NCBI GenBank assembly: GCA_014860805.1 | Contig: JACZJB010000140.1 | Location: 1 to 64,000, forward strand | DNA: 64,000 nt | Direction of reading: 5' to 3' | From: Anaerolineales bacterium | Lineage (GTDB): Bacteria > Chloroflexota > Anaerolineae > Anaerolineales > Villigracilaceae | Shown: positions 1-64,000 of the stretch, piece by piece | Layout of the letters: every line of letters starts with the position of its first letter | Numbering within the stretch: position 1 is the first letter of the stretch | The notes under the pieces: model-generated | What the model saw: only the letters and a program-made list of their open reading frames with translations | Database searches by the model: none | Told to the model about the DNA's origin: nothing | Program-made: the position numbers and the translations under genes

Positions 1-834
1 CAGTAAGACGATTGCTATTAAAGCGGCGGCGATGCCGATCCACTGATTGCGATTGAGGCGTTCCTTAAGAAATATCCACGCGAGCACAACGGTTGCCCCC
101 GGGAAAAGCGAGCTAAGCACAGACGCCACATCCAACCTGCCAGCCTGCCCGGCAAGAATAAAAAAGAGATTCCCCCCCAAATCCAATATTCCATTGACTG
201 AGATGATGGGCAAAGCAGATACATCGATCTTCCACTCGGAACGCGTAACGAGAAGATACGTGGTAATGAGGATAATACCGCCTGTGCGCGAAAAGATCAT
301 TGGCCAGAACGCGCCGCCGGATCTTGTGGCCTCGTGCATCAGAACAAAGTAAAAGCCGAATCCAATGCCTGCCAGCAGCGGCAGTTTCAGGTCCGAAAGA
401 TGCGAGAGGATATCCTTCACATTGCCTTCTCCCTGAGAGATCATCCAAACCGCAAAGAGGGCAAATCCGAACCCGATCAGTGTTAGAAAATCAGGCAAGC
501 CTTCGGTGAACATTCCAATCACAACGGGCAACGCTGCCGCCAGCAATGCAGAGACGGGGGCGGCAATACTCATCACTCCGATTGCCATGGCGTGATACAA
601 AAGCATCAACCCGATCGTGCCAAGCGCGCCGGCTGCAATTGAAAAAATTGCAGACCGTGGGTTGAGAAAAGATTCTCCTGTCAAGCCAATGATTCCAAAG
701 AGAACCAGGATGCCAATCACTTCGGCATAGAAAACGGAACGAAACGCGCCCACCTTGCGCGCAGCAAGCCCGCCTGTAAAATCACCCGCGCCCCAACTAA
801 GCGCGGATGCAAGACCAAATAAAATAGACAGCAA
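1..834 (-). CDS. EamA/DMT-family transporter (C-terminus outside window)
   Basis: The reverse strand is open without a stop from 834 to the window edge (278 codons). It reads as a hydrophobic protein with about nine membrane helices, beginning LLSILFGLASALSWGAGDF, a typical EamA repeat start, and a second repeat follows after residue 145. DMT-family proteins are inner-membrane exporters or importers of small metabolites; the substrate cannot be told. The start is inferred as TTG at 834, because a GAGG sits 5 nt upstream, inside the end of the acyltransferase gene; the preceding stop (837-839) is just 2 nt away, so translational coupling is likely. It is the last visible gene of the long minus-strand operon. 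Confidence 0.8.
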   Translation of the reverse strand, partial: MLSILFGLASALSWGAGDFTGGLAARKVGAFRSVFYAEVIGILVLFGIIGLTGESFLNPRSAIFSIAAGALGTIGLMLLYHAMAIGVMSIAAPVSALLAAALPVVIGMFTEGLPDFLTLIGFGFALFAVWMISQGEGNVKDILSHLSDLKLPLLAGIGFGFYFVLMHEATRSGGAFWPMIFSRTGGIILITTYLLVTRSEWKIDVSALPIISVNGILDLGGNLFFILAGQAGRLDVASVLSSLFPGATVVLAWIFLKERLNRNQWIGIAAALIAIVLL

Positions 835-836
835 GT

Positions 837-1985
837 TTACCTCGATGTACCCTGGAGATTTTTATATTCAAAGTATTTCTTCAAATTAAGCATGTGCTTT
901 TCAAGTAAATTCCAAGTCACCAATGCAATCAATATGGAAACGATATAGGTAGTGACAGGATACAAAATGAAGGGCTTCCAACCGCGCAATTCGCTGTGCC
1001 AAAAAACGTCCAGCAGGATAAGGACTGCTGTCATATGAAATAGGTAAATGGAGTAACTATATTTTCCCAAAAAAGTAAGGATAGGGTTACAGAAGATACG
1101 GCGCAGGATATTTTTCGGCGGATGGGTGATAAATACGCCGATCAATCCCAAAGTGAACAGTGCGGCGGTCGTGTATCCGCCGAGCATCAATGGTATGCTG
1201 GAATGTTCCGGGTTCGGCGACCCAGGCAAGGATAATAGATGCAAGATGATAAACACGATAAACGACACACTAAAAAGCGGGACAGCGAATCGGCGCACTT
1301 TTTCTAGCGAACCATCATAGGTCAGGAATACTGCCAACAATCCGCCGAAGAGCATCTCTTCAAAGCGGGCAAAGGATGTGTAATAAAAGAAAGTGGACGC
1401 TTCACTTACATTGGGCCAAAGCAGAGTCCCCAGGATACGCGTGACGATTGAAACGGCAATATACCCAATACTTGCCTTGACCAGTTGTTCCTTGTTCAAC
1501 TTATAAACAATAAAGGGCCAGATGAAATAGAATTGCTCTTCGATTGCCAGAGACCAGGTAATGCCAAGATACTGTGTTATGTGAAAATCTTTGAAGAGTA
1601 ACGCCCAGTTTTGCTGGTAAAGCAGCATGATCGGCAACGCTGTCTTTAATTGCGCCGTAAATTCAGGTTCCACTTTGGGAGCAAATAAAAGCACAAAGGC
1701 AATGGCCGCATAATACAGAGGGAATATCCTCAACGCCCGCCGCACATAAAAATTCTTGAAATAATGTTCTTCCGTTTTTGATTTAAGAAGAATGGATGTG
1801 ATCAAAAAACCTGATAACGTAAAAAAGATATCCACTCCCACCCATCCAACTGCTGTAAATTTTGTAAAAGTTTCCAACACTGGATGTTCTGTAAAGTAGG
1901 CGGCCCGCTTAAAGATATGAAGCGCCATCACAAGCACAACAGCCACGCCTCGCAAGCCATCCAATTCTTTAATTCGATTTAGCAT
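837..1985 (-). CDS. Acyltransferase 3 family membrane protein (OafA/YrhL-like)
   Basis: A 382-residue polytopic protein of the acyltransferase-3 family. These enzymes O-acylate cell-surface sugars or peptidoglycan using a cytoplasmic acyl donor. The N-terminal signature is clear: KELDGLRGVAVVLVMALHIF places R12 and H23 in the conserved R-x10-H arrangement, and about ten hydrophobic segments follow. There is no C-terminal SGNH domain, so it is the short, membrane-only form. It starts 25 nt downstream of the CitE-type lyase gene and is followed by the DMT transporter. The acceptor is unknown; its place at the end of a catabolic operon may be read-through only. Confidence 0.88.
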   Translation of the reverse strand: MLNRIKELDGLRGVAVVLVMALHIFKRAAYFTEHPVLETFTKFTAVGWVGVDIFFTLSGFLITSILLKSKTEEHYFKNFYVRRALRIFPLYYAAIAFVLLFAPKVEPEFTAQLKTALPIMLLYQQNWALLFKDFHITQYLGITWSLAIEEQFYFIWPFIVYKLNKEQLVKASIGYIAVSIVTRILGTLLWPNVSEASTFFYYTSFARFEEMLFGGLLAVFLTYDGSLEKVRRFAVPLFSVSFIVFIILHLLSLPGSPNPEHSSIPLMLGGYTTAALFTLGLIGVFITHPPKNILRRIFCNPILTFLGKYSYSIYLFHMTAVLILLDVFWHSELRGWKPFILYPVTTYIVSILIALVTWNLLEKHMLNLKKYFEYKNLQGTSR

Positions 1986-2010
1986 AATCTGGCATACCCT
2001 TGCCTGTCAT

Positions 2011-2901
2011 TTATTTGCCTGCCGCCATTGCCCGCGCCAATACTTTTTGCGCATTCTTCAACAGCGGCATGTCAATCATCTTGCCATCGAGTGAATACGC
2101 GCCCTTGCCTTCTTGTTGACTGGCCTCAAACGTCTCAATGATTCTTCTTGCGTAGGCAATCGCTTCATCAGACGGAGTGAACGCCTCCTGCACGACTGGA
2201 ACTTGATTCGGGTGAATGACCTGTTTCCCGCTGAAGCCGAGCCCCGCCCCGAATTCCGATTCAAGTTTCAACGCTTCCAAATCCTTGTAATCAATGGTGA
2301 CAATATCGATGGCTTGCAGATCATTCGCCGCGCAAGCGACAATGACTGCCTGCCGCGCATACAACAGTTCCACCGCATCCTTTGTGCGGACAGCGCCGAT
2401 GGAAGCCGCGAAATCCTCTCCGCCGAAAATGACCGAATCCAACCGCGGATGTGCCGCGATTTCTTTAAGATTCAAAATCCCCTTGGCGGTTTCCACGCCG
2501 ATCAAAATCCGAATCGAATTGACAGGCCAGCCGTTCTTCAATTCAGCGTCTTCGATGATTTTGCTCGCCCACTCCACCTGCTCGTAGGATTCCACTTTAG
2601 GGATCACGATCCCATCGGGGTGAAATGGCAGGACAGCTTGGATATCTTCCTGCTCCCAGCCCGAACCGACCGAGTTGACCCGCGCCAGTTTTTCACTTGC
2701 GCCGAAATCCAACTCCTGCAAAGCTTTGGCGATGGTGGCACGCGCCTCCGCTTTTTTATTGACCGCCGTGCCGTCTTCCATGTCCATGCAAATTGAATCC
2801 ACGCCCAGCGTAATGGATTTGGTGATCATCTTCCAGTTGTCACCGGGCATGTAGAGTAGAGCTCGTCGTGAATGCATCGTTTTTACTTCATCCTTCATCA
2901 T
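2011..2901 (-). CDS. HpcH/HpaI aldolase/CitE-type acyl-CoA lyase
   Basis: A 296-residue TIM-barrel beta-hydroxyacyl-CoA lyase of the CitE family. Visible family signatures are the LLYMPGDNWKM start of the barrel, CMDMEDG (metal/substrate acidic residues), IGVETAKGILNL, FGGEDFAASIG and GFSGKQVIHPNQV. Enzymes of this length cleave malyl-, citramalyl- or 3-hydroxy-3-methylglutaryl-CoA using Mg2+. It overlaps the MaoC hydratase stop by 4 nt (ATGA), so the two are co-translated. With the methylcrotonyl-CoA-type carboxylase in the same operon, the arrangement matches mycobacterial Rv2498c, reported as a bifunctional (R)-HMG-CoA/(S)-citramalyl-CoA lyase. That specificity is inference here; malyl-CoA lyase is the alternative. 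Confidence 0.85.
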   Translation of the reverse strand: MMKDEVKTMHSRRALLYMPGDNWKMITKSITLGVDSICMDMEDGTAVNKKAEARATIAKALQELDFGASEKLARVNSVGSGWEQEDIQAVLPFHPDGIVIPKVESYEQVEWASKIIEDAELKNGWPVNSIRILIGVETAKGILNLKEIAAHPRLDSVIFGGEDFAASIGAVRTKDAVELLYARQAVIVACAANDLQAIDIVTIDYKDLEALKLESEFGAGLGFSGKQVIHPNQVPVVQEAFTPSDEAIAYARRIIETFEASQQEGKGAYSLDGKMIDMPLLKNAQKVLARAMAAGK

Positions 2902-3353
2902 TCCGCCTTCAGTTTTTTAAGAAACATCGCCGTCCGTTCAAATTCCACTATAATGGTGCCATCGGGCTTTTTTCCCGTGCATTTGATCTTCACCAGCCCA
3001 GCATTAGGCCGCGACTTCGATTCGCGCTTTTCGATAATTTCACTTTCTGCATAAATGGTATCGCCGTGAAAGACGGGGTTGGGATGCACAACTTTGTCAT
3101 ATCCCAAATTCGCCACAATCGTGCCTTCAGTCAAATCGGCAACCGTCAACCCGACCACCAAACCAAAAGTAAAAATACCATTCACCAGCCTTTGCCCAAA
3201 CTCGGTACGAGAAGCAAAATCCTCGTTAAGGTGAAGCGGCTGGGTGTTCATCGTCAGCGCAGAGAACAGCACGTTATCCATCTCCGTCACAGTACGCCCG
3301 CCATGTTTAAACGTCATCCCAACTTCAAGTTCCTCGAAATATTTTCCAGCCAT
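2898..3353 (-). CDS. MaoC-like hot-dog enoyl-CoA hydratase
   Basis: A 151-residue single hot-dog-fold hydratase. The segment SALTMNTQPLHLNEDFA (about residues 31-47) corresponds to the hydratase-2 active-site region, with His at the conserved position. Such enzymes hydrate trans-enoyl-CoA thioesters. The gene begins exactly at the last base of the biotin-carrier stop (TGATG) with GAGG just upstream, and overlaps the CitE-type lyase downstream. By analogy with Rv2499c next to Rv2498c, the substrate may be 3-methylglutaconyl-CoA (leucine route) or itaconyl/mesaconyl-CoA. The sequence supports the family firmly, the substrate only by context. Confidence 0.85.
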   Translation of the reverse strand: MAGKYFEELEVGMTFKHGGRTVTEMDNVLFSALTMNTQPLHLNEDFASRTEFGQRLVNGIFTFGLVVGLTVADLTEGTIVANLGYDKVVHPNPVFHGDTIYAESEIIEKRESKSRPNAGLVKIKCTGKKPDGTIIVEFERTAMFLKKLKAE

Positions 3354-3823
3354 CAGTCCTCCATCTCGATCAAAATCTGTTCGCGCTCCACCGTCTGTCC
3401 CTGCGAAACAAAAACAGATTTAACCCTGCCGTCCTTTAAAGCCTGAATACGGATTTCCATCTTCATGGCTTCCATCGTGAGCAGGGTTTGACCCTTCTTA
3501 ACCACATCCCCAACGCGGACAGAGACGCTTCGCACCTGGCCCGGCATTGGGGCGATCAATCCCCCGGCATGGTCATGCCTGACGCCTTGCTTCGCACCCG
3601 ATGTCTTTGTCAACATGATGGTACGACCATCAATCGTCACCCAGCGCTTCGCCATATCCGACGAGACATGTGCAGTGACGCGTTGCCCGTCTATCAACAG
3701 ATCCATACGCCCATCTTCCGCGCGGATAACCTGGACAAAAACCGTTTTTCCATCCAGCGTCACTGTGTAGTTTTCGCCCGACGGATTAATTTCAACAACT
3801 TGCGAATTGAGAATCGTCTTCAT
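3353..3823 (-). CDS. Biotin carboxyl carrier subunit of acyl-CoA carboxylase (BT-BCCP fragment of alpha subunit)
   Basis: A 156-residue protein with an N-terminal beta-rich region (1-75) and a C-terminal biotinyl domain. The biotinylation motif EAMKME is at 118-123, with Lys121 the predicted biotin site; APMPGQV and the GQTV near the end are the usual flanking turns. In most methylcrotonyl- or propionyl-CoA carboxylases this part is fused to the biotin carboxylase. Here it is separate, and its beginning (VTLDGKTVFVQV) looks like the continuation of the carboxylase's BT domain rather than a free-standing AccB. A membrane-protein gene lies between it and the biotin carboxylase gene (gaps of 6 and 3 nt). 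Confidence 0.9.
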   Translation of the reverse strand: MKTILNSQVVEINPSGENYTVTLDGKTVFVQVIRAEDGRMDLLIDGQRVTAHVSSDMAKRWVTIDGRTIMLTKTSGAKQGVRHDHAGGLIAPMPGQVRSVSVRVGDVVKKGQTLLTMEAMKMEIRIQALKDGRVKSVFVSQGQTVEREQILIEMED

Positions 3824-3829
3824 GTTATT

Positions 3830-4663
3830 TTATGCCAGTCCAAATGATTTAATAACAGCCACAAGCCACATTGCAAGCACGGCAACGACAAATTCAAAAT
3901 CATATTTTATCAATCCTGCCAAAACAGCTGCCCAGGACTGATATGCCAGGTAAGGCGAAAGGAAGGGAGATGCGGCCATGGCAAGATCTTCACGCAGGTC
4001 GCGCAGGGAAAGCGCCATCAAAACAAGGCCAACTGGAACAGCCCAGGGCCATAAACCTGCATTCCAAAACGAATCCAAAAGATCCGCTTGCCTGCCTGAG
4101 AACCAGTCTCCAAAAAACAGAAATGAGCTAGCCGCCGCAATACTCACAGGAGCACATGTCACGAGTACCTGTTTTATGCCTCCTTCTTTAAAGGCTTTGA
4201 ACAGCAAAAAAGGGACCATCGCCGCCCCCATTTGCGGTTTTATGATCACAAAGAACAAAGCCGCCGGGGCTGGCAGGGTAAATCCGATCAACACAAAAAC
4301 ATCCACATTCAACATCCGCATTCCATACACAACGGGCGGAGCCAGCATAAATGCAATCAACGCGACAAGGCTGGCTTTTAGACGATATGCAGACCAGGCG
4401 TAGAGAATAAGGGAAGCCATAAAAAACAGGATGCCACCGATTGTTTCTGAAAACAAGGCAAACGGGACCAGAAAAAGTATCGTCCATGGCGGATTTCGGA
4501 ACGTTGGCACAAGGTAGGGATTCTTCCCATTCAATAAGGCTCGAGCAGCGGGATAGTATGTCTCCTTCCAGTCAATTCCTACCATAGGCCAAATCTTATT
4601 CACTCCGAAATAGATCACAGTGAATAAGACTGGGAACAGCCAAATCAACCATTTTTTTGACAA
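3830..4663 (-). CDS. GT87-like (DUF2029) polytopic membrane protein
   Basis: A 277-residue hydrophobic protein with roughly eight membrane segments. The extracytoplasmic loop GKNPYLVPTFRNPPW and the later IKPQ resemble the NPY and KPQ signatures of GT87/DUF2029 polyprenyl-phosphate mannosyltransferase-like proteins. Family members are usually 350-450 residues, so this is a short form. It lies between the two parts of the carboxylase alpha subunit, only 3 nt after the biotin carboxylase stop. Nothing links its function to acyl-CoA metabolism; it may be a passenger that split an ancestral fused gene. Donor, acceptor and even catalytic activity are unproven. Confidence 0.6.
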   Translation of the reverse strand: MSKKWLIWLFPVLFTVIYFGVNKIWPMVGIDWKETYYPAARALLNGKNPYLVPTFRNPPWTILFLVPFALFSETIGGILFFMASLILYAWSAYRLKASLVALIAFMLAPPVVYGMRMLNVDVFVLIGFTLPAPAALFFVIIKPQMGAAMVPFLLFKAFKEGGIKQVLVTCAPVSIAAASSFLFFGDWFSGRQADLLDSFWNAGLWPWAVPVGLVLMALSLRDLREDLAMAASPFLSPYLAYQSWAAVLAGLIKYDFEFVVAVLAMWLVAVIKSFGLA

Positions 4664-4666
4664 GGA

Positions 4667-6166
4667 TCAATTCCTATAATTATTGGTTTGCTTCCACGGA
4701 TTGAATGGATCGGTTTCGTTCGAAACAGCGGGCTGCGCCTTTGAGCCAACAAAGACCACATCGGCAAGCGCGGCGGCGATCAAACTCTGGGCTGCAGGAA
4801 TTTGCTGTGTTTGGAGGAACTCACCCAGTTCAAGCTTTTTCTCCACCCACCGCGTGGACACTTTTCCCTGAGCAAAATCATCGTGCTTCAAGACCGCCTG
4901 CATAAAATCAATATTCGTCACCACCCCATGGACGATGAATTCGCGCAGAGCGGTTTGCATGCGCTGAATCGCCACATCCCGAGTCTCGGCGTGGACGATC
5001 AATTTTGCCAGCAGCGGGTCGTAGAAATGTGTCACATCGCTACCCGCCTTGAACCCTGAATCCACGCGAATGCCTGGGCCGCGCGGCTCGATGAATTGCA
5101 AGAGAGTGCCCGTGCTGGGTAAAAATCCATTGGATGGGTCTTCTGCATAGACACGGCACTCAATGGCGTGTCCGTGCTGGTGAAAGTCACTTTGAGTGAA
5201 TGGGAATTTTTCTCCCGCTGCGATACGGATCTGCCACTGAACAAGGTCAATGCCTGCAACAAGTTCGGTGATGGGATGCTCCACCTGCAAACGGGTGTTC
5301 ATTTCAAGAAAATAGTATTGTGTCGTTTTTGGATCGAAGATGAATTCGATGGTGCCTGCATTGTAATAATTGACGGCTTTGGCAGCAGCAACGGCTGCTT
5401 CACCCATCATGGCGCGGATCTCCGCAGTCAATAACGGCGAAGGCGTTTCTTCTATTATTTTCTGATGCCGCCGCTGCACAGAACATTCACGTTCAAAAAG
5501 ATGGACCAGATTTCCATGCATATCGCCAAAGACTTGAAACTCGATGTGATGCGCATCTGCGAGATATTTTTCGATTAGCAAACGCTCATCACCGAAGGAA
5601 TTCAACGCCTCACGCCGCGCCGATTCAATTGCCTCGCTCAACTCGCCTTCGGCGTTAATCACGCGCATGCCTTTGCCGCCTCCGCCCGCCGCTGCTTTGA
5701 CCAAAACAGGGTAACCAATTTCTTTCGCAGCGTTTTTGAAATCTCCATCTGATTCCAAGCCTTCAAACCCAGGGACGGTGGGCACGCCGGACTGTTTCAT
5801 CAATATCTTCGACTCGGCTTTATCCCCCATCGCGCGGATGGAATCTGCCGAGGGGCCGATAAATGTCAACCCGGCAGAATCAACTGCAGCCGCGAACGAG
5901 GCGTTCTCGGAGAGAAATCCATAGCCCGGATGAATGGCGTCTGCTTTCGAGTCAAGAGCGGCGCAGATGAGTTTATCCGCATTCAAATAGGATTCCCTTG
6001 GCGCGGCATCGCCCAGCAAAATGGATTCATCCGCAAGTTGAACATGCTGCGCATGTTCGTCAACAGATGAATACACGGCAACCGTTTTGATGCCAAGTTC
6101 CCTGCAGGCGCGGATGATGCGAATGGCGATCTCGCCGCGATTGGCGATCAATATCTTATTGAACAT
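4667..6166 (-). CDS. Biotin carboxylase subunit of acyl-CoA (methylcrotonyl-type) carboxylase
   Basis: A 499-residue ATP-grasp biotin carboxylase, opening MFNKILIANRGEIAIRIIRA. The biotin carboxylase and ATP-grasp features are all present: AAAGGGGKGM glycine-rich loop, ERECSVQRRHQK, FLEMNTRLQVEHPITE and the AEDP hinge. It carboxylates biotin with bicarbonate and ATP. The core ends near residue 445; the tail continues about 50 residues and ends DPFNPWKQTNNYRN, resembling the W-x-x-x-x-G-W-R turn at the start of the BT domain of fused alpha subunits. So the alpha subunit seems split there, with the rest in the separate carrier gene (3353-3823). It overlaps the upstream SDR gene by 11 nt. Confidence 0.93.
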   Translation of the reverse strand: MFNKILIANRGEIAIRIIRACRELGIKTVAVYSSVDEHAQHVQLADESILLGDAAPRESYLNADKLICAALDSKADAIHPGYGFLSENASFAAAVDSAGLTFIGPSADSIRAMGDKAESKILMKQSGVPTVPGFEGLESDGDFKNAAKEIGYPVLVKAAAGGGGKGMRVINAEGELSEAIESARREALNSFGDERLLIEKYLADAHHIEFQVFGDMHGNLVHLFERECSVQRRHQKIIEETPSPLLTAEIRAMMGEAAVAAAKAVNYYNAGTIEFIFDPKTTQYYFLEMNTRLQVEHPITELVAGIDLVQWQIRIAAGEKFPFTQSDFHQHGHAIECRVYAEDPSNGFLPSTGTLLQFIEPRGPGIRVDSGFKAGSDVTHFYDPLLAKLIVHAETRDVAIQRMQTALREFIVHGVVTNIDFMQAVLKHDDFAQGKVSTRWVEKKLELGEFLQTQQIPAAQSLIAAALADVVFVGSKAQPAVSNETDPFNPWKQTNNYRN

Positions 6167-7154
6167 AGCTTTCCAGTAATGTCAATAATTCTTTTTCCCT
6201 TGCTTCACGCAAGCCTGCGCGCCACTCATGGTCTACCGGGCGGGAATTGGCCCACTCGAGCGTATCATGGACGGTCTCTTCGAGGGACAGGAATTTCAAC
6301 CCTGCATTGATCGCCTTGGCGACGTTCACGCGCGCAAAGCCAGCGTCCTCTCCATTGTCTGGCAGCCAGGCGGGCATATCGCTCCATGCCGAGACTTGAT
6401 GCTGGTTCAAAAACTCGAGCGGTGCCCACTTGAATTTGGCGTTGCTATTTCCGATCAACTTGCAGGTATCCAGCAGCCGCCCAAAGCTCAGTTCATGGTC
6501 GGGACCTGTGGCATTGAACACGCCGGATACATTTTGTTCGACCAGGTCGATGATAAACCTCGCCAGGTCGCGGACATCGATGATCTGTGTCAGCACTTCC
6601 GGGCGGTCGGGGGCAAACACATCACCGCCGCGCGCCACCCTGACAGGCCAGTAGGTAAAGCGGTCGGTTGGGTCGTGTGGACCGACGATCAAGCCGGGGC
6701 GAATAATAAGCGAGCGGATTCCGAAAATATCCTGTACTGCCTTTTCACACAGAGCCTTCAACGGACCATAGCTCTCCCCGGTGATCTCCTCCTGGCTTTC
6801 ATCCTCGAGCGTTCCGACAGCGTCGCTCTCATTGATGCCGATTTTGCTGAAATCAGCGTAGACCGAGATGCTGGAAATAAAGACATAATTTTCGACTTTT
6901 TCCTTCAAGGCTTCAGCGGACATTTTGACGATGCGCGGCACGTAGCCGCAGGTATCGATAACCGCATCCCAGTTTTGACCTGCAAGCTGGTCCAGGTCCT
7001 TTTCGCGGTCGCCCTGGATCTTATCCACCTGCAGGAACAGGTTTGGGTTCGACTGTCCACGGTTGAAGAGGGTCACGGCATGTCCGCGCACACGCGCAGC
7101 ATTGACAAGATGCCGTCCCAGAAAGCGCGTGCCGCCGATGATGAGGATTTTCAT
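6156..7154 (-). CDS. NAD-dependent epimerase/dehydratase family protein (extended SDR)
   Basis: A 332-residue extended short-chain dehydrogenase. The Rossmann signature is GGTRFLGRHLV (residues 7-17), followed by the substrate-pocket region SSISVYA and a Y-x-x-x-K pair in YGPLK. The GGTxFLG variant is typical of a branch of epimerase/reductase-like proteins of unassigned substrate, also related to plant chloroplast stem-loop-binding proteins. It overlaps the DUF1579 gene stop by 4 nt (ATGA) upstream and the biotin carboxylase by 11 nt downstream, so it is firmly in the operon. A role in the acyl-CoA pathway cannot be claimed. Confidence 0.8.
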   Translation of the reverse strand: MKILIIGGTRFLGRHLVNAARVRGHAVTLFNRGQSNPNLFLQVDKIQGDREKDLDQLAGQNWDAVIDTCGYVPRIVKMSAEALKEKVENYVFISSISVYADFSKIGINESDAVGTLEDESQEEITGESYGPLKALCEKAVQDIFGIRSLIIRPGLIVGPHDPTDRFTYWPVRVARGGDVFAPDRPEVLTQIIDVRDLARFIIDLVEQNVSGVFNATGPDHELSFGRLLDTCKLIGNSNAKFKWAPLEFLNQHQVSAWSDMPAWLPDNGEDAGFARVNVAKAINAGLKFLSLEETVHDTLEWANSRPVDHEWRAGLREAREKELLTLLESYVQ

Positions 7155-7636
7155 TTTTTCAACCTTGTGAGAATTGCTTCTGTCGCTTTGGCTTCTTCGC
7201 CTTCAGGCGTGATGTTGTACGCGGTGATGGTGAGTTCGTCATCGATCAATTCAACTTCGGTGCGCCAGCCCCAGTCAGGTCCGCCAGAGGGATCGGGATA
7301 ACTACCTGTAACAGAGAAGCCATTCTCCCTTTCCGCGCCAACGCAAAACATGATGCCTGTGCTGTTGTGAAAGGAATCGACCCAACTGGCTTCGTACTGC
7401 TCAAGCGTGATGTTATAGCCAAAGGTGAACATGCCGTGTTGCGGCTCGCCTTCAATGGAAGATTGATAAAGATACAGGGCGAAGCGGCCCTCAAGTAGAA
7501 GTTGGATGGTCGCAACGACCTGGGATTCATCTGCGAGTTTGCCTGGCTCCAGCCAAAGCTTGGATATGCCGCGCCAGTTACCAGCCATCCGTGCAAAAAA
7601 GTGGTGGGGAGTATTGATTGAGTTTGAGAAGGTCAT
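7151..7636 (-). CDS. DUF1579-like protein
   Basis: A 161-residue soluble protein, probably a lipocalin-like beta-barrel of the DUF1579 type. It begins with the expected pattern of His, a short helix, then G-x-W-x-G (HHFFARMAGNWRGISKLW), and continues with alternating beta strands. The function of the family is unknown. It lies 52 nt after mccB and overlaps the SDR start by 4 nt. No signal peptide is seen. Confidence 0.65.
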   Translation of the reverse strand: MTFSNSINTPHHFFARMAGNWRGISKLWLEPGKLADESQVVATIQLLLEGRFALYLYQSSIEGEPQHGMFTFGYNITLEQYEASWVDSFHNSTGIMFCVGAERENGFSVTGSYPDPSGGPDWGWRTEVELIDDELTITAYNITPEGEEAKATEAILTRLKK

Positions 7637-7688
7637 AGTGTGAAATCCTTATAAAGTGTCGCTTCACTCAAAGTGACATGAATTGAAA

Positions 7689-9317
7689 TTACATCCTGAA
7701 CACGCCGAAACCGCCCTCTTCCTTCGGCGAATTCAGCACAATGGACAGCGCTAACCCAAGCACTTGTCTCGTTTCATCGGGAGCGATGACTCCATCATCC
7801 CAAAGCCTTGCAGAAGAATGATAGGGGCTGCCTTCGGTTTCGTATTTTTCCAAGAGTGGACGTTTGAACTCATTCGCTTCGGACTCACTGAGAGTTGGTT
7901 TGCCCTCTCGAGCGAGTTGATCTTGTTTGATGGTGAGCAGAACATTCGCGGCTTGTTCCCCGCCCATGACGGAGATGCGCGCATTCGGCCACATCCACAG
8001 GAAGCGGGAGCCGTAGGCGCGGCCTGCCATGGCGTAGTTGCCTGCGCCGAAGGAACCGCCGATGACCAGGGTCAATTTTGGGACACGGGTTGTGGCAACG
8101 GCATGAACCATCTTCGCGCCGTCTTTGGCGATGCCACCGGTTTCGTATTCCTTGCCGACCATGAAGCCTGTGATATTTTGCAGGAATAACAACGGGATTC
8201 CGCGCTGGTCACACAGTTCGATGAAGTGTGTCCCTTTGAGCGCGGACTCGCTGAACAGCACTCCGTTGTTGGCGATGATGCCGACGGGGTATCCGTGAAT
8301 GCGAGCGAAGCCTGTCACCAGCGTTGTGCCGTAACGCGCTTTGAATTCGCGGAACTTGGAACCGTCCACAATGCGGGCGATGATCTCGCGCACGTCGTAG
8401 GACTCCTTGAAGGTACGCGGCAGGACGCCGTACAATTCGTCAGGGTTGTATAAAGGTTCTTCGGGGGGAGCAACTTCCAGCGCGGAGAGATGCGAGCGCT
8501 CGCGCGCATGTCCTCGGGGCAGAGTCTCCACGATGCTGCGTAAAATCTCGATGGCATGATCATCATCCTCGGCGAAATGATCCGCAACACCGCTCTTGCG
8601 GGTGTGGACATCCGCACCGCCCAATTCCTCGGCAGTCACATCCTCACCCGTGGCGGCTTTGACAAGCGGCGGCCCGCCCAGAAAAATTGTCCCCGCACCT
8701 TTGACAATGATGGCTTCATCACTCATGGCAGGGACGTACGCGCCGCCCGCGGTGCAGCTACCCATGACGGCGGCAATTTGCGGAATGCGCTTGGCAGACA
8801 TGCGTGCCTGATTGTAAAAAATGCGTCCGAAGTGATGCGCGTCGGGGAAGACCTCATCCTGCAGCGGCAGATACGCGCCGCCCGAATCGACGAGATACAA
8901 ACAGGGCAGATGGTTTTCCTCGGCGACCTGCTGAGCGCGCAAATGCTTTTTGACGGTCATCGAAAAATACGAACCGCCTTTGACGGTGGCATCGTTGGCA
9001 ACGATCATCACTTCGCGGTTGGAGATTCGCCCAATGCCTGTGACGATACCCGCGCATGGCGCTTCGTTGTTATACATGTTGGTAGCTGCTAACGCAGAGA
9101 GCTCGAGGAAGGGCGCGCCAGGGTCGAGCAGGCGTTCGATGCGTTCGCGCACGAAGAGTTTGCCCTGCTCTTCATGTCGCTTGCGGTATTTTTCCCCGCC
9201 GCCTTCACGGACGAGGGCAAGCCGCTTCTTCAATTCACTCGCGAGGGCGCGGTTGTGTTCTGCATTGGCTTTGAATTCGGGGGATTGCGGGTCGAGCGCG
9301 GAGGAGAGAGTTTCCAT
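7689..9317 (-). CDS. mccB: Methylcrotonyl-CoA carboxylase-type carboxyltransferase beta subunit
   Basis: A 542-residue carboxyltransferase with two crotonase-like lobes. It transfers the carboxyl group from carboxybiotin to an acyl-CoA. Features that favour methylcrotonyl-CoA (or geranyl-CoA) over propionyl-CoA carboxylase are the N-terminal region [47 protein letters not shown] and [18 protein letters not shown], followed by [15 protein letters not shown]. The C-terminal lobe has [11 protein letters not shown] and [10 protein letters not shown]. It is the first gene of the operon, after an extended -10-like TGCTAGACT at about 9378-9386. Leucine catabolism is the likely pathway, although isovaleryl-CoA dehydrogenase is not in the window. 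Confidence 0.9.
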
Positions 9318-9406
9318 TTTTAGTTTGGTAGTCCCGTAGTTGAATAGTTTGGATAATCAGTAAATAGTGGGGTGAGTCTAGCATAAAAAAGATGGATGAG
9401 GAATAA

Positions 9407-9442
9407 GTAAAAAGGACTCGGCAATACGCTGAGTCCTTTTAC
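9407..9442. terminator. Bidirectional-type hairpin terminator
   Basis: The stem GGACTC/GAGTCC (9414-9419 with 9431-9436) is flanked by A-run and T-run arms that also pair, with an 11-nt loop. On the minus strand it sits about 110 nt after the STAND NTPase stop and before mccB, so it probably ends that transcript. Confidence 0.75.
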
Positions 9443-9548
9443 CCCCACCCGTCCTCCCCCAAATACGACAATTTATATTTTGAATGAATCCAGAGGGGGT
9501 TTCAATGTCGTATTTGGGGGAGGTGCCCGCGAATGCGGGCGGAGGGGG
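9441..9548. repeat. Inverted repeat next to STAND NTPase gene
   Basis: An 18-bp perfect inverted repeat has arms at 9453-9470 (CCTCCCCCAAATACGACA) and 9506-9523, with a 35-nt spacer. A second hairpin, GCCCGC-GAAT-GCGGGC, follows at 9525-9540, and the outer flanks ACCCCC (9441-9446) and GGGGGT pair again. This is larger and more GC-rich than the terminators in this window. It resembles a non-autonomous repeat element (REP/MITE-like); a role as transcript 3' structure is possible too. Confidence 0.6.
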
Positions 9549-9550
9549 TA

Positions 9551-12040
9551 TTACTTCAACTTCTCCAACATTCTCTCTGCTTCCTCATACGCCACCTTGT
9601 AATAATACGGCGGACCGTCACAAGTTGCCAGCTTCAGCGCGGTTTCGGCATATTCCTTTGCCTTGACTTTATCCTTCTCCTGCTCCAGCGTGTATTGTGC
9701 GAGGAATAAATTCACATCCGCGCCTTGCAGAACGTAGCCACAACGTTCTGTGATAGTTAACGCCTCATCAGTAAGAGATTTGGCTTCTTCATAATTCTTC
9801 TGGTCATAACGCAGGCGGGCGAGGTCGAGAAGAATGTCGGCTTCATCACGAACCAAAGCAATAACACGACAACGGATTAGTGCTTGGGTTATGTGGGGCT
9901 CAGCAAAATTAAGTTGACCACTCATCCGATAGGCACTTCCTAATAGCCAATGGATACGGATATAGTCACGCTCAATAGGAATACCAAGATCATGCAAGTC
10001 GGCAAATTCAAGTGCTCGGAGAGCATATTCAATGGCCGACTTCAAATTATCGATTCCTACATCTTGGGATTTCCTCTCTACTAAAAGTAGAAGCAAGGCA
10101 CGATATGCCCAGATAACAGATTGATCTTGAAAGTCGTATTGATTTTCTGAAATTTTCAATGCCTGCAATAGTTCTTTATCAGCTTCGCCCCATTCGCCTT
10201 TGTAAATCAATAAACGGCCAAGTTCATAATGTGCATTTGCATCTTTTTGATCAATTTTCAATTCATATTGAAATTCAATATAGCTTCGCAAATTATGCTC
10301 TGCATCTTTCAGCATCCCAATATGAATTTGTGCCATATACGCCAAGTCTATTGTTGCTACGCCAGCGCCCCTTTTGTTCTTAATTTGTTCAGCCAAAATG
10401 ACTGCATTCTTATATATTGGGATAGCTTGACGCGGCTGGCCAACCTGAGAGTAAGCATTTCCTAGCGCAGTTAAAAACCATGCTTGGTCTGATTTTTTAC
10501 TAAGGCTTGGCAAATAACTTTCTGGGACATTTTGTAAAGCGCTCATAAGTTCAATCATAAATTGGTAAGCACCAAATTGATAGTAAAGCGAGTCATGAAG
10601 TAGATTTCGAAATAGACCCCATGCAGCATCCACCTTTCCTGTTCTCAGGGTGTGATAATAAAGCTCGATATCAGGTCCAAGATCGTCGAGATTTTGAGGC
10701 TCGGAAGGCGTAGCCACCGTGCCAAAGTAGTCACACATACGAAGATGTGTATTCATGCGATCAGGTGCTGCAAGTCGCTCATAGGCATACTGTCGCACAA
10801 TGGGGTGAAGATCGAATTTCATGTTCTTCTCATCGAAGTGAAGCAAGCCACGTTCGACTAAATCATGGAGATCATTGTCAAGCTTGCCTTTGTATAGCTG
10901 AAAGTTTTTTCTGAATATACTAAAAACCCCTTTTGGTTTTGTTGGCTTGGAAATATCTGTAAGTGTGTCGATTTCTACAGGTGAGCGAAAACACGCGATT
11001 TGACTTAATAATTTTTGCTCTTGGGCGGGTAAACTTTCATAAGCAACTTTTAAAACATGATTTTGTTGTTGCTTCAGGTCACCATCTATATTTATTTCTT
11101 GGGCAACTGAAATATCCCCAGGTTTGTGTAAGTCTTTCAAGATGCGTCCAGCCAGCAGGCGTAAACTGAGGGGTTGATAGCCATACGGCGCACAAGCAGC
11201 TTCGATTTCAGCGCGATTGCCTTTAATTTTTAGCCTTCGGAAAAACTCGACGGCATCCGCTTTTTGCATGGTGTTTAGTTCGATTTCGTGGCATCCAACC
11301 ATGATTTCTCCACGTGGTTTGATGGCGCGGGGAGTCAAACGTGTGGTCATCAACACTTTGCTTTTGATGTTTGAGTTTAAGCAAATACCTTTCAGAAACC
11401 ATTCGGCGTTGATATTTACACAATCTAGTTGGTTATCTTCAATCTTTGGCTCTTCATCCCCTTGATATGCGGCGTTCATACTGCTGTAGGCACGCAAAGC
11501 ACGCTCGAAACCATCCATAATGAGCAGGAGGTTTTGCTTTAGCATGGCTTTGAGCAATTCGTCCACTTGAGGACGTCCGCCTTGCGGGACTTCAATGTTG
11601 AGATATTCGAGGGTTTCCTTGATGAAATTCTCAAAACTCGCGTCACCTTCGTAGAATGACCAGAAGACAATCTTCGTCCATGTATTGGGATTTACATCGT
11701 GGGTCAGCCAGTGCCATGTCAGCGCGGATTTGCCGAATCCACCCAGCGCGCGCAGGATGAACAGGCGGTTCTCGGAATCGTCATTCAGCCATTGGGTGAG
11801 CATGGCGCGCTCGGCCACGCGTCCCGTGAAATTGGGCGGCATGGGGTAGGGATGTTTGAGATTCCAATAGTCGGGGTCGTGGGGTTGGGTATTGGCTGAA
11901 ACAGCCTCATAATAATTGACATGGATCGTGTTGTTATTACCATCAACAACTACACTCTTCTCCACATTCCCGCCAATGCCAATACCCTTGGATACAGTTT
12001 GTTTGCCTTTGGATTGTTTCGAACCATCTTTTTTCACCAT
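9551..12040 (-). CDS. STAND (NB-ARC-like) NTPase with C-terminal TPR region
   Basis: An 829-residue signal-transduction ATPase. Residues 20-42 carry the glycine/asparagine-rich beta motif IGGNVEKSVVVDGNNNTI, seen near the N-terminus of many bacterial STAND proteins. FTGRVAER (71-78) opens the NTPase; Walker A is GGFGKS (100-105), Walker B LLLIMDGFE (171-179), and MTTRLTPR is the sensor-1-like Arg. A winged-helix region follows (about 330-440), and the remainder is alpha-helical TPR-like repeats, probably the sensor. No separate enzymatic effector domain is seen. Family members act in conflict, defence or signalling. The gene stands alone, divergent from the methyltransferase, between a terminator and a tandem-repeat region. 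Confidence 0.85.
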   Translation of the reverse strand: MVKKDGSKQSKGKQTVSKGIGIGGNVEKSVVVDGNNNTIHVNYYEAVSANTQPHDPDYWNLKHPYPMPPNFTGRVAERAMLTQWLNDDSENRLFILRALGGFGKSALTWHWLTHDVNPNTWTKIVFWSFYEGDASFENFIKETLEYLNIEVPQGGRPQVDELLKAMLKQNLLLIMDGFERALRAYSSMNAAYQGDEEPKIEDNQLDCVNINAEWFLKGICLNSNIKSKVLMTTRLTPRAIKPRGEIMVGCHEIELNTMQKADAVEFFRRLKIKGNRAEIEAACAPYGYQPLSLRLLAGRILKDLHKPGDISVAQEINIDGDLKQQQNHVLKVAYESLPAQEQKLLSQIACFRSPVEIDTLTDISKPTKPKGVFSIFRKNFQLYKGKLDNDLHDLVERGLLHFDEKNMKFDLHPIVRQYAYERLAAPDRMNTHLRMCDYFGTVATPSEPQNLDDLGPDIELYYHTLRTGKVDAAWGLFRNLLHDSLYYQFGAYQFMIELMSALQNVPESYLPSLSKKSDQAWFLTALGNAYSQVGQPRQAIPIYKNAVILAEQIKNKRGAGVATIDLAYMAQIHIGMLKDAEHNLRSYIEFQYELKIDQKDANAHYELGRLLIYKGEWGEADKELLQALKISENQYDFQDQSVIWAYRALLLLLVERKSQDVGIDNLKSAIEYALRALEFADLHDLGIPIERDYIRIHWLLGSAYRMSGQLNFAEPHITQALIRCRVIALVRDEADILLDLARLRYDQKNYEEAKSLTDEALTITERCGYVLQGADVNLFLAQYTLEQEKDKVKAKEYAETALKLATCDGPPYYYKVAYEEAERMLEKLK

Positions 12041-12131
12041 GCTGCCTGCCCTTTATGTCAACCGACCTTCAACTTTCAACTTTCCACCCGCCAATTGTAC
12101 AACCACTTGCCCCATTTTACCCCCAGTGTTC

Positions 12132-12208
12132 CTCCACAGTGTCTCCACAGTAGCTCCACAGTGGCTCTACAGTAGCTCTCATCAAGCTCCACACTGGCTC
12201 CAATCCCT
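12132..12208. repeat. Degenerate 11-bp tandem repeat (about 7 units)
   Basis: Units begin at 12132, 12143, 12154, 12165, 12176, 12187 and 12198. The first four read CTCCACAGTGT, CTCCACAGTAG, CTCCACAGTGG and CTCTACAGTAG; units 5-7 are decayed. The 11-bp period is about one DNA helical turn. The array lies in the 209-bp divergent gap between the STAND NTPase and the methyltransferase, just upstream of the latter's -10 box, so phased protein binding is conceivable. Replication slippage alone could also explain it. Confidence 0.8.
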
Positions 12209-12235
12209 CCCTGCAAAATCCACCCATCCTGCTTG

Positions 12236-12241
12236 TATAAT
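12236..12241 (+). promoter_or_regulatory. -10 box (TATAAT) immediately before methyltransferase start
   Basis: A perfect TATAAT ends 8 nt before the ATG at 12250. Transcription would begin at or within 2 nt of the start codon, giving a leaderless mRNA. No good -35 hexamer is visible and no Shine-Dalgarno is present. Confidence 0.55.
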
Positions 12242-12249
12242 CAACCTGC

Positions 12250-13059
12250 ATGAAAAAGACATCCAGCAAAAAGCCAGTGGGACAGGTCACCCGTGGGAAG
12301 ACTGCCTCGAATCGACTCCGCCGTGTGGATAACTTTATCCTGCTCTATGAGCCCTCGCTTCTCACGCGGACCGATGGTCCCTTTGCTGATTCATTCTTCA
12401 TTGACCTTGGCTATGGGTTTGATCCTCGCACCACCCTCGAAAGCGCCGAGCGTTTTCGGCGCCTCAATCCCAATCTTCCCATCCTCGGTGTGGAGATCGA
12501 CAAGGAACGTGTGGATGCGGCGCTCCCCTACGCGGATGCGCGGACTCACTTTCGGCTGGGCGGATTTAACTTGCCTTTGCGAGCAGGCGAAAGCGTAAGG
12601 TTGATCCGCGCTTTTAATGTCCTGCGTCAATATGAAGAAGTTGATTTCGCTCCATCGTACGAACGTCTCGCGGAATATGTCCTGCCTGGCGGCTTGATGA
12701 TCGAAGGCACATCCACGCCGTTCGGGCAAATATGGGTTGCCAACCTCGCGCGCATGACTGCCGAAAGAAAATGGAAAATGGAAGCGCTGGTCTTCAGCAC
12801 CAATTTCCGCCTCGGCTTTGACATCACCGACTTTCAAGCCGTGCTGCCGAAGAATCACATCCATCATGTGGTGGAGGGCGAGCCTATTTATGAATTCATG
12901 GAAGCGTGGAAGCGCTCCGCCGCGCAAACATCCCCCGCGAAAACGTTTGGCTTGAAGCAGTGGTTTTCGGCTTCGGTGGAGAATTTGGCGGCAAAAGGGT
13001 TTAAGATTGACCTGCGAAAGAAATGGTTGAACAAAGGCTGGCTGGTCTGGAACCTGTAG
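12250..13059 (+). CDS. Class I SAM-dependent methyltransferase-like protein
   Basis: A 269-residue protein. FFIDLGYGFDPRTTLE (about residues 49-64) is a motif-I-like nucleotide loop (D-L-G-x-G), and LGVEIDKERV supplies the acidic residue that would bind the adenosyl ribose. VLPGGLMIEGTST resembles the late Rossmann strand. The N-terminus is basic (KKTSSKKPVGQ), and the C-terminus is also basic with Trp pairs. The substrate is unknown. The start is supported by a TATAAT 8 nt upstream instead of a ribosome-binding site. The gene is divergent from the STAND NTPase; a shared regulatory region is possible, but a functional link is not shown. Confidence 0.7.
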   Translation: MKKTSSKKPVGQVTRGKTASNRLRRVDNFILLYEPSLLTRTDGPFADSFFIDLGYGFDPRTTLESAERFRRLNPNLPILGVEIDKERVDAALPYADARTHFRLGGFNLPLRAGESVRLIRAFNVLRQYEEVDFAPSYERLAEYVLPGGLMIEGTSTPFGQIWVANLARMTAERKWKMEALVFSTNFRLGFDITDFQAVLPKNHIHHVVEGEPIYEFMEAWKRSAAQTSPAKTFGLKQWFSASVENLAAKGFKIDLRKKWLNKGWLVWNL

Positions 13060-13117
13060 CGGGACTGCATCGTCCTTATTGAACGGCTATTTGTTTGAAG
13101 CAAGAAAGGAGCACGAC

Positions 13118-14026
13118 ATGTCACACTCTCGCCGAACTTATTTATTATTGACCTTTTTACTGGCTGCCAGTTTTGCCTGCGCGATCCCAGCCATCCCGAT
13201 GCAGGATACAGGCGCGATCAGCACCGCCGCCGCACAGACTGTCATCGCCGGGTTGACGCAAAATGCGCAGCAGGTATTGCCTTCCGCAACAATGGAAACC
13301 CTGCCCACACCAACTTTCACATTCACCGTCACTTCCGAAGCGCCCGCCATCACCGCCTCCCCCACGCTTACCTTTACACCGCTTCCCATCTTTACGGCTA
13401 CCTCAACCGTCCCGTTGATGAGCGTCTCTGTCCCAACCAATTGCCGCAGCGGGCCGGGTAAAGTATACGGACTGCAGGGCGCTTTGCTGGTCGGCGAGAC
13501 CGCGGAAGTGTATGGACGCGATCCCACGAACCGCTATTGGTACATCCGCAACCCAGACTCGGGCGCGGAATTCTGCTGGGCCTGGGGAGAATATGCGACC
13601 ATCAGCGGCTCGCCCTTGCTTCTGCCTGTTCTTACGCCCCCGCCCACTCCCACGCCGACCATGACGCCTACTCCCGCGCCAGCCTTTGACCTGGAGTTCA
13701 ACAATGCTGACACATGCTCCGGCTGGTGGATGGACCTGCGGGTGAAGAATACAGGCGCGCTGTCATTCAAATCTGTGACGATCCAAATAAAAGATCAGGT
13801 CACCGAAGTGGAATTGACCTCCTACGCCGATGGCTTTACCAACCTGGATGGCTGCCTGAAATCAGCCACGAAGGATGTCCTTAACCCAGGTGACAGTTTC
13901 ATCATCAGTTCGCCGCAATTCGACTACAACCCAACCGGTCACGACTTCCGCGCCATTGTTACGCTTTGCACTGAGAAGGGTCAAAAAGGCGCGTGCATTT
14001 CCAAGAAGACCAATTTCAAGCCTTGA
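13118..14026 (+). CDS. Probable lipoprotein with SH3b-like domain
   Basis: A 302-residue exported protein. I place the start at ATG 13118 because AAAGGAG lies 6 nt upstream and a signal peptide follows at once (hydrophobic LLLTFLLAASFAC, with Cys as the likely lipid site). A TTG at 13079 would add 13 unlikely residues. A Thr/Pro-rich stalk leads to an SH3b-like domain with the NCRSGPG signature and paired Trp/Tyr. A second Pro-Thr linker (PPPTPTPTMTPTPAP) is followed by a C-terminal beta domain with W and Cys. It may bind cell wall or other surface polymer. It is transcribed alone or with the methyltransferase and ends at a strong terminator. Confidence 0.72.
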   Translation: MSHSRRTYLLLTFLLAASFACAIPAIPMQDTGAISTAAAQTVIAGLTQNAQQVLPSATMETLPTPTFTFTVTSEAPAITASPTLTFTPLPIFTATSTVPLMSVSVPTNCRSGPGKVYGLQGALLVGETAEVYGRDPTNRYWYIRNPDSGAEFCWAWGEYATISGSPLLLPVLTPPPTPTPTMTPTPAPAFDLEFNNADTCSGWWMDLRVKNTGALSFKSVTIQIKDQVTEVELTSYADGFTNLDGCLKSATKDVLNPGDSFIISSPQFDYNPTGHDFRAIVTLCTEKGQKGACISKKTNFKP

Positions 14027-14040
14027 TACGCTGAGGTTCT

Positions 14041-14093
14041 TAAACAAAAAAGCTCCCCCGTGTAAGTTTCTCACGGGGGAGCTTTTTGTTTAC
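14041..14093. terminator. Bidirectional terminator between SH3b lipoprotein and dnaK
   Basis: A nearly perfect stem of about 20 bp has core GCTCCCCCGTG (14052-14062) pairing with CACGGGGGAGC (14072-14082). A-rich and T-rich arms on both sides give a U-tract in either direction. It serves the convergent genes ending at 14026 (+) and 14117 (-). Confidence 0.92.
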
Positions 14094-14116
14094 TTTCGTT
14101 TTTCGGGAGGGAAGAT

Positions 14117-16003
14117 TTATTCTTTCACTTCGCCATCGATCACATCACCGTCTTGCGGACCAGTGGAAGGTCCGCCTTCAGGTTGAGGCTGCCCTTGTCC
14201 CTGCGCATACATCTGCTGGCTGAGCGCGTGGAAGGTATTCTGTAATTCTTCAGTCAGCTTCTTGATCTTGTCCACGTCTTCGCCTTGTGCGGCCTGCTTC
14301 AATTCACTAACTTTGGCTTCGATGGAGCTTCGTTCCGCAACAGGAACCTTGTCACCAAGTTCGCGCAGCGATTTCTCGATCTGATAGCTCAGGTTATCCG
14401 CAGTGTTCTTGACTTCGATCACTTCGCGGCGCTTCTTGTCTGCGCTTTCGTTCTGGCGGGCTTCCTGCACCATGCGGTCAATGTCATTCTTGTTCAGGTT
14501 GGTAGACGCAGTGATGGTCACCTTTTGTTCCTTGCCGGAAGCCTTGTCCTTTGCAGTGACATGTAAAATGCCATTGGCATCAATATCAAAGGTCACTTCC
14601 ACTTGCGGAATGCCGCGCGGAGCCGGTGGAATTCCATCCAGTCGGAATCTGCCAAGGCTCATGTTGTCATTCGCCATCGGGCGTTCACCCTGCAGGACAT
14701 GAATATCCACTGCGGTTTGGTTGTCTGCGGCGGTGGAATACACTTCCGTCTTGCGGACAGGGATGGTGGTATTGCGTTCGATCATCACGGTCATTACACT
14801 GCCCATGGTTTCGACGCCGAGAGAAAGCGGGGTTACATCGAGCAGCAAAATATCTTTTACTTCACCGCCAAGCACGCCGCCTTGAATAGCCGCGCCAATG
14901 GCAACCACCTCATCGGGGTTCACGCCCTTATTCGGCTCCTTGCCATTCGTAAGCTTGCGGACTAATTCCTGAACCATCGGCATGCGCGATGAACCACCGA
15001 CCAAAACAACTTCGTCAAGCTTGCTTGCATCCATGCCGGCATCTTTGAGCGCAGCTTCAAACGGGGTACGGCAGCGCTGTAACAGGTCTTCAGTCATCTG
15101 CTCAAATTTTGCGCGGCTAAGTTTCAACTGCAAATGTTTCGGTCCGCTGGCATCGGCTGTGATATAAGGCAGGTTGATTTCCGTCTCCATCACGGTGGAG
15201 AGTTCGATCTTCGCTTTTTCAGCGGCTTCGCGCAAGCGTTGTAAAGCCTGACGGTCTGAGCGCAGGTCAATGCCCTGGTCTTTCTTGAATTCATCCGCTG
15301 CCCAGTTGGTGATCTTCTGATCCCAATCATCGCCGCCGAGATGCGTATCGCCGTTCGTGGATTTCACTTCGATCACGCCTTCGCCAACTTCAAGGATGGA
15401 TACGTCGAACGTACCGCCTCCCAGGTCAAAGACGAGGATCGTTTCATTCTTTTTCTTATCCAGCCCATAAGCGAGGGCGGAGGCGGTTGGCTCGTTGATG
15501 ATGCGCAGTACTTCCAAGCCTGCAATGCGGCCCGCATCCTTGGTTGCCTGACGCTGGCTGTCGTTGAAATATGCAGGGACGGTGATGACAGCCTGTGTAA
15601 CTGCTTCGCCCAAATACGCTTCGGCATCCGCCTTGAGCTTGCCAAGGATCATCGCACTGATCTCCTGCGGGGAATATTCCTTGCCCGTTACAGGGACTTT
15701 TACACGCACATCGTTGGTGGGTCCCTCAATTACCTGATAGGGAACCATGCCGCGTTCCGAACTGGTTTCATTGAAATGTCGTCCAATGAATCGTTTAATG
15801 GAATAGATGGTGTTATCTGCATTTACAACGGCCTGGCGTTTGGCGGTCTGCCCGACCATGCGTTCGCCGTTTTTGTTGAATGCTACAACAGACGGACATA
15901 AACGTCCGCCTTCCGCAGTGGTAATCACCGTGGCAGAGCCCCCCTCCATGACGGAGACTACACTGTTGGTCGTACCGAGGTCAATTCCTATGATTTTGCC
16001 CAT
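14117..16003 (-). CDS. dnaK: Chaperone protein DnaK (Hsp70)
   Basis: A 628-residue Hsp70 with the ATPase domain (1-about 380), linker [13 protein letters not shown] and substrate-binding domain. Signatures seen are [29 protein letters not shown] and [12 protein letters not shown]. The C-terminal tail is Gly/Pro/Gln-rich and ends [10 protein letters not shown]; in place of the proteobacterial EEV-like end, this acidic tail is common in other phyla. grpE, dnaJ and hrcA are not adjacent, so dnaK is a stand-alone unit between two terminators. No clear CIRCE inverted repeat is seen in the 139-nt upstream gap. Confidence 0.97.
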
Positions 16004-16090
16004 ATTAGAACTCCTAACTGATGGTATTCAATGGCTCAATATTAAACGATTAGTGCAAGAATTCTGTTAACGGTTCATAGGTTTTTAATC

Positions 16091-16129
16091 AAAAAGAGCC
16101 GCCCTCGAATAACGGGAGCGGCTCTTTTT
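16091..16129. terminator. Bidirectional hairpin terminator
   Basis: Arm AAAAAGAGCCGC (16091-16102) pairs perfectly with GCGGCTCTTTTT (16118-16129), with a 15-nt loop. It lies 13 nt after the stop of the minus-strand lipoprotein gene (16143-16928). Confidence 0.9.
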
Positions 16130-16142
16130 GAAAAACAGATTT

Positions 16143-16928
16143 TTATGGTTCAGCAATATCAAATGACTGCACATTCACGATCACTGGCAGGACGTTAAGG
16201 GATGAAATATTGAAACCGATCTGGCCTTCGCCAAAGTTATAGTTCCTGTCCGTATAAGACTTCAACATCTTGCCATTAATATACATTGTGATGACGTTGT
16301 CTTTGCAGGTCATGCCGTATTCGTTGACAGCCTTTCCCTGCTTCAAATCATTGGAACCGCCGTTATCAATCACATTGTAGCCGCCATCATAAGCATACAA
16401 GTACCAAACTCCTCCGCTCTCGAAGCTGTACTCGTACCACTGGCCTTCGTCTGCATTAAACCTGCACACAAGGCTGACATTATTATTGTTCACACCCTGG
16501 TTTTCAGCGACCAATGTGAGTTTTGTGTCGTTGTACTTCAACACATCATATATATAATACACATACAAATTTTCATCCCCAAGATCAAAAAGCAGCCCAT
16601 CATCTGATGGTTCGATGCTCAAATTGGAGTCACTCCCGGAACCCAGAGAATAATAGACCCAGTTGGATTGGTCTGAGTTCGTGCCAAACTCCTCAACGAA
16701 AAATTTCTGGGGACCCACAGTTGGCGGCACAGCCGTAGCTGTCGGCAGAGGGACATCCGCGGGTTTTTGAGTAGGCGGTGGGGGATTAGTGGGAATTACA
16801 GGAACGGGGGAATCCTCAATCACGGTATCCTTGATGGGAGCCGAACCGCCAGTCAGGGAAGAACAAGCCAGGCTAACCAGGATAAGCATAGATACAAAAA
16901 ACAGGAAGGGGTGCAACAACTTTTTCAT
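16143..16928 (-). CDS. Lipoprotein with LamG/DUF1080-like beta-sandwich
   Basis: The start is ATG 16928 (261 residues), where a signal peptide begins (MKKLLHPFLFFVSMLILVSLAC, Cys as the predicted lipid site); an upstream TTG at 16979 would add 17 residues before it. A Pro/Thr-rich linker (about 40-65) precedes a single beta-sandwich domain with the W-x-x-Y and YINGKMLKSYTDRNY pattern of concanavalin/LamG-like carbohydrate-binding or 3-keto-disaccharide-hydrolase-like folds. It is paralogous to the proteins at 16993-17733 and 52804-53454. Surface carbohydrate binding is inference. Confidence 0.7.
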   Translation of the reverse strand: MKKLLHPFLFFVSMLILVSLACSSLTGGSAPIKDTVIEDSPVPVIPTNPPPPTQKPADVPLPTATAVPPTVGPQKFFVEEFGTNSDQSNWVYYSLGSGSDSNLSIEPSDDGLLFDLGDENLYVYYIYDVLKYNDTKLTLVAENQGVNNNNVSLVCRFNADEGQWYEYSFESGGVWYLYAYDGGYNVIDNGGSNDLKQGKAVNEYGMTCKDNVITMYINGKMLKSYTDRNYNFGEGQIGFNISSLNVLPVIVNVQSFDIAEP

Positions 16929-16992
16929 TGGAATATGTCCTCTCTTTCTTAAAATCAGTATAGCAAAGAGGATATCCAATTACAACAAGCTT

Positions 16993-17733
16993 CTATTCCT
17001 CGCTGATCTTCAACCAGTCAAAGAAAGCTGTGGTTGGTTCTGCAAAAGAGGCGGCAGAGATGCCGACGTACCCTTCCGTAAGACCATAGTTGGTGACATC
17101 CAACCGCCGAATTAGGGTTTCGTTTGCATACAAACTCAGGGTATTCTCCCGGCAGGAGAGTCCGATTTCAGAGTTTACATTGCCGACATTAAGCCGGTTG
17201 CTCCCGTCTGAAATGATGGGAATATATTTTGCGACGCCGGGAGCAAGCCATTGTCCAAGTAGCAGACTGTAGGTCCCACTGTTGTCGATGTTGAATTCAA
17301 ACCATCCTTTTGACTCGTCATAACGGCAAATCAATCCCATGGAGCCAGCGGCGCTGGCTGAAATCTTTACACGAACTGTTACATTTGAGTAAGTATATGC
17401 ATTGTAGACACCAAGATACCAGGTATCGGCAAGCGGGATATCAATCCGAAGCGCGCCGCTTTCAAAAACTGCCGACGGAGTGCCGTTCCCGCCAGCTTGC
17501 TGGAATTCCCAAAAATATGATGGCACATCAAATTCGTCTGTGAAAAAGCGCGGGGGCGGAGCAAGGGTTGGGGTATCTGTTGGGAGTGGAGGAATGGTTG
17601 GGGTTTCAGTAGCAGGAATCGGTAGAGAAGGAAGCGTTGCCGTGGGTCTGAATTCAATCTCTGGGAGCGGAGTTCCCATATTGCAGGCAGTTGTGAGAGC
17701 AAAGAATCCGATCAATAAGATGTTTTTTTTCAT
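16993..17733 (-). CDS. Lipoprotein with LamG/DUF1080-like beta-sandwich (paralogue)
   Basis: The start is ATG 17733 (246 residues): MKKNILLIGFFALTTAC is a short lipoprotein signal peptide. An in-frame start at 17775 would put 14 unlikely residues before it. The Thr/Pro linker spans about residues 24-58, and the remaining about 190 residues follow the same strand pattern as the neighbouring gene (RYDESKGWFEFNIDNSGTYSL, then SLYANETLIRRLD, ending FDWLKISEE). It ends 64 nt before the start of its paralogue, so this is probably a tandem duplication in one transcript. The function is unknown. Confidence 0.7.
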   Translation of the reverse strand: MKKNILLIGFFALTTACNMGTPLPEIEFRPTATLPSLPIPATETPTIPPLPTDTPTLAPPPRFFTDEFDVPSYFWEFQQAGGNGTPSAVFESGALRIDIPLADTWYLGVYNAYTYSNVTVRVKISASAAGSMGLICRYDESKGWFEFNIDNSGTYSLLLGQWLAPGVAKYIPIISDGSNRLNVGNVNSEIGLSCRENTLSLYANETLIRRLDVTNYGLTEGYVGISAASFAEPTTAFFDWLKISEE

Positions 17734-17826
17734 GGCGCTTCTTATAACACAATTTCTAATCGCAGATCGGAACACCTGAAACTGACGGGGTCCACGGGCA
17801 TGATCCTGTTGACTGCTCGTATATTA

Positions 17827-17860
17827 ATCAAGAGACCAGATAATATTCTGGTCTCTTGAT
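17827..17860. terminator. Hairpin abutting the tmRNA 3' end
   Basis: A 14-bp perfect stem has arms 17827-17840 and 17847-17860 with a TAATAT loop. It starts 4 nt after the encoded tmRNA 3' end. The following minus-strand sequence is AT-rich but lacks a clean T-run, so it may be a weak terminator or a 3'-processing element. Confidence 0.65.
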
Positions 17861-17863
17861 GAG

Positions 17864-18242
17864 TGGAGATGGCGGGAATTGAACCCGCGTCCGAAAGATT
17901 CGACCCTCGGAAATCTACGAGCGTAGTCTGCCGAAGTTAGTCATCACAGAGATCTCGGCGGACAGGTAACTCTGTGACCATCTGCTGTGTCTTTCGCACG
18001 ATTAGCAGAATCACGTGCGGCACTCTACCTTTGTTTCGCCCGGTCCGTCACCCGGTAAAGGACGGTGCCGGCGGACGTGACATCCTAAGATGTCAACTGT
18101 TACGCACTCACCTTAGGCGGCGAGGGGCATAGCAGCGTATGAAGTGCGGTTGGCACTTAAAGTTTGCACTGATTTATCGAGGTCGGTGCGCGCTCGGCTC
18201 GCATTCCGGAACCAGCCTCTCCCGTCGAAGCCTGTCATCCCC
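17864..18242 (-). ncRNA. ssrA: Transfer-messenger RNA (tmRNA)
   Basis: This RNA rescues stalled ribosomes by trans-translation. Reading the minus strand, the 5' end is GGGGATGACAGGCTTCGACG and the 3' end is the classic tRNA-like T-arm GGTTCAATTCCCGCC followed by CATCTCC, which pairs with GGGGATG (one G-U). CCA is not encoded: CTC follows the discriminator A in the genome. The size of about 379 nt is usual for a one-piece tmRNA. It has its own extended -10 promoter and no protein partner nearby (smpB not seen). Confidence 0.95.
18113..18154 (-). other. tmRNA tag-peptide reading frame
   Basis: Read from GCC at 18154 to TAA at 18113, the frame encodes ANRTSYAAMPLAA. The Ala-Asn start and Leu-Ala-Ala end match proteolysis tags recognised by ClpXP-type proteases. 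The resume codon is inferred from the upstream TTTAAGTGCC, by comparison with other tmRNAs. Confidence 0.85.
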
Positions 18243-18270
18243 GGGTGACGGTGGTGTTCCGTGCAAATTT

Positions 18271-18279
18271 ATTATAGCA
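18271..18279 (-). promoter_or_regulatory. Extended -10 promoter of ssrA
   Basis: On the minus strand TGCTATAAT forms an extended -10 box. Its end is about 28 nt before the mature tmRNA 5' end, leaving a leader of roughly 20 nt to be trimmed. The -35 region is poor, as is usual for extended -10 promoters. Confidence 0.7.
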
Positions 18280-18316
18280 TAGCGAAATTAAAACAATCTG
18301 TGACTCGGCTATGCTG

Positions 18317-19237
18317 TTATTTTGTTCTTAATATGACGCCGTTCTGAGAGGGATCATGGAGCAAAATACCGTCCTCGGTTCTATTCGACGGGATGCCTGC
18401 TGCATCGACCCGGGCAATGACCTCGTCCAGGCTTTGTTGATCGAGAAAATCCACGGTGAAATGGCGCAAACCAACTGCATCCGCAGGGGGAGGAGGCGCG
18501 CCTGCTCCCTGCCAGGTATTCAAGCCAATGTGGTGATGATATCCACCTGCGGAGACAAATGCCATTTGAAAATCCTTTGCATGCCCCATCACGTCAAAGC
18601 CGATGATGCCGTGATAAAAATCCAGCGCTTCGGGAATATCCCGAACATGCAGATGGATATGTCCAACTTTCGTTTCAGGCGGGATGGGGACATCCAGCTT
18701 GTCATCTTCCTTAAGATACTTGAACAGAGCTTCCACATCCAATGGCTCACGGCCATCGCTCCATGAACCGTCAGCGCGGCGGGTTTCATATTTGCCATCC
18801 TTCATTGTCCACGTGCCATCCTCCGGGGACTCGGCGTACAGTTCAATGCCGTTGCCTTCGGGGTCATCCAGGTAGGTGGTCTTGGTCATGATGTGGTCTG
18901 TGGGATGGTTGCGGTATTTCAACGCATACAAACGCGCCAGGGCAATCGCAAGTTCGCGGCGATTCGGGAAGAGCACAGCGAAGTGATACAAACCCGTTAC
19001 GCCGCGATATTTTTTCAGATTCGGCTCTTCATTCAAAATGAGCAAGTCCACACCGCCTGCGCCAAGGCCTGCCTTGCTGCCTTTGCGCCAGTGAAGCTTG
19101 AATCCGAGTACCTGCTGATAGAACAGAAGTTGATTCTCCAGATTGGCAACTGTCAACGAGACATGGCCAAGTGTCGTGGCAGGATGAATCGAATGTTCGG
19201 TTTTATTTTTAGATTCTGTCTGGCTCATTTTTCTCAT
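18317..19237 (-). CDS. VOC-superfamily protein, catechol-2,3-dioxygenase (CatE)-like
   Basis: A 306-residue protein with two vicinal-oxygen-chelate modules. The first has GHVSLTVANLENQLLFYQ, YHFAV and the acidic DDPEGNGIELYAE; the second has GHIHLHVRDIPEALDFYH and GGYHHHIGLNTW. The intervening WTMKDGKYE and WSDGREPLD resemble Bacillus CatE/YfiE dioxygenases. Expected metal ligands are His, His and Glu in one module. Extradiol cleavage of a catechol is the family activity; no aromatic-degradation genes are near, so the natural substrate is unknown. It ends 74 nt before tmRNA. Confidence 0.8.
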   Translation of the reverse strand: MRKMSQTESKNKTEHSIHPATTLGHVSLTVANLENQLLFYQQVLGFKLHWRKGSKAGLGAGGVDLLILNEEPNLKKYRGVTGLYHFAVLFPNRRELAIALARLYALKYRNHPTDHIMTKTTYLDDPEGNGIELYAESPEDGTWTMKDGKYETRRADGSWSDGREPLDVEALFKYLKEDDKLDVPIPPETKVGHIHLHVRDIPEALDFYHGIIGFDVMGHAKDFQMAFVSAGGYHHHIGLNTWQGAGAPPPPADAVGLRHFTVDFLDQQSLDEVIARVDAAGIPSNRTEDGILLHDPSQNGVILRTK

Positions 19238-19288
19238 CTTCTTGATATCACTTTAGACAACACCAACTTTCCCCGCCTTTCCTGTAAA

Positions 19289-20344
19289 TCATAGCGAATG
19301 TTTGAAATTCACGAACGCATCTTCATCAGAGGGGTCAGCGCCGTACGCCATGGCAAGATAATATGCCATGTAATCACCAAAGATGATCAACGTCCACAAA
19401 TGAGCAATAACCGATTCCCCGCGTGCGTCTATCACATCGGTATTTAATGCCTCGAGCATAAAAGCCTGGCGCATCAAATCTGAGCGCAATCTATTGCGTG
19501 GATGGTCACCTGGCGCGCGCATGAACAAGGTCATGGTATGCGCGTTGAGTGTGGGATTTGGATTGATAGTGGCAATGAGAGTGTTGTGCGTGGCTTCGGG
19601 GATGACCTCGAAGTTTGCGCCTGCCTTGGCAAGCTGGTTGATCTGCATCTTCCATCTGCGGGCAACTGGGGCAAGTGTTTCGGTACCCACAAATGTAACC
19701 CAACGTCCCACCAATTGACCTGCATAGCGCTTGGCAGGATTCTTTGCAGCGATCACGTCCGCGACAATATGCTGCTGCGAGCGCTTCATCATTGCGATGG
19801 CTTCAGCTACATCATTGGCAGGGTCGGGAATAAAGTTGAGGCGGGAGAGCAATGCAAGCAGCAAAGCGAATGGATAAGCAATCGCGGCAGTGTCTACAAC
19901 GCCTTTGCTGTCAAACTCCCAAACGGGGACATTTTTTTCAGCAGCGCGTTTGGCAAGTTCGCCGCCTGTTGTAATAACGAACAAACTGCATCTATTTTTT
20001 TGAGCAGCTTCGAATGCATCCAGCACTTCTTCGGAGTTGCCAGAATGCGAAATGCAAACAACCAAAGTTTGTGAACCATTTGCGAAGGCGGGAATACCAT
20101 AGCCGCGATGCAATGTCACAGGCAGACGAATGCTTGAGGAAACAGAAGCAATCACCAGCTCGGCAGCGAGCGCGGAGTCTCCCATCCCAGCGATGACAAT
20201 GTTTTGGATATCAGCAAAAACTGGCAGTGTTTGATTCTGTCCCAATTCCCATGCGCTTTGCAATTGATCGGGAAGGCCGTCAATTTGGGCGAGCATATTG
20301 CGTGTGTCTATCTTTTTGAAGAGGTCGAGGTCATCCAGATTCAT
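19289..20344 (-). CDS. Bifunctional phosphoglucose/phosphomannose isomerase-type SIS protein
   Basis: About 351 residues, starting at ATG 20344 (an ATG two codons earlier is possible). It has two SIS subdomains: IVIAGMGDSALAAELV is the first phosphosugar loop, CISHSGNSEEVLDAF the second, with catalytic-type residues in PEATHNTL and near the C-terminal HLWTLIIFGDYMAYYLA. This is the short archaeal/bacterial dual-specificity PGI/PMI family, interconverting glucose-6-P or mannose-6-P with fructose-6-P. It may feed both glycolysis and mannosylation. It is followed after about 50 nt by the VOC gene on the same strand. Confidence 0.88.
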   Translation of the reverse strand: MNLDDLDLFKKIDTRNMLAQIDGLPDQLQSAWELGQNQTLPVFADIQNIVIAGMGDSALAAELVIASVSSSIRLPVTLHRGYGIPAFANGSQTLVVCISHSGNSEEVLDAFEAAQKNRCSLFVITTGGELAKRAAEKNVPVWEFDSKGVVDTAAIAYPFALLLALLSRLNFIPDPANDVAEAIAMMKRSQQHIVADVIAAKNPAKRYAGQLVGRWVTFVGTETLAPVARRWKMQINQLAKAGANFEVIPEATHNTLIATINPNPTLNAHTMTLFMRAPGDHPRNRLRSDLMRQAFMLEALNTDVIDARGESVIAHLWTLIIFGDYMAYYLAMAYGADPSDEDAFVNFKHSL

Positions 20345-20356
20345 GATCAATCATCC

Positions 20357-20423
20357 TTAAACACAAAGGACACGAAGGACACCAAGTAAAAAACTTTGTG
20401 ACCGCTGTGCCCTTCGTGTTTAA
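20357..20423. repeat. CACAAAGGACACGAAGG-type dispersed repeat hairpin
   Basis: TTAAACACAAAGG at 20357-20369 is imperfectly complementary to CCCTTCGTGTTTAA at 20410-20423, with ACACGAAGGACACC between. The motif ACAAAGGACACGAAGG is familiar from intergenic repeats in several environmental phyla. It could fold as a 3' structure for the S10-peptidase region or a leader for the isomerase gene. Confidence 0.55.
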
Positions 20424-20427
20424 ATTC

Positions 20428-21915
20428 TTAGCTTGCGTCCTTGATAAATTTTGACATATCTTTCTTCAACGCCTTGAGCGAAGGCATGTGAACATACATC
20501 ATGTGACCCGCATCATAGTATGCCATGCTGACATTCTTGCGAAGAGAAGCATCGAGCCCAAGGTGATCAAAGGTGTATTCGGTGGCAAAGTACGGCGTGC
20601 CGAGATCGAAATAACCATTGGCAACAAACACTTTAAGATATTTGTTGAAGTGCATGGCGCCGCGCAGCGTTTCAGCGACGTTGACATATTGATTCTGGAA
20701 ATAACTATACGACCACTGCATCCATACTTTTTCGCTAAGGATTTCGTAAGGCAGGTCGGTTTCAAATTTTAGTTCAGTGCGGATGTAATCATTGAACGCA
20801 GCCGTGTAGGGACCATTGACTTGAGCAAACAGCGGATCAAACTCCGGGTATTCGGTGACGCCAATGCGGTCAATACCCGTGTAACGGCTGTCCAAACGCC
20901 CGACGGTTTTTCCACGCTCGCGCAGGAGTTCTTTGAAATAGTGGCGGTCGAGAATCCGCAAGTCACTGCGCTGGATGAATTCCTGCGAGATGCCTGTATA
21001 ACGCGAAAGTTTTTCAACAATGTTGGTGCGTTCTTCGGGGGTGAGCGATGCTCCCTTGAGCAAGGCGGATGCGTACTCACCCGTTGCAAATTCTTCCGCT
21101 TCTTTCAACACAGTTTCCAACGATGCTTTGAAATTCAACTTGCCATGATACCAAGCTGTGGCTGCGTAGGCGGGCAGGAAAAGAATGTAGGGCAGGTCGT
21201 TGTTGAGGTTGAAGTCGATGGTGGTGAAATCAAGCACGGCAGAAATGAGGATGAGTCCATTCAACAGCATGCCGTGACGATCCTGCAAATAGCCGGAGAG
21301 TCCCGCCGAGCGCGTGGTTCCGTAAGATTCACCTGCGAGGAATTTGGGTGAGAGCCAGCGGTTGTAGCGCGTGGTATAGAGACGGATGAAATCACCGACA
21401 GAGGTAATATCCTTTGTGAAGGTGTGCCATTCTCTGGACTTCTCTCCTTCGATGGGACGGCTATAACCTGTGCTCATCGGGTCGATGAAGACCAGATCTG
21501 TTTCATCGAGGATGGAGTATTGATTGTCGGTCAACTTGAAGGGAGGCGGGGGCAATTCGCCATCATCAGTGAGCACTACACGGCGCGGACCAAGCACGCC
21601 CATATGCAGCCATACCGAGGAGGAACCCGGTCCGCCGTTGAAGGAAAATGTAATTGGGCGTTTCCCTTTATCCTTCACACCGTCTTTTGTGTAAGCTGTG
21701 AAAAAGATCTGGGCGCGCGGCTTTTCAACTTCCGCATCCTTTTCCTTGTCGTTGATTTCCTCTTTCATCACCATTGTCCCTGTGGTGACGGTGTACTTGA
21801 TGATTTTGCCGCCGATTCTTATCGAATGCTTGGTTTCGACAAGATTATCTTTTGGGGTTGGCTTCTCTTCCTTGTCTTTCTTTTCTTCGGGTTTGTTTTC
21901 GGGTTTGTCGGGCAT
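20428..21915 (-). CDS. S10-family serine carboxypeptidase-like peptidase
   Basis: A 495-residue alpha/beta-hydrolase of peptidase family S10. The oxyanion motif SFNGGPGSSSVW, nucleophile elbow AGESYGTTRSAG (Ser in GESYG), Asp in NGYFDLGTP and His in YDAGHMMY form the expected catalytic set. Such enzymes remove C-terminal residues. The N-terminus is highly charged (Lys/Glu/Pro-rich, residues 1-30) with no convincing signal peptide, which is odd for a family usually exported; a non-classical or cytoplasmic location is possible. It lies 10 nt downstream of rsmI. Confidence 0.9.
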   Translation of the reverse strand: MPDKPENKPEEKKDKEEKPTPKDNLVETKHSIRIGGKIIKYTVTTGTMVMKEEINDKEKDAEVEKPRAQIFFTAYTKDGVKDKGKRPITFSFNGGPGSSSVWLHMGVLGPRRVVLTDDGELPPPPFKLTDNQYSILDETDLVFIDPMSTGYSRPIEGEKSREWHTFTKDITSVGDFIRLYTTRYNRWLSPKFLAGESYGTTRSAGLSGYLQDRHGMLLNGLILISAVLDFTTIDFNLNNDLPYILFLPAYAATAWYHGKLNFKASLETVLKEAEEFATGEYASALLKGASLTPEERTNIVEKLSRYTGISQEFIQRSDLRILDRHYFKELLRERGKTVGRLDSRYTGIDRIGVTEYPEFDPLFAQVNGPYTAAFNDYIRTELKFETDLPYEILSEKVWMQWSYSYFQNQYVNVAETLRGAMHFNKYLKVFVANGYFDLGTPYFATEYTFDHLGLDASLRKNVSMAYYDAGHMMYVHMPSLKALKKDMSKFIKDAS

Positions 21916-21925
21916 GTAGAACTCC

Positions 21926-22750
21926 TTATTTGTTTTGATTTACAAATGCATACACTTCTTTTTTACTCCAACCACTTTGTTCTGCCAGTTCAGCAGAAAT
22001 TTCTTTTGCAGATTTGCCAGCTTTCAATTCTTTCTTAATAGCCTTTAACAACTCAGCCTCAGACCAAATATTTCTTTCTTCTTTCTTTTTTCCTTCCACC
22101 ACCAGCGTAAACTCACCGCGCGGGTCTTTGGCTTTGAAATAATCCATCGCTCCGCTCACCTGTCCGCGCCAGTATTCTTCGTAGAGTTTGGTCATTTCGC
22201 GGGCAACACAGATACGACGGTCTCCGAGAGTGGAGAGGATGTCTTCGAGCGAGTCTACAATACGATGGGGCGATTCGAGGAAGATCAGTGTGTGAGGCTG
22301 GTCAACAATTTGGGTCAATGCCTTGCGGCGCTCGTTGGCTTTGCTGGGGAGGTAGCCGAGGTACAAAAAAGAATCGGTGGGCAGCCCGGAGACTGTCAAG
22401 GCTGCGATGGGTGATGAAGGACCGGGAACAGGCCGAACGTCGAAGTTTGAGGCGAGGGCGGCTTTGACCAATTCATAGCCCGGGTCGTTGATCGCTGGCG
22501 TCCCCGCATCGGAGACCAAAGCCACGTCACCTGATGAAAGTTTTTCGAGAATGAGATCGAGTTTGTTCAGTTTGTTGTGTTCAAAATAACTGGTGAGCGG
22601 GGTTTGGATGCCGAAGTGTTTAAGCAGGCTGCCTGTATGACGTGTATCTTCTGCGGCGATGAGAACTGCCTCGCGCAGGATTCGCACACCACGGGGGCTC
22701 ATATCCTCCAGATTGCCGATCGGTGTTGTGACGAGATACAGTGTACCCAT
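21926..22750 (-). CDS. rsmI: 16S rRNA (cytidine1402-2'-O)-methyltransferase
   Basis: A 274-residue tetrapyrrole-methylase-fold enzyme that 2'-O-methylates C1402 in the ribosomal decoding centre using SAM. Diagnostic segments are LYLVTTPIGNLEDMSPRG at the start, AAEDTRHTGSLLKHFGI, SDAGTPAINDPG and VPGPSSPIAALTVSGLPTDSF. The C-terminal KEISAELAEQSGWSKKEVYAF is the usual helical tail. Length is normal. It heads a two-gene unit with the S10 peptidase. Confidence 0.96.
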   Translation of the reverse strand: MGTLYLVTTPIGNLEDMSPRGVRILREAVLIAAEDTRHTGSLLKHFGIQTPLTSYFEHNKLNKLDLILEKLSSGDVALVSDAGTPAINDPGYELVKAALASNFDVRPVPGPSSPIAALTVSGLPTDSFLYLGYLPSKANERRKALTQIVDQPHTLIFLESPHRIVDSLEDILSTLGDRRICVAREMTKLYEEYWRGQVSGAMDYFKAKDPRGEFTLVVEGKKKEERNIWSEAELLKAIKKELKAGKSAKEISAELAEQSGWSKKEVYAFVNQNK

Positions 22751-22783
22751 TGGATTATTTTATCACCCCAACCCGGGAAAAGA

Positions 22784-22810
22784 AAATCGGGCGCTGTGCG
22801 CGCCCGATTT
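22784..22810. terminator. Terminator of the PknB-like kinase gene
   Basis: AAATCGGGCGC (22784-22794) pairs perfectly with GCGCCCGATTT (22800-22810). On the minus strand it begins 2 nt after the kinase stop and is followed by TCTTTTC. Confidence 0.85.
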
Positions 22811-22812
22811 AT

Positions 22813-24282
22813 TTATTCACAACCTTTTAGTGTCACCTGCTCTACGATACATCCTGCGTCTTCCTGAGGCACGGCTACACAGCAGCTACCCTCTGAGTTG
22901 TAGGTTCCGTCCGTCGAGCACTTGCCAAGATCTTCTTCAGCAATTAAAGGCGGGGTACAAACTTTTATGTCAATGACAAGGAAGTTCGATCCCGAACAAG
23001 TCAGCACCTGCCTTCCCTTGTTAATTCCTGCATAGGTACAGTTAGCGGCTGCTGTTTGCAATTCATAACTGGCGCCTTCGGGAATCGTCACAGATGCGTA
23101 TGGGATGCGGGTTTGACAGAAGTAGTCAGTGATTCTCAAGTCCGGTTTCGGAAAGTCAATATCTTGGGTACAAGCTGGGGCAAAAGCGGCTGAAGCATCC
23201 AAGGTAGGTGTTAAGACGACTTCTTCCGTAGGCTCCACGGTAAACGTTACAAGAGTTGGCTCTTCAGTAGCAGGCAAAGTGGCGGTCAATGTCGGTTGGT
23301 CGGGAACCAGCAATTGATTCCGCAGGAGGAAGAAACCAACCACAGCCACCAACAGGACAATACCTGCAATAATCAGCCCAGTTTTTCCACGGCCAAATTG
23401 CGTGGTGGATGCACCTGCCGCCTTATGCCCTATACCTGTGTTCGTATTAAATGTGATATCTCCCTCATGGCCAAACGCAATCAAGTTCAAGGCTTTCGCC
23501 AGGTCTATGGTTGTGGCGTAACGCTGGTTCCTATCTTTTGCCATGGCGGTCTTGATGAGAGCATCGACTTCATGGGGCAGATTGGGGATAAGATTCAAAA
23601 TCTCCGGCACAGGCTCGGTTATGTGCTTTACGACCACCCCCATGGGAGTATCTGCACTATATGGCCGCTGGCCGCTCAACATTTGATAAATGATCACACC
23701 CAAACCGTAAACGTCGCTTCGGCTATCGATCTCATTTCCCTGTGCCTGTTCCGGACTCATATAAGCAGGTGTCCCAATGACGCCGCTTCCGGTCAACCCG
23801 CCGCCTGATTCTGTCAATTTGGCGACTCCAAAATCTGAAATGAACGGATCGCCGTTGTCATCGAACAGGATGTTATCAGGTTTGAGATCGCGGTGGATGA
23901 TGCCCTTGCGATGGGAGTAGGCAAGGCCCTTTGCTATTTTTTCGATAATGCGGGCAGTATCCTGGACTGAGAATTTTCCCTTTTCAATTCCATCCGAAAG
24001 AGAGCCGCCAGTCATGTAACGCATGACGAAATACGGCTGTCCATCTTCATCCCCCACATCATAGATTGGCACAATGGAGGGATGCTCCAATGCAGCTACC
24101 ATCTTGATCTCACGTTCAAAACGGGAGCGGAATTGCGGATCGTGCAGCATTTCGCGCGGCAAAACCTTGATCGCAACTTCGCGGTCAACACTTGGGTCGT
24201 GCGCGCGATAGACTGTTGCCATCCCGCCGCGGCCCAATTCAGATTTTATAATATAACGCCCAATTTTTTCAGGAATTGCCAT
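22813..24282 (-). CDS. Membrane Ser/Thr protein kinase, PknB-like
   Basis: A 489-residue eukaryotic-type kinase. P-loop GRGGMATVY (17-25), Lys39 in VAIKV, catalytic loop HRDLKPDN (130-137), DFG (150-152) and GTPAYMSPEQ (170-179) are all intact, so it should be active. A basic juxtamembrane stretch precedes one helix (about 295-315), and an extracellular Thr-rich stalk leads to a domain of about 110 residues containing nine or more Cys, likely disulfide-bonded sensing. There are no PASTA repeats. It starts 7 nt after a -10 box, implying leaderless mRNA. The PP2C/FHA operon at 58183-60974 may encode partners; this is inference. Confidence 0.93.
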   Translation of the reverse strand: MAIPEKIGRYIIKSELGRGGMATVYRAHDPSVDREVAIKVLPREMLHDPQFRSRFEREIKMVAALEHPSIVPIYDVGDEDGQPYFVMRYMTGGSLSDGIEKGKFSVQDTARIIEKIAKGLAYSHRKGIIHRDLKPDNILFDDNGDPFISDFGVAKLTESGGGLTGSGVIGTPAYMSPEQAQGNEIDSRSDVYGLGVIIYQMLSGQRPYSADTPMGVVVKHITEPVPEILNLIPNLPHEVDALIKTAMAKDRNQRYATTIDLAKALNLIAFGHEGDITFNTNTGIGHKAAGASTTQFGRGKTGLIIAGIVLLVAVVGFFLLRNQLLVPDQPTLTATLPATEEPTLVTFTVEPTEEVVLTPTLDASAAFAPACTQDIDFPKPDLRITDYFCQTRIPYASVTIPEGASYELQTAAANCTYAGINKGRQVLTCSGSNFLVIDIKVCTPPLIAEEDLGKCSTDGTYNSEGSCCVAVPQEDAGCIVEQVTLKGCE

Positions 24283-24289
24283 ACACGTA

Positions 24290-24318
24290 AGTATAAACCG
24301 ATGGACTTAATGATGCAA
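24290..24318 (-). promoter_or_regulatory. Promoter of the PknB-like kinase gene, leaderless
   Basis: TTGCAT (24318-24313), a 17-nt spacer and TATACT (24295-24290) form a good sigma70-type promoter on the minus strand. The kinase ATG is 7 nt past the -10 box, so the transcript would begin at or next to the start codon. No Shine-Dalgarno is seen. Confidence 0.72.
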
Positions 24319-24387
24319 GCAGTTACATTTCAATTTCATTCGTTTTTTTATTTTGTCCTTTTCTGCAACAACCAAGACCGATCTCGA

Positions 24388-25242
24388 TCACTCTCCCTGC
24401 TTAAATTCAACCAACTCGATTATGCTCACCATGGATATGTCAATTTCCTTTCCGTATAAAAGCATGGAAGCAGAATCAACCTGGGCGCGGACGAGGCCTA
24501 CATACGGCTCGTACCATTGGGTTGTATTCACAGTAAGGGTACCGCCCACAGATTCATCCAACAGGAGCAGGGTAACAGGAAACGAAAAGGTAGATTGAAC
24601 TTTCAAAGCCTGTGGATAACTTCCCACGGGAACCGTCACCATTTCCCGTGCCCCATCCATTTCAAAAAACAGCTTGATAAATGACGATTGCAACACAGAC
24701 AAGGTCTGGCCGTCTACTGGATTTTTCAACTGTGTAGAACTCTCGGTCAGATAATCCAAATCCCAGTCCATGACCCAATCATTTCCAACGAATGTTTGAT
24801 AGCTTGGCGCGTATATGCCTTTATCATGATACGTGTTGAAATCCTTCTCCAGATAGTCTGCAAAATGCATGCTCATCACAAACAGCGGAAAATTCTCGAC
24901 CGCCCCATCCATGCACACAACTGGCTCAACAACTGTCACCTCATGTTTCAGGTCGGCAAACTCAACCATAATGATAATATTACGGCCATCGTTCCTGCCA
25001 AGCGTCCTGAGTTTATAAAGGGACTCTCCACTTCTGCTGGTGGCACGATATGTCCATTCATTGCCTGTTATCAACGGCAGAAAGGGACTGACACAGGGTC
25101 CTTCTGGGACAGGCGTGGCAGTCGGCGTGATGGTGGCAGTTGGGGCAAGAGTAAGGGTCGCTGTAACAGTTGGAGGCACGCGAGTGGTTCTATCACAAGC
25201 AGTAAACACCAATAAAAGGAGGAATGGCAAAATATTTTTCAT
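24388..25242 (-). CDS. Lipoprotein of unknown function
   Basis: The start is ATG 25242 (284 residues): MKNILPFLLLLVFTAC is a lipoprotein signal peptide with Cys16 as the predicted modified residue, and AGGAG lies just upstream. A longer frame from 25320 would add 26 non-signal residues. A Thr/Pro-rich stretch (about 18-46) is followed by a beta-rich domain with GNEWTYRATSRSGESLYKL near its start, a pattern seen in extracytoplasmic proteins of unknown role. Two Cys in that domain may pair. It is separated from the kinase promoter by about 70 nt. I do not recognise a function. Confidence 0.65.
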   Translation of the reverse strand: MKNILPFLLLLVFTACDRTTRVPPTVTATLTLAPTATITPTATPVPEGPCVSPFLPLITGNEWTYRATSRSGESLYKLRTLGRNDGRNIIIMVEFADLKHEVTVVEPVVCMDGAVENFPLFVMSMHFADYLEKDFNTYHDKGIYAPSYQTFVGNDWVMDWDLDYLTESSTQLKNPVDGQTLSVLQSSFIKLFFEMDGAREMVTVPVGSYPQALKVQSTFSFPVTLLLLDESVGGTLTVNTTQWYEPYVGLVRAQVDSASMLLYGKEIDISMVSIIELVEFKQGE

Positions 25243-25346
25243 GGCAATCTCCTTATGGTTATTAATATTGTACAACTCATGAAACAAGATTGCACATAAC
25301 AAAAACATTTCCTTGGGCAAACAGGGTTTGTGATACCATTTCTTGC

Positions 25347-25487
25347 ATGAACCTTTCCTCGATCACCGATAATCTGTTCATCGGAAAAACACCATCCGCC
25401 GAAGATTATGGTCACCTGCGCATGTTGAAGTTTGCCAGCCAATGGGATTCGCGGAAACGATCCTTGTATAATTACGAATCACAATGA
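25347..25487 (+). pseudogene. Remnant of a dual-specificity phosphatase-like gene
   Basis: The frame starting at ATG 25347 encodes SSITDNLFIGKTPSAEDYGH followed by LRML. This is the N-terminal pattern of bacterial tyrosine/dual-specificity phosphatase-like proteins (I-T-x-N-L-x-I-G ... D-Y-x-x-L). After that the sequence is unrelated, stops 18 codons later, and no catalytic H-C-x5-R is present. The next gene begins 4 nt before its stop. It looks like a truncated relic; a small functional peptide is not excluded. Confidence 0.5.
25467..25472 (+). promoter_or_regulatory. -10 box (TATAAT) before SGNH-like lipoprotein gene
   Basis: TATAAT ends 11 nt before ATG 25484, predicting a leader of about 5 nt or less. 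It lies inside the phosphatase remnant, and no ribosome-binding site is visible. Confidence 0.5.
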
Positions 25488-26455
25488 AACGCAGATTATT
25501 TTTCTCTTTACTGGCTTATATAACCATCGCTGCCTGCCAGGCTGAAACTCTCCCAATCCCCACATCAACCCCAACGAATACGCCCGCGCGGCTGATACCC
25601 ACGCCGCGATATGAAATCCCTCCAGCTGCATCCGCAACCCAGGCACGTATCGCGACATCAATTGCTTCAACCACTGTTACACCAGCGACCACTCTTACCC
25701 AAGCATCTGCAATAAGAACAGCCACTCAAACTCCCCTCTCGGACGAGTGGAAAAAATTACCAGTACTTCCCGAACCTGATGAAAACATCCGCGCGATCTA
25801 CGAGAAAGGACAATCCCTCGACAACGATCCAAATGCGTTTTCCATTTTCGGCGATTGCCAATCCCGCCCCGATGAATTTTTCGGCGTATTTGAAACCGAC
25901 CCGTTTCTCGTGGAAAGCCTGCCTGCTGAACTCCGTGAAACCGTGGAACATTTCAATGGCTCTTTCAACCGCGAAAGTCCCACTTCACAGGATGGCACAA
26001 CGCCTGGCGCGCTTTTGTGGGATCAATGGCATCGCGGCGAATACGGCTGCACCTTTGCCGAAACCCCCGTGGAATGTGAACTGCGTATCCACCGTCCATC
26101 CTTCGTCATCATTCAGATCGGCACGCATTTCGAATCGCGCAACACCGAATATCTGCGCAAGATCATCACTCAACTGATCGATAATGGCGTCGTCCCCATC
26201 CTCGCCACCAAAGCAGACAACCGCGAACTGGATGACCGCATCAACCGTGACATGGCCCTGCTCGCCGACGAATTCAATTTGCCACTCTGGAACTTTTGGG
26301 CATCGCTTGCCGATCTTCCCAACCGCGGACTATACGTAATGGATGGCCGCGAAGAACAAGGCGCTATCTATCTCAATGAAGAGGCTCAGGAAATTCATCG
26401 CATGACCGGACTTGAAGCGCTGAATATTGTCTGGCGCGTTGCAACAGGGAGTTAA
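25484..26455 (+). CDS. Lipoprotein with SGNH-hydrolase-like region
   Basis: A 323-residue protein with signal peptide MKRRLFFSLLAYITIAAC (Cys18 predicted lipidated) and a long Thr/Pro/Ala linker to about residue 90. The remainder shows block-like similarity to SGNH/GDSL esterases: SIFGDCQS in place of GDS at block I, FVIIQIGTHFE at block III where Asn is usual, and a late Asn/Leu-Trp helix region. If the homology holds, the catalytic Ser is replaced by Cys (GDC) and block III Asn by His, so activity is doubtful. The upstream -10 box suggests nearly leaderless expression. Confidence 0.6.
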   Translation: MKRRLFFSLLAYITIAACQAETLPIPTSTPTNTPARLIPTPRYEIPPAASATQARIATSIASTTVTPATTLTQASAIRTATQTPLSDEWKKLPVLPEPDENIRAIYEKGQSLDNDPNAFSIFGDCQSRPDEFFGVFETDPFLVESLPAELRETVEHFNGSFNRESPTSQDGTTPGALLWDQWHRGEYGCTFAETPVECELRIHRPSFVIIQIGTHFESRNTEYLRKIITQLIDNGVVPILATKADNRELDDRINRDMALLADEFNLPLWNFWASLADLPNRGLYVMDGREEQGAIYLNEEAQEIHRMTGLEALNIVWRVATGS

Positions 26456-26489
26456 AAAAACAAGGGCGATGAATATCGCCCTTGTTTTT
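26456..26489. terminator. Bidirectional terminator
   Basis: A 15-bp perfect stem AAAAACAAGGGCGAT (26456-26470) / ATCGCCCTTGTTTTT (26475-26489) with GAAT tetraloop lies right after the stop at 26453-26455. It also serves the convergent LuxR-type gene. Confidence 0.92.
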
Positions 26490-26502
26490 GGAATGTCGTA
26501 AA

Positions 26503-27330
26503 TTATGCTGTGACTAATTTGCCGCCAGAGTGTTTTCCAAATGTTCTGCTTAAAAAGAACACAATCAGCATCTCGGCAATTGTAATGAGCCACGGAGTAT
26601 CTGAAGTTATGTTCAAGCTTGTAGAAAGGCAAGGTAAACCTTCTGCCGATGTCAGCCATTCAGCAGTAGCGTGAATGGCTGGAATTGATATGGAAGCGGA
26701 GCCCATATACGGGAGAATAACAAGCAAATAGACTTGGTCGAACCCCCAAGCGACAATCGGCGTTGATGCTGCGATCAAAATAATCAAAAGTGGATGAAAT
26801 GGCTTGTTATGTTTCAGTAATTCACCAAATCGTATGCTTCCAAAAACGAGCAATATCTCCAACAAAAGATACGAGCCCCAGAAATACAGCCCAAGTTCAA
26901 ATAAGATAAATCGAAGCATCAAGCCGGTGAAAGAGAGCGCCAACAGACTGAATACGATGATGTGATTCCGCAGGTAATTTTCCATATCTTCGAATGAGAT
27001 TTTGATCGTCATGACAGCCTCTTTTCGGATGAGAGAAATCAGGTTTCTCCAGGATTCTGCCGCTCGCATCTGAGCGGCATGGCTGTCATTATCGTTTTTT
27101 TCGTCTTCAAAAACAACTGTGGATTCCCCGAGGGTATCGGGAATTCCCCCCGTTTGCCTGCCAAGTTTAAGGATCAACTCCACACGTGAAGCCACCTGCA
27201 TTTTGAAATAGATATTTTTCAAGTGAAATTCAACAGTCCGTTCGGAAACCCCAAGCGACAACGCAATTTGTTTATTGCTCTTCCCTGATAAAAGCAAATC
27301 AACAACTTGTTTTTCACGCGGACTCAACAT
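26503..27330 (-). CDS. LuxR-type HTH protein with C-terminal membrane domain
   Basis: A 275-residue protein. Residues 1-56 are a complete LuxR/GerE helix-turn-helix (LSPREKQVVDLLLSGKSNKQIALSLGVSERTVEFHLKNIY), which normally sits at a C-terminus; here it is N-terminal. A charged linker (about 70-115) leads to four or five hydrophobic helices (about 125-265). It may be a membrane-tethered regulator in which the membrane part controls DNA binding. AGAAGG precedes the start. It follows a small unknown gene and mutS2 on the same strand. The regulated genes are unknown. Confidence 0.75.
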   Translation of the reverse strand: MLSPREKQVVDLLLSGKSNKQIALSLGVSERTVEFHLKNIYFKMQVASRVELILKLGRQTGGIPDTLGESTVVFEDEKNDNDSHAAQMRAAESWRNLISLIRKEAVMTIKISFEDMENYLRNHIIVFSLLALSFTGLMLRFILFELGLYFWGSYLLLEILLVFGSIRFGELLKHNKPFHPLLIILIAASTPIVAWGFDQVYLLVILPYMGSASISIPAIHATAEWLTSAEGLPCLSTSLNITSDTPWLITIAEMLIVFFLSRTFGKHSGGKLVTA

Positions 27331-27339
27331 GCAAACCTT

Positions 27340-27582
27340 CTAACCCTTCAACGGCGGCGCATCTTTATCGTACACGAAGACCTGCACATCCATGCCATCG
27401 CTGTTCAACATATCAATGGCAGGCTGAAAGGTCGCATCCTTGATCTTCTGCATATCACCAGCAGGCGCATACACCGAGAGCCGCGCTTCCTCGTCCGACA
27501 TTTTTGCGGCTTTGATCTCCGCGCTGGCACTGGCGGCTTTGATCAAGTCTGTCATTTTCTTAATGGCATCATCAATGGACAT
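27340..27582 (-). CDS. Small conserved-looking protein of unknown function
   Basis: An 80-residue acidic protein. I choose ATG 27582 because AGGGAG lies 6 nt upstream; a TTG at 27606 would place that site inside the gene. It is predicted alpha/beta, with an amphipathic N-terminal helix rich in Ala/Lys (MSIDDAIKKMTDLIKAAS) and strands later (DVQVFVYDK). No domain is recognised. It sits between mutS2 (37 nt) and the LuxR-type gene (9 nt), so it is co-transcribed. Confidence 0.6.
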   Translation of the reverse strand: MSIDDAIKKMTDLIKAASASAEIKAAKMSDEEARLSVYAPAGDMQKIKDATFQPAIDMLNSDGMDVQVFVYDKDAPPLKG

Positions 27583-27619
27583 AAGCTGCTCCCTGTTGAG
27601 TTTCAAAAATTATACAACA

Positions 27620-30070
27620 TCATCCAGCGTTCATCTTCGCAACGGTCACGCCTTCGCCGCCTTCTTTGTCGCCGCCCTCTTCAAACGCTTTGACATACGC
27701 GTGACCGCGCAAAGCTTCACGCACAGCTTGTCTCAACTTGCCCGTCCCTTTGCCATGAATGATACGAACGAAGGGCAATCCTGAAAGATACGCCTGCTCC
27801 AAATATCGTTCCATCTTATCCAGTGCGTCGTCAGACATCAACCCGCGCAAATCCACTTCCATGCCAGGCGATTTGGAACCGACCGTGGCAGCCGTTTCAC
27901 GAGTTGCAACTTTCTTTTTCTCTTCAACGACAACGGGCTCACCAGATCGTTTTATCAGATCGGACAGCCTCGCCCGCACGCGGATCGTCCCAATCTGTAC
28001 TTCCGCATCAGACTCACCCAAAGCTGTCACTACACCTTCAGCATTCAACGTGATGACGGTGACTTTCTCTCCGAGCCTCAATGCTTGATTACTGACCGCT
28101 GAAGGCTGACTGCTCTTTCGTTGGACGGGAGCCTCCACCTTCTCTTCCATCTTTTCCATTTTCTCTTCAATGGCACGGATGGCAGTGAGCGGCTGACTGG
28201 CTTTTTTGAGCTGTGATTTCAACGAGTCAATATTACGTTTGAGCACAGCCACTTCCAACTCGCCTTCGGCACGGGCCCTGGCAATCGTTGCGCGGCGTTC
28301 GTCTTCTATTTTCTCAAGACGCTTTTCCAACTCCACATTTTGTGCTTCGAGTTTGGCGCGCTGCTTTTCCAGCTTCTCACGCTCACGCGAGGTGCGATTG
28401 CGTTCCTTGCGAATATCATCGAGCAATTTATCTGCCCGCAGATCCAGCGGGTTGATCTCTGCCTTTGCCGCCTCAATGATCGGCTGTGGAAGACCGAGCT
28501 TCTGCGCGATCAACAAAGCGTTGGACCTGCCCGGGAGTCCCAGAGTCAGCTTGTAGGTAGGACGAAGCGTTTTGATGTCAAATTCAAGAGAAGCATTGAC
28601 TACTCCATCCGTGGAATGGGCGAATGTTTTTAGTTCAGGGTAATGCGTGGCAACAAGAGTCATCGCGCCCGTATCGAGCAGGTGCGTGAGGATGGCGCGC
28701 GCGATGGCTGCACCTTCCTGCGGATCTGTGCCTGAACCGAGTTCATCGAAGATGACCAGCGAGCGATGATCGATCTGTTTGAGGATGCGGATGATGTTGG
28801 TGATATGTCCGCTGAACGTAGAAAGCGATTGCTCGATGGATTGTTCATCGCCGATATCGGCATACACCGAATGGAAGCATGGCAGTTCCGAACCGCTTTG
28901 CACGGGAATATGCAAACCCGACTGAGCCATTAACACCAGCAAGCCAACGGTCTTCAACGAAACTGTTTTACCACCTGTGTTCGGGCCCGTGATGACAATG
29001 GCGCGCGTGCCTGGCTTGGGGTCAACGTCAATGGGCACCACCGTATCTTCGGGGATGAATGGATGGCGGGCATGAATAAGTTCCAGGGTTGGAAAGTTGG
29101 CAGGTTGAAGGTTGGAAGGTTGTTCAACTTTTGATTCTTCAACTTGCTCAGAACGTCGTTTTGAACCTGTAACTTTCAAACCTGAAACCTTCAACTCATG
29201 CAAGATCGGCTCATTCGCACGCAGATCATCGGCATACTTTGCTTTCGCGAGGATCAAATCCATCATGGCGAGGTTTTCAACACCGTACTTCAACTCGCTA
29301 GCGTGCTCCCCCACCAGAGCAGAGACCTCTGCAAGGATACGGCGTTCTTCGTCGCGTTCCTTTAATTCCAACTCGCGCATTTCGTTGTTGAGTTCCACAA
29401 CAGGCAGTGGTTCAACGAACAAAGTTGCGCCGCTGGCAGATTGATCGTGAATCACAGCCTTGATACTGCCCTTGAATTCAGCACGCAAAGGAATCACATA
29501 GCGTCCATCACGCTGGGTGATGATCGGCTCCTGCAACTTCTTCGCAGACTCGGTCAGGTAACGCTGCAAGCGGGACATCAACCGTCCGTGGGCGATCTTG
29601 ATCTCGCGGCGCAAGGCTCCCAATTTCACGGAAGCAGAATCCAAGACTTCGCCGCGGTCAGAAAGGATGCGCGTGATCGCGTCCACAATACCATGGGATT
29701 CTGGCAATGCCTCGGCAAGTTTAGCGAGGCGCGGAAATTCGTCCATTTTGTGGTCGAATGATTTTTTGATCTCGCGGCATGAGATAAGCGTGGCTTTGAT
29801 ATCCAGCAGTTGCTGCGGGTCGAGCACGCCGCTGCGTGCGGCAAGGTCTGCGGCGGGGCGAATGTCTCTCGCGGCGCCAACACCAATATCGTTCACTGCC
29901 AAAACTTTGCGGGCTTCGGTCGTCTCTGCGAGGCGTGCCTTGGCAAGCTCAAACGAGTCCGTGGGTTCGAGGCTGCGCGCCAAACTCATCGACGCGGAGA
30001 AATCGCAGTAGCCTGCGAGCCGCTCGAGAATCTTCGGGTATTCGAGTACGTTGAGTGTCTTGCTGTCCAT
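27620..30070 (-). CDS. mutS2: Endonuclease MutS2
   Basis: About 816 residues; the likely start is ATG 30070 (MDSKTLNVLEYPKILERL), an upstream frame adding 18 odd residues. It has the MutS2 core, the ABC-type ATPase with Walker A GPNTGGKTVSLKT, the signature/Walker B region VIFDELGSGTDPQEG, a long coiled coil (about 560-660, Glu/Lys/Arg-rich) and a C-terminal Smr nuclease domain with LRGLMSDDAL and IIHGKGTGKLRQAV. MutS2 acts on branched DNA or on collided ribosomes. An in-frame insert of about 35 residues between ILHEL and LELIHARHP is repeat-derived (see 29092-29193). Confidence 0.95.
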   Translation of the reverse strand: MDSKTLNVLEYPKILERLAGYCDFSASMSLARSLEPTDSFELAKARLAETTEARKVLAVNDIGVGAARDIRPAADLAARSGVLDPQQLLDIKATLISCREIKKSFDHKMDEFPRLAKLAEALPESHGIVDAITRILSDRGEVLDSASVKLGALRREIKIAHGRLMSRLQRYLTESAKKLQEPIITQRDGRYVIPLRAEFKGSIKAVIHDQSASGATLFVEPLPVVELNNEMRELELKERDEERRILAEVSALVGEHASELKYGVENLAMMDLILAKAKYADDLRANEPILHELKVSGLKVTGSKRRSEQVEESKVEQPSNLQPANFPTLELIHARHPFIPEDTVVPIDVDPKPGTRAIVITGPNTGGKTVSLKTVGLLVLMAQSGLHIPVQSGSELPCFHSVYADIGDEQSIEQSLSTFSGHITNIIRILKQIDHRSLVIFDELGSGTDPQEGAAIARAILTHLLDTGAMTLVATHYPELKTFAHSTDGVVNASLEFDIKTLRPTYKLTLGLPGRSNALLIAQKLGLPQPIIEAAKAEINPLDLRADKLLDDIRKERNRTSREREKLEKQRAKLEAQNVELEKRLEKIEDERRATIARARAEGELEVAVLKRNIDSLKSQLKKASQPLTAIRAIEEKMEKMEEKVEAPVQRKSSQPSAVSNQALRLGEKVTVITLNAEGVVTALGESDAEVQIGTIRVRARLSDLIKRSGEPVVVEEKKKVATRETAATVGSKSPGMEVDLRGLMSDDALDKMERYLEQAYLSGLPFVRIIHGKGTGKLRQAVREALRGHAYVKAFEEGGDKEGGEGVTVAKMNAG
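29092..29193. repeat. Dispersed GGTTGAAGGTTGGAA-type repeat inside mutS2
   Basis: On the plus strand the stretch reads as repeated GGTTGGAAAGTTGGCAGG and GTTGAAGGTTGGAAGG-like words, then TTTCAAACCTGAAACC. It encodes the low-complexity insert of MutS2 just before LELIHARHP. A related word, TTCAACTTTCAACTTTCC, occurs in the intergenic region near 12068. It looks like an intergenic microrepeat that entered the gene in frame. Confidence 0.7.
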
Positions 30071-30135
30071 AATGGAGATTATAAACCACGGAGTACTTGC
30101 AGGCGTGCAAGTTTGGTGCTGCATTAACTGGAAAG

Positions 30136-30144
30136 TGCTAGAAT
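30136..30144 (+). promoter_or_regulatory. Extended -10 promoter for TPR lipoprotein gene
   Basis: TGCTAGAAT is an extended -10 box about 42 nt before the ATG at 30187; the start codon is preceded by AAGGAGG. The -35 region is not convincing. Confidence 0.5.
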
Positions 30145-30186
30145 TAATTAAAACACTATTCTTTAGCCCTTTACAAGGAGGGTAAT

Positions 30187-31647
30187 ATGAAAAACACCTT
30201 TCGAAGTTTGATCCTCATCCTTTTGCTGGGAAGCCTGGTCGTAAGTTGTTTATCAACACAGAGTAAGGATTCAAATCAATCCCCCACATCTTCAGCAAGA
30301 ATTGGATTTAATCCAGGCGATCCTACTTCTACGCCGCCCGGTTCCGAAATCTCTGACACAGATTTTCAAGTAGGCGTCCAGGCTTATCGCGACAAGGATT
30401 TTGAAAAAGTCCGAGAGTTAATGGAAAAAGTAGCAGCCAGATATCCACAACTTGCACCACCACACTGGTATCTTGGACGAGCTTATTATGAGTCCGGTAA
30501 TTATGAAATGGCCATGGAGCAGATGGAGAAGGCGCTTTTCATTGATCCAAATTATGCGCTTGCATATGCAGATAGAGGCTTGATCTACTCTGTACTCGGT
30601 GATGATGAAGCAGCATTGACAGATTATCAGCGAGCCCTAAACCTCGACCCAAGTCTTGCAAAAGTGCGCCACAATCTAGGTTTTTATTATTTTGAGCAGG
30701 GTAAATGGGAACTAGCGTATAAAGAATATGATATCGCTATACACATCGACCCTAATCGATATGTTACGTGGGGTGCAAGAGGTGATGTTTTAAGTACGCT
30801 GGGTAGGTACTCCGAGTGCGTAGCAAGTGCAGATACAGCCATATCCATAAACAACGAATATTGGCCCGCTTATTTGGTTCGGAGTCTATGTTATGCAGAG
30901 TCGGGGGATGCTCAAGCCGCTTTTTCGGATATTTCCGTGGTAACCAGCAATAATCCTGAAGATTCAAGCATAATGGCCCAATCATGTTTTATTGCACAGA
31001 AAATTAATTTTAGTGATGAAGCCATTGAATTCTGTACGCAATCCATTCTTCTTACGCCGGATGATTTTAAATCATATATCAATCGAGGAAATGTTTATTT
31101 TAATAAAGGCGAATATGATAAAGCCTTGGAGGATTTCACCAAAGCACTTGAATTTGGAGAGGCGCCTGCAGCATATTTCAACCGTGGAAATGTATATATG
31201 AAGACATATAAATTCAATGAGGCGATCGAAGATTATCAGCACTCACTTGACTTATTGCCCAGAGGAAAGGTTTATTACGCACTCGGGTTTGCATATTTAC
31301 AGATAAATGAATTTAAAAACGCTTCGCTTGCTTTTGAACAGGGAGATACACTTGAGCCGTGGTTGATTTCTGATGAAATTCGTTTATATGGCAAAGCGCG
31401 GGCATACTTTGGGCTTGAGCAGCTTGAAACTGCTCTGGAGCTTTGCACAGAATTGATCGAAAAATATCAAAATGGAGAAGCTTATTATTTTCGAGCAAGG
31501 ACATATGAAGAATTAGAAAGCTATGCCGAGGCCATTCAAGATTACAACACCTTTATCGAGATGGCAAATGGCAAACTTGAAGACTCATACATTCAAATGC
31601 TTGCTAATGACGCAAACAATAGAAGGGCAGAATTAATATCCAAATGA
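30187..31647 (+). CDS. TPR-repeat lipoprotein
   Basis: A 486-residue exported protein with signal peptide MKNTFRSLILILLLGSLVVSC (VVSC lipobox, Cys21). From residue about 60 it is almost entirely tetratricopeptide repeats, roughly ten units with the A-x-x-x-x-G-x-x-Y and A-L-x-x-D-P patterns (for example ALFIDPNYALAYADRG, ALNLDPSLAKVRHNLG). TPR proteins act as docking scaffolds. Base composition is lower in GC than the neighbours. It has a strong ribosome-binding site (AAGGAGGGTAAT) and overlaps the SDR start by 4 nt. Confidence 0.85.
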   Translation: MKNTFRSLILILLLGSLVVSCLSTQSKDSNQSPTSSARIGFNPGDPTSTPPGSEISDTDFQVGVQAYRDKDFEKVRELMEKVAARYPQLAPPHWYLGRAYYESGNYEMAMEQMEKALFIDPNYALAYADRGLIYSVLGDDEAALTDYQRALNLDPSLAKVRHNLGFYYFEQGKWELAYKEYDIAIHIDPNRYVTWGARGDVLSTLGRYSECVASADTAISINNEYWPAYLVRSLCYAESGDAQAAFSDISVVTSNNPEDSSIMAQSCFIAQKINFSDEAIEFCTQSILLTPDDFKSYINRGNVYFNKGEYDKALEDFTKALEFGEAPAAYFNRGNVYMKTYKFNEAIEDYQHSLDLLPRGKVYYALGFAYLQINEFKNASLAFEQGDTLEPWLISDEIRLYGKARAYFGLEQLETALELCTELIEKYQNGEAYYFRARTYEELESYAEAIQDYNTFIEMANGKLEDSYIQMLANDANNRRAELISK

Positions 31648-32435
31648 GCACCGCTATGTCAAAAAAAATACTTGGCAAGACCGCCATCATAACGGGCGCC
31701 ACATCAGGAATTGGAAAAGCCACTGCGCTTCGTTTCGCAGACGAGGGAGCTGATCTGGTTTTAACGGGAAGACGCTCCAGCTTGGGCAGTGCTGTCGAAG
31801 CGGAATGCAGGCAAAAGGGAGTCCGATGCGTTTTCGTGGAGACAGATCACACAAAGCCAGAGGAATGTCAAAGAGTCGTGGATATCGCGCTTAAGGAATT
31901 CAATCGCATTGATATTTTATTTAATAATGCTGGAATCGTCACCAAAGGGACAGCGGATACGACGCCCGAAGAAGTTTGGATGGATACGCTGAACATCAAC
32001 GTGACGGCGGTGTGGCGCATGTGCAAGCTGGTCATCCCGCAGATGAAAAAGCAGGGCAAGGGCGTGATCGTCAACAACGGTTCGGATTGGTCTGTGGTGG
32101 CAGGGAAGAATGCCTTTCCGTACATCATGAGCAAGGGCGCGGTGGGGATGATGACGAAGGCGATGGCGCTGGATTATGCCCGCGAGGGAATCCGCGTGAA
32201 TGCCGTTTGCCCGGGGGATACGTTTGTGGACCGTTGGATCGAGAAGGGCTATTTCGAAGGCTCCGACCCCGTAACGATGGAAGAAGCCATAAAAGAATCA
32301 AGCGAGTACATTCCAATGGGACGTTTTGGAAAACCAGAGGAAATTGCAAATGCTGTTCTATTTTTGGCTTCGGACGAATCTACTTTTGTGACGGGCCACT
32401 TACTATTGGTGGATGGCGGCAATACGGCGCAGTAA
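31644..32435 (+). CDS. Short-chain dehydrogenase/reductase (classical SDR)
   Basis: A 263-residue classical SDR: cofactor loop TGATSGIGKA, NNAG (about 93-96), Ser in NNGSDWS, and Y-x-x-x-K in YIMSK. RRSS after beta2 suggests NADP(H) preference; this is inference. It may start at ATG 31656 instead. The substrate is not shown. Two genes downstream is acetolactate decarboxylase, so an acetoin/diacetyl reductase role is one testable option, but general sugar or steroid-like SDR functions are equally possible. Confidence 0.85.
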   Translation: MSTAMSKKILGKTAIITGATSGIGKATALRFADEGADLVLTGRRSSLGSAVEAECRQKGVRCVFVETDHTKPEECQRVVDIALKEFNRIDILFNNAGIVTKGTADTTPEEVWMDTLNINVTAVWRMCKLVIPQMKKQGKGVIVNNGSDWSVVAGKNAFPYIMSKGAVGMMTKAMALDYAREGIRVNAVCPGDTFVDRWIEKGYFEGSDPVTMEEAIKESSEYIPMGRFGKPEEIANAVLFLASDESTFVTGHLLLVDGGNTAQ

Positions 32436-32439
32436 AGAT

Positions 32440-32445
32440 ATAATC
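32440..32445 (+). promoter_or_regulatory. -10 box (TATAAT) upstream of HAD gene
   Basis: TATAAT directly after the SDR stop, 35 nt before ATG 32481, suggests the HAD-acetolactate decarboxylase pair can be transcribed separately. No clear -35. Confidence 0.4.
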
Positions 32446-32480
32446 CAGCAATTCAATACAACTCAGATGGAGAAAAAATT

Positions 32481-33137
32481 ATGATCGTCGTGTCCGATAT
32501 GATGGGGACGCTGACCACCGGCTCCCCCTTTTTAGGTTTGGTGGATTGGGTAAAGAATAACCAAAGCAAACTTCGCGCCAATTGGTATCTTGCATCTATT
32601 ATGCCTTCATACTTGCTCGCAAAAAACGGAATCATTGACTGGCAGGAATGGGGGCAGAAGCTTATGGTGGATAGCCTCGGCTACATCAAAGATGCCAATC
32701 CTGAAATCGTGAAACACGCCTCCGAATGGACAGTGGAACATAACCTATGGAAGAAACGCCGTGAGGATGTTGTGGTGCGTCTCGTTAAGCATCGTGAGGA
32801 TGGCGCGAAGGTGTATATTGCCAGCAGCGTGGTCGAGCCGTTCATCGAGCCATTCGCACAGCGTATCGGCGCGCAGACCATTGGAACGCCAGTTAAGATC
32901 GAGAACGGACGCTTGCAAATGGTCAGTGAGTTGATGAAGGATGAAAAGAAGATCGAGCAGGTTCTCAGCCGCCTCGCCGTCGACCGCGTGGATGTTGCCT
33001 ACGGCGACACGATCCTGGACGTCCCTTTGCTGGAACATGCCGATTATCCCGTGGCGGTGTACCCGGATGCAAAGTTGAAACAGATCGCTTTGGATAAGGG
33101 CTGGGAAATTACCGGCGATACACCAAAGTATGGATGA
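32481..33137 (+). CDS. HAD-superfamily protein (phosphoserine-phosphatase-like)
   Basis: A 218-residue HAD protein with a C1-type helical cap. Motif II is IASSVVEP and motif IV is AYGDTILDVPLL, intact. Motif I reads VSDMMGTLTTG: the nucleophile Asp is present but the usual second Asp (general acid/base) is Met. Motif III Lys is probably in PVKIENG. Loss of the second Asp normally impairs phosphatase turnover, so the reaction may differ. The acetolactate decarboxylase frame overlaps its stop by 4 nt. Confidence 0.78.
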   Translation: MIVVSDMMGTLTTGSPFLGLVDWVKNNQSKLRANWYLASIMPSYLLAKNGIIDWQEWGQKLMVDSLGYIKDANPEIVKHASEWTVEHNLWKKRREDVVVRLVKHREDGAKVYIASSVVEPFIEPFAQRIGAQTIGTPVKIENGRLQMVSELMKDEKKIEQVLSRLAVDRVDVAYGDTILDVPLLEHADYPVAVYPDAKLKQIALDKGWEITGDTPKYG

Positions 33138-33898
33138 TGTTATTGCGAGGCTGTATGGAACGAACAACTTTACGAAGAATACGAAAACGAAAAGCGGAAA
33201 ATAAAGTTTATTTGTGCGCTCCAGTCAATTCGTTGGTGGAGGGAATTTACGAACAGAACATTCCCTTTTATGAGATCAAAAAGCACGGGGATTTTGGTCT
33301 CGGCACTTTCAACGACCTCGATGGTGAGATGATGATGGTGGATGGAAACATCTTCCGCGTGGGTTCGGACGGCAAGGTCAACCAGATCACGGACGAAGAT
33401 ACCTGTACGCCGTTCGCCTGCGTCACCAACTTTCAACCAGCCATGGAAGAGACTCTGGAGAAGGAACTCTCCTACGTTGATTTTCTTAAATGGATGATCG
33501 AGTTGATGCCCTCGCCGAACATCTTCTATGCCTTTCGTATCACAGGAGAATTCGGGTATGTCAAAACCCGTTCGGTGCCGAAACAGGAGAATTACCGTCC
33601 GCTGGTGGAGGTGGCAAAGGAACAGCCCACCTTCGAGTTCAATGATGTGAGCGGCGTGATGGTCGGATTTTACACACCCTCGTTCATGTCTTCCCTGAGC
33701 GTGCCCGGCGTACATCTGCATTTCCTCACCGAGGATAAATCCAGCGGCGGACATTTGCTCGAATGCCGTCCGCGAAACGTAAGAGTGGAAATGCAATACC
33801 TGTATACCGTGGAATTATCGCTCCCATCGAATCTCGATTATCTCACCTGGGATTTCCAACGCGACATTGGCAAGGATTTGGACAAGGCCGAGAAATAA
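33134..33898 (+). CDS. budA: Acetolactate decarboxylase
   Basis: A 254-residue metalloenzyme that converts alpha-acetolactate to acetoin, in the 2,3-butanediol route or to drain branched-chain amino-acid precursors. Diagnostic segments are VNSLVEGIYEQ, DFGLGTFNDLDGEM (Glu of the active site) and GVHLHFLTEDKSSGGH (three Zn-binding His). The expected N-terminus is near KVYLCAPVN, so the first about 25 residues are an unusual basic extension; the chosen start is the ATG overlapping the HAD stop, and a shorter start is possible. No acetolactate synthase is adjacent. Confidence 0.9.
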   Translation: MMLLRGCMERTTLRRIRKRKAENKVYLCAPVNSLVEGIYEQNIPFYEIKKHGDFGLGTFNDLDGEMMMVDGNIFRVGSDGKVNQITDEDTCTPFACVTNFQPAMEETLEKELSYVDFLKWMIELMPSPNIFYAFRITGEFGYVKTRSVPKQENYRPLVEVAKEQPTFEFNDVSGVMVGFYTPSFMSSLSVPGVHLHFLTEDKSSGGHLLECRPRNVRVEMQYLYTVELSLPSNLDYLTWDFQRDIGKDLDKAEK

Positions 33899-33942
33899 AA
33901 GAAGAACCTGATTAAACAACGAGCTCCCAAAAGGCGCAAATA

Positions 33943-34554
33943 ATGAATATTGCATCAATCCTTGGTTCGGCAGGAACAGTGATCGGTTTGATTCGAGCCG
34001 TCCCTCAACTCGTCAGGCTTCTGCGTGCAAGAGAAGCGTACGGCGTTTCCCTAGACTCAGCGGCGACCAGTTCCATCGTCAGTTTTGGATGGGCTGCCTA
34101 CGGACTGCTGACCGATCAGGTCTATGTAAGTTTCGCCACCGGCTCATCAGGATTGATATTTGCCATCATCACATTTTTTGCCCTGCGCTTCGGGAGAAAC
34201 CTGAAAGAATTCAGAGTCGCCCCATTCTGGTTTGTCGTTTTACTTTTATCTGGAATGTTGTTTGGAAAAAACGGGCTGGGCATTATGCTTCCAATTAGTG
34301 TGCTGGCGGCAAACATTCCCCAGCTTTGGGTCGCCTATAAAGAAGGCAACTTAACAGATCTTTCGCTGGGGACCTGGGTGTTATCGATAACGGACGGACT
34401 CGTTTGGGGCATCTATTCGATCATCCAGCATGATATTTCCATCATGATATTCGGTTTCTTTCAACTGATCACCAGCGGATCAATCGTGTCATTAAAACTT
34501 CTACACCGCTCAAAAGAAAAAAGCCTGTCTTCAAGCACACCCTGCAAAGAATAA
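33943..34554 (+). CDS. Double PQ-loop (SWEET-like) membrane protein
   Basis: A 203-residue protein with six or seven predicted membrane helices and two PQ-loop modules: AVPQLVRLLRAREAYGVSL (about 19-37) and ANIPQLWVAYKEGNLTDLSL (about 122-141). Bacterial SemiSWEET sugar transporters have one such module and dimerise; here two are joined in one chain, as in eukaryotic SWEETs. Sugar or small-solute transport is inferred from the family. It stands 44 nt after the acetolactate decarboxylase stop; the GAGC/AAGGCGC region before the start is a weak ribosome-binding site. Confidence 0.75.
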   Translation: MNIASILGSAGTVIGLIRAVPQLVRLLRAREAYGVSLDSAATSSIVSFGWAAYGLLTDQVYVSFATGSSGLIFAIITFFALRFGRNLKEFRVAPFWFVVLLLSGMLFGKNGLGIMLPISVLAANIPQLWVAYKEGNLTDLSLGTWVLSITDGLVWGIYSIIQHDISIMIFGFFQLITSGSIVSLKLLHRSKEKSLSSSTPCKE

Positions 34555-34592
34555 CAACGACATTCAACATACCAACAGACAGAATTCTTCTG

Positions 34593-34598
34593 TATAAT
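34593..34598 (+). promoter_or_regulatory. -10 box (TATAAT) before C39-like peptidase gene
   Basis: TATAAT about 40 nt before the ATG at 34639, with AGAGAGGTG as ribosome-binding site between. The -35 region is not clear. Confidence 0.5.
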
Positions 34599-34638
34599 CA
34601 GCCAATCGTCCACTTTATAAGGTAGAGAGAGGTGACCC

Positions 34639-35820
34639 ATGACATTCCAGCTTGTGTACTATTCCCAGCAAGACCCGCAATGGAAATCTGACATCCTCGG
34701 CTTTGGTGACCCCGCAGATACCATCGGCTATGTTGGCTGCGCGTTGACCAGTGTGGCCATGCTCCTCAGCGGGCATGGATACGTTGAAACCCCCAAGACA
34801 CTCAATAAAAAATTACAAGCTGTTGGCGGCTTTGCCAGCGCCGGCATCCGCTGGGGGGCGGTCAGCCAGGTGGTTCCGCAGATCAGCGTAAAAAGCAACA
34901 TTTCCTGCAACAACGTAGAAGCTCCGCTCGGCTTGATCGACTCCTCCATCGCAGCGGGTCAGCCCGTCATCGTCATGGTGGATAACAGTCCCGCCGCAGG
35001 CCTGCAAACTCATTGGGTTGTCCTCTACGCAAGGGAAGGCAGCGACTATCTCATGCTCGACCCCTGGCCCTATCAAACTGACGTCAAGAAAAAAACCTAT
35101 CTCATGCCGCGTTACAGTCAGGGCAACCCATTGCAGCGTTCGATCATGCACGTCATCATCTATGAATGTTTCACTGCCGGCGGTGGGATTGCCCAGCCAT
35201 CAGGATCATCGTCCTCTACGAGCACGCCGCAGACTCCGCCGATCACTGCTCCCGTTACGAGCGGCAAATCCACCGCCCGCGTCAAAGCAGATGTGACCTG
35301 GGGTTTAAACATCCGCTCCACGATAGACACGTCCACCATGGCAAATGTAATCGTATCCGTGCCTGCGGGAACGGAATTGACTCTCATGGAAGATGATGGC
35401 GTTTCAAAGATCGGCGCAGTCAATCAATGGGTACGGGTCCGTGATGCGCAGGGACGCGAGGGATATGCAGCCGCATGGTATTTGGAAAAAGGCAAAATTG
35501 TGGCGCCTGCCCCGGTACCCGCACCAACTCCAGGTCCAGTGAACGAAGCGCCTGTTCCAACGTCTACGACAACGCCTACACATGTCCCTGAAGTCAAGGG
35601 ACTAACTGTCATCGTTAAATCTGCGGGTGCAAAAATTTACAAAGCCGCATCCATCAAAAGCGAGGTGCTGTCAAAAGAAAAGAGCGGCGCGCGCTTGACC
35701 GTGGTAGAAGCTGTCAGCAGTGCAGAGGGTAAAGTTGGCAAAGCCGGCAAATGGTTGAATGTGAAAGGCACGAACAACAAGCGCGGTTTTGTGGATGGCG
35801 GCCTGGTGAAGAAAGGGTAA
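34639..35820 (+). CDS. C39-like cysteine peptidase with two SH3b domains
   Basis: A 393-residue protein. The N-terminal 180 residues match the Peptidase_C39_2 pattern: YYSQQDPQWKSDILG, then GYVGCALTSVAM with the nucleophile Cys, HWVVLYA with the His, and LDPWP with the Asp. Two SH3b modules follow (about 213-285 with LNIRS, and about 325-393), joined by Pro/Thr linkers. Such proteins often process surface peptides or peptidoglycan. No N-terminal signal peptide is visible, which is odd for a wall-directed enzyme; export by another route or a missed start upstream should be considered. Confidence 0.85.
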   Translation: MTFQLVYYSQQDPQWKSDILGFGDPADTIGYVGCALTSVAMLLSGHGYVETPKTLNKKLQAVGGFASAGIRWGAVSQVVPQISVKSNISCNNVEAPLGLIDSSIAAGQPVIVMVDNSPAAGLQTHWVVLYAREGSDYLMLDPWPYQTDVKKKTYLMPRYSQGNPLQRSIMHVIIYECFTAGGGIAQPSGSSSSTSTPQTPPITAPVTSGKSTARVKADVTWGLNIRSTIDTSTMANVIVSVPAGTELTLMEDDGVSKIGAVNQWVRVRDAQGREGYAAAWYLEKGKIVAPAPVPAPTPGPVNEAPVPTSTTTPTHVPEVKGLTVIVKSAGAKIYKAASIKSEVLSKEKSGARLTVVEAVSSAEGKVGKAGKWLNVKGTNNKRGFVDGGLVKKG

Positions 35821-35829
35821 CTCATTATT

Positions 35830-35898
35830 TTATTGCGAGCCGCAGCACTTGCTCGTAGGCGGCGAAGCAATCTTGTCACCACCTCTTTTGCAATGACA
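35830..35898. repeat. ATTGCGAG...GCAATGACA-type dispersed repeat
   Basis: The segment begins TTATTGCGAGCCGCAG, contains GGCGAAGCAATCTTGTCA and ends TTTGCAATGACA, with complementary ends TTATTGC and GCAATGA. This matches a class of short repeats (ATTGCGAGGAGCG...CGAAGCAATC) common in intergenic regions of several phyla. It fills the gap between two convergent genes. Confidence 0.65.
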
Positions 35899-35902
35899 TA
35901 TA

Positions 35903-36976
35903 TCAGCTAATTGAATTTAAAGCTTCCACAAAGATATCCGCCATCTTTTGGATATTGATCTCTTCTGAAACGATGCGAAACGATTCTTTTCCCATCTCTC
36001 TCAAACGCGCTATATCAGATAGCGCGTTTTTCATTGCAGCAAGCAGCGCGCCATAATTTTCAGGCTCGATCTGCCATCCATTTTTTTCTCTCACTAAATC
36101 GTCCTGTGTTCCGTCGCCTTTTGCAACAATGACAGGGAGACCATAGCTCATGGCTTCCTGCACAGCAAGTCCGCCGGTACCGGGCAGGACGAATAAGTCA
36201 GCTTGTGCGAAAAATGGTCTTAACTCCACGCCGTGTTTTGCACCGATAAACTCCGTGGAGGGATGGATTTCCTTTGCAAGTGATTCCAACGCGGCGCGCT
36301 CGGGTCCATCACCGACAATGAGCAGTCGTGGATTTGTCCCCAATGCAGAACAAGCGCGTAACAACGAATCAATTCGTTTACGTGCCTGCAGCCGTCCCAC
36401 AAACAGAATCGTCACACGGTCCACTGTCAACGGTCTACTATTTGGCTTCTCTGGTGCTGGCGAAACTGAATTATGCGCCACGAATATTTTTTCGCGCGGG
36501 AAACCAAGCGCGGCATATTCCTCCGCACCGCGTTGACTGTACGAAAGCATGGCGTCAAATTGACTGATAAACGAAAGCCTGCGTTGTTTTCTGAATCCGC
36601 TCACGGACGGAGAGCCAAGTCCCCAGCCAATGACTTTGCGCCCGCGCGAGTGCATCCACTTCACAGCATATGAGGTTGCCAAATAGCGCGGGTTGGCTTC
36701 CACGATCAATGCATCAGGATCGGTCTCTTCAAGCCAGTTGACAAACCCCTGCTGGTAGCAAAGGTAGAACATCCCGCCAAATAAGTGGATATTTTTTGCT
36801 TCTGTGAGCTTTGCAACTTCGGTTTTCCCGCTCGCGATCATTTCCGCGGGACGGGGAGAACCTGCAAAGAGATGCATCCCGCCTTCGCATTGACTCGCCA
36901 ACAAGTCAAAAAATGGAACGCGGTAACTGGGCAATACGCGTTGCTGCAAGCCAAGCCTGCCTGAATATATTTTCAT
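35903..36976 (-). CDS. Glycosyltransferase family 4 protein
   Basis: A 357-residue GT-B enzyme. The C-terminal domain has ILFVGRLQARKRIDSLLRAC, LLIVGDGPERAAL and the donor-binding region GTGGLAVQEAMSYGLPVI, where Glu is the GT4 sugar-nucleotide contact. The N-terminal acceptor domain is less conserved. It overlaps the GT-C-like gene by 4 nt (ATGA) and is the last gene of a four-gene minus-strand cluster that probably builds an exopolysaccharide or glycolipid. Donor and acceptor are unknown. Confidence 0.85.
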   Translation of the reverse strand: MKIYSGRLGLQQRVLPSYRVPFFDLLASQCEGGMHLFAGSPRPAEMIASGKTEVAKLTEAKNIHLFGGMFYLCYQQGFVNWLEETDPDALIVEANPRYLATSYAVKWMHSRGRKVIGWGLGSPSVSGFRKQRRLSFISQFDAMLSYSQRGAEEYAALGFPREKIFVAHNSVSPAPEKPNSRPLTVDRVTILFVGRLQARKRIDSLLRACSALGTNPRLLIVGDGPERAALESLAKEIHPSTEFIGAKHGVELRPFFAQADLFVLPGTGGLAVQEAMSYGLPVIVAKGDGTQDDLVREKNGWQIEPENYGALLAAMKNALSDIARLREMGKESFRIVSEEINIQKMADIFVEALNSIS

Positions 36977-38409
36977 TGTTTTGCCTCACAACGCGAAAAG
37001 ATGACCGCGACATCGTCGCGATATTCTTCGCACCAAATTTGAGAAGATGATGTCACAGCTTGTACAAGTTTCGGCTGTGCCGCGTGAGAGAGCATGAGCA
37101 GGTTGATGTTCTCACGGTCAAACATGGCCTGCCAATTTTCAGCGCGGCTGATCTGGACGTACTCCGTCCACTGTTCGGGTGGGTAGGCATTGAAGCGGCT
37201 GTCCATCCACGGTTGACAGAAGGGCACGGCAAAGGAAAGATATCCGCCGAAGGAGTAATCTGCCCAAAGGTTGGAACATGCTTTGGGGTGGTCGAGCAGC
37301 CACTCGGTCGCAGCGAGGGGCGTGGTGACAGTTTCGTAGACGGGGACAGAATCCCCCATCCAATGTTCACGGAAGCCCGGCAGAAATATCAAAGGGATCA
37401 GGAGCACGAAAATTCCAAATCCATAATTGAGTGCGGGGAATATTTGTTTTGGCTCCACAATATTTTTCATCCATCCCGAAAGTAGGAATGCGGTGAAAAC
37501 TGCAACGATGAAAAGAAACCAAATGACGTAACGTAAACCCGTAAGCGCAAGCCAGCCAAAGCCGAGATATAAGACCCATTCATAGGTTGAAAGTTTGCGG
37601 GGCGAGAATGCGGCCAGCGGAGCGAAACCGAGCATCCACGCAAAGAAGATATTCATTTGCCAGCCCTCATTGCGCGGCGGCGCCCATTCGAAGGCAAAGA
37701 GATGGTCGGAGGGCGAGTTTAGCATGAAGACAAAATAATTCCAAATTGCAAAGCCGTGCGGGTTGATCCCTGTGACGAGAATCATCAACGCCATTGTGAT
37801 GGCTAACGATTTTTTATTGCCTTTCCCAAAAACAAGTGCTGTGCCTGCCAGTACGAACGGCAAAATAAATGAGCCATGCAGGTTTGCCCACAGCAAAACA
37901 GAGACGGGCAAAATCCACAAATAACTTTTGCCTCCGTTATGCCAACGCAGGAGACTCCATAAACACAATACAAACAGTGGATACACAAACAACTGCGACC
38001 GTACCCCCCAATTATTTGCAGTTGCAATTCCAAGAAGGAATACGATCACCGATGCGAGCCGCGGAGTTGATAGACCGTGCGCCATGACCCAAATCACTGT
38101 GTATGTGACCGCAATCAAAATACCGCGCAAGAGCAACGTGAATGTCGCGCCGCCAGATTCATATACAAGATACAAAAGCACACCAGATAACCATTGCTGA
38201 TACACAATCGGCTGTCCCGCCTGACTCCAGCTGATCGTATCGGTTACTGGAACGGCACCATTTTGAACCGTCTCCTGTCCCACACGCATTAACCACCAAA
38301 AATCCTGCGGCTGAATGGCAAGCAAAAACGACACGCCAATCAAGGACATGAGCGCAATACATAGCCAAAGAAAATTGTAAGAACGGGCAGAGATTGGGCG
38401 AGAATTCAT
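36973..38409 (-). CDS. Polytopic membrane protein, GT-C-like
   Basis: A 478-residue protein with about eleven hydrophobic segments and a C-terminal soluble tail of about 110 residues. A periplasmic first loop has DFWWLMRVGQ and a later HGSFILPF; the tail has SFGGYLSFA and PWMDSRFNAY. This layout resembles lipid-linked glycosyltransferase (GT-C-like) or O-antigen-type proteins, but no exact family is recognised. It lies between two GT4 genes and likely works with them at the membrane. Confidence 0.6.
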   Translation of the reverse strand: MNSRPISARSYNFLWLCIALMSLIGVSFLLAIQPQDFWWLMRVGQETVQNGAVPVTDTISWSQAGQPIVYQQWLSGVLLYLVYESGGATFTLLLRGILIAVTYTVIWVMAHGLSTPRLASVIVFLLGIATANNWGVRSQLFVYPLFVLCLWSLLRWHNGGKSYLWILPVSVLLWANLHGSFILPFVLAGTALVFGKGNKKSLAITMALMILVTGINPHGFAIWNYFVFMLNSPSDHLFAFEWAPPRNEGWQMNIFFAWMLGFAPLAAFSPRKLSTYEWVLYLGFGWLALTGLRYVIWFLFIVAVFTAFLLSGWMKNIVEPKQIFPALNYGFGIFVLLIPLIFLPGFREHWMGDSVPVYETVTTPLAATEWLLDHPKACSNLWADYSFGGYLSFAVPFCQPWMDSRFNAYPPEQWTEYVQISRAENWQAMFDRENINLLMLSHAAQPKLVQAVTSSSQIWCEEYRDDVAVIFSRCEAKQ

Positions 38410-38464
38410 TCAGCTTCTTTTACAGACAATGGATGATTGACCATGACCTATCGTCCACCGTCAA

Positions 38465-38884
38465 TCATCCAACATGTGGCGCAGAATACGCGGGCGATTT
38501 ATGCACATGCACAACTTTCCAACTTCCATCTAACTTCACCATCACACGGCTTTCGTTGTGCGCGGCGACTTTCACACCTTCAGGAAGCGCCGTGCTGATA
38601 AGCAACGTGTAACTTGCTATAGCTGTGTCGCCGTAGCGTTGAATCAATAAATTTGAAAGATCAAAACGTGTCTTCCCTTTTTCTTCCGCGCCAAAGACAG
38701 AACCGCGCTCGGCATTCGAGTTCATCATAAATTCGTGGAAGGGCAGCCCATCCAACCGCTGCGGCGTAACCCACCACTCATACAGCGTCAGATCTTCCGC
38801 CGTCGTTTCGCGATATACCGCGATGTCATTGCTCATGATGCCTTGCAAATGTCTCAACAAAAATTCGTGAACTTCCTTGTCCAT
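38465..38884 (-). CDS. NTF2-like protein (CaMKII-association/SnoaL-like)
   Basis: A 139-residue cone-shaped NTF2-fold protein. The C-terminal NESRVMVKLDGSWKVVHVHK is close to the E-x-R-V-W-x-x-x-x-x-x-W-x-x-V-H-x-H-x-S pattern of the CaMKII-association domain found in some bacterial proteins. The fold serves small-molecule binding, oligomerisation or catalysis; function here is unknown. It sits 3 nt after one GT4 gene and 55 nt before the GT-C-like gene, an unusual partner for glycosyltransferases. Confidence 0.7.
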   Translation of the reverse strand: MDKEVHEFLLRHLQGIMSNDIAVYRETTAEDLTLYEWWVTPQRLDGLPFHEFMMNSNAERGSVFGAEEKGKTRFDLSNLLIQRYGDTAIASYTLLISTALPEGVKVAAHNESRVMVKLDGSWKVVHVHKSPAYSAPHVG

Positions 38885-38887
38885 TAC

Positions 38888-39892
38888 TCAATCCTCCAAC
38901 AGGACTTTCAAATAGGAATCGACCATCTTATCGAGGCCGAACTCCGCCTCGGCACGCTTCCGCGCCGCCGCTCGGAACTGATCCTGTTTCTCAAGCACAT
39001 CCCCCGCCGATTGGGCCAGGGCTGAAATATCAGGCGTTTCCAACCTCCACGGATTCGCGCCATACGGGACGATGAAGCCCGCATCATCCGAGACCAATTC
39101 TTTCAACGCGCCGCTGTCAAAACCGATGACGGGCAGTCCGCAGGCCAACGCTTCGATGACGGAATTTGGGCAGGGCGGGTTGACCTCGGCGCAATACATC
39201 AGATGAGATGAACGCGCCAGTTTTGGAATTTCTGCGCGTGGAACAGTGCCGAGAAATTTCACGGGGACTTTGCTTTTCAAATTTCCTCGTGTTGCTTCAT
39301 CTACAACTCCCGCCACCACCACTTCCATTGGATATGTTGCAGATAATTTTTCTGCCACAGAAACTGCATGAAACAAACCTGAGTTCAATCCACGCGCCAG
39401 GCTTCCTTCAAGCAGCAACATGCGGAAAACATCGTTGGGACGTTCGCTTTCACCTTCGGGAGTGTAGGTGTTCAAATCCACGCCATTGATGATGACTGTG
39501 GCAGGCGCTTTGGCAACACCATACCAATCCTCCCACCATTTGCGAATGAATTGACTCTGATAAATAACCCTATCCGCGAAACGCCTGCGGATGAACGAGA
39601 GCATAAAATTCCCATACTCGGCACGGAGAGTGTACTTCACCCCCGACCATTTCACACGCTGCACCCAGTTGATGCCGTCCAATCTTTGGACGACGCGAAT
39701 GCCCCGTCGGCGAGCCCTGTTCAGGTCAAGAAGGAAGCGAGTGCCTGCGATGACGAGGACTGCGTCAGACTTGGCTGAAAGATCATAGGTCACACCAATG
39801 CCGCGGGAAGTTAATCCCTGTTCAAATTTCAAACGGAAGGATGCCATGCCGCCAGTCCCCTGCACGAAAGGCGTGATGCAAATGCGAGTCAT
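38888..39892 (-). CDS. Glycosyltransferase family 4 protein
   Basis: A 334-residue GT-B enzyme, first gene of the cluster. The N-terminus GTGGMASFRLKFEQGLTSRG is the glycine-rich loop of the acceptor domain. The C-terminal half has PNSVIEALACGLPVIGFDSG, with the GT4 Glu and the donor-site loop, and ends in the usual helix. It probably transfers a sugar from a nucleotide donor to a lipid-linked acceptor, with the genes that follow. Confidence 0.85.
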   Translation of the reverse strand: MTRICITPFVQGTGGMASFRLKFEQGLTSRGIGVTYDLSAKSDAVLVIAGTRFLLDLNRARRRGIRVVQRLDGINWVQRVKWSGVKYTLRAEYGNFMLSFIRRRFADRVIYQSQFIRKWWEDWYGVAKAPATVIINGVDLNTYTPEGESERPNDVFRMLLLEGSLARGLNSGLFHAVSVAEKLSATYPMEVVVAGVVDEATRGNLKSKVPVKFLGTVPRAEIPKLARSSHLMYCAEVNPPCPNSVIEALACGLPVIGFDSGALKELVSDDAGFIVPYGANPWRLETPDISALAQSAGDVLEKQDQFRAAARKRAEAEFGLDKMVDSYLKVLLED

Positions 39893-39971
39893 AAATTTAT
39901 TATATCGTAGGGATGTGTCTCACAATAATTATGGTATCCTTGCTTCACATCATTCAGGGAGCATTTATTTT

Positions 39972-40607
39972 ATGTACATAGCCATCGAAGGGGTGATCGG
40001 CGTGGGTAAGACCACGCTGGCACGCCTGCTGCAACCGTCATTCGAAGCGGAAGTGCTGCTGGAAATCTTTGAAGAGAACCCGTTCCTCTCCGATTTTTAT
40101 GCAGACCGCGCACGATATGCTTTTCAAACTCAAATTTTCTTTTTACTCAGCCGCTATCATCAACAGAATAACAACGTCCCGAAAATTCTTGCGGAAAATA
40201 AAAACCTAATTGCCGACTACACCTTTGCAAAAGATGCGCTCTTTGCGGGCATCAACCTAAAGGGTGATGAACTGGATATGTACCACAAAGTACACGAGGC
40301 GCTCGGAGAAAAAATACCCAAGCCCAACCTGCTGGTGTATTTGCAAGCCAGCACAGACACGCTCATGAACCGCATCGCCTTCCGTGACCGACCGTATGAA
40401 CGTCAGATGGAGCGAAGCTACATCAACGAGTTGAACATCGCATACGAAGAATTTTTCTCCAAGCCATTCGACCACACACCTGTCCTGAAAATAGAAACGA
40501 ACGAGCTGGATATTATCCACAATACAGAGCATCTCAGGCTGATCGAAAACCGCATCCGCGAGACTCTAAATCTGCCTCCGTTTCAACCGAGTTTGCCGTT
40601 AGAATAG
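39972..40607 (+). CDS. Deoxynucleoside kinase
   Basis: A 211-residue salvage kinase that phosphorylates deoxynucleosides at 5'. The start is ATG 39972, where the P-loop domain begins (IAIEGVIGVGKTTLARLL). The family features are FEENPFLSDFYADRARYAF, FQTQIFFLLSRYHQ, DYTFAKDALFAGINL (the D-R-S-like region, here DYT) and the lid region RIAFRDRPYER. An upstream open frame from 39798 overlaps the antisense GT4 gene and is not needed. A second, diverged member lies at 42842-43507; such pairs occur in Firmicutes (dGK and dAK/dCK). Specificity is not told by sequence alone. Confidence 0.9.
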   Translation: MYIAIEGVIGVGKTTLARLLQPSFEAEVLLEIFEENPFLSDFYADRARYAFQTQIFFLLSRYHQQNNNVPKILAENKNLIADYTFAKDALFAGINLKGDELDMYHKVHEALGEKIPKPNLLVYLQASTDTLMNRIAFRDRPYERQMERSYINELNIAYEEFFSKPFDHTPVLKIETNELDIIHNTEHLRLIENRIRETLNLPPFQPSLPLE

Positions 40608-40618
40608 GCAGGAATATC

Positions 40619-41641
40619 ATGCGCGTCACTCGAGATTCCCTCCTCCGCATCGCCAAAGAGACCGTTCAGGAACGGGCATACAACGACCCTGAAATCATTG
40701 CTGCGTACCTGACAGGCTCCCTGCTTAGCGCGGACCCCATGCTCGGGGGCACCGCCGATATTGACCTGGTCTTCGTTACCAAAAATCCGCCTGCCAAAGC
40801 GCGCGAGTTCGTAAAACTAACCCCAGACTTTCATCTTGATATCAACCGCCGCGCAAAAGATGAATTCAAGTCGCCCCGCGAATTGCGCGGCGACCCATGG
40901 CTCGGCTTTGAGATGTACGCGCCCATGCTATTGTATGAACGCGAAAAATTCTTTGACTTCGTACAAGCCAGTCTGCGCGCGGGATTTGAATTTGAACAAC
41001 CTCCGCTCATGCTGCAACGCTGCCGCACCCTGCTATCCCACGGACGCAGCATTTGGATGGATTTGAACGAACTCGACAAACCTGCGGGTCCAACAGAAAT
41101 CCGAAAATATATGAAGTCGCTTTTCCATGCCATCAACACTGTGGCAGAAATAAGCGGTTCACCCATTCAGGAACGCAGGCTGCTGCTTGAGTTCCCTGCG
41201 CGTGCCGAAGCCGCCCAAAAACCCGGCATGGTCGCCGCAGCATACGGTCTGATTGGCGCAAACAATGTGGATGCAGAAAAAGTAAAAAGCTGGCTGGCGG
41301 ATTGGAAAGCTGCATTTAAACTGGCAAGTGAGAAAGCGGATGTGGATATCCGTATTCATGCCACACGCCTGAATTACTACGAAAAAGCCATCAAAGCCCT
41401 GCTGGAAGGCGAAACGCCTCTTTCCGCGCTCTGGCCGCTCCTGCACACCTGGACCCTCTCCGCTGAAGTATTATCCGGCGACCATTTGCAATTCTGGCAA
41501 AAGGCGTGCAGCGAGCTGGGTCTGCTTGGAGATAGATTTGCCGAACGAGTGGAGGGTCTCGATCATTTCATTGACGAGATCGAAGCCACGCTTGATGAAA
41601 TCGCCACCGAGAACGGACTGGAAACATTTGCAGGAGTATAG
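40619..41641 (+). CDS. Nucleotidyltransferase-like protein (pol-beta fold)
   Basis: A 340-residue protein whose first 80 residues contain a pol-beta nucleotidyltransferase signature: TGSLLSADPMLGGTADIDLVFV (G-S then D-I-D). The remainder is helical and shows no known domain. It could adenylylate or otherwise modify a small molecule or protein. It begins 11 nt after the deoxynucleoside kinase gene and ends at a strong terminator, so the two form a unit. The partner substrate is unknown. Confidence 0.72.
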   Translation: MRVTRDSLLRIAKETVQERAYNDPEIIAAYLTGSLLSADPMLGGTADIDLVFVTKNPPAKAREFVKLTPDFHLDINRRAKDEFKSPRELRGDPWLGFEMYAPMLLYEREKFFDFVQASLRAGFEFEQPPLMLQRCRTLLSHGRSIWMDLNELDKPAGPTEIRKYMKSLFHAINTVAEISGSPIQERRLLLEFPARAEAAQKPGMVAAAYGLIGANNVDAEKVKSWLADWKAAFKLASEKADVDIRIHATRLNYYEKAIKALLEGETPLSALWPLLHTWTLSAEVLSGDHLQFWQKACSELGLLGDRFAERVEGLDHFIDEIEATLDEIATENGLETFAGV

Positions 41642-41648
41642 TCAACCA

Positions 41649-41682
41649 AACTTCCGAAGCCTTAAGGTTTCGGAAGTTTTTT
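41649..41682 (+). terminator. Rho-independent terminator
   Basis: AACTTCCGAAGCC (41649-41661) pairs with GGTTTCGGAAGTT (41666-41678) around a TTAA loop, with one G-T wobble, followed by TTTTTT. It ends the kinase-nucleotidyltransferase transcript. Confidence 0.9.
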
Positions 41683-41704
41683 ATAAGCAAGTCATGTGAC
41701 TAAA

Positions 41705-41727
41705 CGGGACGGGTCAACAACGTCCCG
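41705..41727 (+). promoter_or_regulatory. Leader hairpin before pyrB
   Basis: CGGGACG (41705-41711) pairs with CGTCCCG (41721-41727) with a 9-nt loop and no T-run. It lies 57 nt before the pyrB start; regulatory role unproven. Confidence 0.35.
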
Positions 41728-41784
41728 ATTCTCAAACCTATCTTATTTGTCCAATGACAAGAAACAACCAAAGGAGATTTAATT

Positions 41785-42768
41785 ATGCCCTCAAGTTCTT
41801 CATCCCCCTACCTGCCGTTTGGCGAAAATAAAAATGCCGCGTGGTACGGCAAAGACATCATTTCCGTAAAACAATTCAGCCGCACAGATCTTGAATATGT
41901 GTTCGGCGTGGCGCATGAAATGCGCGGCATGGTCGAACGGGTTGGAACGTTTGACCTCCTGAAAGGAAAAATCCTGGCAAATCTGTTTTACGAGCCGTCC
42001 ACTCGAACTTCGTCATCATTTACTGCGGCAATGGAAAGGCTTGGCGGTTCGGTCATCCCGATCAACGAAGTGAAGTACTCCTCCGTTTCAAAAGGCGAGA
42101 GTCTGCCGGATACCATCCGCACATTGGAATGCTATGCGGATGTGATCGTGCTGCGTCACCCTGAAACAGGCTCAGCCGCCATAGCGGCGAAGGCGGCGCG
42201 AAAACCCATCATCAACGCGGGCGATGGCGTAGGCGAACATCCTACCCAGGCTTTACTTGATACCTTCACGATTTTCGAAGAACTTGGAGCAGGACAAGTG
42301 GACGGCATGACCGTTACCATGCTCGGCGACCTGAAATATGGGCGCACCGTCCATTCGCTGGCGCGTTTGCTTTCATTGTTCAACGTGAAGTTGAATTACG
42401 TCTCGCCCGATATTTTGAAAATGCCAAAGGAAGTGATGAACGAAGTTGGGGAAAAAGGAATCCCGCAGGCAGAATTTGGCAAACTCGAAGATGTTTTATC
42501 TGAGACCGATGTGCTATATGTGACTCGTGTCCAAAAGGAAAGGTTTGAAGACCCCGCAGATTATGAAAAGGTAAAAAACTCCTTTGTGGTGGATACAGAA
42601 ATCATGAAAGCCGCAAAAAAGGAAATGATCGTCATGCATCCGCTCCCGCGCGTGACCGAGATTAGCATGGACTTTGACGACGACCCTCGCGCAGCCTACT
42701 TCCGCCAGATGGAATATGGTTTGTATGTGAGAATGGCACTGCTGGCAATGGTGCTGGGCAAAGCATAA
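41785..42768 (+). CDS. pyrB: Aspartate carbamoyltransferase catalytic subunit
   Basis: A 327-residue transcarbamylase making carbamoyl-aspartate, the committed step of pyrimidine synthesis. Carbamoyl-phosphate site [33 protein letters not shown], and aspartate-site [10 protein letters not shown] are present; [12 protein letters not shown] is the ATCase-specific motif that separates it from ornithine carbamoyltransferase. The N-terminus has about 15 extra Ser/Pro-rich residues. AAGGAG lies 11-16 nt upstream. pyrI or pyrC is not adjacent. It sits between two deoxynucleoside-kinase genes, giving a small nucleotide block. Confidence 0.95.
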
Positions 42769-42783
42769 GGAAATCAAGAAACA

Positions 42784-42820
42784 AAAAACGAGTTGTGAGG
42801 CTGTCTCACAACTCGTTTTT
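42784..42820. terminator. Bidirectional terminator between pyrB and deoxynucleoside kinase 2
   Basis: A 16-bp perfect stem AAAAACGAGTTGTGAG (42784-42799) / CTCACAACTCGTTTTT (42805-42820) with GCTGT loop separates the convergent genes. Confidence 0.93.
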
Positions 42821-42841
42821 CATTTCTATTTCGCGCTACTA

Positions 42842-43507
42842 TTAATCTTCTGCGGCTCTCGCCATTTCTTCAGGCTCAAAGACCACCTCTTCTTTCCCGG
42901 TCAATTTATCGTCAATTTTTGAAACGATCAAGCGCAGATGACCATTGTGAGCCACGTAATCCAGGTCATCTGCAGGGACGGCAAGCACGGGGCAAAGCGT
43001 AAAGTTCTCGATCCACGACTCGTACAAATCATTAAGGTTTTGCAGATATTCCGGCGTAATCTTACGCTCGTAATCCCGTCCGCGGGAATTGATGCGGTGC
43101 ATCAAGGTATCCACCGAAGCGCGCAGATAAATGACAAGATCTGGCGGGGGCAGGAATTGCACGGCGGTTTCATATAATTCACGATAGGTTTGATAATCAC
43201 GCTCTGCGATATTTCCCTGTTGATATAAATTGTGAGCAAATATTTCAGCATCTTCATAGACACTGCGGTCCTGCACCACGGAATTGGGATGCTGTGCAAG
43301 GCTAAGATGAGAACGCAGGCGGTGCGTCAGGAAGAAAACCTGTGAATGGAATGCCCAGGCAGACATGTTCTGATAAAAATCAGCAAGATAGGGATTTTCA
43401 GTTACAGGTTCATAGAACGGATACCAACTCATCTGTTCGCACAGCATTTTTACAAGCGTGGACTTTCCAACACCGATGTTTCCCGCAATGGCTATAAATT
43501 TTTTCAT
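42842..43507 (-). CDS. Deoxynucleoside kinase (second member)
   Basis: A 221-residue kinase of the same fold as the protein at 39972-40607: P-loop IAGNIGVGKSTLVKML, TENPYLADFYQNMSAWAFHSQ, the D-R-S motif in VVQDRSVYEDAEIFA, and lid RINSRGRDYERKI. It has a more canonical D-R-S than its neighbour, so the two probably differ in substrate. The C-terminal 20 residues are acidic. It is transcribed on its own, convergent with pyrB. Confidence 0.92.
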   Translation of the reverse strand: MKKFIAIAGNIGVGKSTLVKMLCEQMSWYPFYEPVTENPYLADFYQNMSAWAFHSQVFFLTHRLRSHLSLAQHPNSVVQDRSVYEDAEIFAHNLYQQGNIAERDYQTYRELYETAVQFLPPPDLVIYLRASVDTLMHRINSRGRDYERKITPEYLQNLNDLYESWIENFTLCPVLAVPADDLDYVAHNGHLRLIVSKIDDKLTGKEEVVFEPEEMARAAED

Positions 43508-43601
43508 AAAACTCTCTCGTCGGGGGAATTTTTATTTTTCTTATCTTACCACTGAGTGAATGGCACGAGCGGAGTTTTAAGATTAGGTTTTAAAAACAAA
43601 A

Positions 43602-43622
43602 GGGCGGGTTTATCACCAGCCC
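43602..43622 (-). terminator. Terminator after DsbA-like gene
   Basis: On the minus strand GGGCTGGTGATAAACCCGCC folds with a GGGC/GCCC stem plus inner GG/CC and is followed by TTTTGTTTTT. Short but with a good U-tract. Confidence 0.6.
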
Positions 43623-43640
43623 AAATGAAACTGCAAATTC

Positions 43641-44456
43641 CTACGGAATTTCGCCTGCGATTTCCTTGTCGATCAACTGCTGGAAGCTGGAAAGCGGCTG
43701 AGCACCGACAATTGCCAGACCATTGATGAAGAATGTGGGAGTGGATTGAATTCCAAGGTCCAGGGCAAAATTCATATCCTGCTGAATAAACTCATCGTGC
43801 TTGCCGCTGGAAAGGCAGGCAGTAAATTCACCCACATTCAAATTGAGGTCGGTGGCATATTGAATAAAAGTTGCTTGATCCAACACTTCACTGCTGAACA
43901 ACTTTTCGTGATAATCCCAATAGGCGTTTTGGTCGTTCGCACAAAGCGATGCAACAGCAGAAGGCATTGCATCCGGGTGAATGGACGTGAGCGGCAGGTT
44001 GCGATAAACGAAACGAATCTGATTCGGATACGCATCCAACAAGGCTTGATACGTCTCATCGTGGAAGCGGCGGCAGAAAGGGCACTGGAAGTCGCTGAAC
44101 TCCACAATGGTGATGGGGGCATCTTCCGGTCCAATGCTTGGATAACCTTCGGTGGGAATATCGTAGCGGACAAATTTCGGCTGTGCGGTCGGCGCTTCGA
44201 CAACATCGCCTGACGGCTGCTGCGCGGCTGCCGCTTGAGCAGGAACCGCCGCTGCGGCAGTGGTCCCGCGTCCCCAAAGCACATACCCGACGAGAATGCC
44301 GACCCCAAAGGCCAGCACAACAAGCACGGAATAAAAATGGCTGCGTTTGAAAGTGATGAATTCTTCAGCATCCGGGGCTGTTATTTGTTCTTCTTCAACA
44401 AGAATGGGAATGGATCCCTTTTCAACAGATGTGGATTTTTTAGTTTTTGTAGGCAT
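43641..44456 (-). CDS. Membrane-anchored DsbA-family thioredoxin-like protein
   Basis: A 271-residue protein with a cytoplasmic tail (about 1-40), one membrane helix (about 42-62) and an extracytoplasmic thioredoxin fold with helical insertion, of the DsbA/BdbD/Thioredoxin_4 type. The active site is FSDFQCPFCRRFH (C-P-F-C) and the cis-Pro loop is IQSTPTFFINGLAI. It is expected to oxidise or isomerise exported thiols. Two extra Cys (SLCANDQ and FTACLSS) could pair. It is the edge of a redox gene block continuing to 50635. Confidence 0.9.
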   Translation of the reverse strand: MPTKTKKSTSVEKGSIPILVEEEQITAPDAEEFITFKRSHFYSVLVVLAFGVGILVGYVLWGRGTTAAAAVPAQAAAAQQPSGDVVEAPTAQPKFVRYDIPTEGYPSIGPEDAPITIVEFSDFQCPFCRRFHDETYQALLDAYPNQIRFVYRNLPLTSIHPDAMPSAVASLCANDQNAYWDYHEKLFSSEVLDQATFIQYATDLNLNVGEFTACLSSGKHDEFIQQDMNFALDLGIQSTPTFFINGLAIVGAQPLSSFQQLIDKEIAGEIP

Positions 44457-44565
44457 GAGGCGAAATTATAGTCCTTCTACGGGATTTGTGGAGAGTACCT
44501 TAGTTTGAATTAATGTGCATCTTTTTATAAAAACCTGCGTATACATTTGTGAACTGGAGGTTCTT

Positions 44566-44793
44566 ATGGCTAATCAAACAAAACAACATGTTCCCTGGTA
44601 TTTGTGGCCGTTTGCCGCGATCTGGAAATTGCTGGCGGTCATTGTCGAAATGACAGGCCGCTTCGTGGCAATGGTGCTGGGTCTTGTTCTGATTCTGGTT
44701 GGAGTCCTCGTCAATTTGACGATCATCGGCGCAATCGTCGGTGTGCCGTTGGCTGTCATCGGTCTGCTGCTTTTACTGCGCGGGATATTCTAA
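44566..44793 (+). CDS. Small two-helix membrane protein
   Basis: A 75-residue protein; the start at ATG 44566 is set by CTGGAGG 5 nt upstream (a longer frame from 44515 ignores it). After MANQTKQHVPWYLWPF it is hydrophobic, with a glycine-containing pair of helices (about 20-45 and 48-72). The family is unknown. It is flanked by the DsbA-like gene (divergent) and msrQ (convergent). Confidence 0.65.
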   Translation: MANQTKQHVPWYLWPFAAIWKLLAVIVEMTGRFVAMVLGLVLILVGVLVNLTIIGAIVGVPLAVIGLLLLLRGIF

Positions 44794-44794
44794 C

Positions 44795-44835
44795 AAAAAG
44801 GCGACGGTCATTTGTTACATGATCGTCGCCTTTTT
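44795..44835. terminator. Bidirectional terminator
   Basis: AAAAAGGCGACG (44795-44806) pairs with CGTCGCCTTTTT (44824-44835), with further partial pairing in the loop. It separates the small membrane-protein gene from msrQ. Confidence 0.9.
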
Positions 44836-44838
44836 AAT

Positions 44839-45519
44839 TTAAGGAGTATCCACTTTGGGCTGCGTCACTTTTTTGGGAGGCAAAGGCAGACCCCGGGCGC
44901 GGAGAGAAGCGAATGCCTTTTTAACGGCAGGGATTCGGATAGTCAGGAAGATCGCGAGGATCAACCCATAGATCAGTGGGCGGATGATATCGCCTGAAAG
45001 GGAAAAGAAATCGCCCTTTTTGCTCCATGCATAATGTAGAACTGCAAGCGGGGCGATGAAATAAACCACTTGGTGCAGACGCTTCCAGTTTTTGCCGAGG
45101 CGTTTTTTCCAAATATCAAAGGATGTGAACGCAAGCGGCATGAGCATGAGGAAGGTGAGCATGCCGACAACGATATATGGTTTTTGCAATACCGTCTGGA
45201 CGATGAGACTCCAGGCAAGGCCGTAATCCAGATCAACAAAAATGATGACGTGGATGGTGGCGTACATAAAGGCATACAAGCCGAGTGCGCGGCGGCGCTT
45301 GAGCGGCTCGCTCCATTTGAAGATGGTGTTGATGGGTGTGCACATCAGCGATAGCAAAAGCAAAGTGATGGCGTGCCGACCGGTCCGCTGCTCCAATTCC
45401 TGAATGGGGTTGATGGAGAATGTGCCTGTTATCAGCTCATAAAGAATCCACACCGCAGCCGACCAGGCATACAAGTGAATGGCAATTTGAAGAGGGGTAA
45501 AACGCGAGAGAAATTTCAT
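44839..45519 (-). CDS. msrQ: Haem-binding membrane subunit MsrQ (YedZ)
   Basis: A 226-residue six-helix protein of the ferric-reductase-like family. The haem-ligand His residues fit TGRHAITLLLLSLMCTP, YATIHVIIF and KRLHQVVYFIAPLAVLHYA. It passes electrons from the respiratory chain or flavin to the periplasmic molybdoenzyme MsrP, which reduces methionine sulfoxide in exported proteins. Its gene starts 4 nt after the msrP stop. Confidence 0.92.
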   Translation of the reverse strand: MKFLSRFTPLQIAIHLYAWSAAVWILYELITGTFSINPIQELEQRTGRHAITLLLLSLMCTPINTIFKWSEPLKRRRALGLYAFMYATIHVIIFVDLDYGLAWSLIVQTVLQKPYIVVGMLTFLMLMPLAFTSFDIWKKRLGKNWKRLHQVVYFIAPLAVLHYAWSKKGDFFSLSGDIIRPLIYGLILAIFLTIRIPAVKKAFASLRARGLPLPPKKVTQPKVDTP

Positions 45520-45523
45520 TGAT

Positions 45524-46480
45524 TTAATAGTTCAGGCTCAAATCCATGCCGTCATACAGGCTGGCAACTTGTTCACCATAGCCGTTGAAAGGAAGTGTGC
45601 CTCTGCGGCTGATCTCGCCAATGCGGCGTTCGGTGGCTTGCGACCAGCGCGGATGATCCACACCGGGGTTGACGTTGGCATAGAAGCCATATTCGCTGGG
45701 AGCGACTGTGCTCCATAAAGTTTGCGGTTCTTCGGCAACCAATTCGATTTTGACAATGGATTTGATGGATTTGAAGCCATATTTCCACGGCACCACGAGA
45801 CGAATGGGAGCGCCGTTTTGCGCAAGGATATCTTCCCCATAAATACCAGTTGCAAGGAGGGTCAGGTCATTCATGGCTTCGTCCAGGCGCAGACCTTCCT
45901 GATATGGCCAAGGATAGAACGGGCTGCCCTGTCCCTTCATTTCTTCAGGGCGATAGATGGTTTCAAAACGCACATACTTTGCGTCTGAAGTCGGCTCAAC
46001 CATCTTGAGCAAGCTGGCAAGCGGGAAGCCATTCCACGGAATGACCATGCTCCAGGCTTCCACACAGCGCAGGCGATAAATACGCTCTTCCTGGGGGAAC
46101 ATGCTCAGCAGGTCTTCCACACCAAAAGTCTTTGGCTTGCTGACAAAACCGCTCACTTCCACAGTCCACGGAGCGGTGGTGAACCCTTTGGCGAGGCCGG
46201 CCACGGCTTCCTTGTTGGTGCTGAATTCATAGTAATTGTTGTAGTTGGCTATTTCTTCAAAGGAGTTGGCAGGGTCGCCGCGTTCATCGGTCTTGCCAGG
46301 TCCTGCATCCGCCGCAAGGGACTCGGGAGTCATATCAGCAGCATTGGGGGCACAAGCGGCAAGCGCCATGCTGCCCGCAACAACTCCTGCAGCTTTGATA
46401 AAGTCACGTCGTGAAAGGTAGGTTTCCTTCGGCGTGATCTCAGATGAACGAACGGGCACGGATTTGAAGGGATTACTCAT
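45524..46480 (-). CDS. msrP: Protein-methionine-sulfoxide reductase catalytic subunit MsrP (YedY)
   Basis: A 318-residue molybdopterin enzyme exported by the Tat route: [21 protein letters not shown] near residue 24 combines a twin-arginine signal with a possible lipobox Cys. The molybdenum-ligand Cys is in [17 protein letters not shown], followed by [11 protein letters not shown] and the long [18 protein letters not shown], all typical of YedY. It repairs oxidised Met in periplasmic proteins. It forms a unit with msrQ (4 nt) and the TlpA-like gene (20 nt upstream). Confidence 0.95.
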
Positions 46481-46500
46481 GGATTTTCCTCTTATTGATT

Positions 46501-47055
46501 TTATGGGTAGGTCTCTGCCAGAAGGCTTTGGATTGCAGTTTCAGTTTCATTGTATCTTCCTTCGCCAATGTGGACGTAGCGAAGGTGTCCATTCTTGTCG
46601 ATCAAATAAAGCGTGGGCCAATAACGGTTTTTGTAGGCGCGCCAGGTGGCGCCGTCATTATCCTGCGCAACGGGATATTCTATTTCATACTTCGAAACCG
46701 CAGCCTGAAGATTTGTCAGGTCTTCTTCAAAAGAAAATTCAGGGTAATGGTTGCCGATGATGACAAGTCCTTCAGGGCTGTATTTGGCATGCCATTCCTT
46801 GAGAGAAGGCATCACGTTCTGACAGTTATAGCAGCCAAACGTCCACATCTCAAGCGCCACTACCTTTCCACGCAGGTCCGCAAGGCGCAGCGGAGCCGCC
46901 TGCGAGACATTCAGCCAGGTATCATTTGTCAGTTCGGGAGCAGGACCGAGGTCCGGCAGGGAAGCGTCAAAAGTCGGCATAACGGGTGCGGAATTTTCAG
47001 ATAGGGTGGTGCAGGCGGTCAAAAAAAATAACAATCCAAACAACATTTTTTTCAT
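46501..47055 (-). CDS. TlpA-like thioredoxin-fold lipoprotein
   Basis: A 184-residue exported protein with signal peptide [15 protein letters not shown] (Cys15 lipidated). The thioredoxin fold starts near residue 50; the active site is [16 protein letters not shown] (C-Y-N-C) and the cis-Pro loop [11 protein letters not shown]. It resembles redoxin/TlpA proteins that reduce apocytochrome or other envelope thiols. It is the first gene of the unit containing msrP and msrQ, so a role in returning electrons to oxidised envelope proteins is likely but inferred. Confidence 0.85.
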
Positions 47056-47215
47056 ATTTCACCTTTACCGCTGGTTGCACATTTGCCAAAACCTGCTGGT
47101 AGAACCTACATGTAAAAGCATAATTCTGGTTTTGCCAGTCAGGCGGCACATGTTACGATGAGGTGATTTTAGAAAAACTTTCTTACAAAAAGATTACGTG
47201 AGAGTGAGAGTTTTG

Positions 47216-48442
47216 TTAGGGAATATTAAATGTAAATCGGCTTCCCCGCCCTGCTGCGCTTTCAACGTACAGTTCACCGCCGTGTGCCTGCACGATCCCA
47301 TGTGAAATGGCCAATCCAAGCCCTGCCCCGCCTGTGTTGCGGCTGCGGGATTTTTCACCGCGATAAAAACTTTCAAAGACATGCGGAAGGTCCTCGCTGC
47401 GGATTCCTTCGCCTGTATCAGAAACGCTCACTTCCACGCCCGCGCCTGTTCGCCGCGCATGGACTTTTACCTCCCCTTGACTCGGCGTATGCCGAATCGC
47501 ATTGCCGATGAGATTGTTAAGCACACGCCCAATGCGCTGGGTATCCATGCTGACAGGGTCAACCCCTGCTTCCACGCTGCCTTCAAGTTTCACTCCCTGG
47601 CGAGCTGCCAGTTCGGAAAAAGATTCAAGCGTATCAGAGATCAGGTCTGCAAGGGATGACTTTGCGCGATCCAATGGAATGCCGCCGGCGCTCAACTGCG
47701 CCATTTGGAAGAGATCATCTATCAGGGCGGAAAGCGAACGTACATCGCGCTGGGCGGTGTTCAAATATCGTTTGATCGTCTGCGGGTCTTCCACTAAATC
47801 ATCTTCAAGCGCTTCCAGAATAGCGCGGATGGAAGCGAGGGGTGTTTGCAGGTCATGTCCCACCCATGCGATCAATTCTGTTCGCAATTTCTCCAGTTCG
47901 CGTTGTTTGGCGTCAACGGCTTCAAGCTGCTCCGCCATCTGGTTGAAGGTATGTGCCAGCATGGAGACTTCATCACGTCCCTGCACAGCGACACGCGTTT
48001 TCAAATCTCCCTCTGCGAGCTTTTCAGCCGCATCCTTTAACTGATGAACGCGGTCCGTAATAGTGCTCGAAAGAAAATACCCCAACACCATTGCCATGCC
48101 GCTCGCAAAGACAAGCAAAACGATCGCAAGCAGCAGGTCATGCTGGCTGGCAAACATCATCTGCGCGGAGAACCAAATATTAAAAAAAGTTAGCAGGCTT
48201 GATAGAGCGTACCCGCCCAGCAAAGACCAGCGCAACGTCGGCGAAAGAGACAGCCAGCCAAAACGATACGCAATATACCCCGCAAGCGCGGATACAAATG
48301 CGGTAATCCCCAGGAACAACGCCATCAACCCCAACTCGTATAAAGGCGGCGCCATCATCATATTGAAGATGGCGAGAGAGATCAAAAAGATCAGCAGGAT
48401 GCCAAAAACAAAACGGGCGACCAATGTAACTGGTGATCTCAT
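47216..48442 (-). CDS. Sensor histidine kinase
   Basis: A 408-residue kinase with about four membrane helices in residues 8-130 and almost no periplasmic loop, so the signal is probably membrane-borne. A HAMP segment follows (about 128-182), then HisKA with phospho-acceptor WVGHDLQTPLASIRA, N-box NNLIGNAIRHT, and G-boxes DTGEGI and GAGLGLAIS. It overlaps the response-regulator stop by 4 nt. The neighbours on both sides are thiol redox genes, making redox or envelope stress a reasonable signal; this is inference. Confidence 0.93.
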   Translation of the reverse strand: MRSPVTLVARFVFGILLIFLISLAIFNMMMAPPLYELGLMALFLGITAFVSALAGYIAYRFGWLSLSPTLRWSLLGGYALSSLLTFFNIWFSAQMMFASQHDLLLAIVLLVFASGMAMVLGYFLSSTITDRVHQLKDAAEKLAEGDLKTRVAVQGRDEVSMLAHTFNQMAEQLEAVDAKQRELEKLRTELIAWVGHDLQTPLASIRAILEALEDDLVEDPQTIKRYLNTAQRDVRSLSALIDDLFQMAQLSAGGIPLDRAKSSLADLISDTLESFSELAARQGVKLEGSVEAGVDPVSMDTQRIGRVLNNLIGNAIRHTPSQGEVKVHARRTGAGVEVSVSDTGEGIRSEDLPHVFESFYRGEKSRSRNTGGAGLGLAISHGIVQAHGGELYVESAAGRGSRFTFNIP

Positions 48443-49131
48443 GGCTCGAATTTATACCCAACACCCCAGACTGTCAGCAGATGTTTCGGCGAAGACGGGT
48501 CGCTCTCGATCTTTTCACGCAAACGACGCACATGCACTGTAACAGTTCCAGGGTCAATATATTCCGCGCCGCCCCACACCCGCTCTAGCAATTGGTCGCG
48601 TGTAAAAACCTGTTTAGGGTGACGCGCCAGAAGATACAACATGTCGAACTCTTTCGCAGTCAATTCGATGTGCGCCTCGCGCACCAGCACAACACGAGTG
48701 AGTGGATTGATCGTAATGGAATCATACGACAATACCCGCTCAGACTCCGCCCCAGCCTGATCCCGTCCAGTGCGCCTTAACATCGCCCGAACACGGCTCA
48801 CCAATTCCTGCGGACTGAACGGCTTGACCACATAATCATCCGCACCCATTTCAAGGCCGGCAATGCGGTCAATCTCTTCGCGGCGGGCAGTCACCATAAT
48901 GATCGGAACATCCGAATGGTCTCGCAGCCAGCGGGTTAAAGAAAGCCCGTCCACCTCAGGCAGCATCAAATCGAGAATCACAAAATCCGGTATTTGCTTT
49001 TCCAGGATATTCATCGCTTGTTTACCGTCCGAAGCAATTTGCACCTGAAAGCCCGCACGCTTTAAGTAGAGGCTTACCACCTCCGCAAGGCTCGGCTCGT
49101 CCTCCACCACAAGGATGCATTTTTCGCTCAT
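48439..49131 (-). CDS. OmpR/PhoB-family response regulator
   Basis: A 230-residue regulator with receiver domain (VVEDEPS, phospho-acceptor Asp54 in VILDLMLPEVDG, Thr in VPIIMVTARREE, Lys in YVVKPF) and a C-terminal winged helix with TAKEFDMLYLLARHPKQVFTR and VHVRRLREKI. The start at ATG 49131 is preferred, since a TATGAT -10 box lies 7 nt upstream; the frame could start four codons earlier. It probably controls redox genes nearby: the promoter region faces the divergent thioredoxin-like lipoprotein gene. Confidence 0.93.
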   Translation of the reverse strand: MSEKCILVVEDEPSLAEVVSLYLKRAGFQVQIASDGKQAMNILEKQIPDFVILDLMLPEVDGLSLTRWLRDHSDVPIIMVTARREEIDRIAGLEMGADDYVVKPFSPQELVSRVRAMLRRTGRDQAGAESERVLSYDSITINPLTRVVLVREAHIELTAKEFDMLYLLARHPKQVFTRDQLLERVWGGAEYIDPGTVTVHVRRLREKIESDPSSPKHLLTVWGVGYKFEP

Positions 49132-49138
49132 AGGCGAA

Positions 49139-49144
49139 ATCATA
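49139..49144 (-). promoter_or_regulatory. -10 box (TATGAT) just before response regulator
   Basis: TATGAT on the minus strand ends 7 nt before ATG 49131, again predicting a leaderless or nearly leaderless message. The -35 is weak, in keeping with an activator-dependent promoter. Confidence 0.45.
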
Positions 49145-49275
49145 CTTGATTAATGGCAGAAAGTTATTAATAAATCCTTACGAACTTCAGAAGAATTCAT
49201 ACTCTTGTAATAAATGGACAGGAGATTTGTAAGAAGATCTTTGTATTATCAGACATCATAAAACACAGGAGCCTC

Positions 49276-49914
49276 ATGAAAACAAAACACATTCTTTTCA
49301 GACTGATCGTATTAACCGCATTTCTCATCGCAGCTTGCGGCGGGAATCCCACAACAAAAGCGATGATGGAAAGCACACCAAACGCGATGATGTCCCACGA
49401 AACCCCAACGGCAGATGCCATGATGCCAAAGGAGACCCCATCCACAGAGTCCATGATGGAAAGCCCGGCATGGTTTGGCATGTCACTGACCAATGCCCAT
49501 ACTGGCGAATCGTTCACCATTCAAGACTTCAAAGGCAAAGTAATTCTAGTAGAGACTATGGCGGTCTGGTGCTCGAATTGCCTCAAACAACAGACACAGG
49601 TAAAGGTCCTGCATGGTCTGGTGGGCAACCGTGATGATTTTGTCAGCCTCGGACTGGATATTGATCCCAATGAAGATGTCTCCAAGCTAAAGAGTTTTAT
49701 TGAAGGGCAAGGCTTTGATTGGCTGTATTCCATTTCCCCGGCGGACGTCTCACGCGAGATTGCTTCACTGTATGGAGATCAATTTCTCAATCCACCTTCC
49801 ACTCCCATGTTGGTAATCGACAAACACGGTGTCGCTCATCCCCTGCCATTCGGCATTAAAAGCGCCGAAGAACTGCTACAAGCCATTCAACCATTTTTGG
49901 ATGAAAGCATCTAA
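49276..49914 (+). CDS. Thioredoxin-like lipoprotein with Met-rich linker
   Basis: A 212-residue lipoprotein: signal MKTKHILFRLIVLTAFLIAAC, Cys21 predicted lipidated. Residues 26-60 form an unusual Met-rich linker with four MM pairs set in Thr/Pro/Glu (MMESTPNAMM, then DAMMPKETP and ESMME). The thioredoxin-fold domain follows with active site MAVWCSNCLKQQ (C-S-N-C) and cis-Pro STPMLVI. Met pairs might bind Cu(I) or be repaired by MsrP; both are inference. The gene is divergent from the two-component system and 50 nt upstream of the CcdA gene, so it is probably a CcdA-dependent reductase. Confidence 0.85.
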   Translation: MKTKHILFRLIVLTAFLIAACGGNPTTKAMMESTPNAMMSHETPTADAMMPKETPSTESMMESPAWFGMSLTNAHTGESFTIQDFKGKVILVETMAVWCSNCLKQQTQVKVLHGLVGNRDDFVSLGLDIDPNEDVSKLKSFIEGQGFDWLYSISPADVSREIASLYGDQFLNPPSTPMLVIDKHGVAHPLPFGIKSAEELLQAIQPFLDESI

Positions 49915-49963
49915 ACCAATTTGCGGTCATCATGAAATTTCATGATGACCGCACTATAAAACC

Positions 49964-50635
49964 ATGGAAACAATCCTCACATCCATATCCCTCGGCCTAC
50001 TCGCAACCACCAGCCCCTGCGTCCTGCCATTGTATCCGGGCTTTCTCGCCTACCTTAGCAGCGGACAGGAAAGTTTACAAGGAAAACCCGGTCGCTATCT
50101 GCTTGGCTTCTTTGTACTGGCAGGCGTCCTTACCATGATGCTCGCGTTGGGAGGAATCATTGCCCTGCTCTCGGTATCAGTTGGTACAGCATTGGCCTTT
50201 GTAATCCCCATAGCAGACCTGATCATCATTTTGTTTGGAATTTTATTACTGCTGAACATCAACCCCTTCAAGAAATTACCGCAAATCCAGGTTCCGTTAT
50301 TGTCGCATCCTTTTGCGAACGCCTTCGTCTACGGGCTGCTATACGGACCTATCGCCCTGCCTTGCTCAGGCCCATTGGTTGTCAGCATTTTCGCCTTATC
50401 TCTTACCGTTGGTGATGCACTTGGAAAACTGAACATTTTCCTTTGGTTCGGACTGGGGTTTGGCATTCCACTATTATTATTGTCTTTTCTTTCAGGCGTC
50501 GCGCAGCGTTGGATCACACGTCAATTCGCGCAACGGGCACGCTTGATCAATTTAATAAGCGGATTATTGCTATTAGGAATTGGGATATATGACCTGACGG
50601 TCAACTGGCCGCTCATCAGTTCCTACCTTACTTAA
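49964..50635 (+). CDS. ccdA: CcdA/DsbD-type thiol electron transporter
   Basis: A 223-residue polytopic protein with six predicted helices. The two transmembrane Cys lie in TSPCVLPLYPG and ALPCSGP, the conserved pair that carries reducing power from cytoplasmic thioredoxin to envelope thiol proteins. Length is normal for CcdA. It follows the Met-rich thioredoxin-like lipoprotein, its likely acceptor; the C-Y-N-C protein and DsbA-like protein are further candidates. Confidence 0.92.
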   Translation: METILTSISLGLLATTSPCVLPLYPGFLAYLSSGQESLQGKPGRYLLGFFVLAGVLTMMLALGGIIALLSVSVGTALAFVIPIADLIIILFGILLLLNINPFKKLPQIQVPLLSHPFANAFVYGLLYGPIALPCSGPLVVSIFALSLTVGDALGKLNIFLWFGLGFGIPLLLLSFLSGVAQRWITRQFAQRARLINLISGLLLLGIGIYDLTVNWPLISSYLT

Positions 50636-50646
50636 CACTGAAGTCT

Positions 50647-51108
50647 TCACATGCCTTCCAAACGCTTCTTGAGATTCGTGAGCAGCGCAGTTTGCGCCTT
50701 TGTGGCCTCGCTGGTAACAAACCCCGCCAGCCAGGAATGAACATAGATACGCATCGCCTCTTTCACGAGTGTACCTTCATTCAGAGATTCGAATGTGTAT
50801 TCGACATGCAAAGTAATGTTTGGAAAGCTGTGTACGGTTGTCGTGAATTGCAGCGGCGGATTCGTAAAAGTAGTCTGCACCCGGATGCGGTTACGGTACA
50901 GGACAATTCCATTCCAACGAAAGGCTTCGACAGTTGTATAGGAGACGTTCTTCAGGCCATCCCTCGTACTGAACTGGACCGCCTCTACATGTGTCAGCAA
51001 AGGCTGCAAGCCCACAAAATGATGTGGATCACTCAAATGATCGTAGATCACCTGCGGCGGCACATTAATTTGAGATTGAAATTCAAGATTGTAGATTGGC
51101 AATTTCAA
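50647..51108 (-). CDS. SRPBCC (START-like) family protein
   Basis: About 153 residues of the SRPBCC fold: FQSQINVPPQVIYDHLSDPHHFVGLQPLLTH is the usual first strand and helix pair, and it ends with the long C-terminal helix (TSEATKAQTALLTNLKKRLEG). Such proteins bind hydrophobic ligands or modify them. I place the start at TTG 51108, since a longer frame to 51141 would run through the terminator stem (51128-51159) of the upstream gene. An AAGAG lies just before this TTG. The ligand is unknown. Confidence 0.65.
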   Translation of the reverse strand: MKLPIYNLEFQSQINVPPQVIYDHLSDPHHFVGLQPLLTHVEAVQFSTRDGLKNVSYTTVEAFRWNGIVLYRNRIRVQTTFTNPPLQFTTTVHSFPNITLHVEYTFESLNEGTLVKEAMRIYVHSWLAGFVTSEATKAQTALLTNLKKRLEGM

Positions 51109-51127
51109 TATTCTCTTATTACATAAA

Positions 51128-51159
51128 TAAAGGCTCCTCAATACATAGGGGAGCCTTTA
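51128..51159 (-). terminator. Hairpin terminator after STAS gene
   Basis: TAAAGGCTCC (51128-51137) pairs with GGAGCCTTTA (51150-51159), with a 12-nt loop. It lies downstream of the minus-strand STAS gene ending at 51177. Confidence 0.75.
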
Positions 51160-51176
51160 GGATAGAGCGAAAGCAG

Positions 51177-51551
51177 CTATTCTCTAAAAGAATCCAAAGC
51201 GGACTGAAGGGTTTCGTAATTTGGGATGTTTTGCAGAAAACCTGTAACCCCAAGCACATGATATACCTGAGGGGGGGCATTGCACAACTTCACTCGCGCA
51301 ACCTTAAAATGTTCCTCTTCGGAAGTGAACAGTTTATACACCTTCTGCATGGCGCGCATGCCGGCGCTGGTAAGCGTATCCACTTCAGCAAGATCGATCA
51401 GGAGGAAACGCGCACCCGCAGTGTATGCATCTCGTGCCGCCGCAAGCAGCATCTCTTCACTTTGGGCATCCAGCCAACCGCGCAAATGCAGAACGGTAAC
51501 AGGCACTCTTCCCAACATCTCTTCTTTCGTGATCTTTAAAGCAGTATCCAT
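51177..51551 (-). CDS. STAS-domain protein (anti-sigma-factor-antagonist-like), first of two
   Basis: A 124-residue single STAS domain. LLIDLAEVDTLTSAGMRAM carries the expected D-x-[S/T]-[S/T]-x-G phosphorylation-site helix start (T-S here, so phosphoregulation is possible). The first segment LHLRGWLDAQSEEML is the usual beta-alpha start. Family members regulate sigma factors or bind small ligands. A paralogue with the same GFLQNI motif and end lies at 52274-52669, separated by an S51 peptidase gene. No anti-sigma kinase is in the window, although the PP2C protein could act on such domains. Confidence 0.82.
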   Translation of the reverse strand: MDTALKITKEEMLGRVPVTVLHLRGWLDAQSEEMLLAAARDAYTAGARFLLIDLAEVDTLTSAGMRAMQKVYKLFTSEEEHFKVARVKLCNAPPQVYHVLGVTGFLQNIPNYETLQSALDSFRE

Positions 51552-51585
51552 GGCTCCTCCGAGTTCAACGAATTATATGTCCGAT

Positions 51586-52272
51586 TTACGAGAATGAGAA
51601 CCTTTCGCTTCTTCCGTAACTGACAGTTGATCCTGTCCGATATAACGTCACCTCCCCTGCGCCATGCACTTGCCACCCGCCGTCCATATCACCCAGCATG
51701 CCGGTCTGCTCGTCTATGCCGATCAATATGGAATCAGGCAATGAGAGAACAAGCTGTTTCGCCCAATTCCTTCCAAAGTTATTATGATGCGGCAAGACAC
51801 ACGCACTGGAAATCAAGTTCAGCCCTCGCAATAACTTCTTCTCATATGGGTCATAATAATGTTCACACAGAACCATTGCGCCGGCACTACTGCCTGCGAT
51901 CACTGCGCCTGCTTGAAACGCATCCAATGCAGCCTGCCAGCATTTGCTGTTTGCAAGAGTCTCCCCCAAATAGCGGGGAAAACCTCCCAGTAAATAGATC
52001 AGGCGCGAGGTCCGAATGGAGGCGGCAAGGGAAGTGTCATCCGCAGATTTCGAATCAATCACATCCACAGTAAAAACATTTTTGGCGCCGAGGCTTTGAA
52101 ACCAGCGCACGCCGTTATTTCCAGCGCGTTTATGATTATGATCCACTGCTGCCGCGGCGGGGATGATGCAAACAGGTGCGTCGAAGCCGCCAGCCAATTC
52201 CATGGCGCACAGATCCGGCTCGGACATTTTCCCGCTGAACTCGGCGCCGCCTTCCAATAGCAGATATCCCAT
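51586..52272 (-). CDS. Peptidase S51 family protein (cyanophycinase/dipeptidase E-like)
   Basis: A 228-residue Rossmann-like Ser peptidase. The start is ATG 52272, one base after the STAS stop; a frame continuing to 52344 is mostly overlap. The nucleophile is in VIAGSSAGAMVL, the His region is LPHHNNFGRNW, and GIDEQTGM is the acidic segment seen in cyanophycinases. The family cleaves Asp-containing dipeptides or beta-Asp-Arg; the real substrate is unknown, and cyanophycin synthetase is absent from the window. Its tight coupling to STAS genes is unusual. Confidence 0.82.
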   Translation of the reverse strand: MGYLLLEGGAEFSGKMSEPDLCAMELAGGFDAPVCIIPAAAAVDHNHKRAGNNGVRWFQSLGAKNVFTVDVIDSKSADDTSLAASIRTSRLIYLLGGFPRYLGETLANSKCWQAALDAFQAGAVIAGSSAGAMVLCEHYYDPYEKKLLRGLNLISSACVLPHHNNFGRNWAKQLVLSLPDSILIGIDEQTGMLGDMDGGWQVHGAGEVTLYRTGSTVSYGRSERFSFS

Positions 52273-52273
52273 T

Positions 52274-52669
52274 TTATTTGGCAAACGAATTAAGCGCGTC
52301 CTGCAGGTCTGGATACATGGCAATGTTTTGCAGGAACCCGGCAATGCTCAACACATAGTGAACCCCGGAAGAAGGCCGTGAAAACTTGACATACGGCGAC
52401 TTGAAGGTTTCATCCGGATGTTCAAGCTGCCAGGCTTGCATCACTTCATTGGGCGTGAACATTTTGTAAATCGTGTGCAGGGCGCGCAAGCCCGCACTCG
52501 TCACCATGTCGACACCGTGCAAGTCAATTAACAAAAAACGCGCGCCAGCGCCTTGCACTGTACGCACATGTTCAACCGCAAGGGTTTCGCTCTGCCCGTC
52601 GAGAGTGCCTTCAAAATACAGAACAGTCACAGGTCCTTCGGTCTTCGTGATCTTTAACAGGCCAGTCAT
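52274..52669 (-). CDS. STAS-domain protein, second of two
   Basis: A 131-residue STAS domain closely related to that at 51177-51551: TVLYFEGTLDGQSETLAVE, LLIDLHGVDMVTSAGLRALHTIY with T-S at the phospho-site, and SIAGFLQNI near the end. It has a strong ribosome-binding site (GGAGG) and lies one base from the S51 gene, which it is coupled to. The two STAS genes probably arose by duplication before or after the peptidase gene entered. Confidence 0.82.
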   Translation of the reverse strand: MTGLLKITKTEGPVTVLYFEGTLDGQSETLAVEHVRTVQGAGARFLLIDLHGVDMVTSAGLRALHTIYKMFTPNEVMQAWQLEHPDETFKSPYVKFSRPSSGVHYVLSIAGFLQNIAMYPDLQDALNSFAK

Positions 52670-52750
52670 TTATGAACCTCCGTGAAAAAGATTAAATAAC
52701 AAGTGGATGGGATTATACATTAAAGGGTTCCCACGAAAGAATCAAACAAA

Positions 52751-52781
52751 ACATCCCTGCGGCGTATCGCCGCAGGGATGT
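52751..52781 (-). terminator. Terminator after lipoprotein gene
   Basis: A 14-bp perfect stem ACATCCCTGCGGCG (52751-52764) / CGCCGCAGGGATGT (52768-52781) with a 3-nt loop, followed on the minus strand by TTTGTTTGA. It is 22 nt after the lipoprotein stop at 52804. Confidence 0.85.
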
Positions 52782-52803
52782 CGATCTTAGTAATAAAGAA
52801 ATT

Positions 52804-53454
52804 TTATTCACCCAATTTGGTCATGACAAAATCATCGAAAATGACCGTTGTCCCGTTCCTTTCGTCATCACTGGCAGCGAAGAGCCCCACGGTCCCGCTC
52901 GTATAGGTGGTATCAGAGACGCTATCTACCTTCTGTCCATTCACATACAGGGTCAGCGAACCATTACCGCAATCCAACCCAAGGCGCATGGAAGAGGGGT
53001 TGGCAGAAACCAGATCCGATGTGCCTTCTTTCAGATACACATCATCCAGGGCGACCGAGGATTTGATGAAAGCATAATATCCGTCCGGCGAAACACCCAC
53101 ATAGTAGAAGGCATTTGTGGTGCCCTGTTCATTGCAGACAAATCCAAACATAGACTCGGGGTCTGTGCTTTGATTCGTCACATTAACTTCCATGTGCGTA
53201 TTTTCATACACTTCCGTATTCGGCGTGGACCAGGTCACATAACGCGACTCAAATACGATCATCTTCAAACCGCCGTCCTGATATTCCACGGAACTGAAAG
53301 AATCAGTTCCAATTCCCCAGCCGCTGCTGCTGCTTGAAAAATCATCGTTGGGCAATGGGTTGAGCAGTGCGCTGATATCCGGCGTGGCGCAGGCAAGAGT
53401 GGTCAACACAAGCATAAAAACTGCAAACAAAACCTTAATATTAAAATTTTTCAT
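52804..53454 (-). CDS. Lipoprotein with LamG/DUF1080-like domain (third paralogue)
   Basis: About 216 residues, starting near ATG 53454 (MKNFNIKVLFAVFMLVLTTLAC signal peptide, AGGAG upstream). Unlike its two paralogues at 16143-17733 it has almost no Thr/Pro linker. The domain ends with VIFDDFVMTKLGE, matching their FDW/FDI endings, and has SLTLYVNGQKVDSVSDT like YINGKMLKSYTDR. It ends with its own terminator. Binding of surface polymers is a guess. Confidence 0.7.
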   Translation of the reverse strand: MKNFNIKVLFAVFMLVLTTLACATPDISALLNPLPNDDFSSSSSGWGIGTDSFSSVEYQDGGLKMIVFESRYVTWSTPNTEVYENTHMEVNVTNQSTDPESMFGFVCNEQGTTNAFYYVGVSPDGYYAFIKSSVALDDVYLKEGTSDLVSANPSSMRLGLDCGNGSLTLYVNGQKVDSVSDTTYTSGTVGLFAASDDERNGTTVIFDDFVMTKLGE

Positions 53455-53525
53455 GACATTCTCCTTTGTTTGTGGGCAATATTTTAACATCCATCCCGCC
53501 CGCACAAAGGGTACTTAACTCCCAA

Positions 53526-55883
53526 TCATTCCCCGCGTTCCACAGCAACGCGCATCTCAAATCCATCCGTGCTGACATCGATCCAGCCGCTGCGATCCGT
53601 CCGCAATAATGAATATCCATCCAGAGCATCGAGGACATCCTGCGAGGGCAAACCATCCGGGTCACCGGCTGCCACGCTCAATATAACCAATTGCGGATTC
53701 AAATTTTCAAAAATATCCGTCGGGTTTGAAGGCGCATAACCTGAATCGGCAAGCAGGAGTACGTCCACTTTGCCGATCACATTCCCAAACTCAAGCGACT
53801 CGAGAGTCCCTTCACTGAGGCCAATGGGAAGCAACGCACTAAAATTTCCATCCTGAATAAGAAGCACGCTTCCTCTCGGACCTGCAGCCTGCACCTCGAT
53901 AAATGCGCCGCTACCCAACTCAAGCCTTTGTCCTGCTTCTGCGCGGCTGACAGGGATGCCTTGCTCTGCAAAATATTTATCCAATAATTGTGCAGAGAAC
54001 GAGGCCTGCACATTGCCGCTCCACAAAACATTTTCAGGCACATATCGCTCCACAATGCGCGGCAGTGCGGAAAGTTGATCTTCTTCTGTGGAAGCAATGA
54101 TGAGCCAGTCCAATGTACGGGAAAAGAAGGGAAGCCTGCGCCCCAGTTCATCAGAAAGTTCGGAAGCGCTCGCGCCGCCGTTGACAAGAATATTCCTGCC
54201 TTCGGGAGTCTGAATCAGGACTGCGTTTGCCGAACCCACCTCAAGGAAAGTGACATGAAAACGCCCGTCGCCCGATTTTGCAGAGGCCGTCCATACCAGC
54301 AGCATGCAAATGAAAGCCGCAGCAAGAGCCAGCGTCCATGCGGCGGCGCGCAGTGACCCTGCCGCAGATTTGAACCAGTTTTGGATGGTTGACCAGTTCA
54401 AGGTCACGGCAAGAAGCGTGATGTAAATCGCGAAGATGAACCAGAGAGGCACATCTCCCAAAACGATCACGCCGTTGGGGATTTTGTCAAAAAATTCAAC
54501 AACGCGAATTGTGTAGCCTGCAAAGGGCCACGCAATCCATGCGAGGAATTGACCCAGCGGAAGGAAGATGAGGCTGACGAAAACAGCCAGCCCGCCAAGG
54601 ATCATCACCGCAGGCTGCACAGGCAGAATGAATGGATTGGCGATGAATGAAATCAAAGAGATGCGGTTGAAGTAATACATCATGATCGGGATTGTCATGA
54701 CTTGCGCGGCAAGGGTGAGAATGACATTTTCATTGAGAATTTTCACGATGACACTGTTATCCTGTTTGGAGATTTTTGAAATCAAATTTGCTGTGTAATT
54801 CGAAAACGGTTCAGCATAAAGGATCAATCCCAACGTTGCAAAGAAGGAAAGTTGAAAGCCGACATCCCAAAGCACAAGCGGGTTGAGAAATGCCATCAAG
54901 AGAGCCACTGCGGCAAGTGTGTTAACACCTGCATTCCTTCTGCCGATCTGCCGCGCAAACAGAGACAGGCTGCCCATAATCGCGGCACGCATTACAGCCG
55001 CATCACCGCCAACCAGAAAGGCATATAGAAATATCATCACAACCGAAATGACTGCCCCAAGGCGGTCATTGAAGATATTCTTGAAGATCGAAAAGAACAA
55101 GCCCGCGATGATGGCGATATTAAATCCGGAGATGGCAATAATATGTGCGGTGCCGGTATTTTTGAAGACTTCCTGCAATCTGCGCGGCAGGCCTGTATCC
55201 ACGCCGAAAAGGATTCCTGCAAAAAGAGAAGCTTCGGGATCTTGAAAAATACGGTATGTATTTTCAAGCAGCCTTGCCTTCAGTTTATAGATCGGAATGA
55301 AGACAATGTTTCCGCCGTTGCCGGGCAAGCGAGTCACTTCGGCGATGGTCATGTATGAATACACATTGGAACGGGCAAGATAATCGCGGTAGGAAAATTC
55401 CTCATTCTCGGGCGGAGTCTTCAATTGCCCGCGCACGCGGACTCGTTCACCGTATTCGTATTCTTCATTCACAGGAACACGAACAAGAATAAAGCCTGAA
55501 ACAGGCAGGTCACCACTGCCAGTATCCACCGCTTCCACTTTGAGTTTGAGATTTGTGTAATTATCGCGGTAATCAGGAGGTTCCGCCAGAGAACCTGTAA
55601 TCAACAGATCATAATTGCGGTCATTGTAAAAAGCGATGTGAAAGGCATTGATATTCGGCTGGCGGAATTGATAATAGGCAGAACCAAGAAAGAGGAAGAC
55701 GGGAAGGATGAGGGTTAAAGGAGGAAGTGTAAAAGAAGCGACTTGTAATGTACGGTTACGAAGAAACAGAAAAAGAAGAAAGAAAACAACTGAGATCAGA
55801 ATCCATGCCCAAACGGGAAGAGAGAAGACACTCGCGAGCGCGATTCCCGCGATGAAGGATAGGGAAATCCACAATAAAGGCAT
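53526..55883 (-). CDS. comEC: ComEC/Rec2-type DNA uptake channel with degenerate metallo-hydrolase domain
   Basis: A 785-residue membrane protein that transports single-stranded DNA inward in natural transformation. The N-terminus has two helices and an OB-like domain (about 75-190), then the competence channel with GTAHIIAISGFNIAIIAGLF and GGDAAVMRAAIMGSL. The C-terminal beta-lactamase-like domain (from about 555, FHVTFLEVGSANAVLIQTPEGRNILVNGG) lacks the catalytic H-x-H-x-D-H: that site reads ASTEEDQLSAL. So the domain is present but probably not a nuclease. A TAAAAT -10 box lies 7 nt before the ATG. Confidence 0.92.
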   Translation of the reverse strand: MPLLWISLSFIAGIALASVFSLPVWAWILISVVFFLLFLFLRNRTLQVASFTLPPLTLILPVFLFLGSAYYQFRQPNINAFHIAFYNDRNYDLLITGSLAEPPDYRDNYTNLKLKVEAVDTGSGDLPVSGFILVRVPVNEEYEYGERVRVRGQLKTPPENEEFSYRDYLARSNVYSYMTIAEVTRLPGNGGNIVFIPIYKLKARLLENTYRIFQDPEASLFAGILFGVDTGLPRRLQEVFKNTGTAHIIAISGFNIAIIAGLFFSIFKNIFNDRLGAVISVVMIFLYAFLVGGDAAVMRAAIMGSLSLFARQIGRRNAGVNTLAAVALLMAFLNPLVLWDVGFQLSFFATLGLILYAEPFSNYTANLISKISKQDNSVIVKILNENVILTLAAQVMTIPIMMYYFNRISLISFIANPFILPVQPAVMILGGLAVFVSLIFLPLGQFLAWIAWPFAGYTIRVVEFFDKIPNGVIVLGDVPLWFIFAIYITLLAVTLNWSTIQNWFKSAAGSLRAAAWTLALAAAFICMLLVWTASAKSGDGRFHVTFLEVGSANAVLIQTPEGRNILVNGGASASELSDELGRRLPFFSRTLDWLIIASTEEDQLSALPRIVERYVPENVLWSGNVQASFSAQLLDKYFAEQGIPVSRAEAGQRLELGSGAFIEVQAAGPRGSVLLIQDGNFSALLPIGLSEGTLESLEFGNVIGKVDVLLLADSGYAPSNPTDIFENLNPQLVILSVAAGDPDGLPSQDVLDALDGYSLLRTDRSGWIDVSTDGFEMRVAVERGE

Positions 55884-55890
55884 GTCGTGG

Positions 55891-55919
55891 ATTTTACATT
55901 AGTTTAGGATTACCATTAA
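55891..55919 (-). promoter_or_regulatory. Putative promoter of comEC, leaderless
   Basis: TTAATG (55919-55914), 17-nt spacer, TAAAAT (55896-55891) on the minus strand, then 7 nt to the comEC ATG. No ribosome-binding site. Confidence 0.45.
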
Positions 55920-55970
55920 AACCTGACAATTCTCCTCTGGAATGATTACATTAACACAGCGGCTCAAAGT

Positions 55971-55976
55971 TATAAT
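55971..55976 (+). promoter_or_regulatory. -10 box (TATAAT) just before SDR-DUF2867 gene
   Basis: A perfect TATAAT ends 8 nt before ATG 55985; no Shine-Dalgarno. It implies a leaderless message, like the kinase and methyltransferase genes. The -35 is weak. Confidence 0.55.
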
Positions 55977-55984
55977 CCATCATC

Positions 55985-57457
55985 ATGGCAGATAACAACC
56001 TCATCCTTGTGACTGGTGCAACAGGCTATGTTGGCGGGCGGCTTGTGCCGAAACTCCTTGAAGCGGGGTATCGCGTGCGCTGCCTCGTGCGTGACCCGTC
56101 CCGTTTACAGGGGCGCGCCTGGCAGGATAAAGTAGAAGTGGTTCAAGGCGATGCGCTTGTCCCAGATCAAATTGCCAAAGCCATGCAGGGCGTATCCGTT
56201 GCCTATTATTTAATGCACGGGATGCAAGGCGGAAAAGTCAATGCCGAACGCGATCTGCGAGTGGCCTGGAATTTCACCCACGCAGCAGAAGATGCGAACA
56301 TTGAACGAATCATCTACCTCGGCGAATTGGTGGACCCGACTTCGCATCTTTCCCCCTATTTGCGGGCACGACATGAAACGGGATATTTGCTGCGCTATGG
56401 CAAAGTTCCCGTCACAGAGCTTCGAGCAGGCATGATCATCGGCTCAGGCTCTGCCCTTTTTGAAATGATCCGCTATCTGACAGAGCGTGAGCCGCTGTTG
56501 ATTTGTCCCGCCTGGTTCTTTTCACAGGCACAGCCCATTGCGATCCGCGACGTGCTTTCCTATCTGGTGGATACGCTCAAGACGCCCGACAGCATTGGGA
56601 GAGTGATCGAAATTGGCGGTCCCACCCGCCTCACCTATGCAGACATGCTGTTGGGATATGCAAAGGAACGCGACTTAAAACGTGTTTTGATTCCCACTCC
56701 ATTTTTTGCACCGCGTCTTTCAGCCTATTGGGTGCACATGGTTACACCCATTCACTGGCGGGTTGTCGCGCCGCTGATCGAAGGTCTGCGCGCCAACCTC
56801 ATTGTGAGGGATGATGCGGCAAAGAAATTATTTCCGCAGATTCAGCCGATAGATTTTCAAACTGCCACACACTTAGCGTTGGGACGCATCCAACGGGACA
56901 ATGTGGAGACAAGCTGGTCTGACGCATTGGTCACCGCCCTGGGCGATATCAAGCCGTACGAATTCAGTGTGGAAGAGGGGCTGTTCATCGAACGCAGGCA
57001 GGTCATTCTCGACATCCCAACTGAAACAGTCTTTCGTTCGTATACAGGCATCGGCGGCGAGCGCGGCTGGCTTTACATGGATTGGAGTTGGGCGTTGCGC
57101 GGCTGGATGGATAAAGCCATCGGCGGCGTGGGCTTGCGGCGTGGACGAAGGCACCCTGACGAAATCCACACCGGCGAAGCTCTCGATTTCTGGCGCGTGG
57201 AAACCGTGGAAAAAAATTCAAGGATGCGCCTGCGGGCTGAAATGAAAGTGCCGGGCAAAGCCTGGCTGCAATTTGATTCCACGTCTGCGCCCGATGATAA
57301 AAACAAGACCGTATTCACCGTCACGGCTTATTACGAACCGCATGGCTTCTTTGGTTTTTTATACTGGTATGCCATGTGGCCCTTCCATAAATTCATCTTC
57401 GACGGCCTCACACGCAGGCTGGCTTCCCGCGCCCGGGTGCTGGCTCGTTCGTATTGA
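55985..57457 (+). CDS. NAD(P)-binding SDR-like protein fused to DUF2867
   Basis: A 490-residue two-domain protein. Residues 1-310 are an atypical SDR (LVTGATGYVGGRLVPKLLEAG, LVRDPSR, YYLMHGM), related to ylm/NmrA-like oxidoreductases with no classical Y-x-x-x-K. Residues about 330-490 match DUF2867: GGERGWLYMDWSWALRG, then ALDFWRVE and the ending FFGFLYWYAMWPFHKFIFDGL. The fused form is widespread in bacteria; the reaction is unknown. It is divergent from comEC, and followed after 43 nt by the plsY-like gene. Confidence 0.85.
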   Translation: MADNNLILVTGATGYVGGRLVPKLLEAGYRVRCLVRDPSRLQGRAWQDKVEVVQGDALVPDQIAKAMQGVSVAYYLMHGMQGGKVNAERDLRVAWNFTHAAEDANIERIIYLGELVDPTSHLSPYLRARHETGYLLRYGKVPVTELRAGMIIGSGSALFEMIRYLTEREPLLICPAWFFSQAQPIAIRDVLSYLVDTLKTPDSIGRVIEIGGPTRLTYADMLLGYAKERDLKRVLIPTPFFAPRLSAYWVHMVTPIHWRVVAPLIEGLRANLIVRDDAAKKLFPQIQPIDFQTATHLALGRIQRDNVETSWSDALVTALGDIKPYEFSVEEGLFIERRQVILDIPTETVFRSYTGIGGERGWLYMDWSWALRGWMDKAIGGVGLRRGRRHPDEIHTGEALDFWRVETVEKNSRMRLRAEMKVPGKAWLQFDSTSAPDDKNKTVFTVTAYYEPHGFFGFLYWYAMWPFHKFIFDGLTRRLASRARVLARSY

Positions 57458-57500
57458 TAAAGCCCATAAAACTTTTTCTCTGGATGGGGTTATATAGCAC

Positions 57501-58094
57501 ATGACGAACTTTCTTTTCCCTGTTCTTGGCTACCTGCTTGGTTCAATGCCGTTTTCGATCTGGGTAACGCGCTTTGTCAAAGGTGTGGATGTGCGTGACT
57601 CGGGTTCAGGTCATGCCACCACGACCAATACCATTCGTCAGGCTGGTTTTGGCTGGGGGGCATTGGTGTTCATTCTGGATATGGCAAAAGGATTTCTGCC
57701 GACATTTCTTGCATTGAACTATTCAAACGATCTATGGATAACCGCCTTTACAGCCACCTTCGCGGTGGTCGGTCATTGCTGGCCGCTGTTTGCAGGCTTG
57801 CGCGGCGGCATGGGGCTGGCAACCACAGGCGGCGCGTTTTTGGCAGTCAATGTAATGGCTTTCCTTGTTTGTCTTGGGTTGCTGATCCTGCTTGTGCTGG
57901 TCATCCGTCACTCGGCGCGGGCGAGCGTTTTTACCGGCGTGCTCGCGGCACCCGCACTGTGGATTTTGAATATTCGCGATGTCTCTTTTTGGGTGGCTGC
58001 CGGCGCGGGACTTGTAATTGCAGTGCGCTTTTTGATCGACTGGAATCGCAAGTATCGTGAACTCTGGCTGGACAGGGAAAAAACGTCAAACTAA
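57501..58094 (+). CDS. PlsY-like glycerol-3-phosphate acyltransferase family protein (diverged)
   Basis: A 197-residue five-helix protein aligned with PlsY, which acylates glycerol-3-phosphate with acyl-phosphate: GSMPFSIWVTRFVKGVDVR, DMAKGFLPT and VGHCWPLFAGLRGGMGLATTGG. Two conserved motifs are altered: the SGN-x-GATN loop reads SGHATTTN, and GGKG-x-AT reads GGMGLAT, so Lys is lost. Activity or substrate may differ; a canonical plsY would then be elsewhere. It follows the SDR-DUF2867 gene and ends before a bidirectional terminator. Confidence 0.8.
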   Translation: MTNFLFPVLGYLLGSMPFSIWVTRFVKGVDVRDSGSGHATTTNTIRQAGFGWGALVFILDMAKGFLPTFLALNYSNDLWITAFTATFAVVGHCWPLFAGLRGGMGLATTGGAFLAVNVMAFLVCLGLLILLVLVIRHSARASVFTGVLAAPALWILNIRDVSFWVAAGAGLVIAVRFLIDWNRKYRELWLDREKTSN

Positions 58095-58150
58095 GATTCT
58101 GTATTTCGGTCAGCAAACAGGTTTGGGCGGGGAAGGAAGCGTTAAGATAA

Positions 58151-58184
58151 AAAAGAGCCTCAGTTCTTGGACTGAGGCTCTTTT
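58151..58184. terminator. Bidirectional terminator between plsY-like gene and PP2C gene
   Basis: AAAAGAGCCTCAGT (58151-58164) pairs perfectly with ACTGAGGCTCTTTT (58171-58184) around TCTTGG. The right arm touches the PP2C stop codon (58183-58185). Confidence 0.92.
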
Positions 58185-59049
58185 ATTCTCCCAACAACCA
58201 ATCAAACAAACCATGTCGATTCGGCGAAGTTTCCTCCAGCCGCGGCATTGCCATCAGGACAACAGTGATATTGTCATGTCCGCCGCGCTCGTTGGCCAGG
58301 TTGACCAGCATTTCTGCGGCTGATTTGAGATCTTTTTTCGAGCGGACTATTCTTTGAATCTCGTCATCCCAAACCAGGTCTGTCAAACCATCGCTGCACA
58401 GGAGGATGGTATCGCCGGGCTCGAGGTGGAAACCCTGATTGTTGACCGATTCTTCATCGGTTTCCTCATTATCGATGCGCATGCGGAAATCCACTTCAGG
58501 GAGTTTGATTCCGCCAAGATGCCTGCGGATGACATGGACATTCGGATGGTCGTGCATTTGCTCGGCAGTGATGATGCCTTTTTCGTAGGCTTCCTGCACC
58601 CAGGTATGGTCAATGGTGAGGCGTTGAATGAATTTTCCGCGCAAAAGATAAATGCGCGAGTCGCCGACATAAGCAGTGTAAAGCTTATTCTCGATCACCC
58701 AGGCACAGGCGCAGGTGGCACCCATACCTTCCTGATCTTCCTTGCCGGCTGAATGTGCGGCAATCGCCTGGCTGGCATCATGAACTGCGGCTTCCAATAT
58801 TTTTACAGGTTTCTTGGCATTGCTCTCCCCCACGCCCATACTGATGTAATTAACAGCCAGCTCGGCGGCAACTTCCCCCGCGCGATGCCCGCCGATACCA
58901 TCCGCAATAATGGCGAAGACAGACGGGCGCGCATCCTCCTTGCTTATCAGGAACGAGGAGACCGCATAGCGGTCTTCATTGTTCTTGCCGGACATTCCGG
59001 CGCTGCTAAGCGCGGCAACATGCAGATGAGGAAGTGTTGAACGGATCAT
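58183..59049 (-). CDS. PP2C-family protein phosphatase
   Basis: A 288-residue soluble Ser/Thr phosphatase. The metal-binding motifs are intact: SGKNNEDRYAV (first Asp), ADGIGGHRAGE, YVGDSRIYLL, CSDGLTDLVW and GGHDNITVV. It should dephosphorylate Ser/Thr proteins, such as targets of the PknB-like kinase at 22813-24282. It overlaps the FHA-protein stop by 4 nt (ATGA), so the two are co-translated. Confidence 0.93.
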   Translation of the reverse strand: MIRSTLPHLHVAALSSAGMSGKNNEDRYAVSSFLISKEDARPSVFAIIADGIGGHRAGEVAAELAVNYISMGVGESNAKKPVKILEAAVHDASQAIAAHSAGKEDQEGMGATCACAWVIENKLYTAYVGDSRIYLLRGKFIQRLTIDHTWVQEAYEKGIITAEQMHDHPNVHVIRRHLGGIKLPEVDFRMRIDNEETDEESVNNQGFHLEPGDTILLCSDGLTDLVWDDEIQRIVRSKKDLKSAAEMLVNLANERGGHDNITVVLMAMPRLEETSPNRHGLFDWLLGE

Positions 59050-60974
59050 TCTTCAACGGGTTGAACAGTGATCTTCGGGGATGGAATGGCTGGCGGCACT
59101 TTAAGCATAAAACGATACATTAATTGACCAAAGTGTACCATATCCCCATGCGCGAGACGATAGCCCTCACGGGGGACTGGCTCGTAATTGACCCAGGTCC
59201 CTGCAATGGAGTTATTGTCCTGTAATAAATAAACGCCTTCATCCGTCAGGCGCAGCCGCGCGTGAACGGAAGAAATGGATGGGTCATCCAAAATCTGGGT
59301 ACTTTGCACAGGGTCCGTGCCAAAAACTATCTCATTTTCAGCCAGCGCGATGGGAGCAACTGCGGCATACTGCCCATCCGAATTAATGCGGATGAAAGAA
59401 GCCGCCGCCTCTTTACTGGACTTTGGTTCTGCTTCTTTTTTCTTCGACGGGGTACGCCGCTTTTTGGGTTTTCCTGCGGGAGCTGCAGCGATGGGCGTAG
59501 TCTCTTCCTCAGCCTCTGTCTGAATCGTTTGCGTAAGCGGATCCGCTTCGGCGCGGCGTGTCTGCTGCGCTGCCCGCAGGGACGGGATTCGCAATCGTCC
59601 ACTTAACAAGATGAAGAAAAGCACCAAGCCCGCAAAGATGATCGAGCCAAAGGTGATCGGTGTGCGATATTTTGCCAATAAAGCAGCAGGTCCGCTGGGC
59701 GGCTTGACGACCGTTATCATCACCGGCAGTCCCATACTGGTCTTATTTAAGCCGAGGTTGTCCACCGCTTCCACGGTGATCACATGTTCCCCGTTTGCTG
59801 TGTAGGCTTTTAGATCCCAGGTGAAGATATTAAACGGCTCGGCGGTATTTTCATCCGCAATGACGCCGTCTACATATAAGGTGGTCCGTGCGAGCGGACG
59901 CGGATGTCCATCTGGAAATTCGACAATGATCTCGATCGTCTGCGTTTCGGGCAGCAGGATTTCAGTATTGAATGGATCGTCTTCCGGAGCCTGACGCGTA
60001 ATCTGCAATGCAGGCGCTACTGGGAAAGCATTGGGCGGTTGAATGTTTACATTGAATTTTTGATCGTTGGAGTTCACAACCCCCGAAGGCAGGTTAACCT
60101 GCACACTGACAGGATAGTCCCCGGAAACCATCGCGCGGGAGGTGTAGGCAAGTGAATAGACGCGGCGCAAAGCGGAAAAATAAACTTCAGGGTCAGGAAA
60201 ACGTTCCTCGCCCGAATATTGGAACATGGTTCCGCCGGTTTGAATGGCAAGGTTATTGAAGACAGCCGCGCTTGTATTCGCAAAGGTGGTATTTGCATCT
60301 ACATACCAGATAAAGATGCGGATATTTTTTTCCTTCGCGCTCTGGATATATGGTTCGATGGAAGCAGCCAGATCCGAGACTTCCATCTGTGGGGTGATAA
60401 AAAGGATGGCGCGCTTCATGCCAAGGCGCGGTGTTTGGGCGCTGACTGTTTCGATGGCAGTGGCAAGGGATTGTAAGTTAGGCGTGGCAGCACGCATGTC
60501 AGGCTGGAAGCCGTTCAGGCCGACGATAAAGTCTGCGGGAGGAGCGTGGTTGATGACTGGACCCGCCTGACTGACAAGGCTGAGGTCGTCGGGAAGGTCA
60601 GACGGACGGCTTTGCGCCCATTGAACGATAACCTGCGAAACACGCTGAAAACGGGAAAGTCCGTTGGCATTGCGCGCATCCAATGGTGTGCCTTGATTGA
60701 CAGCGATGACCAACTGCAAAGGCACAGCGATCTCATTCAATGAGTCGACCGGGTAGGGCACTCCGTTTTCGATAACAGTAACAGCTTCGGGTTTAAGCCC
60801 CGAGGCGAAAATTTTCTGGGCGTCGAATACATCCAAAAATGCAGAAACCGACGGAAAGGCAGAAGCCTCTGCGTTATAAAGTGTCGCAGAGGCAGTATTT
60901 TCCTGCGCACGGACGGAAGGCACGCTCCCAAGCAAAAGAACCAGGCTGAGGAGCGGAGTAAAAAATTTACGCAT
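59046..60974 (-). CDS. Exported VWA-like and FHA-domain membrane protein
   Basis: About 642 residues; the start is ATG 60974 (GAGG 5 nt upstream), giving MRKFFTPLLSLVLLLGSVPSVRA as signal peptide. The outer part (about 70-270) resembles a von Willebrand A domain, but the metal site (usually D-x-S-x-S) reads VNQGT, so metal binding is probably lost. An Ig-like or cadherin-like segment follows, then one membrane helix (about 440-462), a charged linker and a cytoplasmic FHA domain (about 550-640): FGTDPVQSTQ, SSISSVHARL-type SSVHARL and NSIAGTWVN. FHA domains bind phospho-Thr, linking this protein to kinase/PP2C signalling. Confidence 0.85.
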   Translation of the reverse strand: MRKFFTPLLSLVLLLGSVPSVRAQENTASATLYNAEASAFPSVSAFLDVFDAQKIFASGLKPEAVTVIENGVPYPVDSLNEIAVPLQLVIAVNQGTPLDARNANGLSRFQRVSQVIVQWAQSRPSDLPDDLSLVSQAGPVINHAPPADFIVGLNGFQPDMRAATPNLQSLATAIETVSAQTPRLGMKRAILFITPQMEVSDLAASIEPYIQSAKEKNIRIFIWYVDANTTFANTSAAVFNNLAIQTGGTMFQYSGEERFPDPEVYFSALRRVYSLAYTSRAMVSGDYPVSVQVNLPSGVVNSNDQKFNVNIQPPNAFPVAPALQITRQAPEDDPFNTEILLPETQTIEIIVEFPDGHPRPLARTTLYVDGVIADENTAEPFNIFTWDLKAYTANGEHVITVEAVDNLGLNKTSMGLPVMITVVKPPSGPAALLAKYRTPITFGSIIFAGLVLFFILLSGRLRIPSLRAAQQTRRAEADPLTQTIQTEAEEETTPIAAAPAGKPKKRRTPSKKKEAEPKSSKEAAASFIRINSDGQYAAVAPIALAENEIVFGTDPVQSTQILDDPSISSVHARLRLTDEGVYLLQDNNSIAGTWVNYEPVPREGYRLAHGDMVHFGQLMYRFMLKVPPAIPSPKITVQPVEE

Positions 60975-61890
60975 TTGCCTCAACAAGGACGGGCGCTTCA
61001 TCCTGCGGTTTGGAAAGTTTCAGGAAGGTCAATGTCCATACGGATTGGATGTAGGCAGTGAGAATGCCGTTGAGGAAAATGATGACGGGCATATACAAGG
61101 CGCAGCAGGCCAGTGCAATATAAAGGGGCGTAAACGATTCACGCAGAGCATCCATGCCAATAATGATCGGCAGAATCGCTAGAAGGATTGGAAGTGCAAT
61201 CACAACCCCGATAATTGCGCCGCCAACGCCAATGATAAGGGCAAGGAGAAGAAAGCTGACCGCGTTGGTCTTAACGATCTCCCATCCGCGCTTGAAACCG
61301 TCCAGCATGCCGAGGTTTTCAAGCACAATGGCAGGCTGTGCCTGTTCAAGAATGACTGCAACCACCCAACTGACCGGCACCATGATGCATATAAGCGGGA
61401 TGACACAGAGAAAGCCAATTCCCATTGTTAAGAAGCCGAAAAGAAGTAAGGGGATAAAGATCACCAAAAAGACGAGGCCGATCAAAAAATTTATGCCGAA
61501 GATGCGCCAAAAATACGGCATGCTCTCCGACCAAATCTCAGCGAAAGACAATGTCTCTGCGCCGTTCTCGACCTTGTACACCCCTTTGATCAAACCGATC
61601 CTGCCGAGGATTCCCGCCGCGTATAAAAGCAGGGAAAATAAAACGATCGCAATGACAACGGCGATCACGATCCATAGATTATCTTCAAAGAACCGGGTAA
61701 TCTGTTGTTCCCATTGGGTGGTGGGAAATGGTGAATCTCCCGAACTGGTTCGATACCCGGAGTTTCCGCCCCCACCTCCGCCGCCGCCCCGCGCAAAACC
61801 AGCCAGAATGCCGAAGACCCAAAGGATTTTATGTTTCCAAATAATCTGCCAGGAACGAGTTAATATTTCGCCTAGATTGAAGTTTTTCAT
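60967..61890 (-). CDS. Polytopic membrane protein with poly-Gly loop
   Basis: A 307-residue protein. ATG 61890 is chosen because AGGAG lies about 6 nt upstream; an in-frame start at 61908 would overlap guaA. The N-terminus (MKNFNLGEILTRSWQIIWKHK) resembles proteins of the glycerophosphodiesterase-membrane-domain type. About six helices follow; the first loop has eight consecutive Gly (about residues 37-44). The C-terminus overlaps the FHA-protein gene by 8 nt. The function is unknown, but it is co-transcribed with the FHA and PP2C genes. Confidence 0.7.
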   Translation of the reverse strand: MKNFNLGEILTRSWQIIWKHKILWVFGILAGFARGGGGGGGGNSGYRTSSGDSPFPTTQWEQQITRFFEDNLWIVIAVVIAIVLFSLLLYAAGILGRIGLIKGVYKVENGAETLSFAEIWSESMPYFWRIFGINFLIGLVFLVIFIPLLLFGFLTMGIGFLCVIPLICIMVPVSWVVAVILEQAQPAIVLENLGMLDGFKRGWEIVKTNAVSFLLLALIIGVGGAIIGVVIALPILLAILPIIIGMDALRESFTPLYIALACCALYMPVIIFLNGILTAYIQSVWTLTFLKLSKPQDEAPVLVEANA

Positions 61891-61898
61891 GTTATCTC

Positions 61899-63434
61899 CT
61901 ACTCCCACTCAATGGTAGCGGGTGGTTTACTTGTAATATCATACACCACGCGGTTGATTCCTTCCACCTCGTTCACAACCCGGCTTGATATTTTTGCAAG
62001 CAGGTCGAAAGGCAGGCGCGCCCACTCGGCGGTCATAAAATCGTCCGTGGATACGGCGCGGATGGCGGCTGCTTCCTGATAAGTGCGCTGGTCACCCATC
62101 ACACCTACCGAACGAACGGGCAGCAACACCATAAAGGCTTGCGAGGTCTGCGCGCCTTTCCCCAAAAAACCTGCTTTGGATAATTCCTCCAGAAGGATTT
62201 TATCCGCCGCCCGCAGACGGGATACACGCTCAGGCGTACACTCCCCGAGACAGCGCACGGTCAACCCTGGGCCTGGAAATGGCTGCCGCCACACCAAGCC
62301 TTCGCTCAACCCAAGCGCTTCGCCAACCAAACGGACTTCATCTTTGAACAAATAACGTAACGGCTCAACGAGTTCAAACTCCATGTCTTCGGGAAGCCCG
62401 CCTACATTGTGATGAGACTTGATCTTTTCAGCCTTGCTTCGGTCTGGGCCGGAAGATTCAACCACATCGGGGTAAATTGTTCCCTGCACTAAAAACTTTG
62501 GCTGCCCCACTTGCTTTGCCTGCTGTTCAAAAATGCGGATGAATTTTTCGCCGACGATCTTTCTCTTTTGTTCGGGGTCAGTTTGGCCTTTCAACGCACC
62601 GAGGAATTCGTCAGCGGCTTCGACTGTGATTAGTTCAGCGCCCAAGCCTTCCCGAAATGCTGAAGCGACTTGTGCGCCTTCGTCTGCGCGCAGCAGACCT
62701 GTGTCCACAAAAACACAGACGAGTTGATCGCCAATCGCTTTGTGGACGAGAGCCGCCGCCACGGATGAATCCACGCCGCCTGAAACCGCGGCGAGGACAC
62801 GCGCATCTCCAACCTGCTGGCGGATTTTTTTCACGCTGTCGTCAATGATGGAGGCGGGAGTCCAATCTGGTTTTGCGCCGCAGATTTCCACGGCGAAATG
62901 TTTGAGCAGTTCAATTCCATTTGGCGTGTGATGTACTTCGGGATGGAACTGCACGCCAAAATATTTTCGCCGCATGTCGCCCATCGCGGCGAAGGGACTG
63001 TTCCCAGATTTTGCCAGCACGATAAACCCCTCGGGCATGCGCGAGATCTTATCTCCGTGAGACATCCACACTTTGGTAATGTTATCCAACGCGGTGCCGC
63101 GCACGAGATGCGTAATTTCAGCAGAGCCATATTCACGTTCGGCAGACGGATCCACTTGACCGCCGAGAGCATGAGTCAATGCCTGCATGCCGTAACAGAT
63201 TCCAAGAATCGGCAAACCTGATTCGAGGATGAATTTTTGAATGAAGGGGGCGTTCTCTTCATACACGGATTTCGGTCCGCCGGACAAAATAAATCCCTTC
63301 GGCTGGATCGAAAGGATTTTTTCCTGCGGCGAGTCCCAGGGAAATAACTCGCAATAGACCTGCGCTTCGCGCACGCGGCGGGCAATGATCTGGGCATACT
63401 GGGAGCCGAAATCGAGAATGGCTATCGAATTCAT
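61899..63434 (-). CDS. guaA: GMP synthase (glutamine-hydrolysing)
   Basis: A 511-residue enzyme converting XMP to GMP. The class I glutaminase domain opens [20 protein letters not shown] and has Cys80 in [16 protein letters not shown], His/Glu in QFHPEVHHT. The ATP-pyrophosphatase domain has the P-loop [17 protein letters not shown], and the C-terminal dimerisation domain ends [12 protein letters not shown]. All parts are full length. It is followed 8 nt later by the membrane-protein gene and preceded by the HIT protein and xpt, a purine-salvage context. Confidence 0.97.
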
Positions 63435-63446
63435 GAATATTGATCC

Positions 63447-63788
63447 CTACTGTTCTGATACAAGATGAAAGTGCAGATGCGGGAAGTCTTGATATTCTCC
63501 GCCGTTGACAATGAGACGATAGGCTTTCAATTGAAATTCGTCCACCAGGCTTTGGACGGTGGCGTATAGATCTGTTAGAAAAGCGGTGTCATGCGGGTCG
63601 AGACTGGCGAGAGAATCCACCTGCCGTTTCGGGAGGATGAGCACGTGAAACTGATAGCTTGGCGAAGGATGATGAAACGCAAGCAGGTTCGAGGTCTCAC
63701 GGAGGCGTGTGACTGGGATGAGGAAACTCATGTAGGTAAGGATCCAGCCGATGAGCGAGGATAGAATCCGAAGGAGTTTCTTAATCAA
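63447..63788 (-). CDS. HIT-family protein with hydrophobic N-terminus
   Basis: A 113-residue histidine-triad protein. The catalytic H-x-H-x-H is HLHFHLVSEQ, right at the C-terminus, and FHVLILPKRQVDSLASL is the conserved strand-helix. Residues 4-26 are strongly hydrophobic, unusual for the family, so it may be membrane-associated. The TTG at 63788 overlaps the xpt stop by 8 nt; ATG 63731 is an alternative start that would remove the hydrophobic part. HIT proteins hydrolyse nucleotide-phosphoramidate or dinucleoside bonds. Confidence 0.75.
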   Translation of the reverse strand: MIKKLLRILSSLIGWILTYMSFLIPVTRLRETSNLLAFHHPSPSYQFHVLILPKRQVDSLASLDPHDTAFLTDLYATVQSLVDEFQLKAYRLIVNGGEYQDFPHLHFHLVSEQ

Positions 63789-64000
63789 CGAATTCGATCT
63801 TACCGTTATCCAGTGATTTGATGCAGGCGATGGATTCGATGGGAACGCCGAGCGGCTTCAACGCATCACGCCCGCCTTCGAATATTTTTTCGATCAACGC
63901 GCCGATGCCGACGATGTGAGAGCCAGCCGCCTCTGCAAGACGGACAAGGCCAAGGATGGTTTGTCCGCTGGCGAGGAAGTCATCGATGATAAGGACTTTT
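63781..64000 (-). CDS. xpt: Xanthine phosphoribosyltransferase (C-terminal part)
   Basis: Only the last 72 codons lie in the window, read from the right edge to TAA at 63781. KVLIIDDFLASGQTILGLVR is the phosphoribosyl-pyrophosphate loop; IGALIEKIFEGGRDALKPLG matches the Xpt-specific region after it. Xpt converts xanthine to XMP, the substrate of GMP synthase encoded just downstream. The N-terminus and any riboswitch lie outside the window. Confidence 0.85.
   Translation of the reverse strand, partial: KVLIIDDFLASGQTILGLVRLAEAAGSHIVGIGALIEKIFEGGRDALKPLGVPIESIACIKSLDNGKIEFVD

Follow-up and report, generated by a model that had tools for sequence, protein, structure and literature searches.

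Why should a membrane-anchored thioredoxin carry a disordered tether crowded with methionine pairs, and why should its gene lie beside those of a methionine sulfoxide repair system? One locus raises this question in the window analyzed here, a 64,000-nucleotide stretch from an Anaerolineales bacterium of the phylum Chloroflexota (contig JACZJB010000140.1 of assembly GCA_014860805.1, positions 1 to 64,000 of the forward strand). We propose that the tether is an oxidant sink rechargeable by MsrPQ and built into a lipoprotein thioredoxin, a reading to which we assign a probability of roughly 55%. We consider a rechargeable oxidant sponge probable because such tethers turn up repeatedly in the phylum and almost all of the genomes concerned encode MsrP.

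The gene (49276–49914, plus strand, as are all features within it) encodes a 212-residue lipoprotein with a TlpA/ResA-like thioredoxin fold, as indicated by a Pfam Redoxin match (4.3e-7) and by matches to thioredoxin-family structures. Its signal peptide ends in the lipobox LIAAC (49276–49338), whose Cys21 is invariant in 14 aligned sequences, and is followed by a 43-residue Met-rich tether with 8 Met (residues 22–64, 49339–49467). Four MM pairs, in the contexts KAMME (residues 30–31, 49363–49368), NAMMS (residues 38–39, 49387–49392), DAMMP (residues 49–50, 49420–49425) and ESMME (residues 60–61, 49453–49458), span 32 residues from first to last. The active site WCSNC lies at residues 98–102 (49567–49581), with W98, C99, S100 and C102 invariant in 14 aligned sequences, so that the arrangement described in an earlier note on this DNA, four MM pairs between a lipid anchor and a C-S-N-C domain, is borne out. 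AlphaFold predicts the tether to be disordered and the thioredoxin domain ordered, with pLDDT below 50 at residues 22–43 and 45–60 and about 80–95 in the domain. The solved structures closest in both sequence and fold are thioredoxin-family reductases, with 3kcm at the top and TlpA and ResA also matched; 4hqs, another match, is an Etrx. TlpA/ResA is likewise the domain's best curated family, at scores far under the NCBIfam cut-offs (28.9 of 230 bits for TlpA, 18.5 of 170 for ResA), and accounts for several of its fold matches. The protein shares with TlpA and ResA a thioredoxin-like fold, a WCxxC site and a membrane anchor (here read by eye from the lipobox), and unlike them carries a Met-rich tether.

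Methionine is in clear excess in this linker (8 Met in 42 residues; binomial p = 8e-6 for an assumed 2.5% Met), and four or more MM pairs arise in 122 of 200,000 shuffles of it. A pattern of three spaced ATGATG words matches five times in the window's genome, twice at the tether and three times in places that, by eye, are not such linkers; among ten relatives, matches of Thr/Pro/Glu type fall at the thioredoxin gene in 8 genomes, again as judged by eye. The relatives' remaining matches are, by eye, Gly/Met-rich stretches, other reading frames or, in two genomes, a different Met-rich protein. The Gly/Met-rich repeats (MMGGNGGMMG type; G009:C47, two near-identical places in G031:C1, G027:C25 and G071:C81) probably belong to other proteins and are perhaps copper-related, and the different protein has MM..TPGSMM..NPEAAHMM stretches (G028:C30:2464 and G009:C80:63687).

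The genes around the thioredoxin form two divergent operons separated by a 132-bp gap. On the plus strand the thioredoxin is followed by CcdA, a membrane thiol-electron transporter (49964–50635; DsbD_TM 6.5e-9, passing the Pfam cut-off). On the minus strand lie an OmpR/PhoB-type response regulator (48439–49143) and a HAMP-HisKA-HATPase histidine kinase (47216–48442), both passing Pfam cut-offs, then a ResA-like lipoprotein with the site CYNC (46501–47055, from profile matches), MsrP, the molybdopterin subunit and periplasmic methionine sulfoxide reductase (45524–46480; NF003767, 456.7 bits against a cut-off of 207), and MsrQ, the haem membrane subunit (44839–45519; NF003831, 177.7 bits against 130). 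These NCBIfam and Pfam assignments confirm the MsrP/MsrQ, CcdA and two-component neighbors named in the earlier note, from which the ResA-like lipoprotein between MsrP and the kinase was absent. A DsbA-like membrane-anchored thioredoxin (43641–44456, minus strand) adjoins MsrQ and occupies the same place in many relatives, not all.

At E ≤ 1e-12, 49 of 396 genomes sampled from the class have a homologue of the thioredoxin, as do 22 of 400 sampled from the phylum, of which 7 are members of the class. Homologues also come from 15 of 61 near relatives (E ≤ 1e-8) and from 14 named loci in a genome collection; lipoboxes and start codons in these relatives were set by simple rules. Because CcdA shares the stretch with the thioredoxin in 68 of 73 cases (some genomes sampled twice), gene order identifies this pair as the core of the cluster. 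MsrP joins the thioredoxin cluster in 18 distinct genomes, where 16 of the tethers are at least 10% Met. The other two are 9.6% (L054) and 1.7% (L092, in genome G048, where the tether next to MsrP has a single Met among 60 residues); the G048 cluster retains thioredoxin and MsrPQ, with no kinase or ResA match in the stretch. Elsewhere the surroundings differ: MsrP does not adjoin the thioredoxin in the stretches examined from family f49, the neighbors scanned at five loci (L058, L062, L066, L107 and L122) are unrelated, and three Met-free paralogues (L094, L096 and L111) adjoin sugar or transport genes. Pelolinea submarina has a milder version of the linker, with 6 Met in 48 residues.

What is conserved in the tether is its methionine density. 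Among 65 measurable linkers, 38 (the window's included) are at least 10% Met, 22 are below 5% and 5 fall between. Across the 38, the Met fraction averages 0.174 with a coefficient of variation of 0.19, the lowest of the common residues (Ala 0.31, Glu 0.43, Thr 0.48, Asp 0.57, Pro 0.73), a value that is partly so by construction because picking linkers at a Met fraction of at least 0.10 narrows the spread. Ile and Leu stand at 0.006 each, lengths range from 30 to 123 residues, and the 148 MM pairs compare with 70.5 in shuffles (largest shuffle 91). The background shifts from Thr/Pro/Glu in the window and its kin to Asp/Glu in family f49, and the MM pair is often reduced to a single Met per four or five residues; thus the sequences indicate that density is kept and exact pairs are not. 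A pattern written for acidic Met repeats matched none of 15 f49 genomes, several of which do have such linkers, so its zero reflects an overly strict pattern. In the four closest linker pairs, a subset chosen afterwards, Met is kept at 41 of 42 positions against 149 of 186 for other residues (p = 0.005), and in all ten pairs at 102 of 128 against 327 of 460 (p = 0.056). The condition that the earlier note named as refuting its idea, Met pairs varying freely in close homologues, therefore has a divided outcome: Met content is held among homologues, while the number, pairing and spacing of the methionines vary widely.

The methionines also stand in an acidic context. Asp or Glu lies within two residues of 443 of the 492 linker Met, against 66% in 2000 shuffles that kept Met runs together (largest 74%), and in the 16 less acidic linkers of 134 of 176, against 47% (largest shuffle 63%); these counts are not independent, as repeats copy their own context. 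For the MsrP of Rhodobacter, the available text of one paper credits to Tarrago and co-workers the finding that methionine sulfoxide next to Glu or Asp is reduced more efficiently (PMC7602125), and MsrP is elsewhere said to favor unfolded substrates (PMC12860648, in the part available). With its unfolded chain and acidic-flanked methionines, the tether looks like a preferred MsrP substrate.

Met-rich tethers and MsrP largely occur in the same genomes. MsrP is present in 201 of the 396 class genomes. Among the 44 thioredoxin genomes of the class with a measurable linker, it is found in 24 of 25 with at least 10% linker Met and in 6 of 19 below that (p = 6e-6), or in 25 of 29 against 5 of 15 at a 5% cut (p = 7e-4), p-values that ignore kinship, 15 of the 25 Met-rich genomes being of the single family f49. 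Similarly, 7 of the 13 genomes with less than 10% Met and no MsrP are family f34 or a mix thereof. Five of the 49 class genomes were left out for lack of a measurable linker or for a doubtful homologue (G244, G257, G259, G287 and G389); in G287, which has MsrP, the contig begins within a Met-rich linker. One genome counted as Met-poor, G406, has a mostly masked linker, and without it the comparison is 24 of 25 against 5 of 18. Sister pairs point in the same direction (mean 2.3 versus 0.1 of 5, at the 5% cut) and are too few for significance. Outside the class, where 15 genomes have the thioredoxin and MM tethers occur only in G757 and G504 of family f82, we predicted beforehand that these two would have MsrP and that most genomes with Met-free linkers (0 or 1 Met) would not. 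Both do have it; among the 12 Met-free genomes, 10 lack it and G519 and G696 have it. Class and outside genomes combined give 26 of 27 against 8 of 31, leaving out G507, which has 5% Met and MsrP.

Aerobic life does not explain this association, because the haem-copper oxidase subunit COX1, present in 278 of 396 class genomes, is found in 48 of the 49 with the thioredoxin, Met-poor ones included, which rules out the Met-rich tether as a mere mark of aerobic genomes. The lone exception, G098, is Met-rich and has MsrP. The thioredoxin as a whole does track the oxidase (48 of 49 genomes against 230 of the 347 others; p = 4e-7). Within the window's genus MsrP explains nothing, since it is present in 37 of 37 genomes of one survey; G169, sampled separately, is without it. 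A Met-free paralogue clade occurs in MsrP-bearing genomes (G002, G003, G014, G029 and G397, and as second copies in G009 and G027), and one genome, G101 (80% complete), has a Met-rich tether without MsrP. On these distributions the Met-rich tether seems to need MsrP, and MsrP does not need the tether. In G009 and G027 the copy at the MsrP locus is Met-rich and another, elsewhere in the genome, belongs to the Met-free clade, which offers a natural within-genome control.

The two operons also share candidate regulatory sites. In the divergent gap a TTTGTAAG box lies at 49226–49233 on the plus strand, with an imperfect TTGTAAT 22 bp upstream (about 49205–49211), and an inverted TTCGTAAG box matches the motif at 49177–49184 on the minus strand; a further TTTGTAAG box stands upstream of the ResA-like gene and MsrPQ (47182–47189, minus strand), with CGTAAT 11 bp further upstream. 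The consensus TTYGTAAK was derived from the thioredoxin side of the gap, so that the ResA side serves as an independent test, and, among 15 loci with the divergent regulator, it occurs in the roughly 170 bp before the thioredoxin gene at 13 and before the ResA-like gene at 14, where 0.026 is expected per 170 bp from the rest of those loci. These 15 are the 18 MsrP clusters without L092, L104 and L106, and as related loci they are not independent, which overstates the significance of the counts; across the whole 64-kb window the motif is not enriched (9 matches against 6.6 expected). Boxes on the thioredoxin side often come in pairs spaced by 22 bp, and the window's ResA side has two GTAA cores at an interval of 11 bp. 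Such helical spacing of 22 or 11 bp is typical of OmpR/PhoB-type sites. The two-component system thus probably controls both operons through the conserved boxes.

What the kinase itself might sense is suggested by its short loops. By eye it has four transmembrane segments and no large sensor domain, and in loops whose placement outside the membrane we infer, the Met of ..MxPP.. is conserved in 16 of 16 aligned kinases and the MF of ..MFxS.HDL.. in the 15 that reach that point. With this conserved loop Met (and the His-Asp beside it), the kinase (47216–48442, minus strand) is a candidate Met-based oxidant sensor. The idea in the earlier note that the linker acts as a sensor finds no specific support, and the kinase, with conserved Met in both short outer loops, is the likelier one.

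The ResA-like neighbor has an unexpected feature of its own, in that it looks like a selenoprotein in half of the clusters. It reads MWTFG-TGA-INC in 8 of 16 clusters, all from distinct genomes (L050, L051, L053, L056, L057, L091, L100 and L103), the in-frame TGA replacing the first Cys of CxxC, and has Cys in the remaining 8, which include the window's. In all 8 TGA genes a stem of 6–8 bp with a three-base loop (GUU in 7, AUU in L051) lies about 21 nt downstream, a hairpin that appears bSECIS-like; among the 8 Cys genes L054 and L055 retain the stem with a CUU loop, and in the others it is weakened or lost. Conservation rather than energy argues for this hairpin, because its fold is unexceptional against shuffles in most cases (z −0.3 to −3.7). 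SelB passes its cut-off in 15 of the 16 genomes tested. The TGA fits a selenocysteine in a thiol reductase tied to methionine repair. In G017 SelB is split over two frames and seems frameshifted (G017:C2:1971690-1973574) despite a TGA-bearing ResA-like gene, which may be a sequencing error. The thioredoxin family itself also has WUxxC (TGA) members, L071 (G092), L072 (G236) and L084 (G114); the linkers of these copies are Met-free, and their genomes give no match to MsrP.

Several known systems resemble parts of this locus. The closest in kind are the Met-rich periplasmic peptides MrpX and BcrX of Azospira and Brucella, proposed or reported sacrificial sinks encoded with MsrPQ (PMC8315932, in the text available). 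As there, a Met-rich low-complexity repeat lies outside the membrane and is genetically linked to MsrPQ, here by a shared cluster in 18 genomes; the difference is that MrpX/BcrX are peptides under an ECF sigma factor, whereas the window encodes a lipid-anchored thioredoxin tether beside a two-component system. The pentapeptide MXKDX family TIGR02953 (penta_MxKDx) is ruled out for the window protein, which, like L053 and L058, gives no match at E ≤ 5; L061 scores 18.6 bits, below the cut-off of 41. In the pneumococcal Etrx1-CcdA1-MsrAB2 pathway, too, a thioredoxin lipoprotein that CcdA reduces is coupled to the repair of methionine sulfoxide in the envelope (PMC3914529, in the part available), and the term "Methionine-rich" has no occurrence in that paper's main text. 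According to the available accounts, MsrAB takes thiol electrons from Etrx, whereas the MsrPQ of E. coli is quinol-fed (PMC8315932), so a thioredoxin-to-Msr electron step may not apply in the window, and CcdA and the thioredoxin would not be needed to recharge the tether. In the Fusobacterium msrAB-trx-ccdA-modRS locus, Msr, thioredoxin, CcdA and a two-component system again stand together and the regulator controls trx and ccdA; unlike the window, this locus has a fused MsrAB in place of MsrPQ, and the available text leaves a Met-rich tether unmentioned (PMC9239216).

The regulatory arrangement has its own counterpart in E. coli HprSR-MsrPQ, whose kinase HprS has a larger periplasmic domain. 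There too a two-component system adjoins msrPQ (PMC10151825; PMC9302797), and two Met of a periplasmic loop in HprS are reported in the accessible part of a review to sense HOCl (PMC10151825), in likeness to the loop Met of the window's kinase; unlike in the window, a thioredoxin lipoprotein and CcdA go unmentioned in the available text of these two papers. In the open-licence literature searched, as far as its text was available, we found no Met-rich tether on a thioredoxin itself together with MsrPQ.

Could the tether be an unconstrained low-complexity repeat, its length and Met content drifting by repeat expansion and its co-occurrence with MsrP reflecting lineage noise? Repeat number does vary from 2 to about 9 with some copies near identical, MM decays to a single M in distant families, Met conservation over the ten pairs falls short at p = 0.056, and the lineage-corrected MsrP test is not significant. 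Drift of this kind sits poorly with a Met fraction that stays constant over different units (TP-rich and DE-rich), with the near exclusion of Ile and Leu and the retained acidic context, with the same unit in a family outside the class (f82), and with the retention of Met in close linker pairs, and we regard it as improbable. Nor do we think it at all probable that the tether is a redox-controlled switch, in which Met oxidation would alter the linker's reach, charge or phase and so switch the thioredoxin or signal to the kinase. An accessory sensor is conceivable, given that the tether connects membrane and active domain and that the outer loops of the kinase are all short; against this, tether length and pairing vary three- to four-fold, and conserved Met already stands in the kinase's own loops, much as in HprS (review PMC10151825, in the part available).

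A third possibility is that the Met pairs bind Cu(I) on behalf of a TlpA-like domain, which would help in assembling or protecting cuproenzymes such as cytochrome oxidase, with MsrP keeping the Met reduced. We judge this unlikely and keep it in consideration because of the TlpA-like domain, the tracking of haem-copper oxidase noted above and the repair of copper proteins by MsrP, exemplified by the E. coli copper chaperone CusF (PMC9302797, in the text available). By their titles, solved structures pair TlpA with ScoI and with oxidase subunit II (4txo, 4txv), and an occasional His lies beside the Met pairs. The PcuC protein bears a disordered Met/His tail, which in the available account did not itself coordinate Cu (PMC12860648). 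The tether's composition speaks somewhat against copper, in that the Met are loosely spaced (mostly by 1 to 12) in place of a fixed MxM or MxxM, the Met context is acidic, and His makes up 1.4% of Met-rich linkers against 1.5% of the domain. Gene content does so too, since no copper gene was seen in the window's cluster or among 30 neighbors scanned at eight further loci, of which three are Met-free and five Met-rich or intermediate. A copper operon is thus unsupported by the neighbors scanned, among which a single one, at L058, matches an HlyD/CusB adaptor fold.

The oxidant sink proposed in the earlier note is supported by comparison, through the held Met content, the acidic context, the co-occurrence with MsrP and the shared boxes, and for its chemistry we infer the following course. 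Envelope oxidants (hypochlorous acid and its kin, and peroxide) would oxidize the exposed Met pairs of the tether first, ahead of membrane proteins. With electrons that MsrQ delivers from the quinone pool, MsrP would then reduce the resulting sulfoxides, and the tether would suit it well as a substrate, being disordered and having acidic residues next to most of its Met. In parallel, the WCSNC domain, fed by CcdA, would repair oxidized cysteines, perhaps together with the ResA-like lipoprotein. The four-segment kinase would sense the oxidant, a task for which its own loop Met may serve, and the response regulator would control both divergent operons through the TTYGTAAK boxes. At eight Met per lipoprotein, such a sink is small unless the protein is abundant.

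That surface methionines might form a renewable antioxidant buffer was proposed long ago and is hard to test, since Met is scattered in most proteins. The tether makes it directly testable, because its Met content seems fixed without a fixed sequence, the repair enzyme is present, and natural Met-free versions serve as controls. As a possible and still tentative generalization, Chloroflexota may have a repair-coupled antioxidant polymer, a low-complexity tether with about one Met in six, mostly acidic-flanked and so suited to MsrP. If this is true, one lipoprotein would combine a thiol reductase with a Met buffer that can be recharged, a single two-component system would govern it together with Met repair powered by quinol and Cys repair powered by CcdA, and the locus would show how the cell envelope is defended against oxidants in a large and poorly studied phylum.
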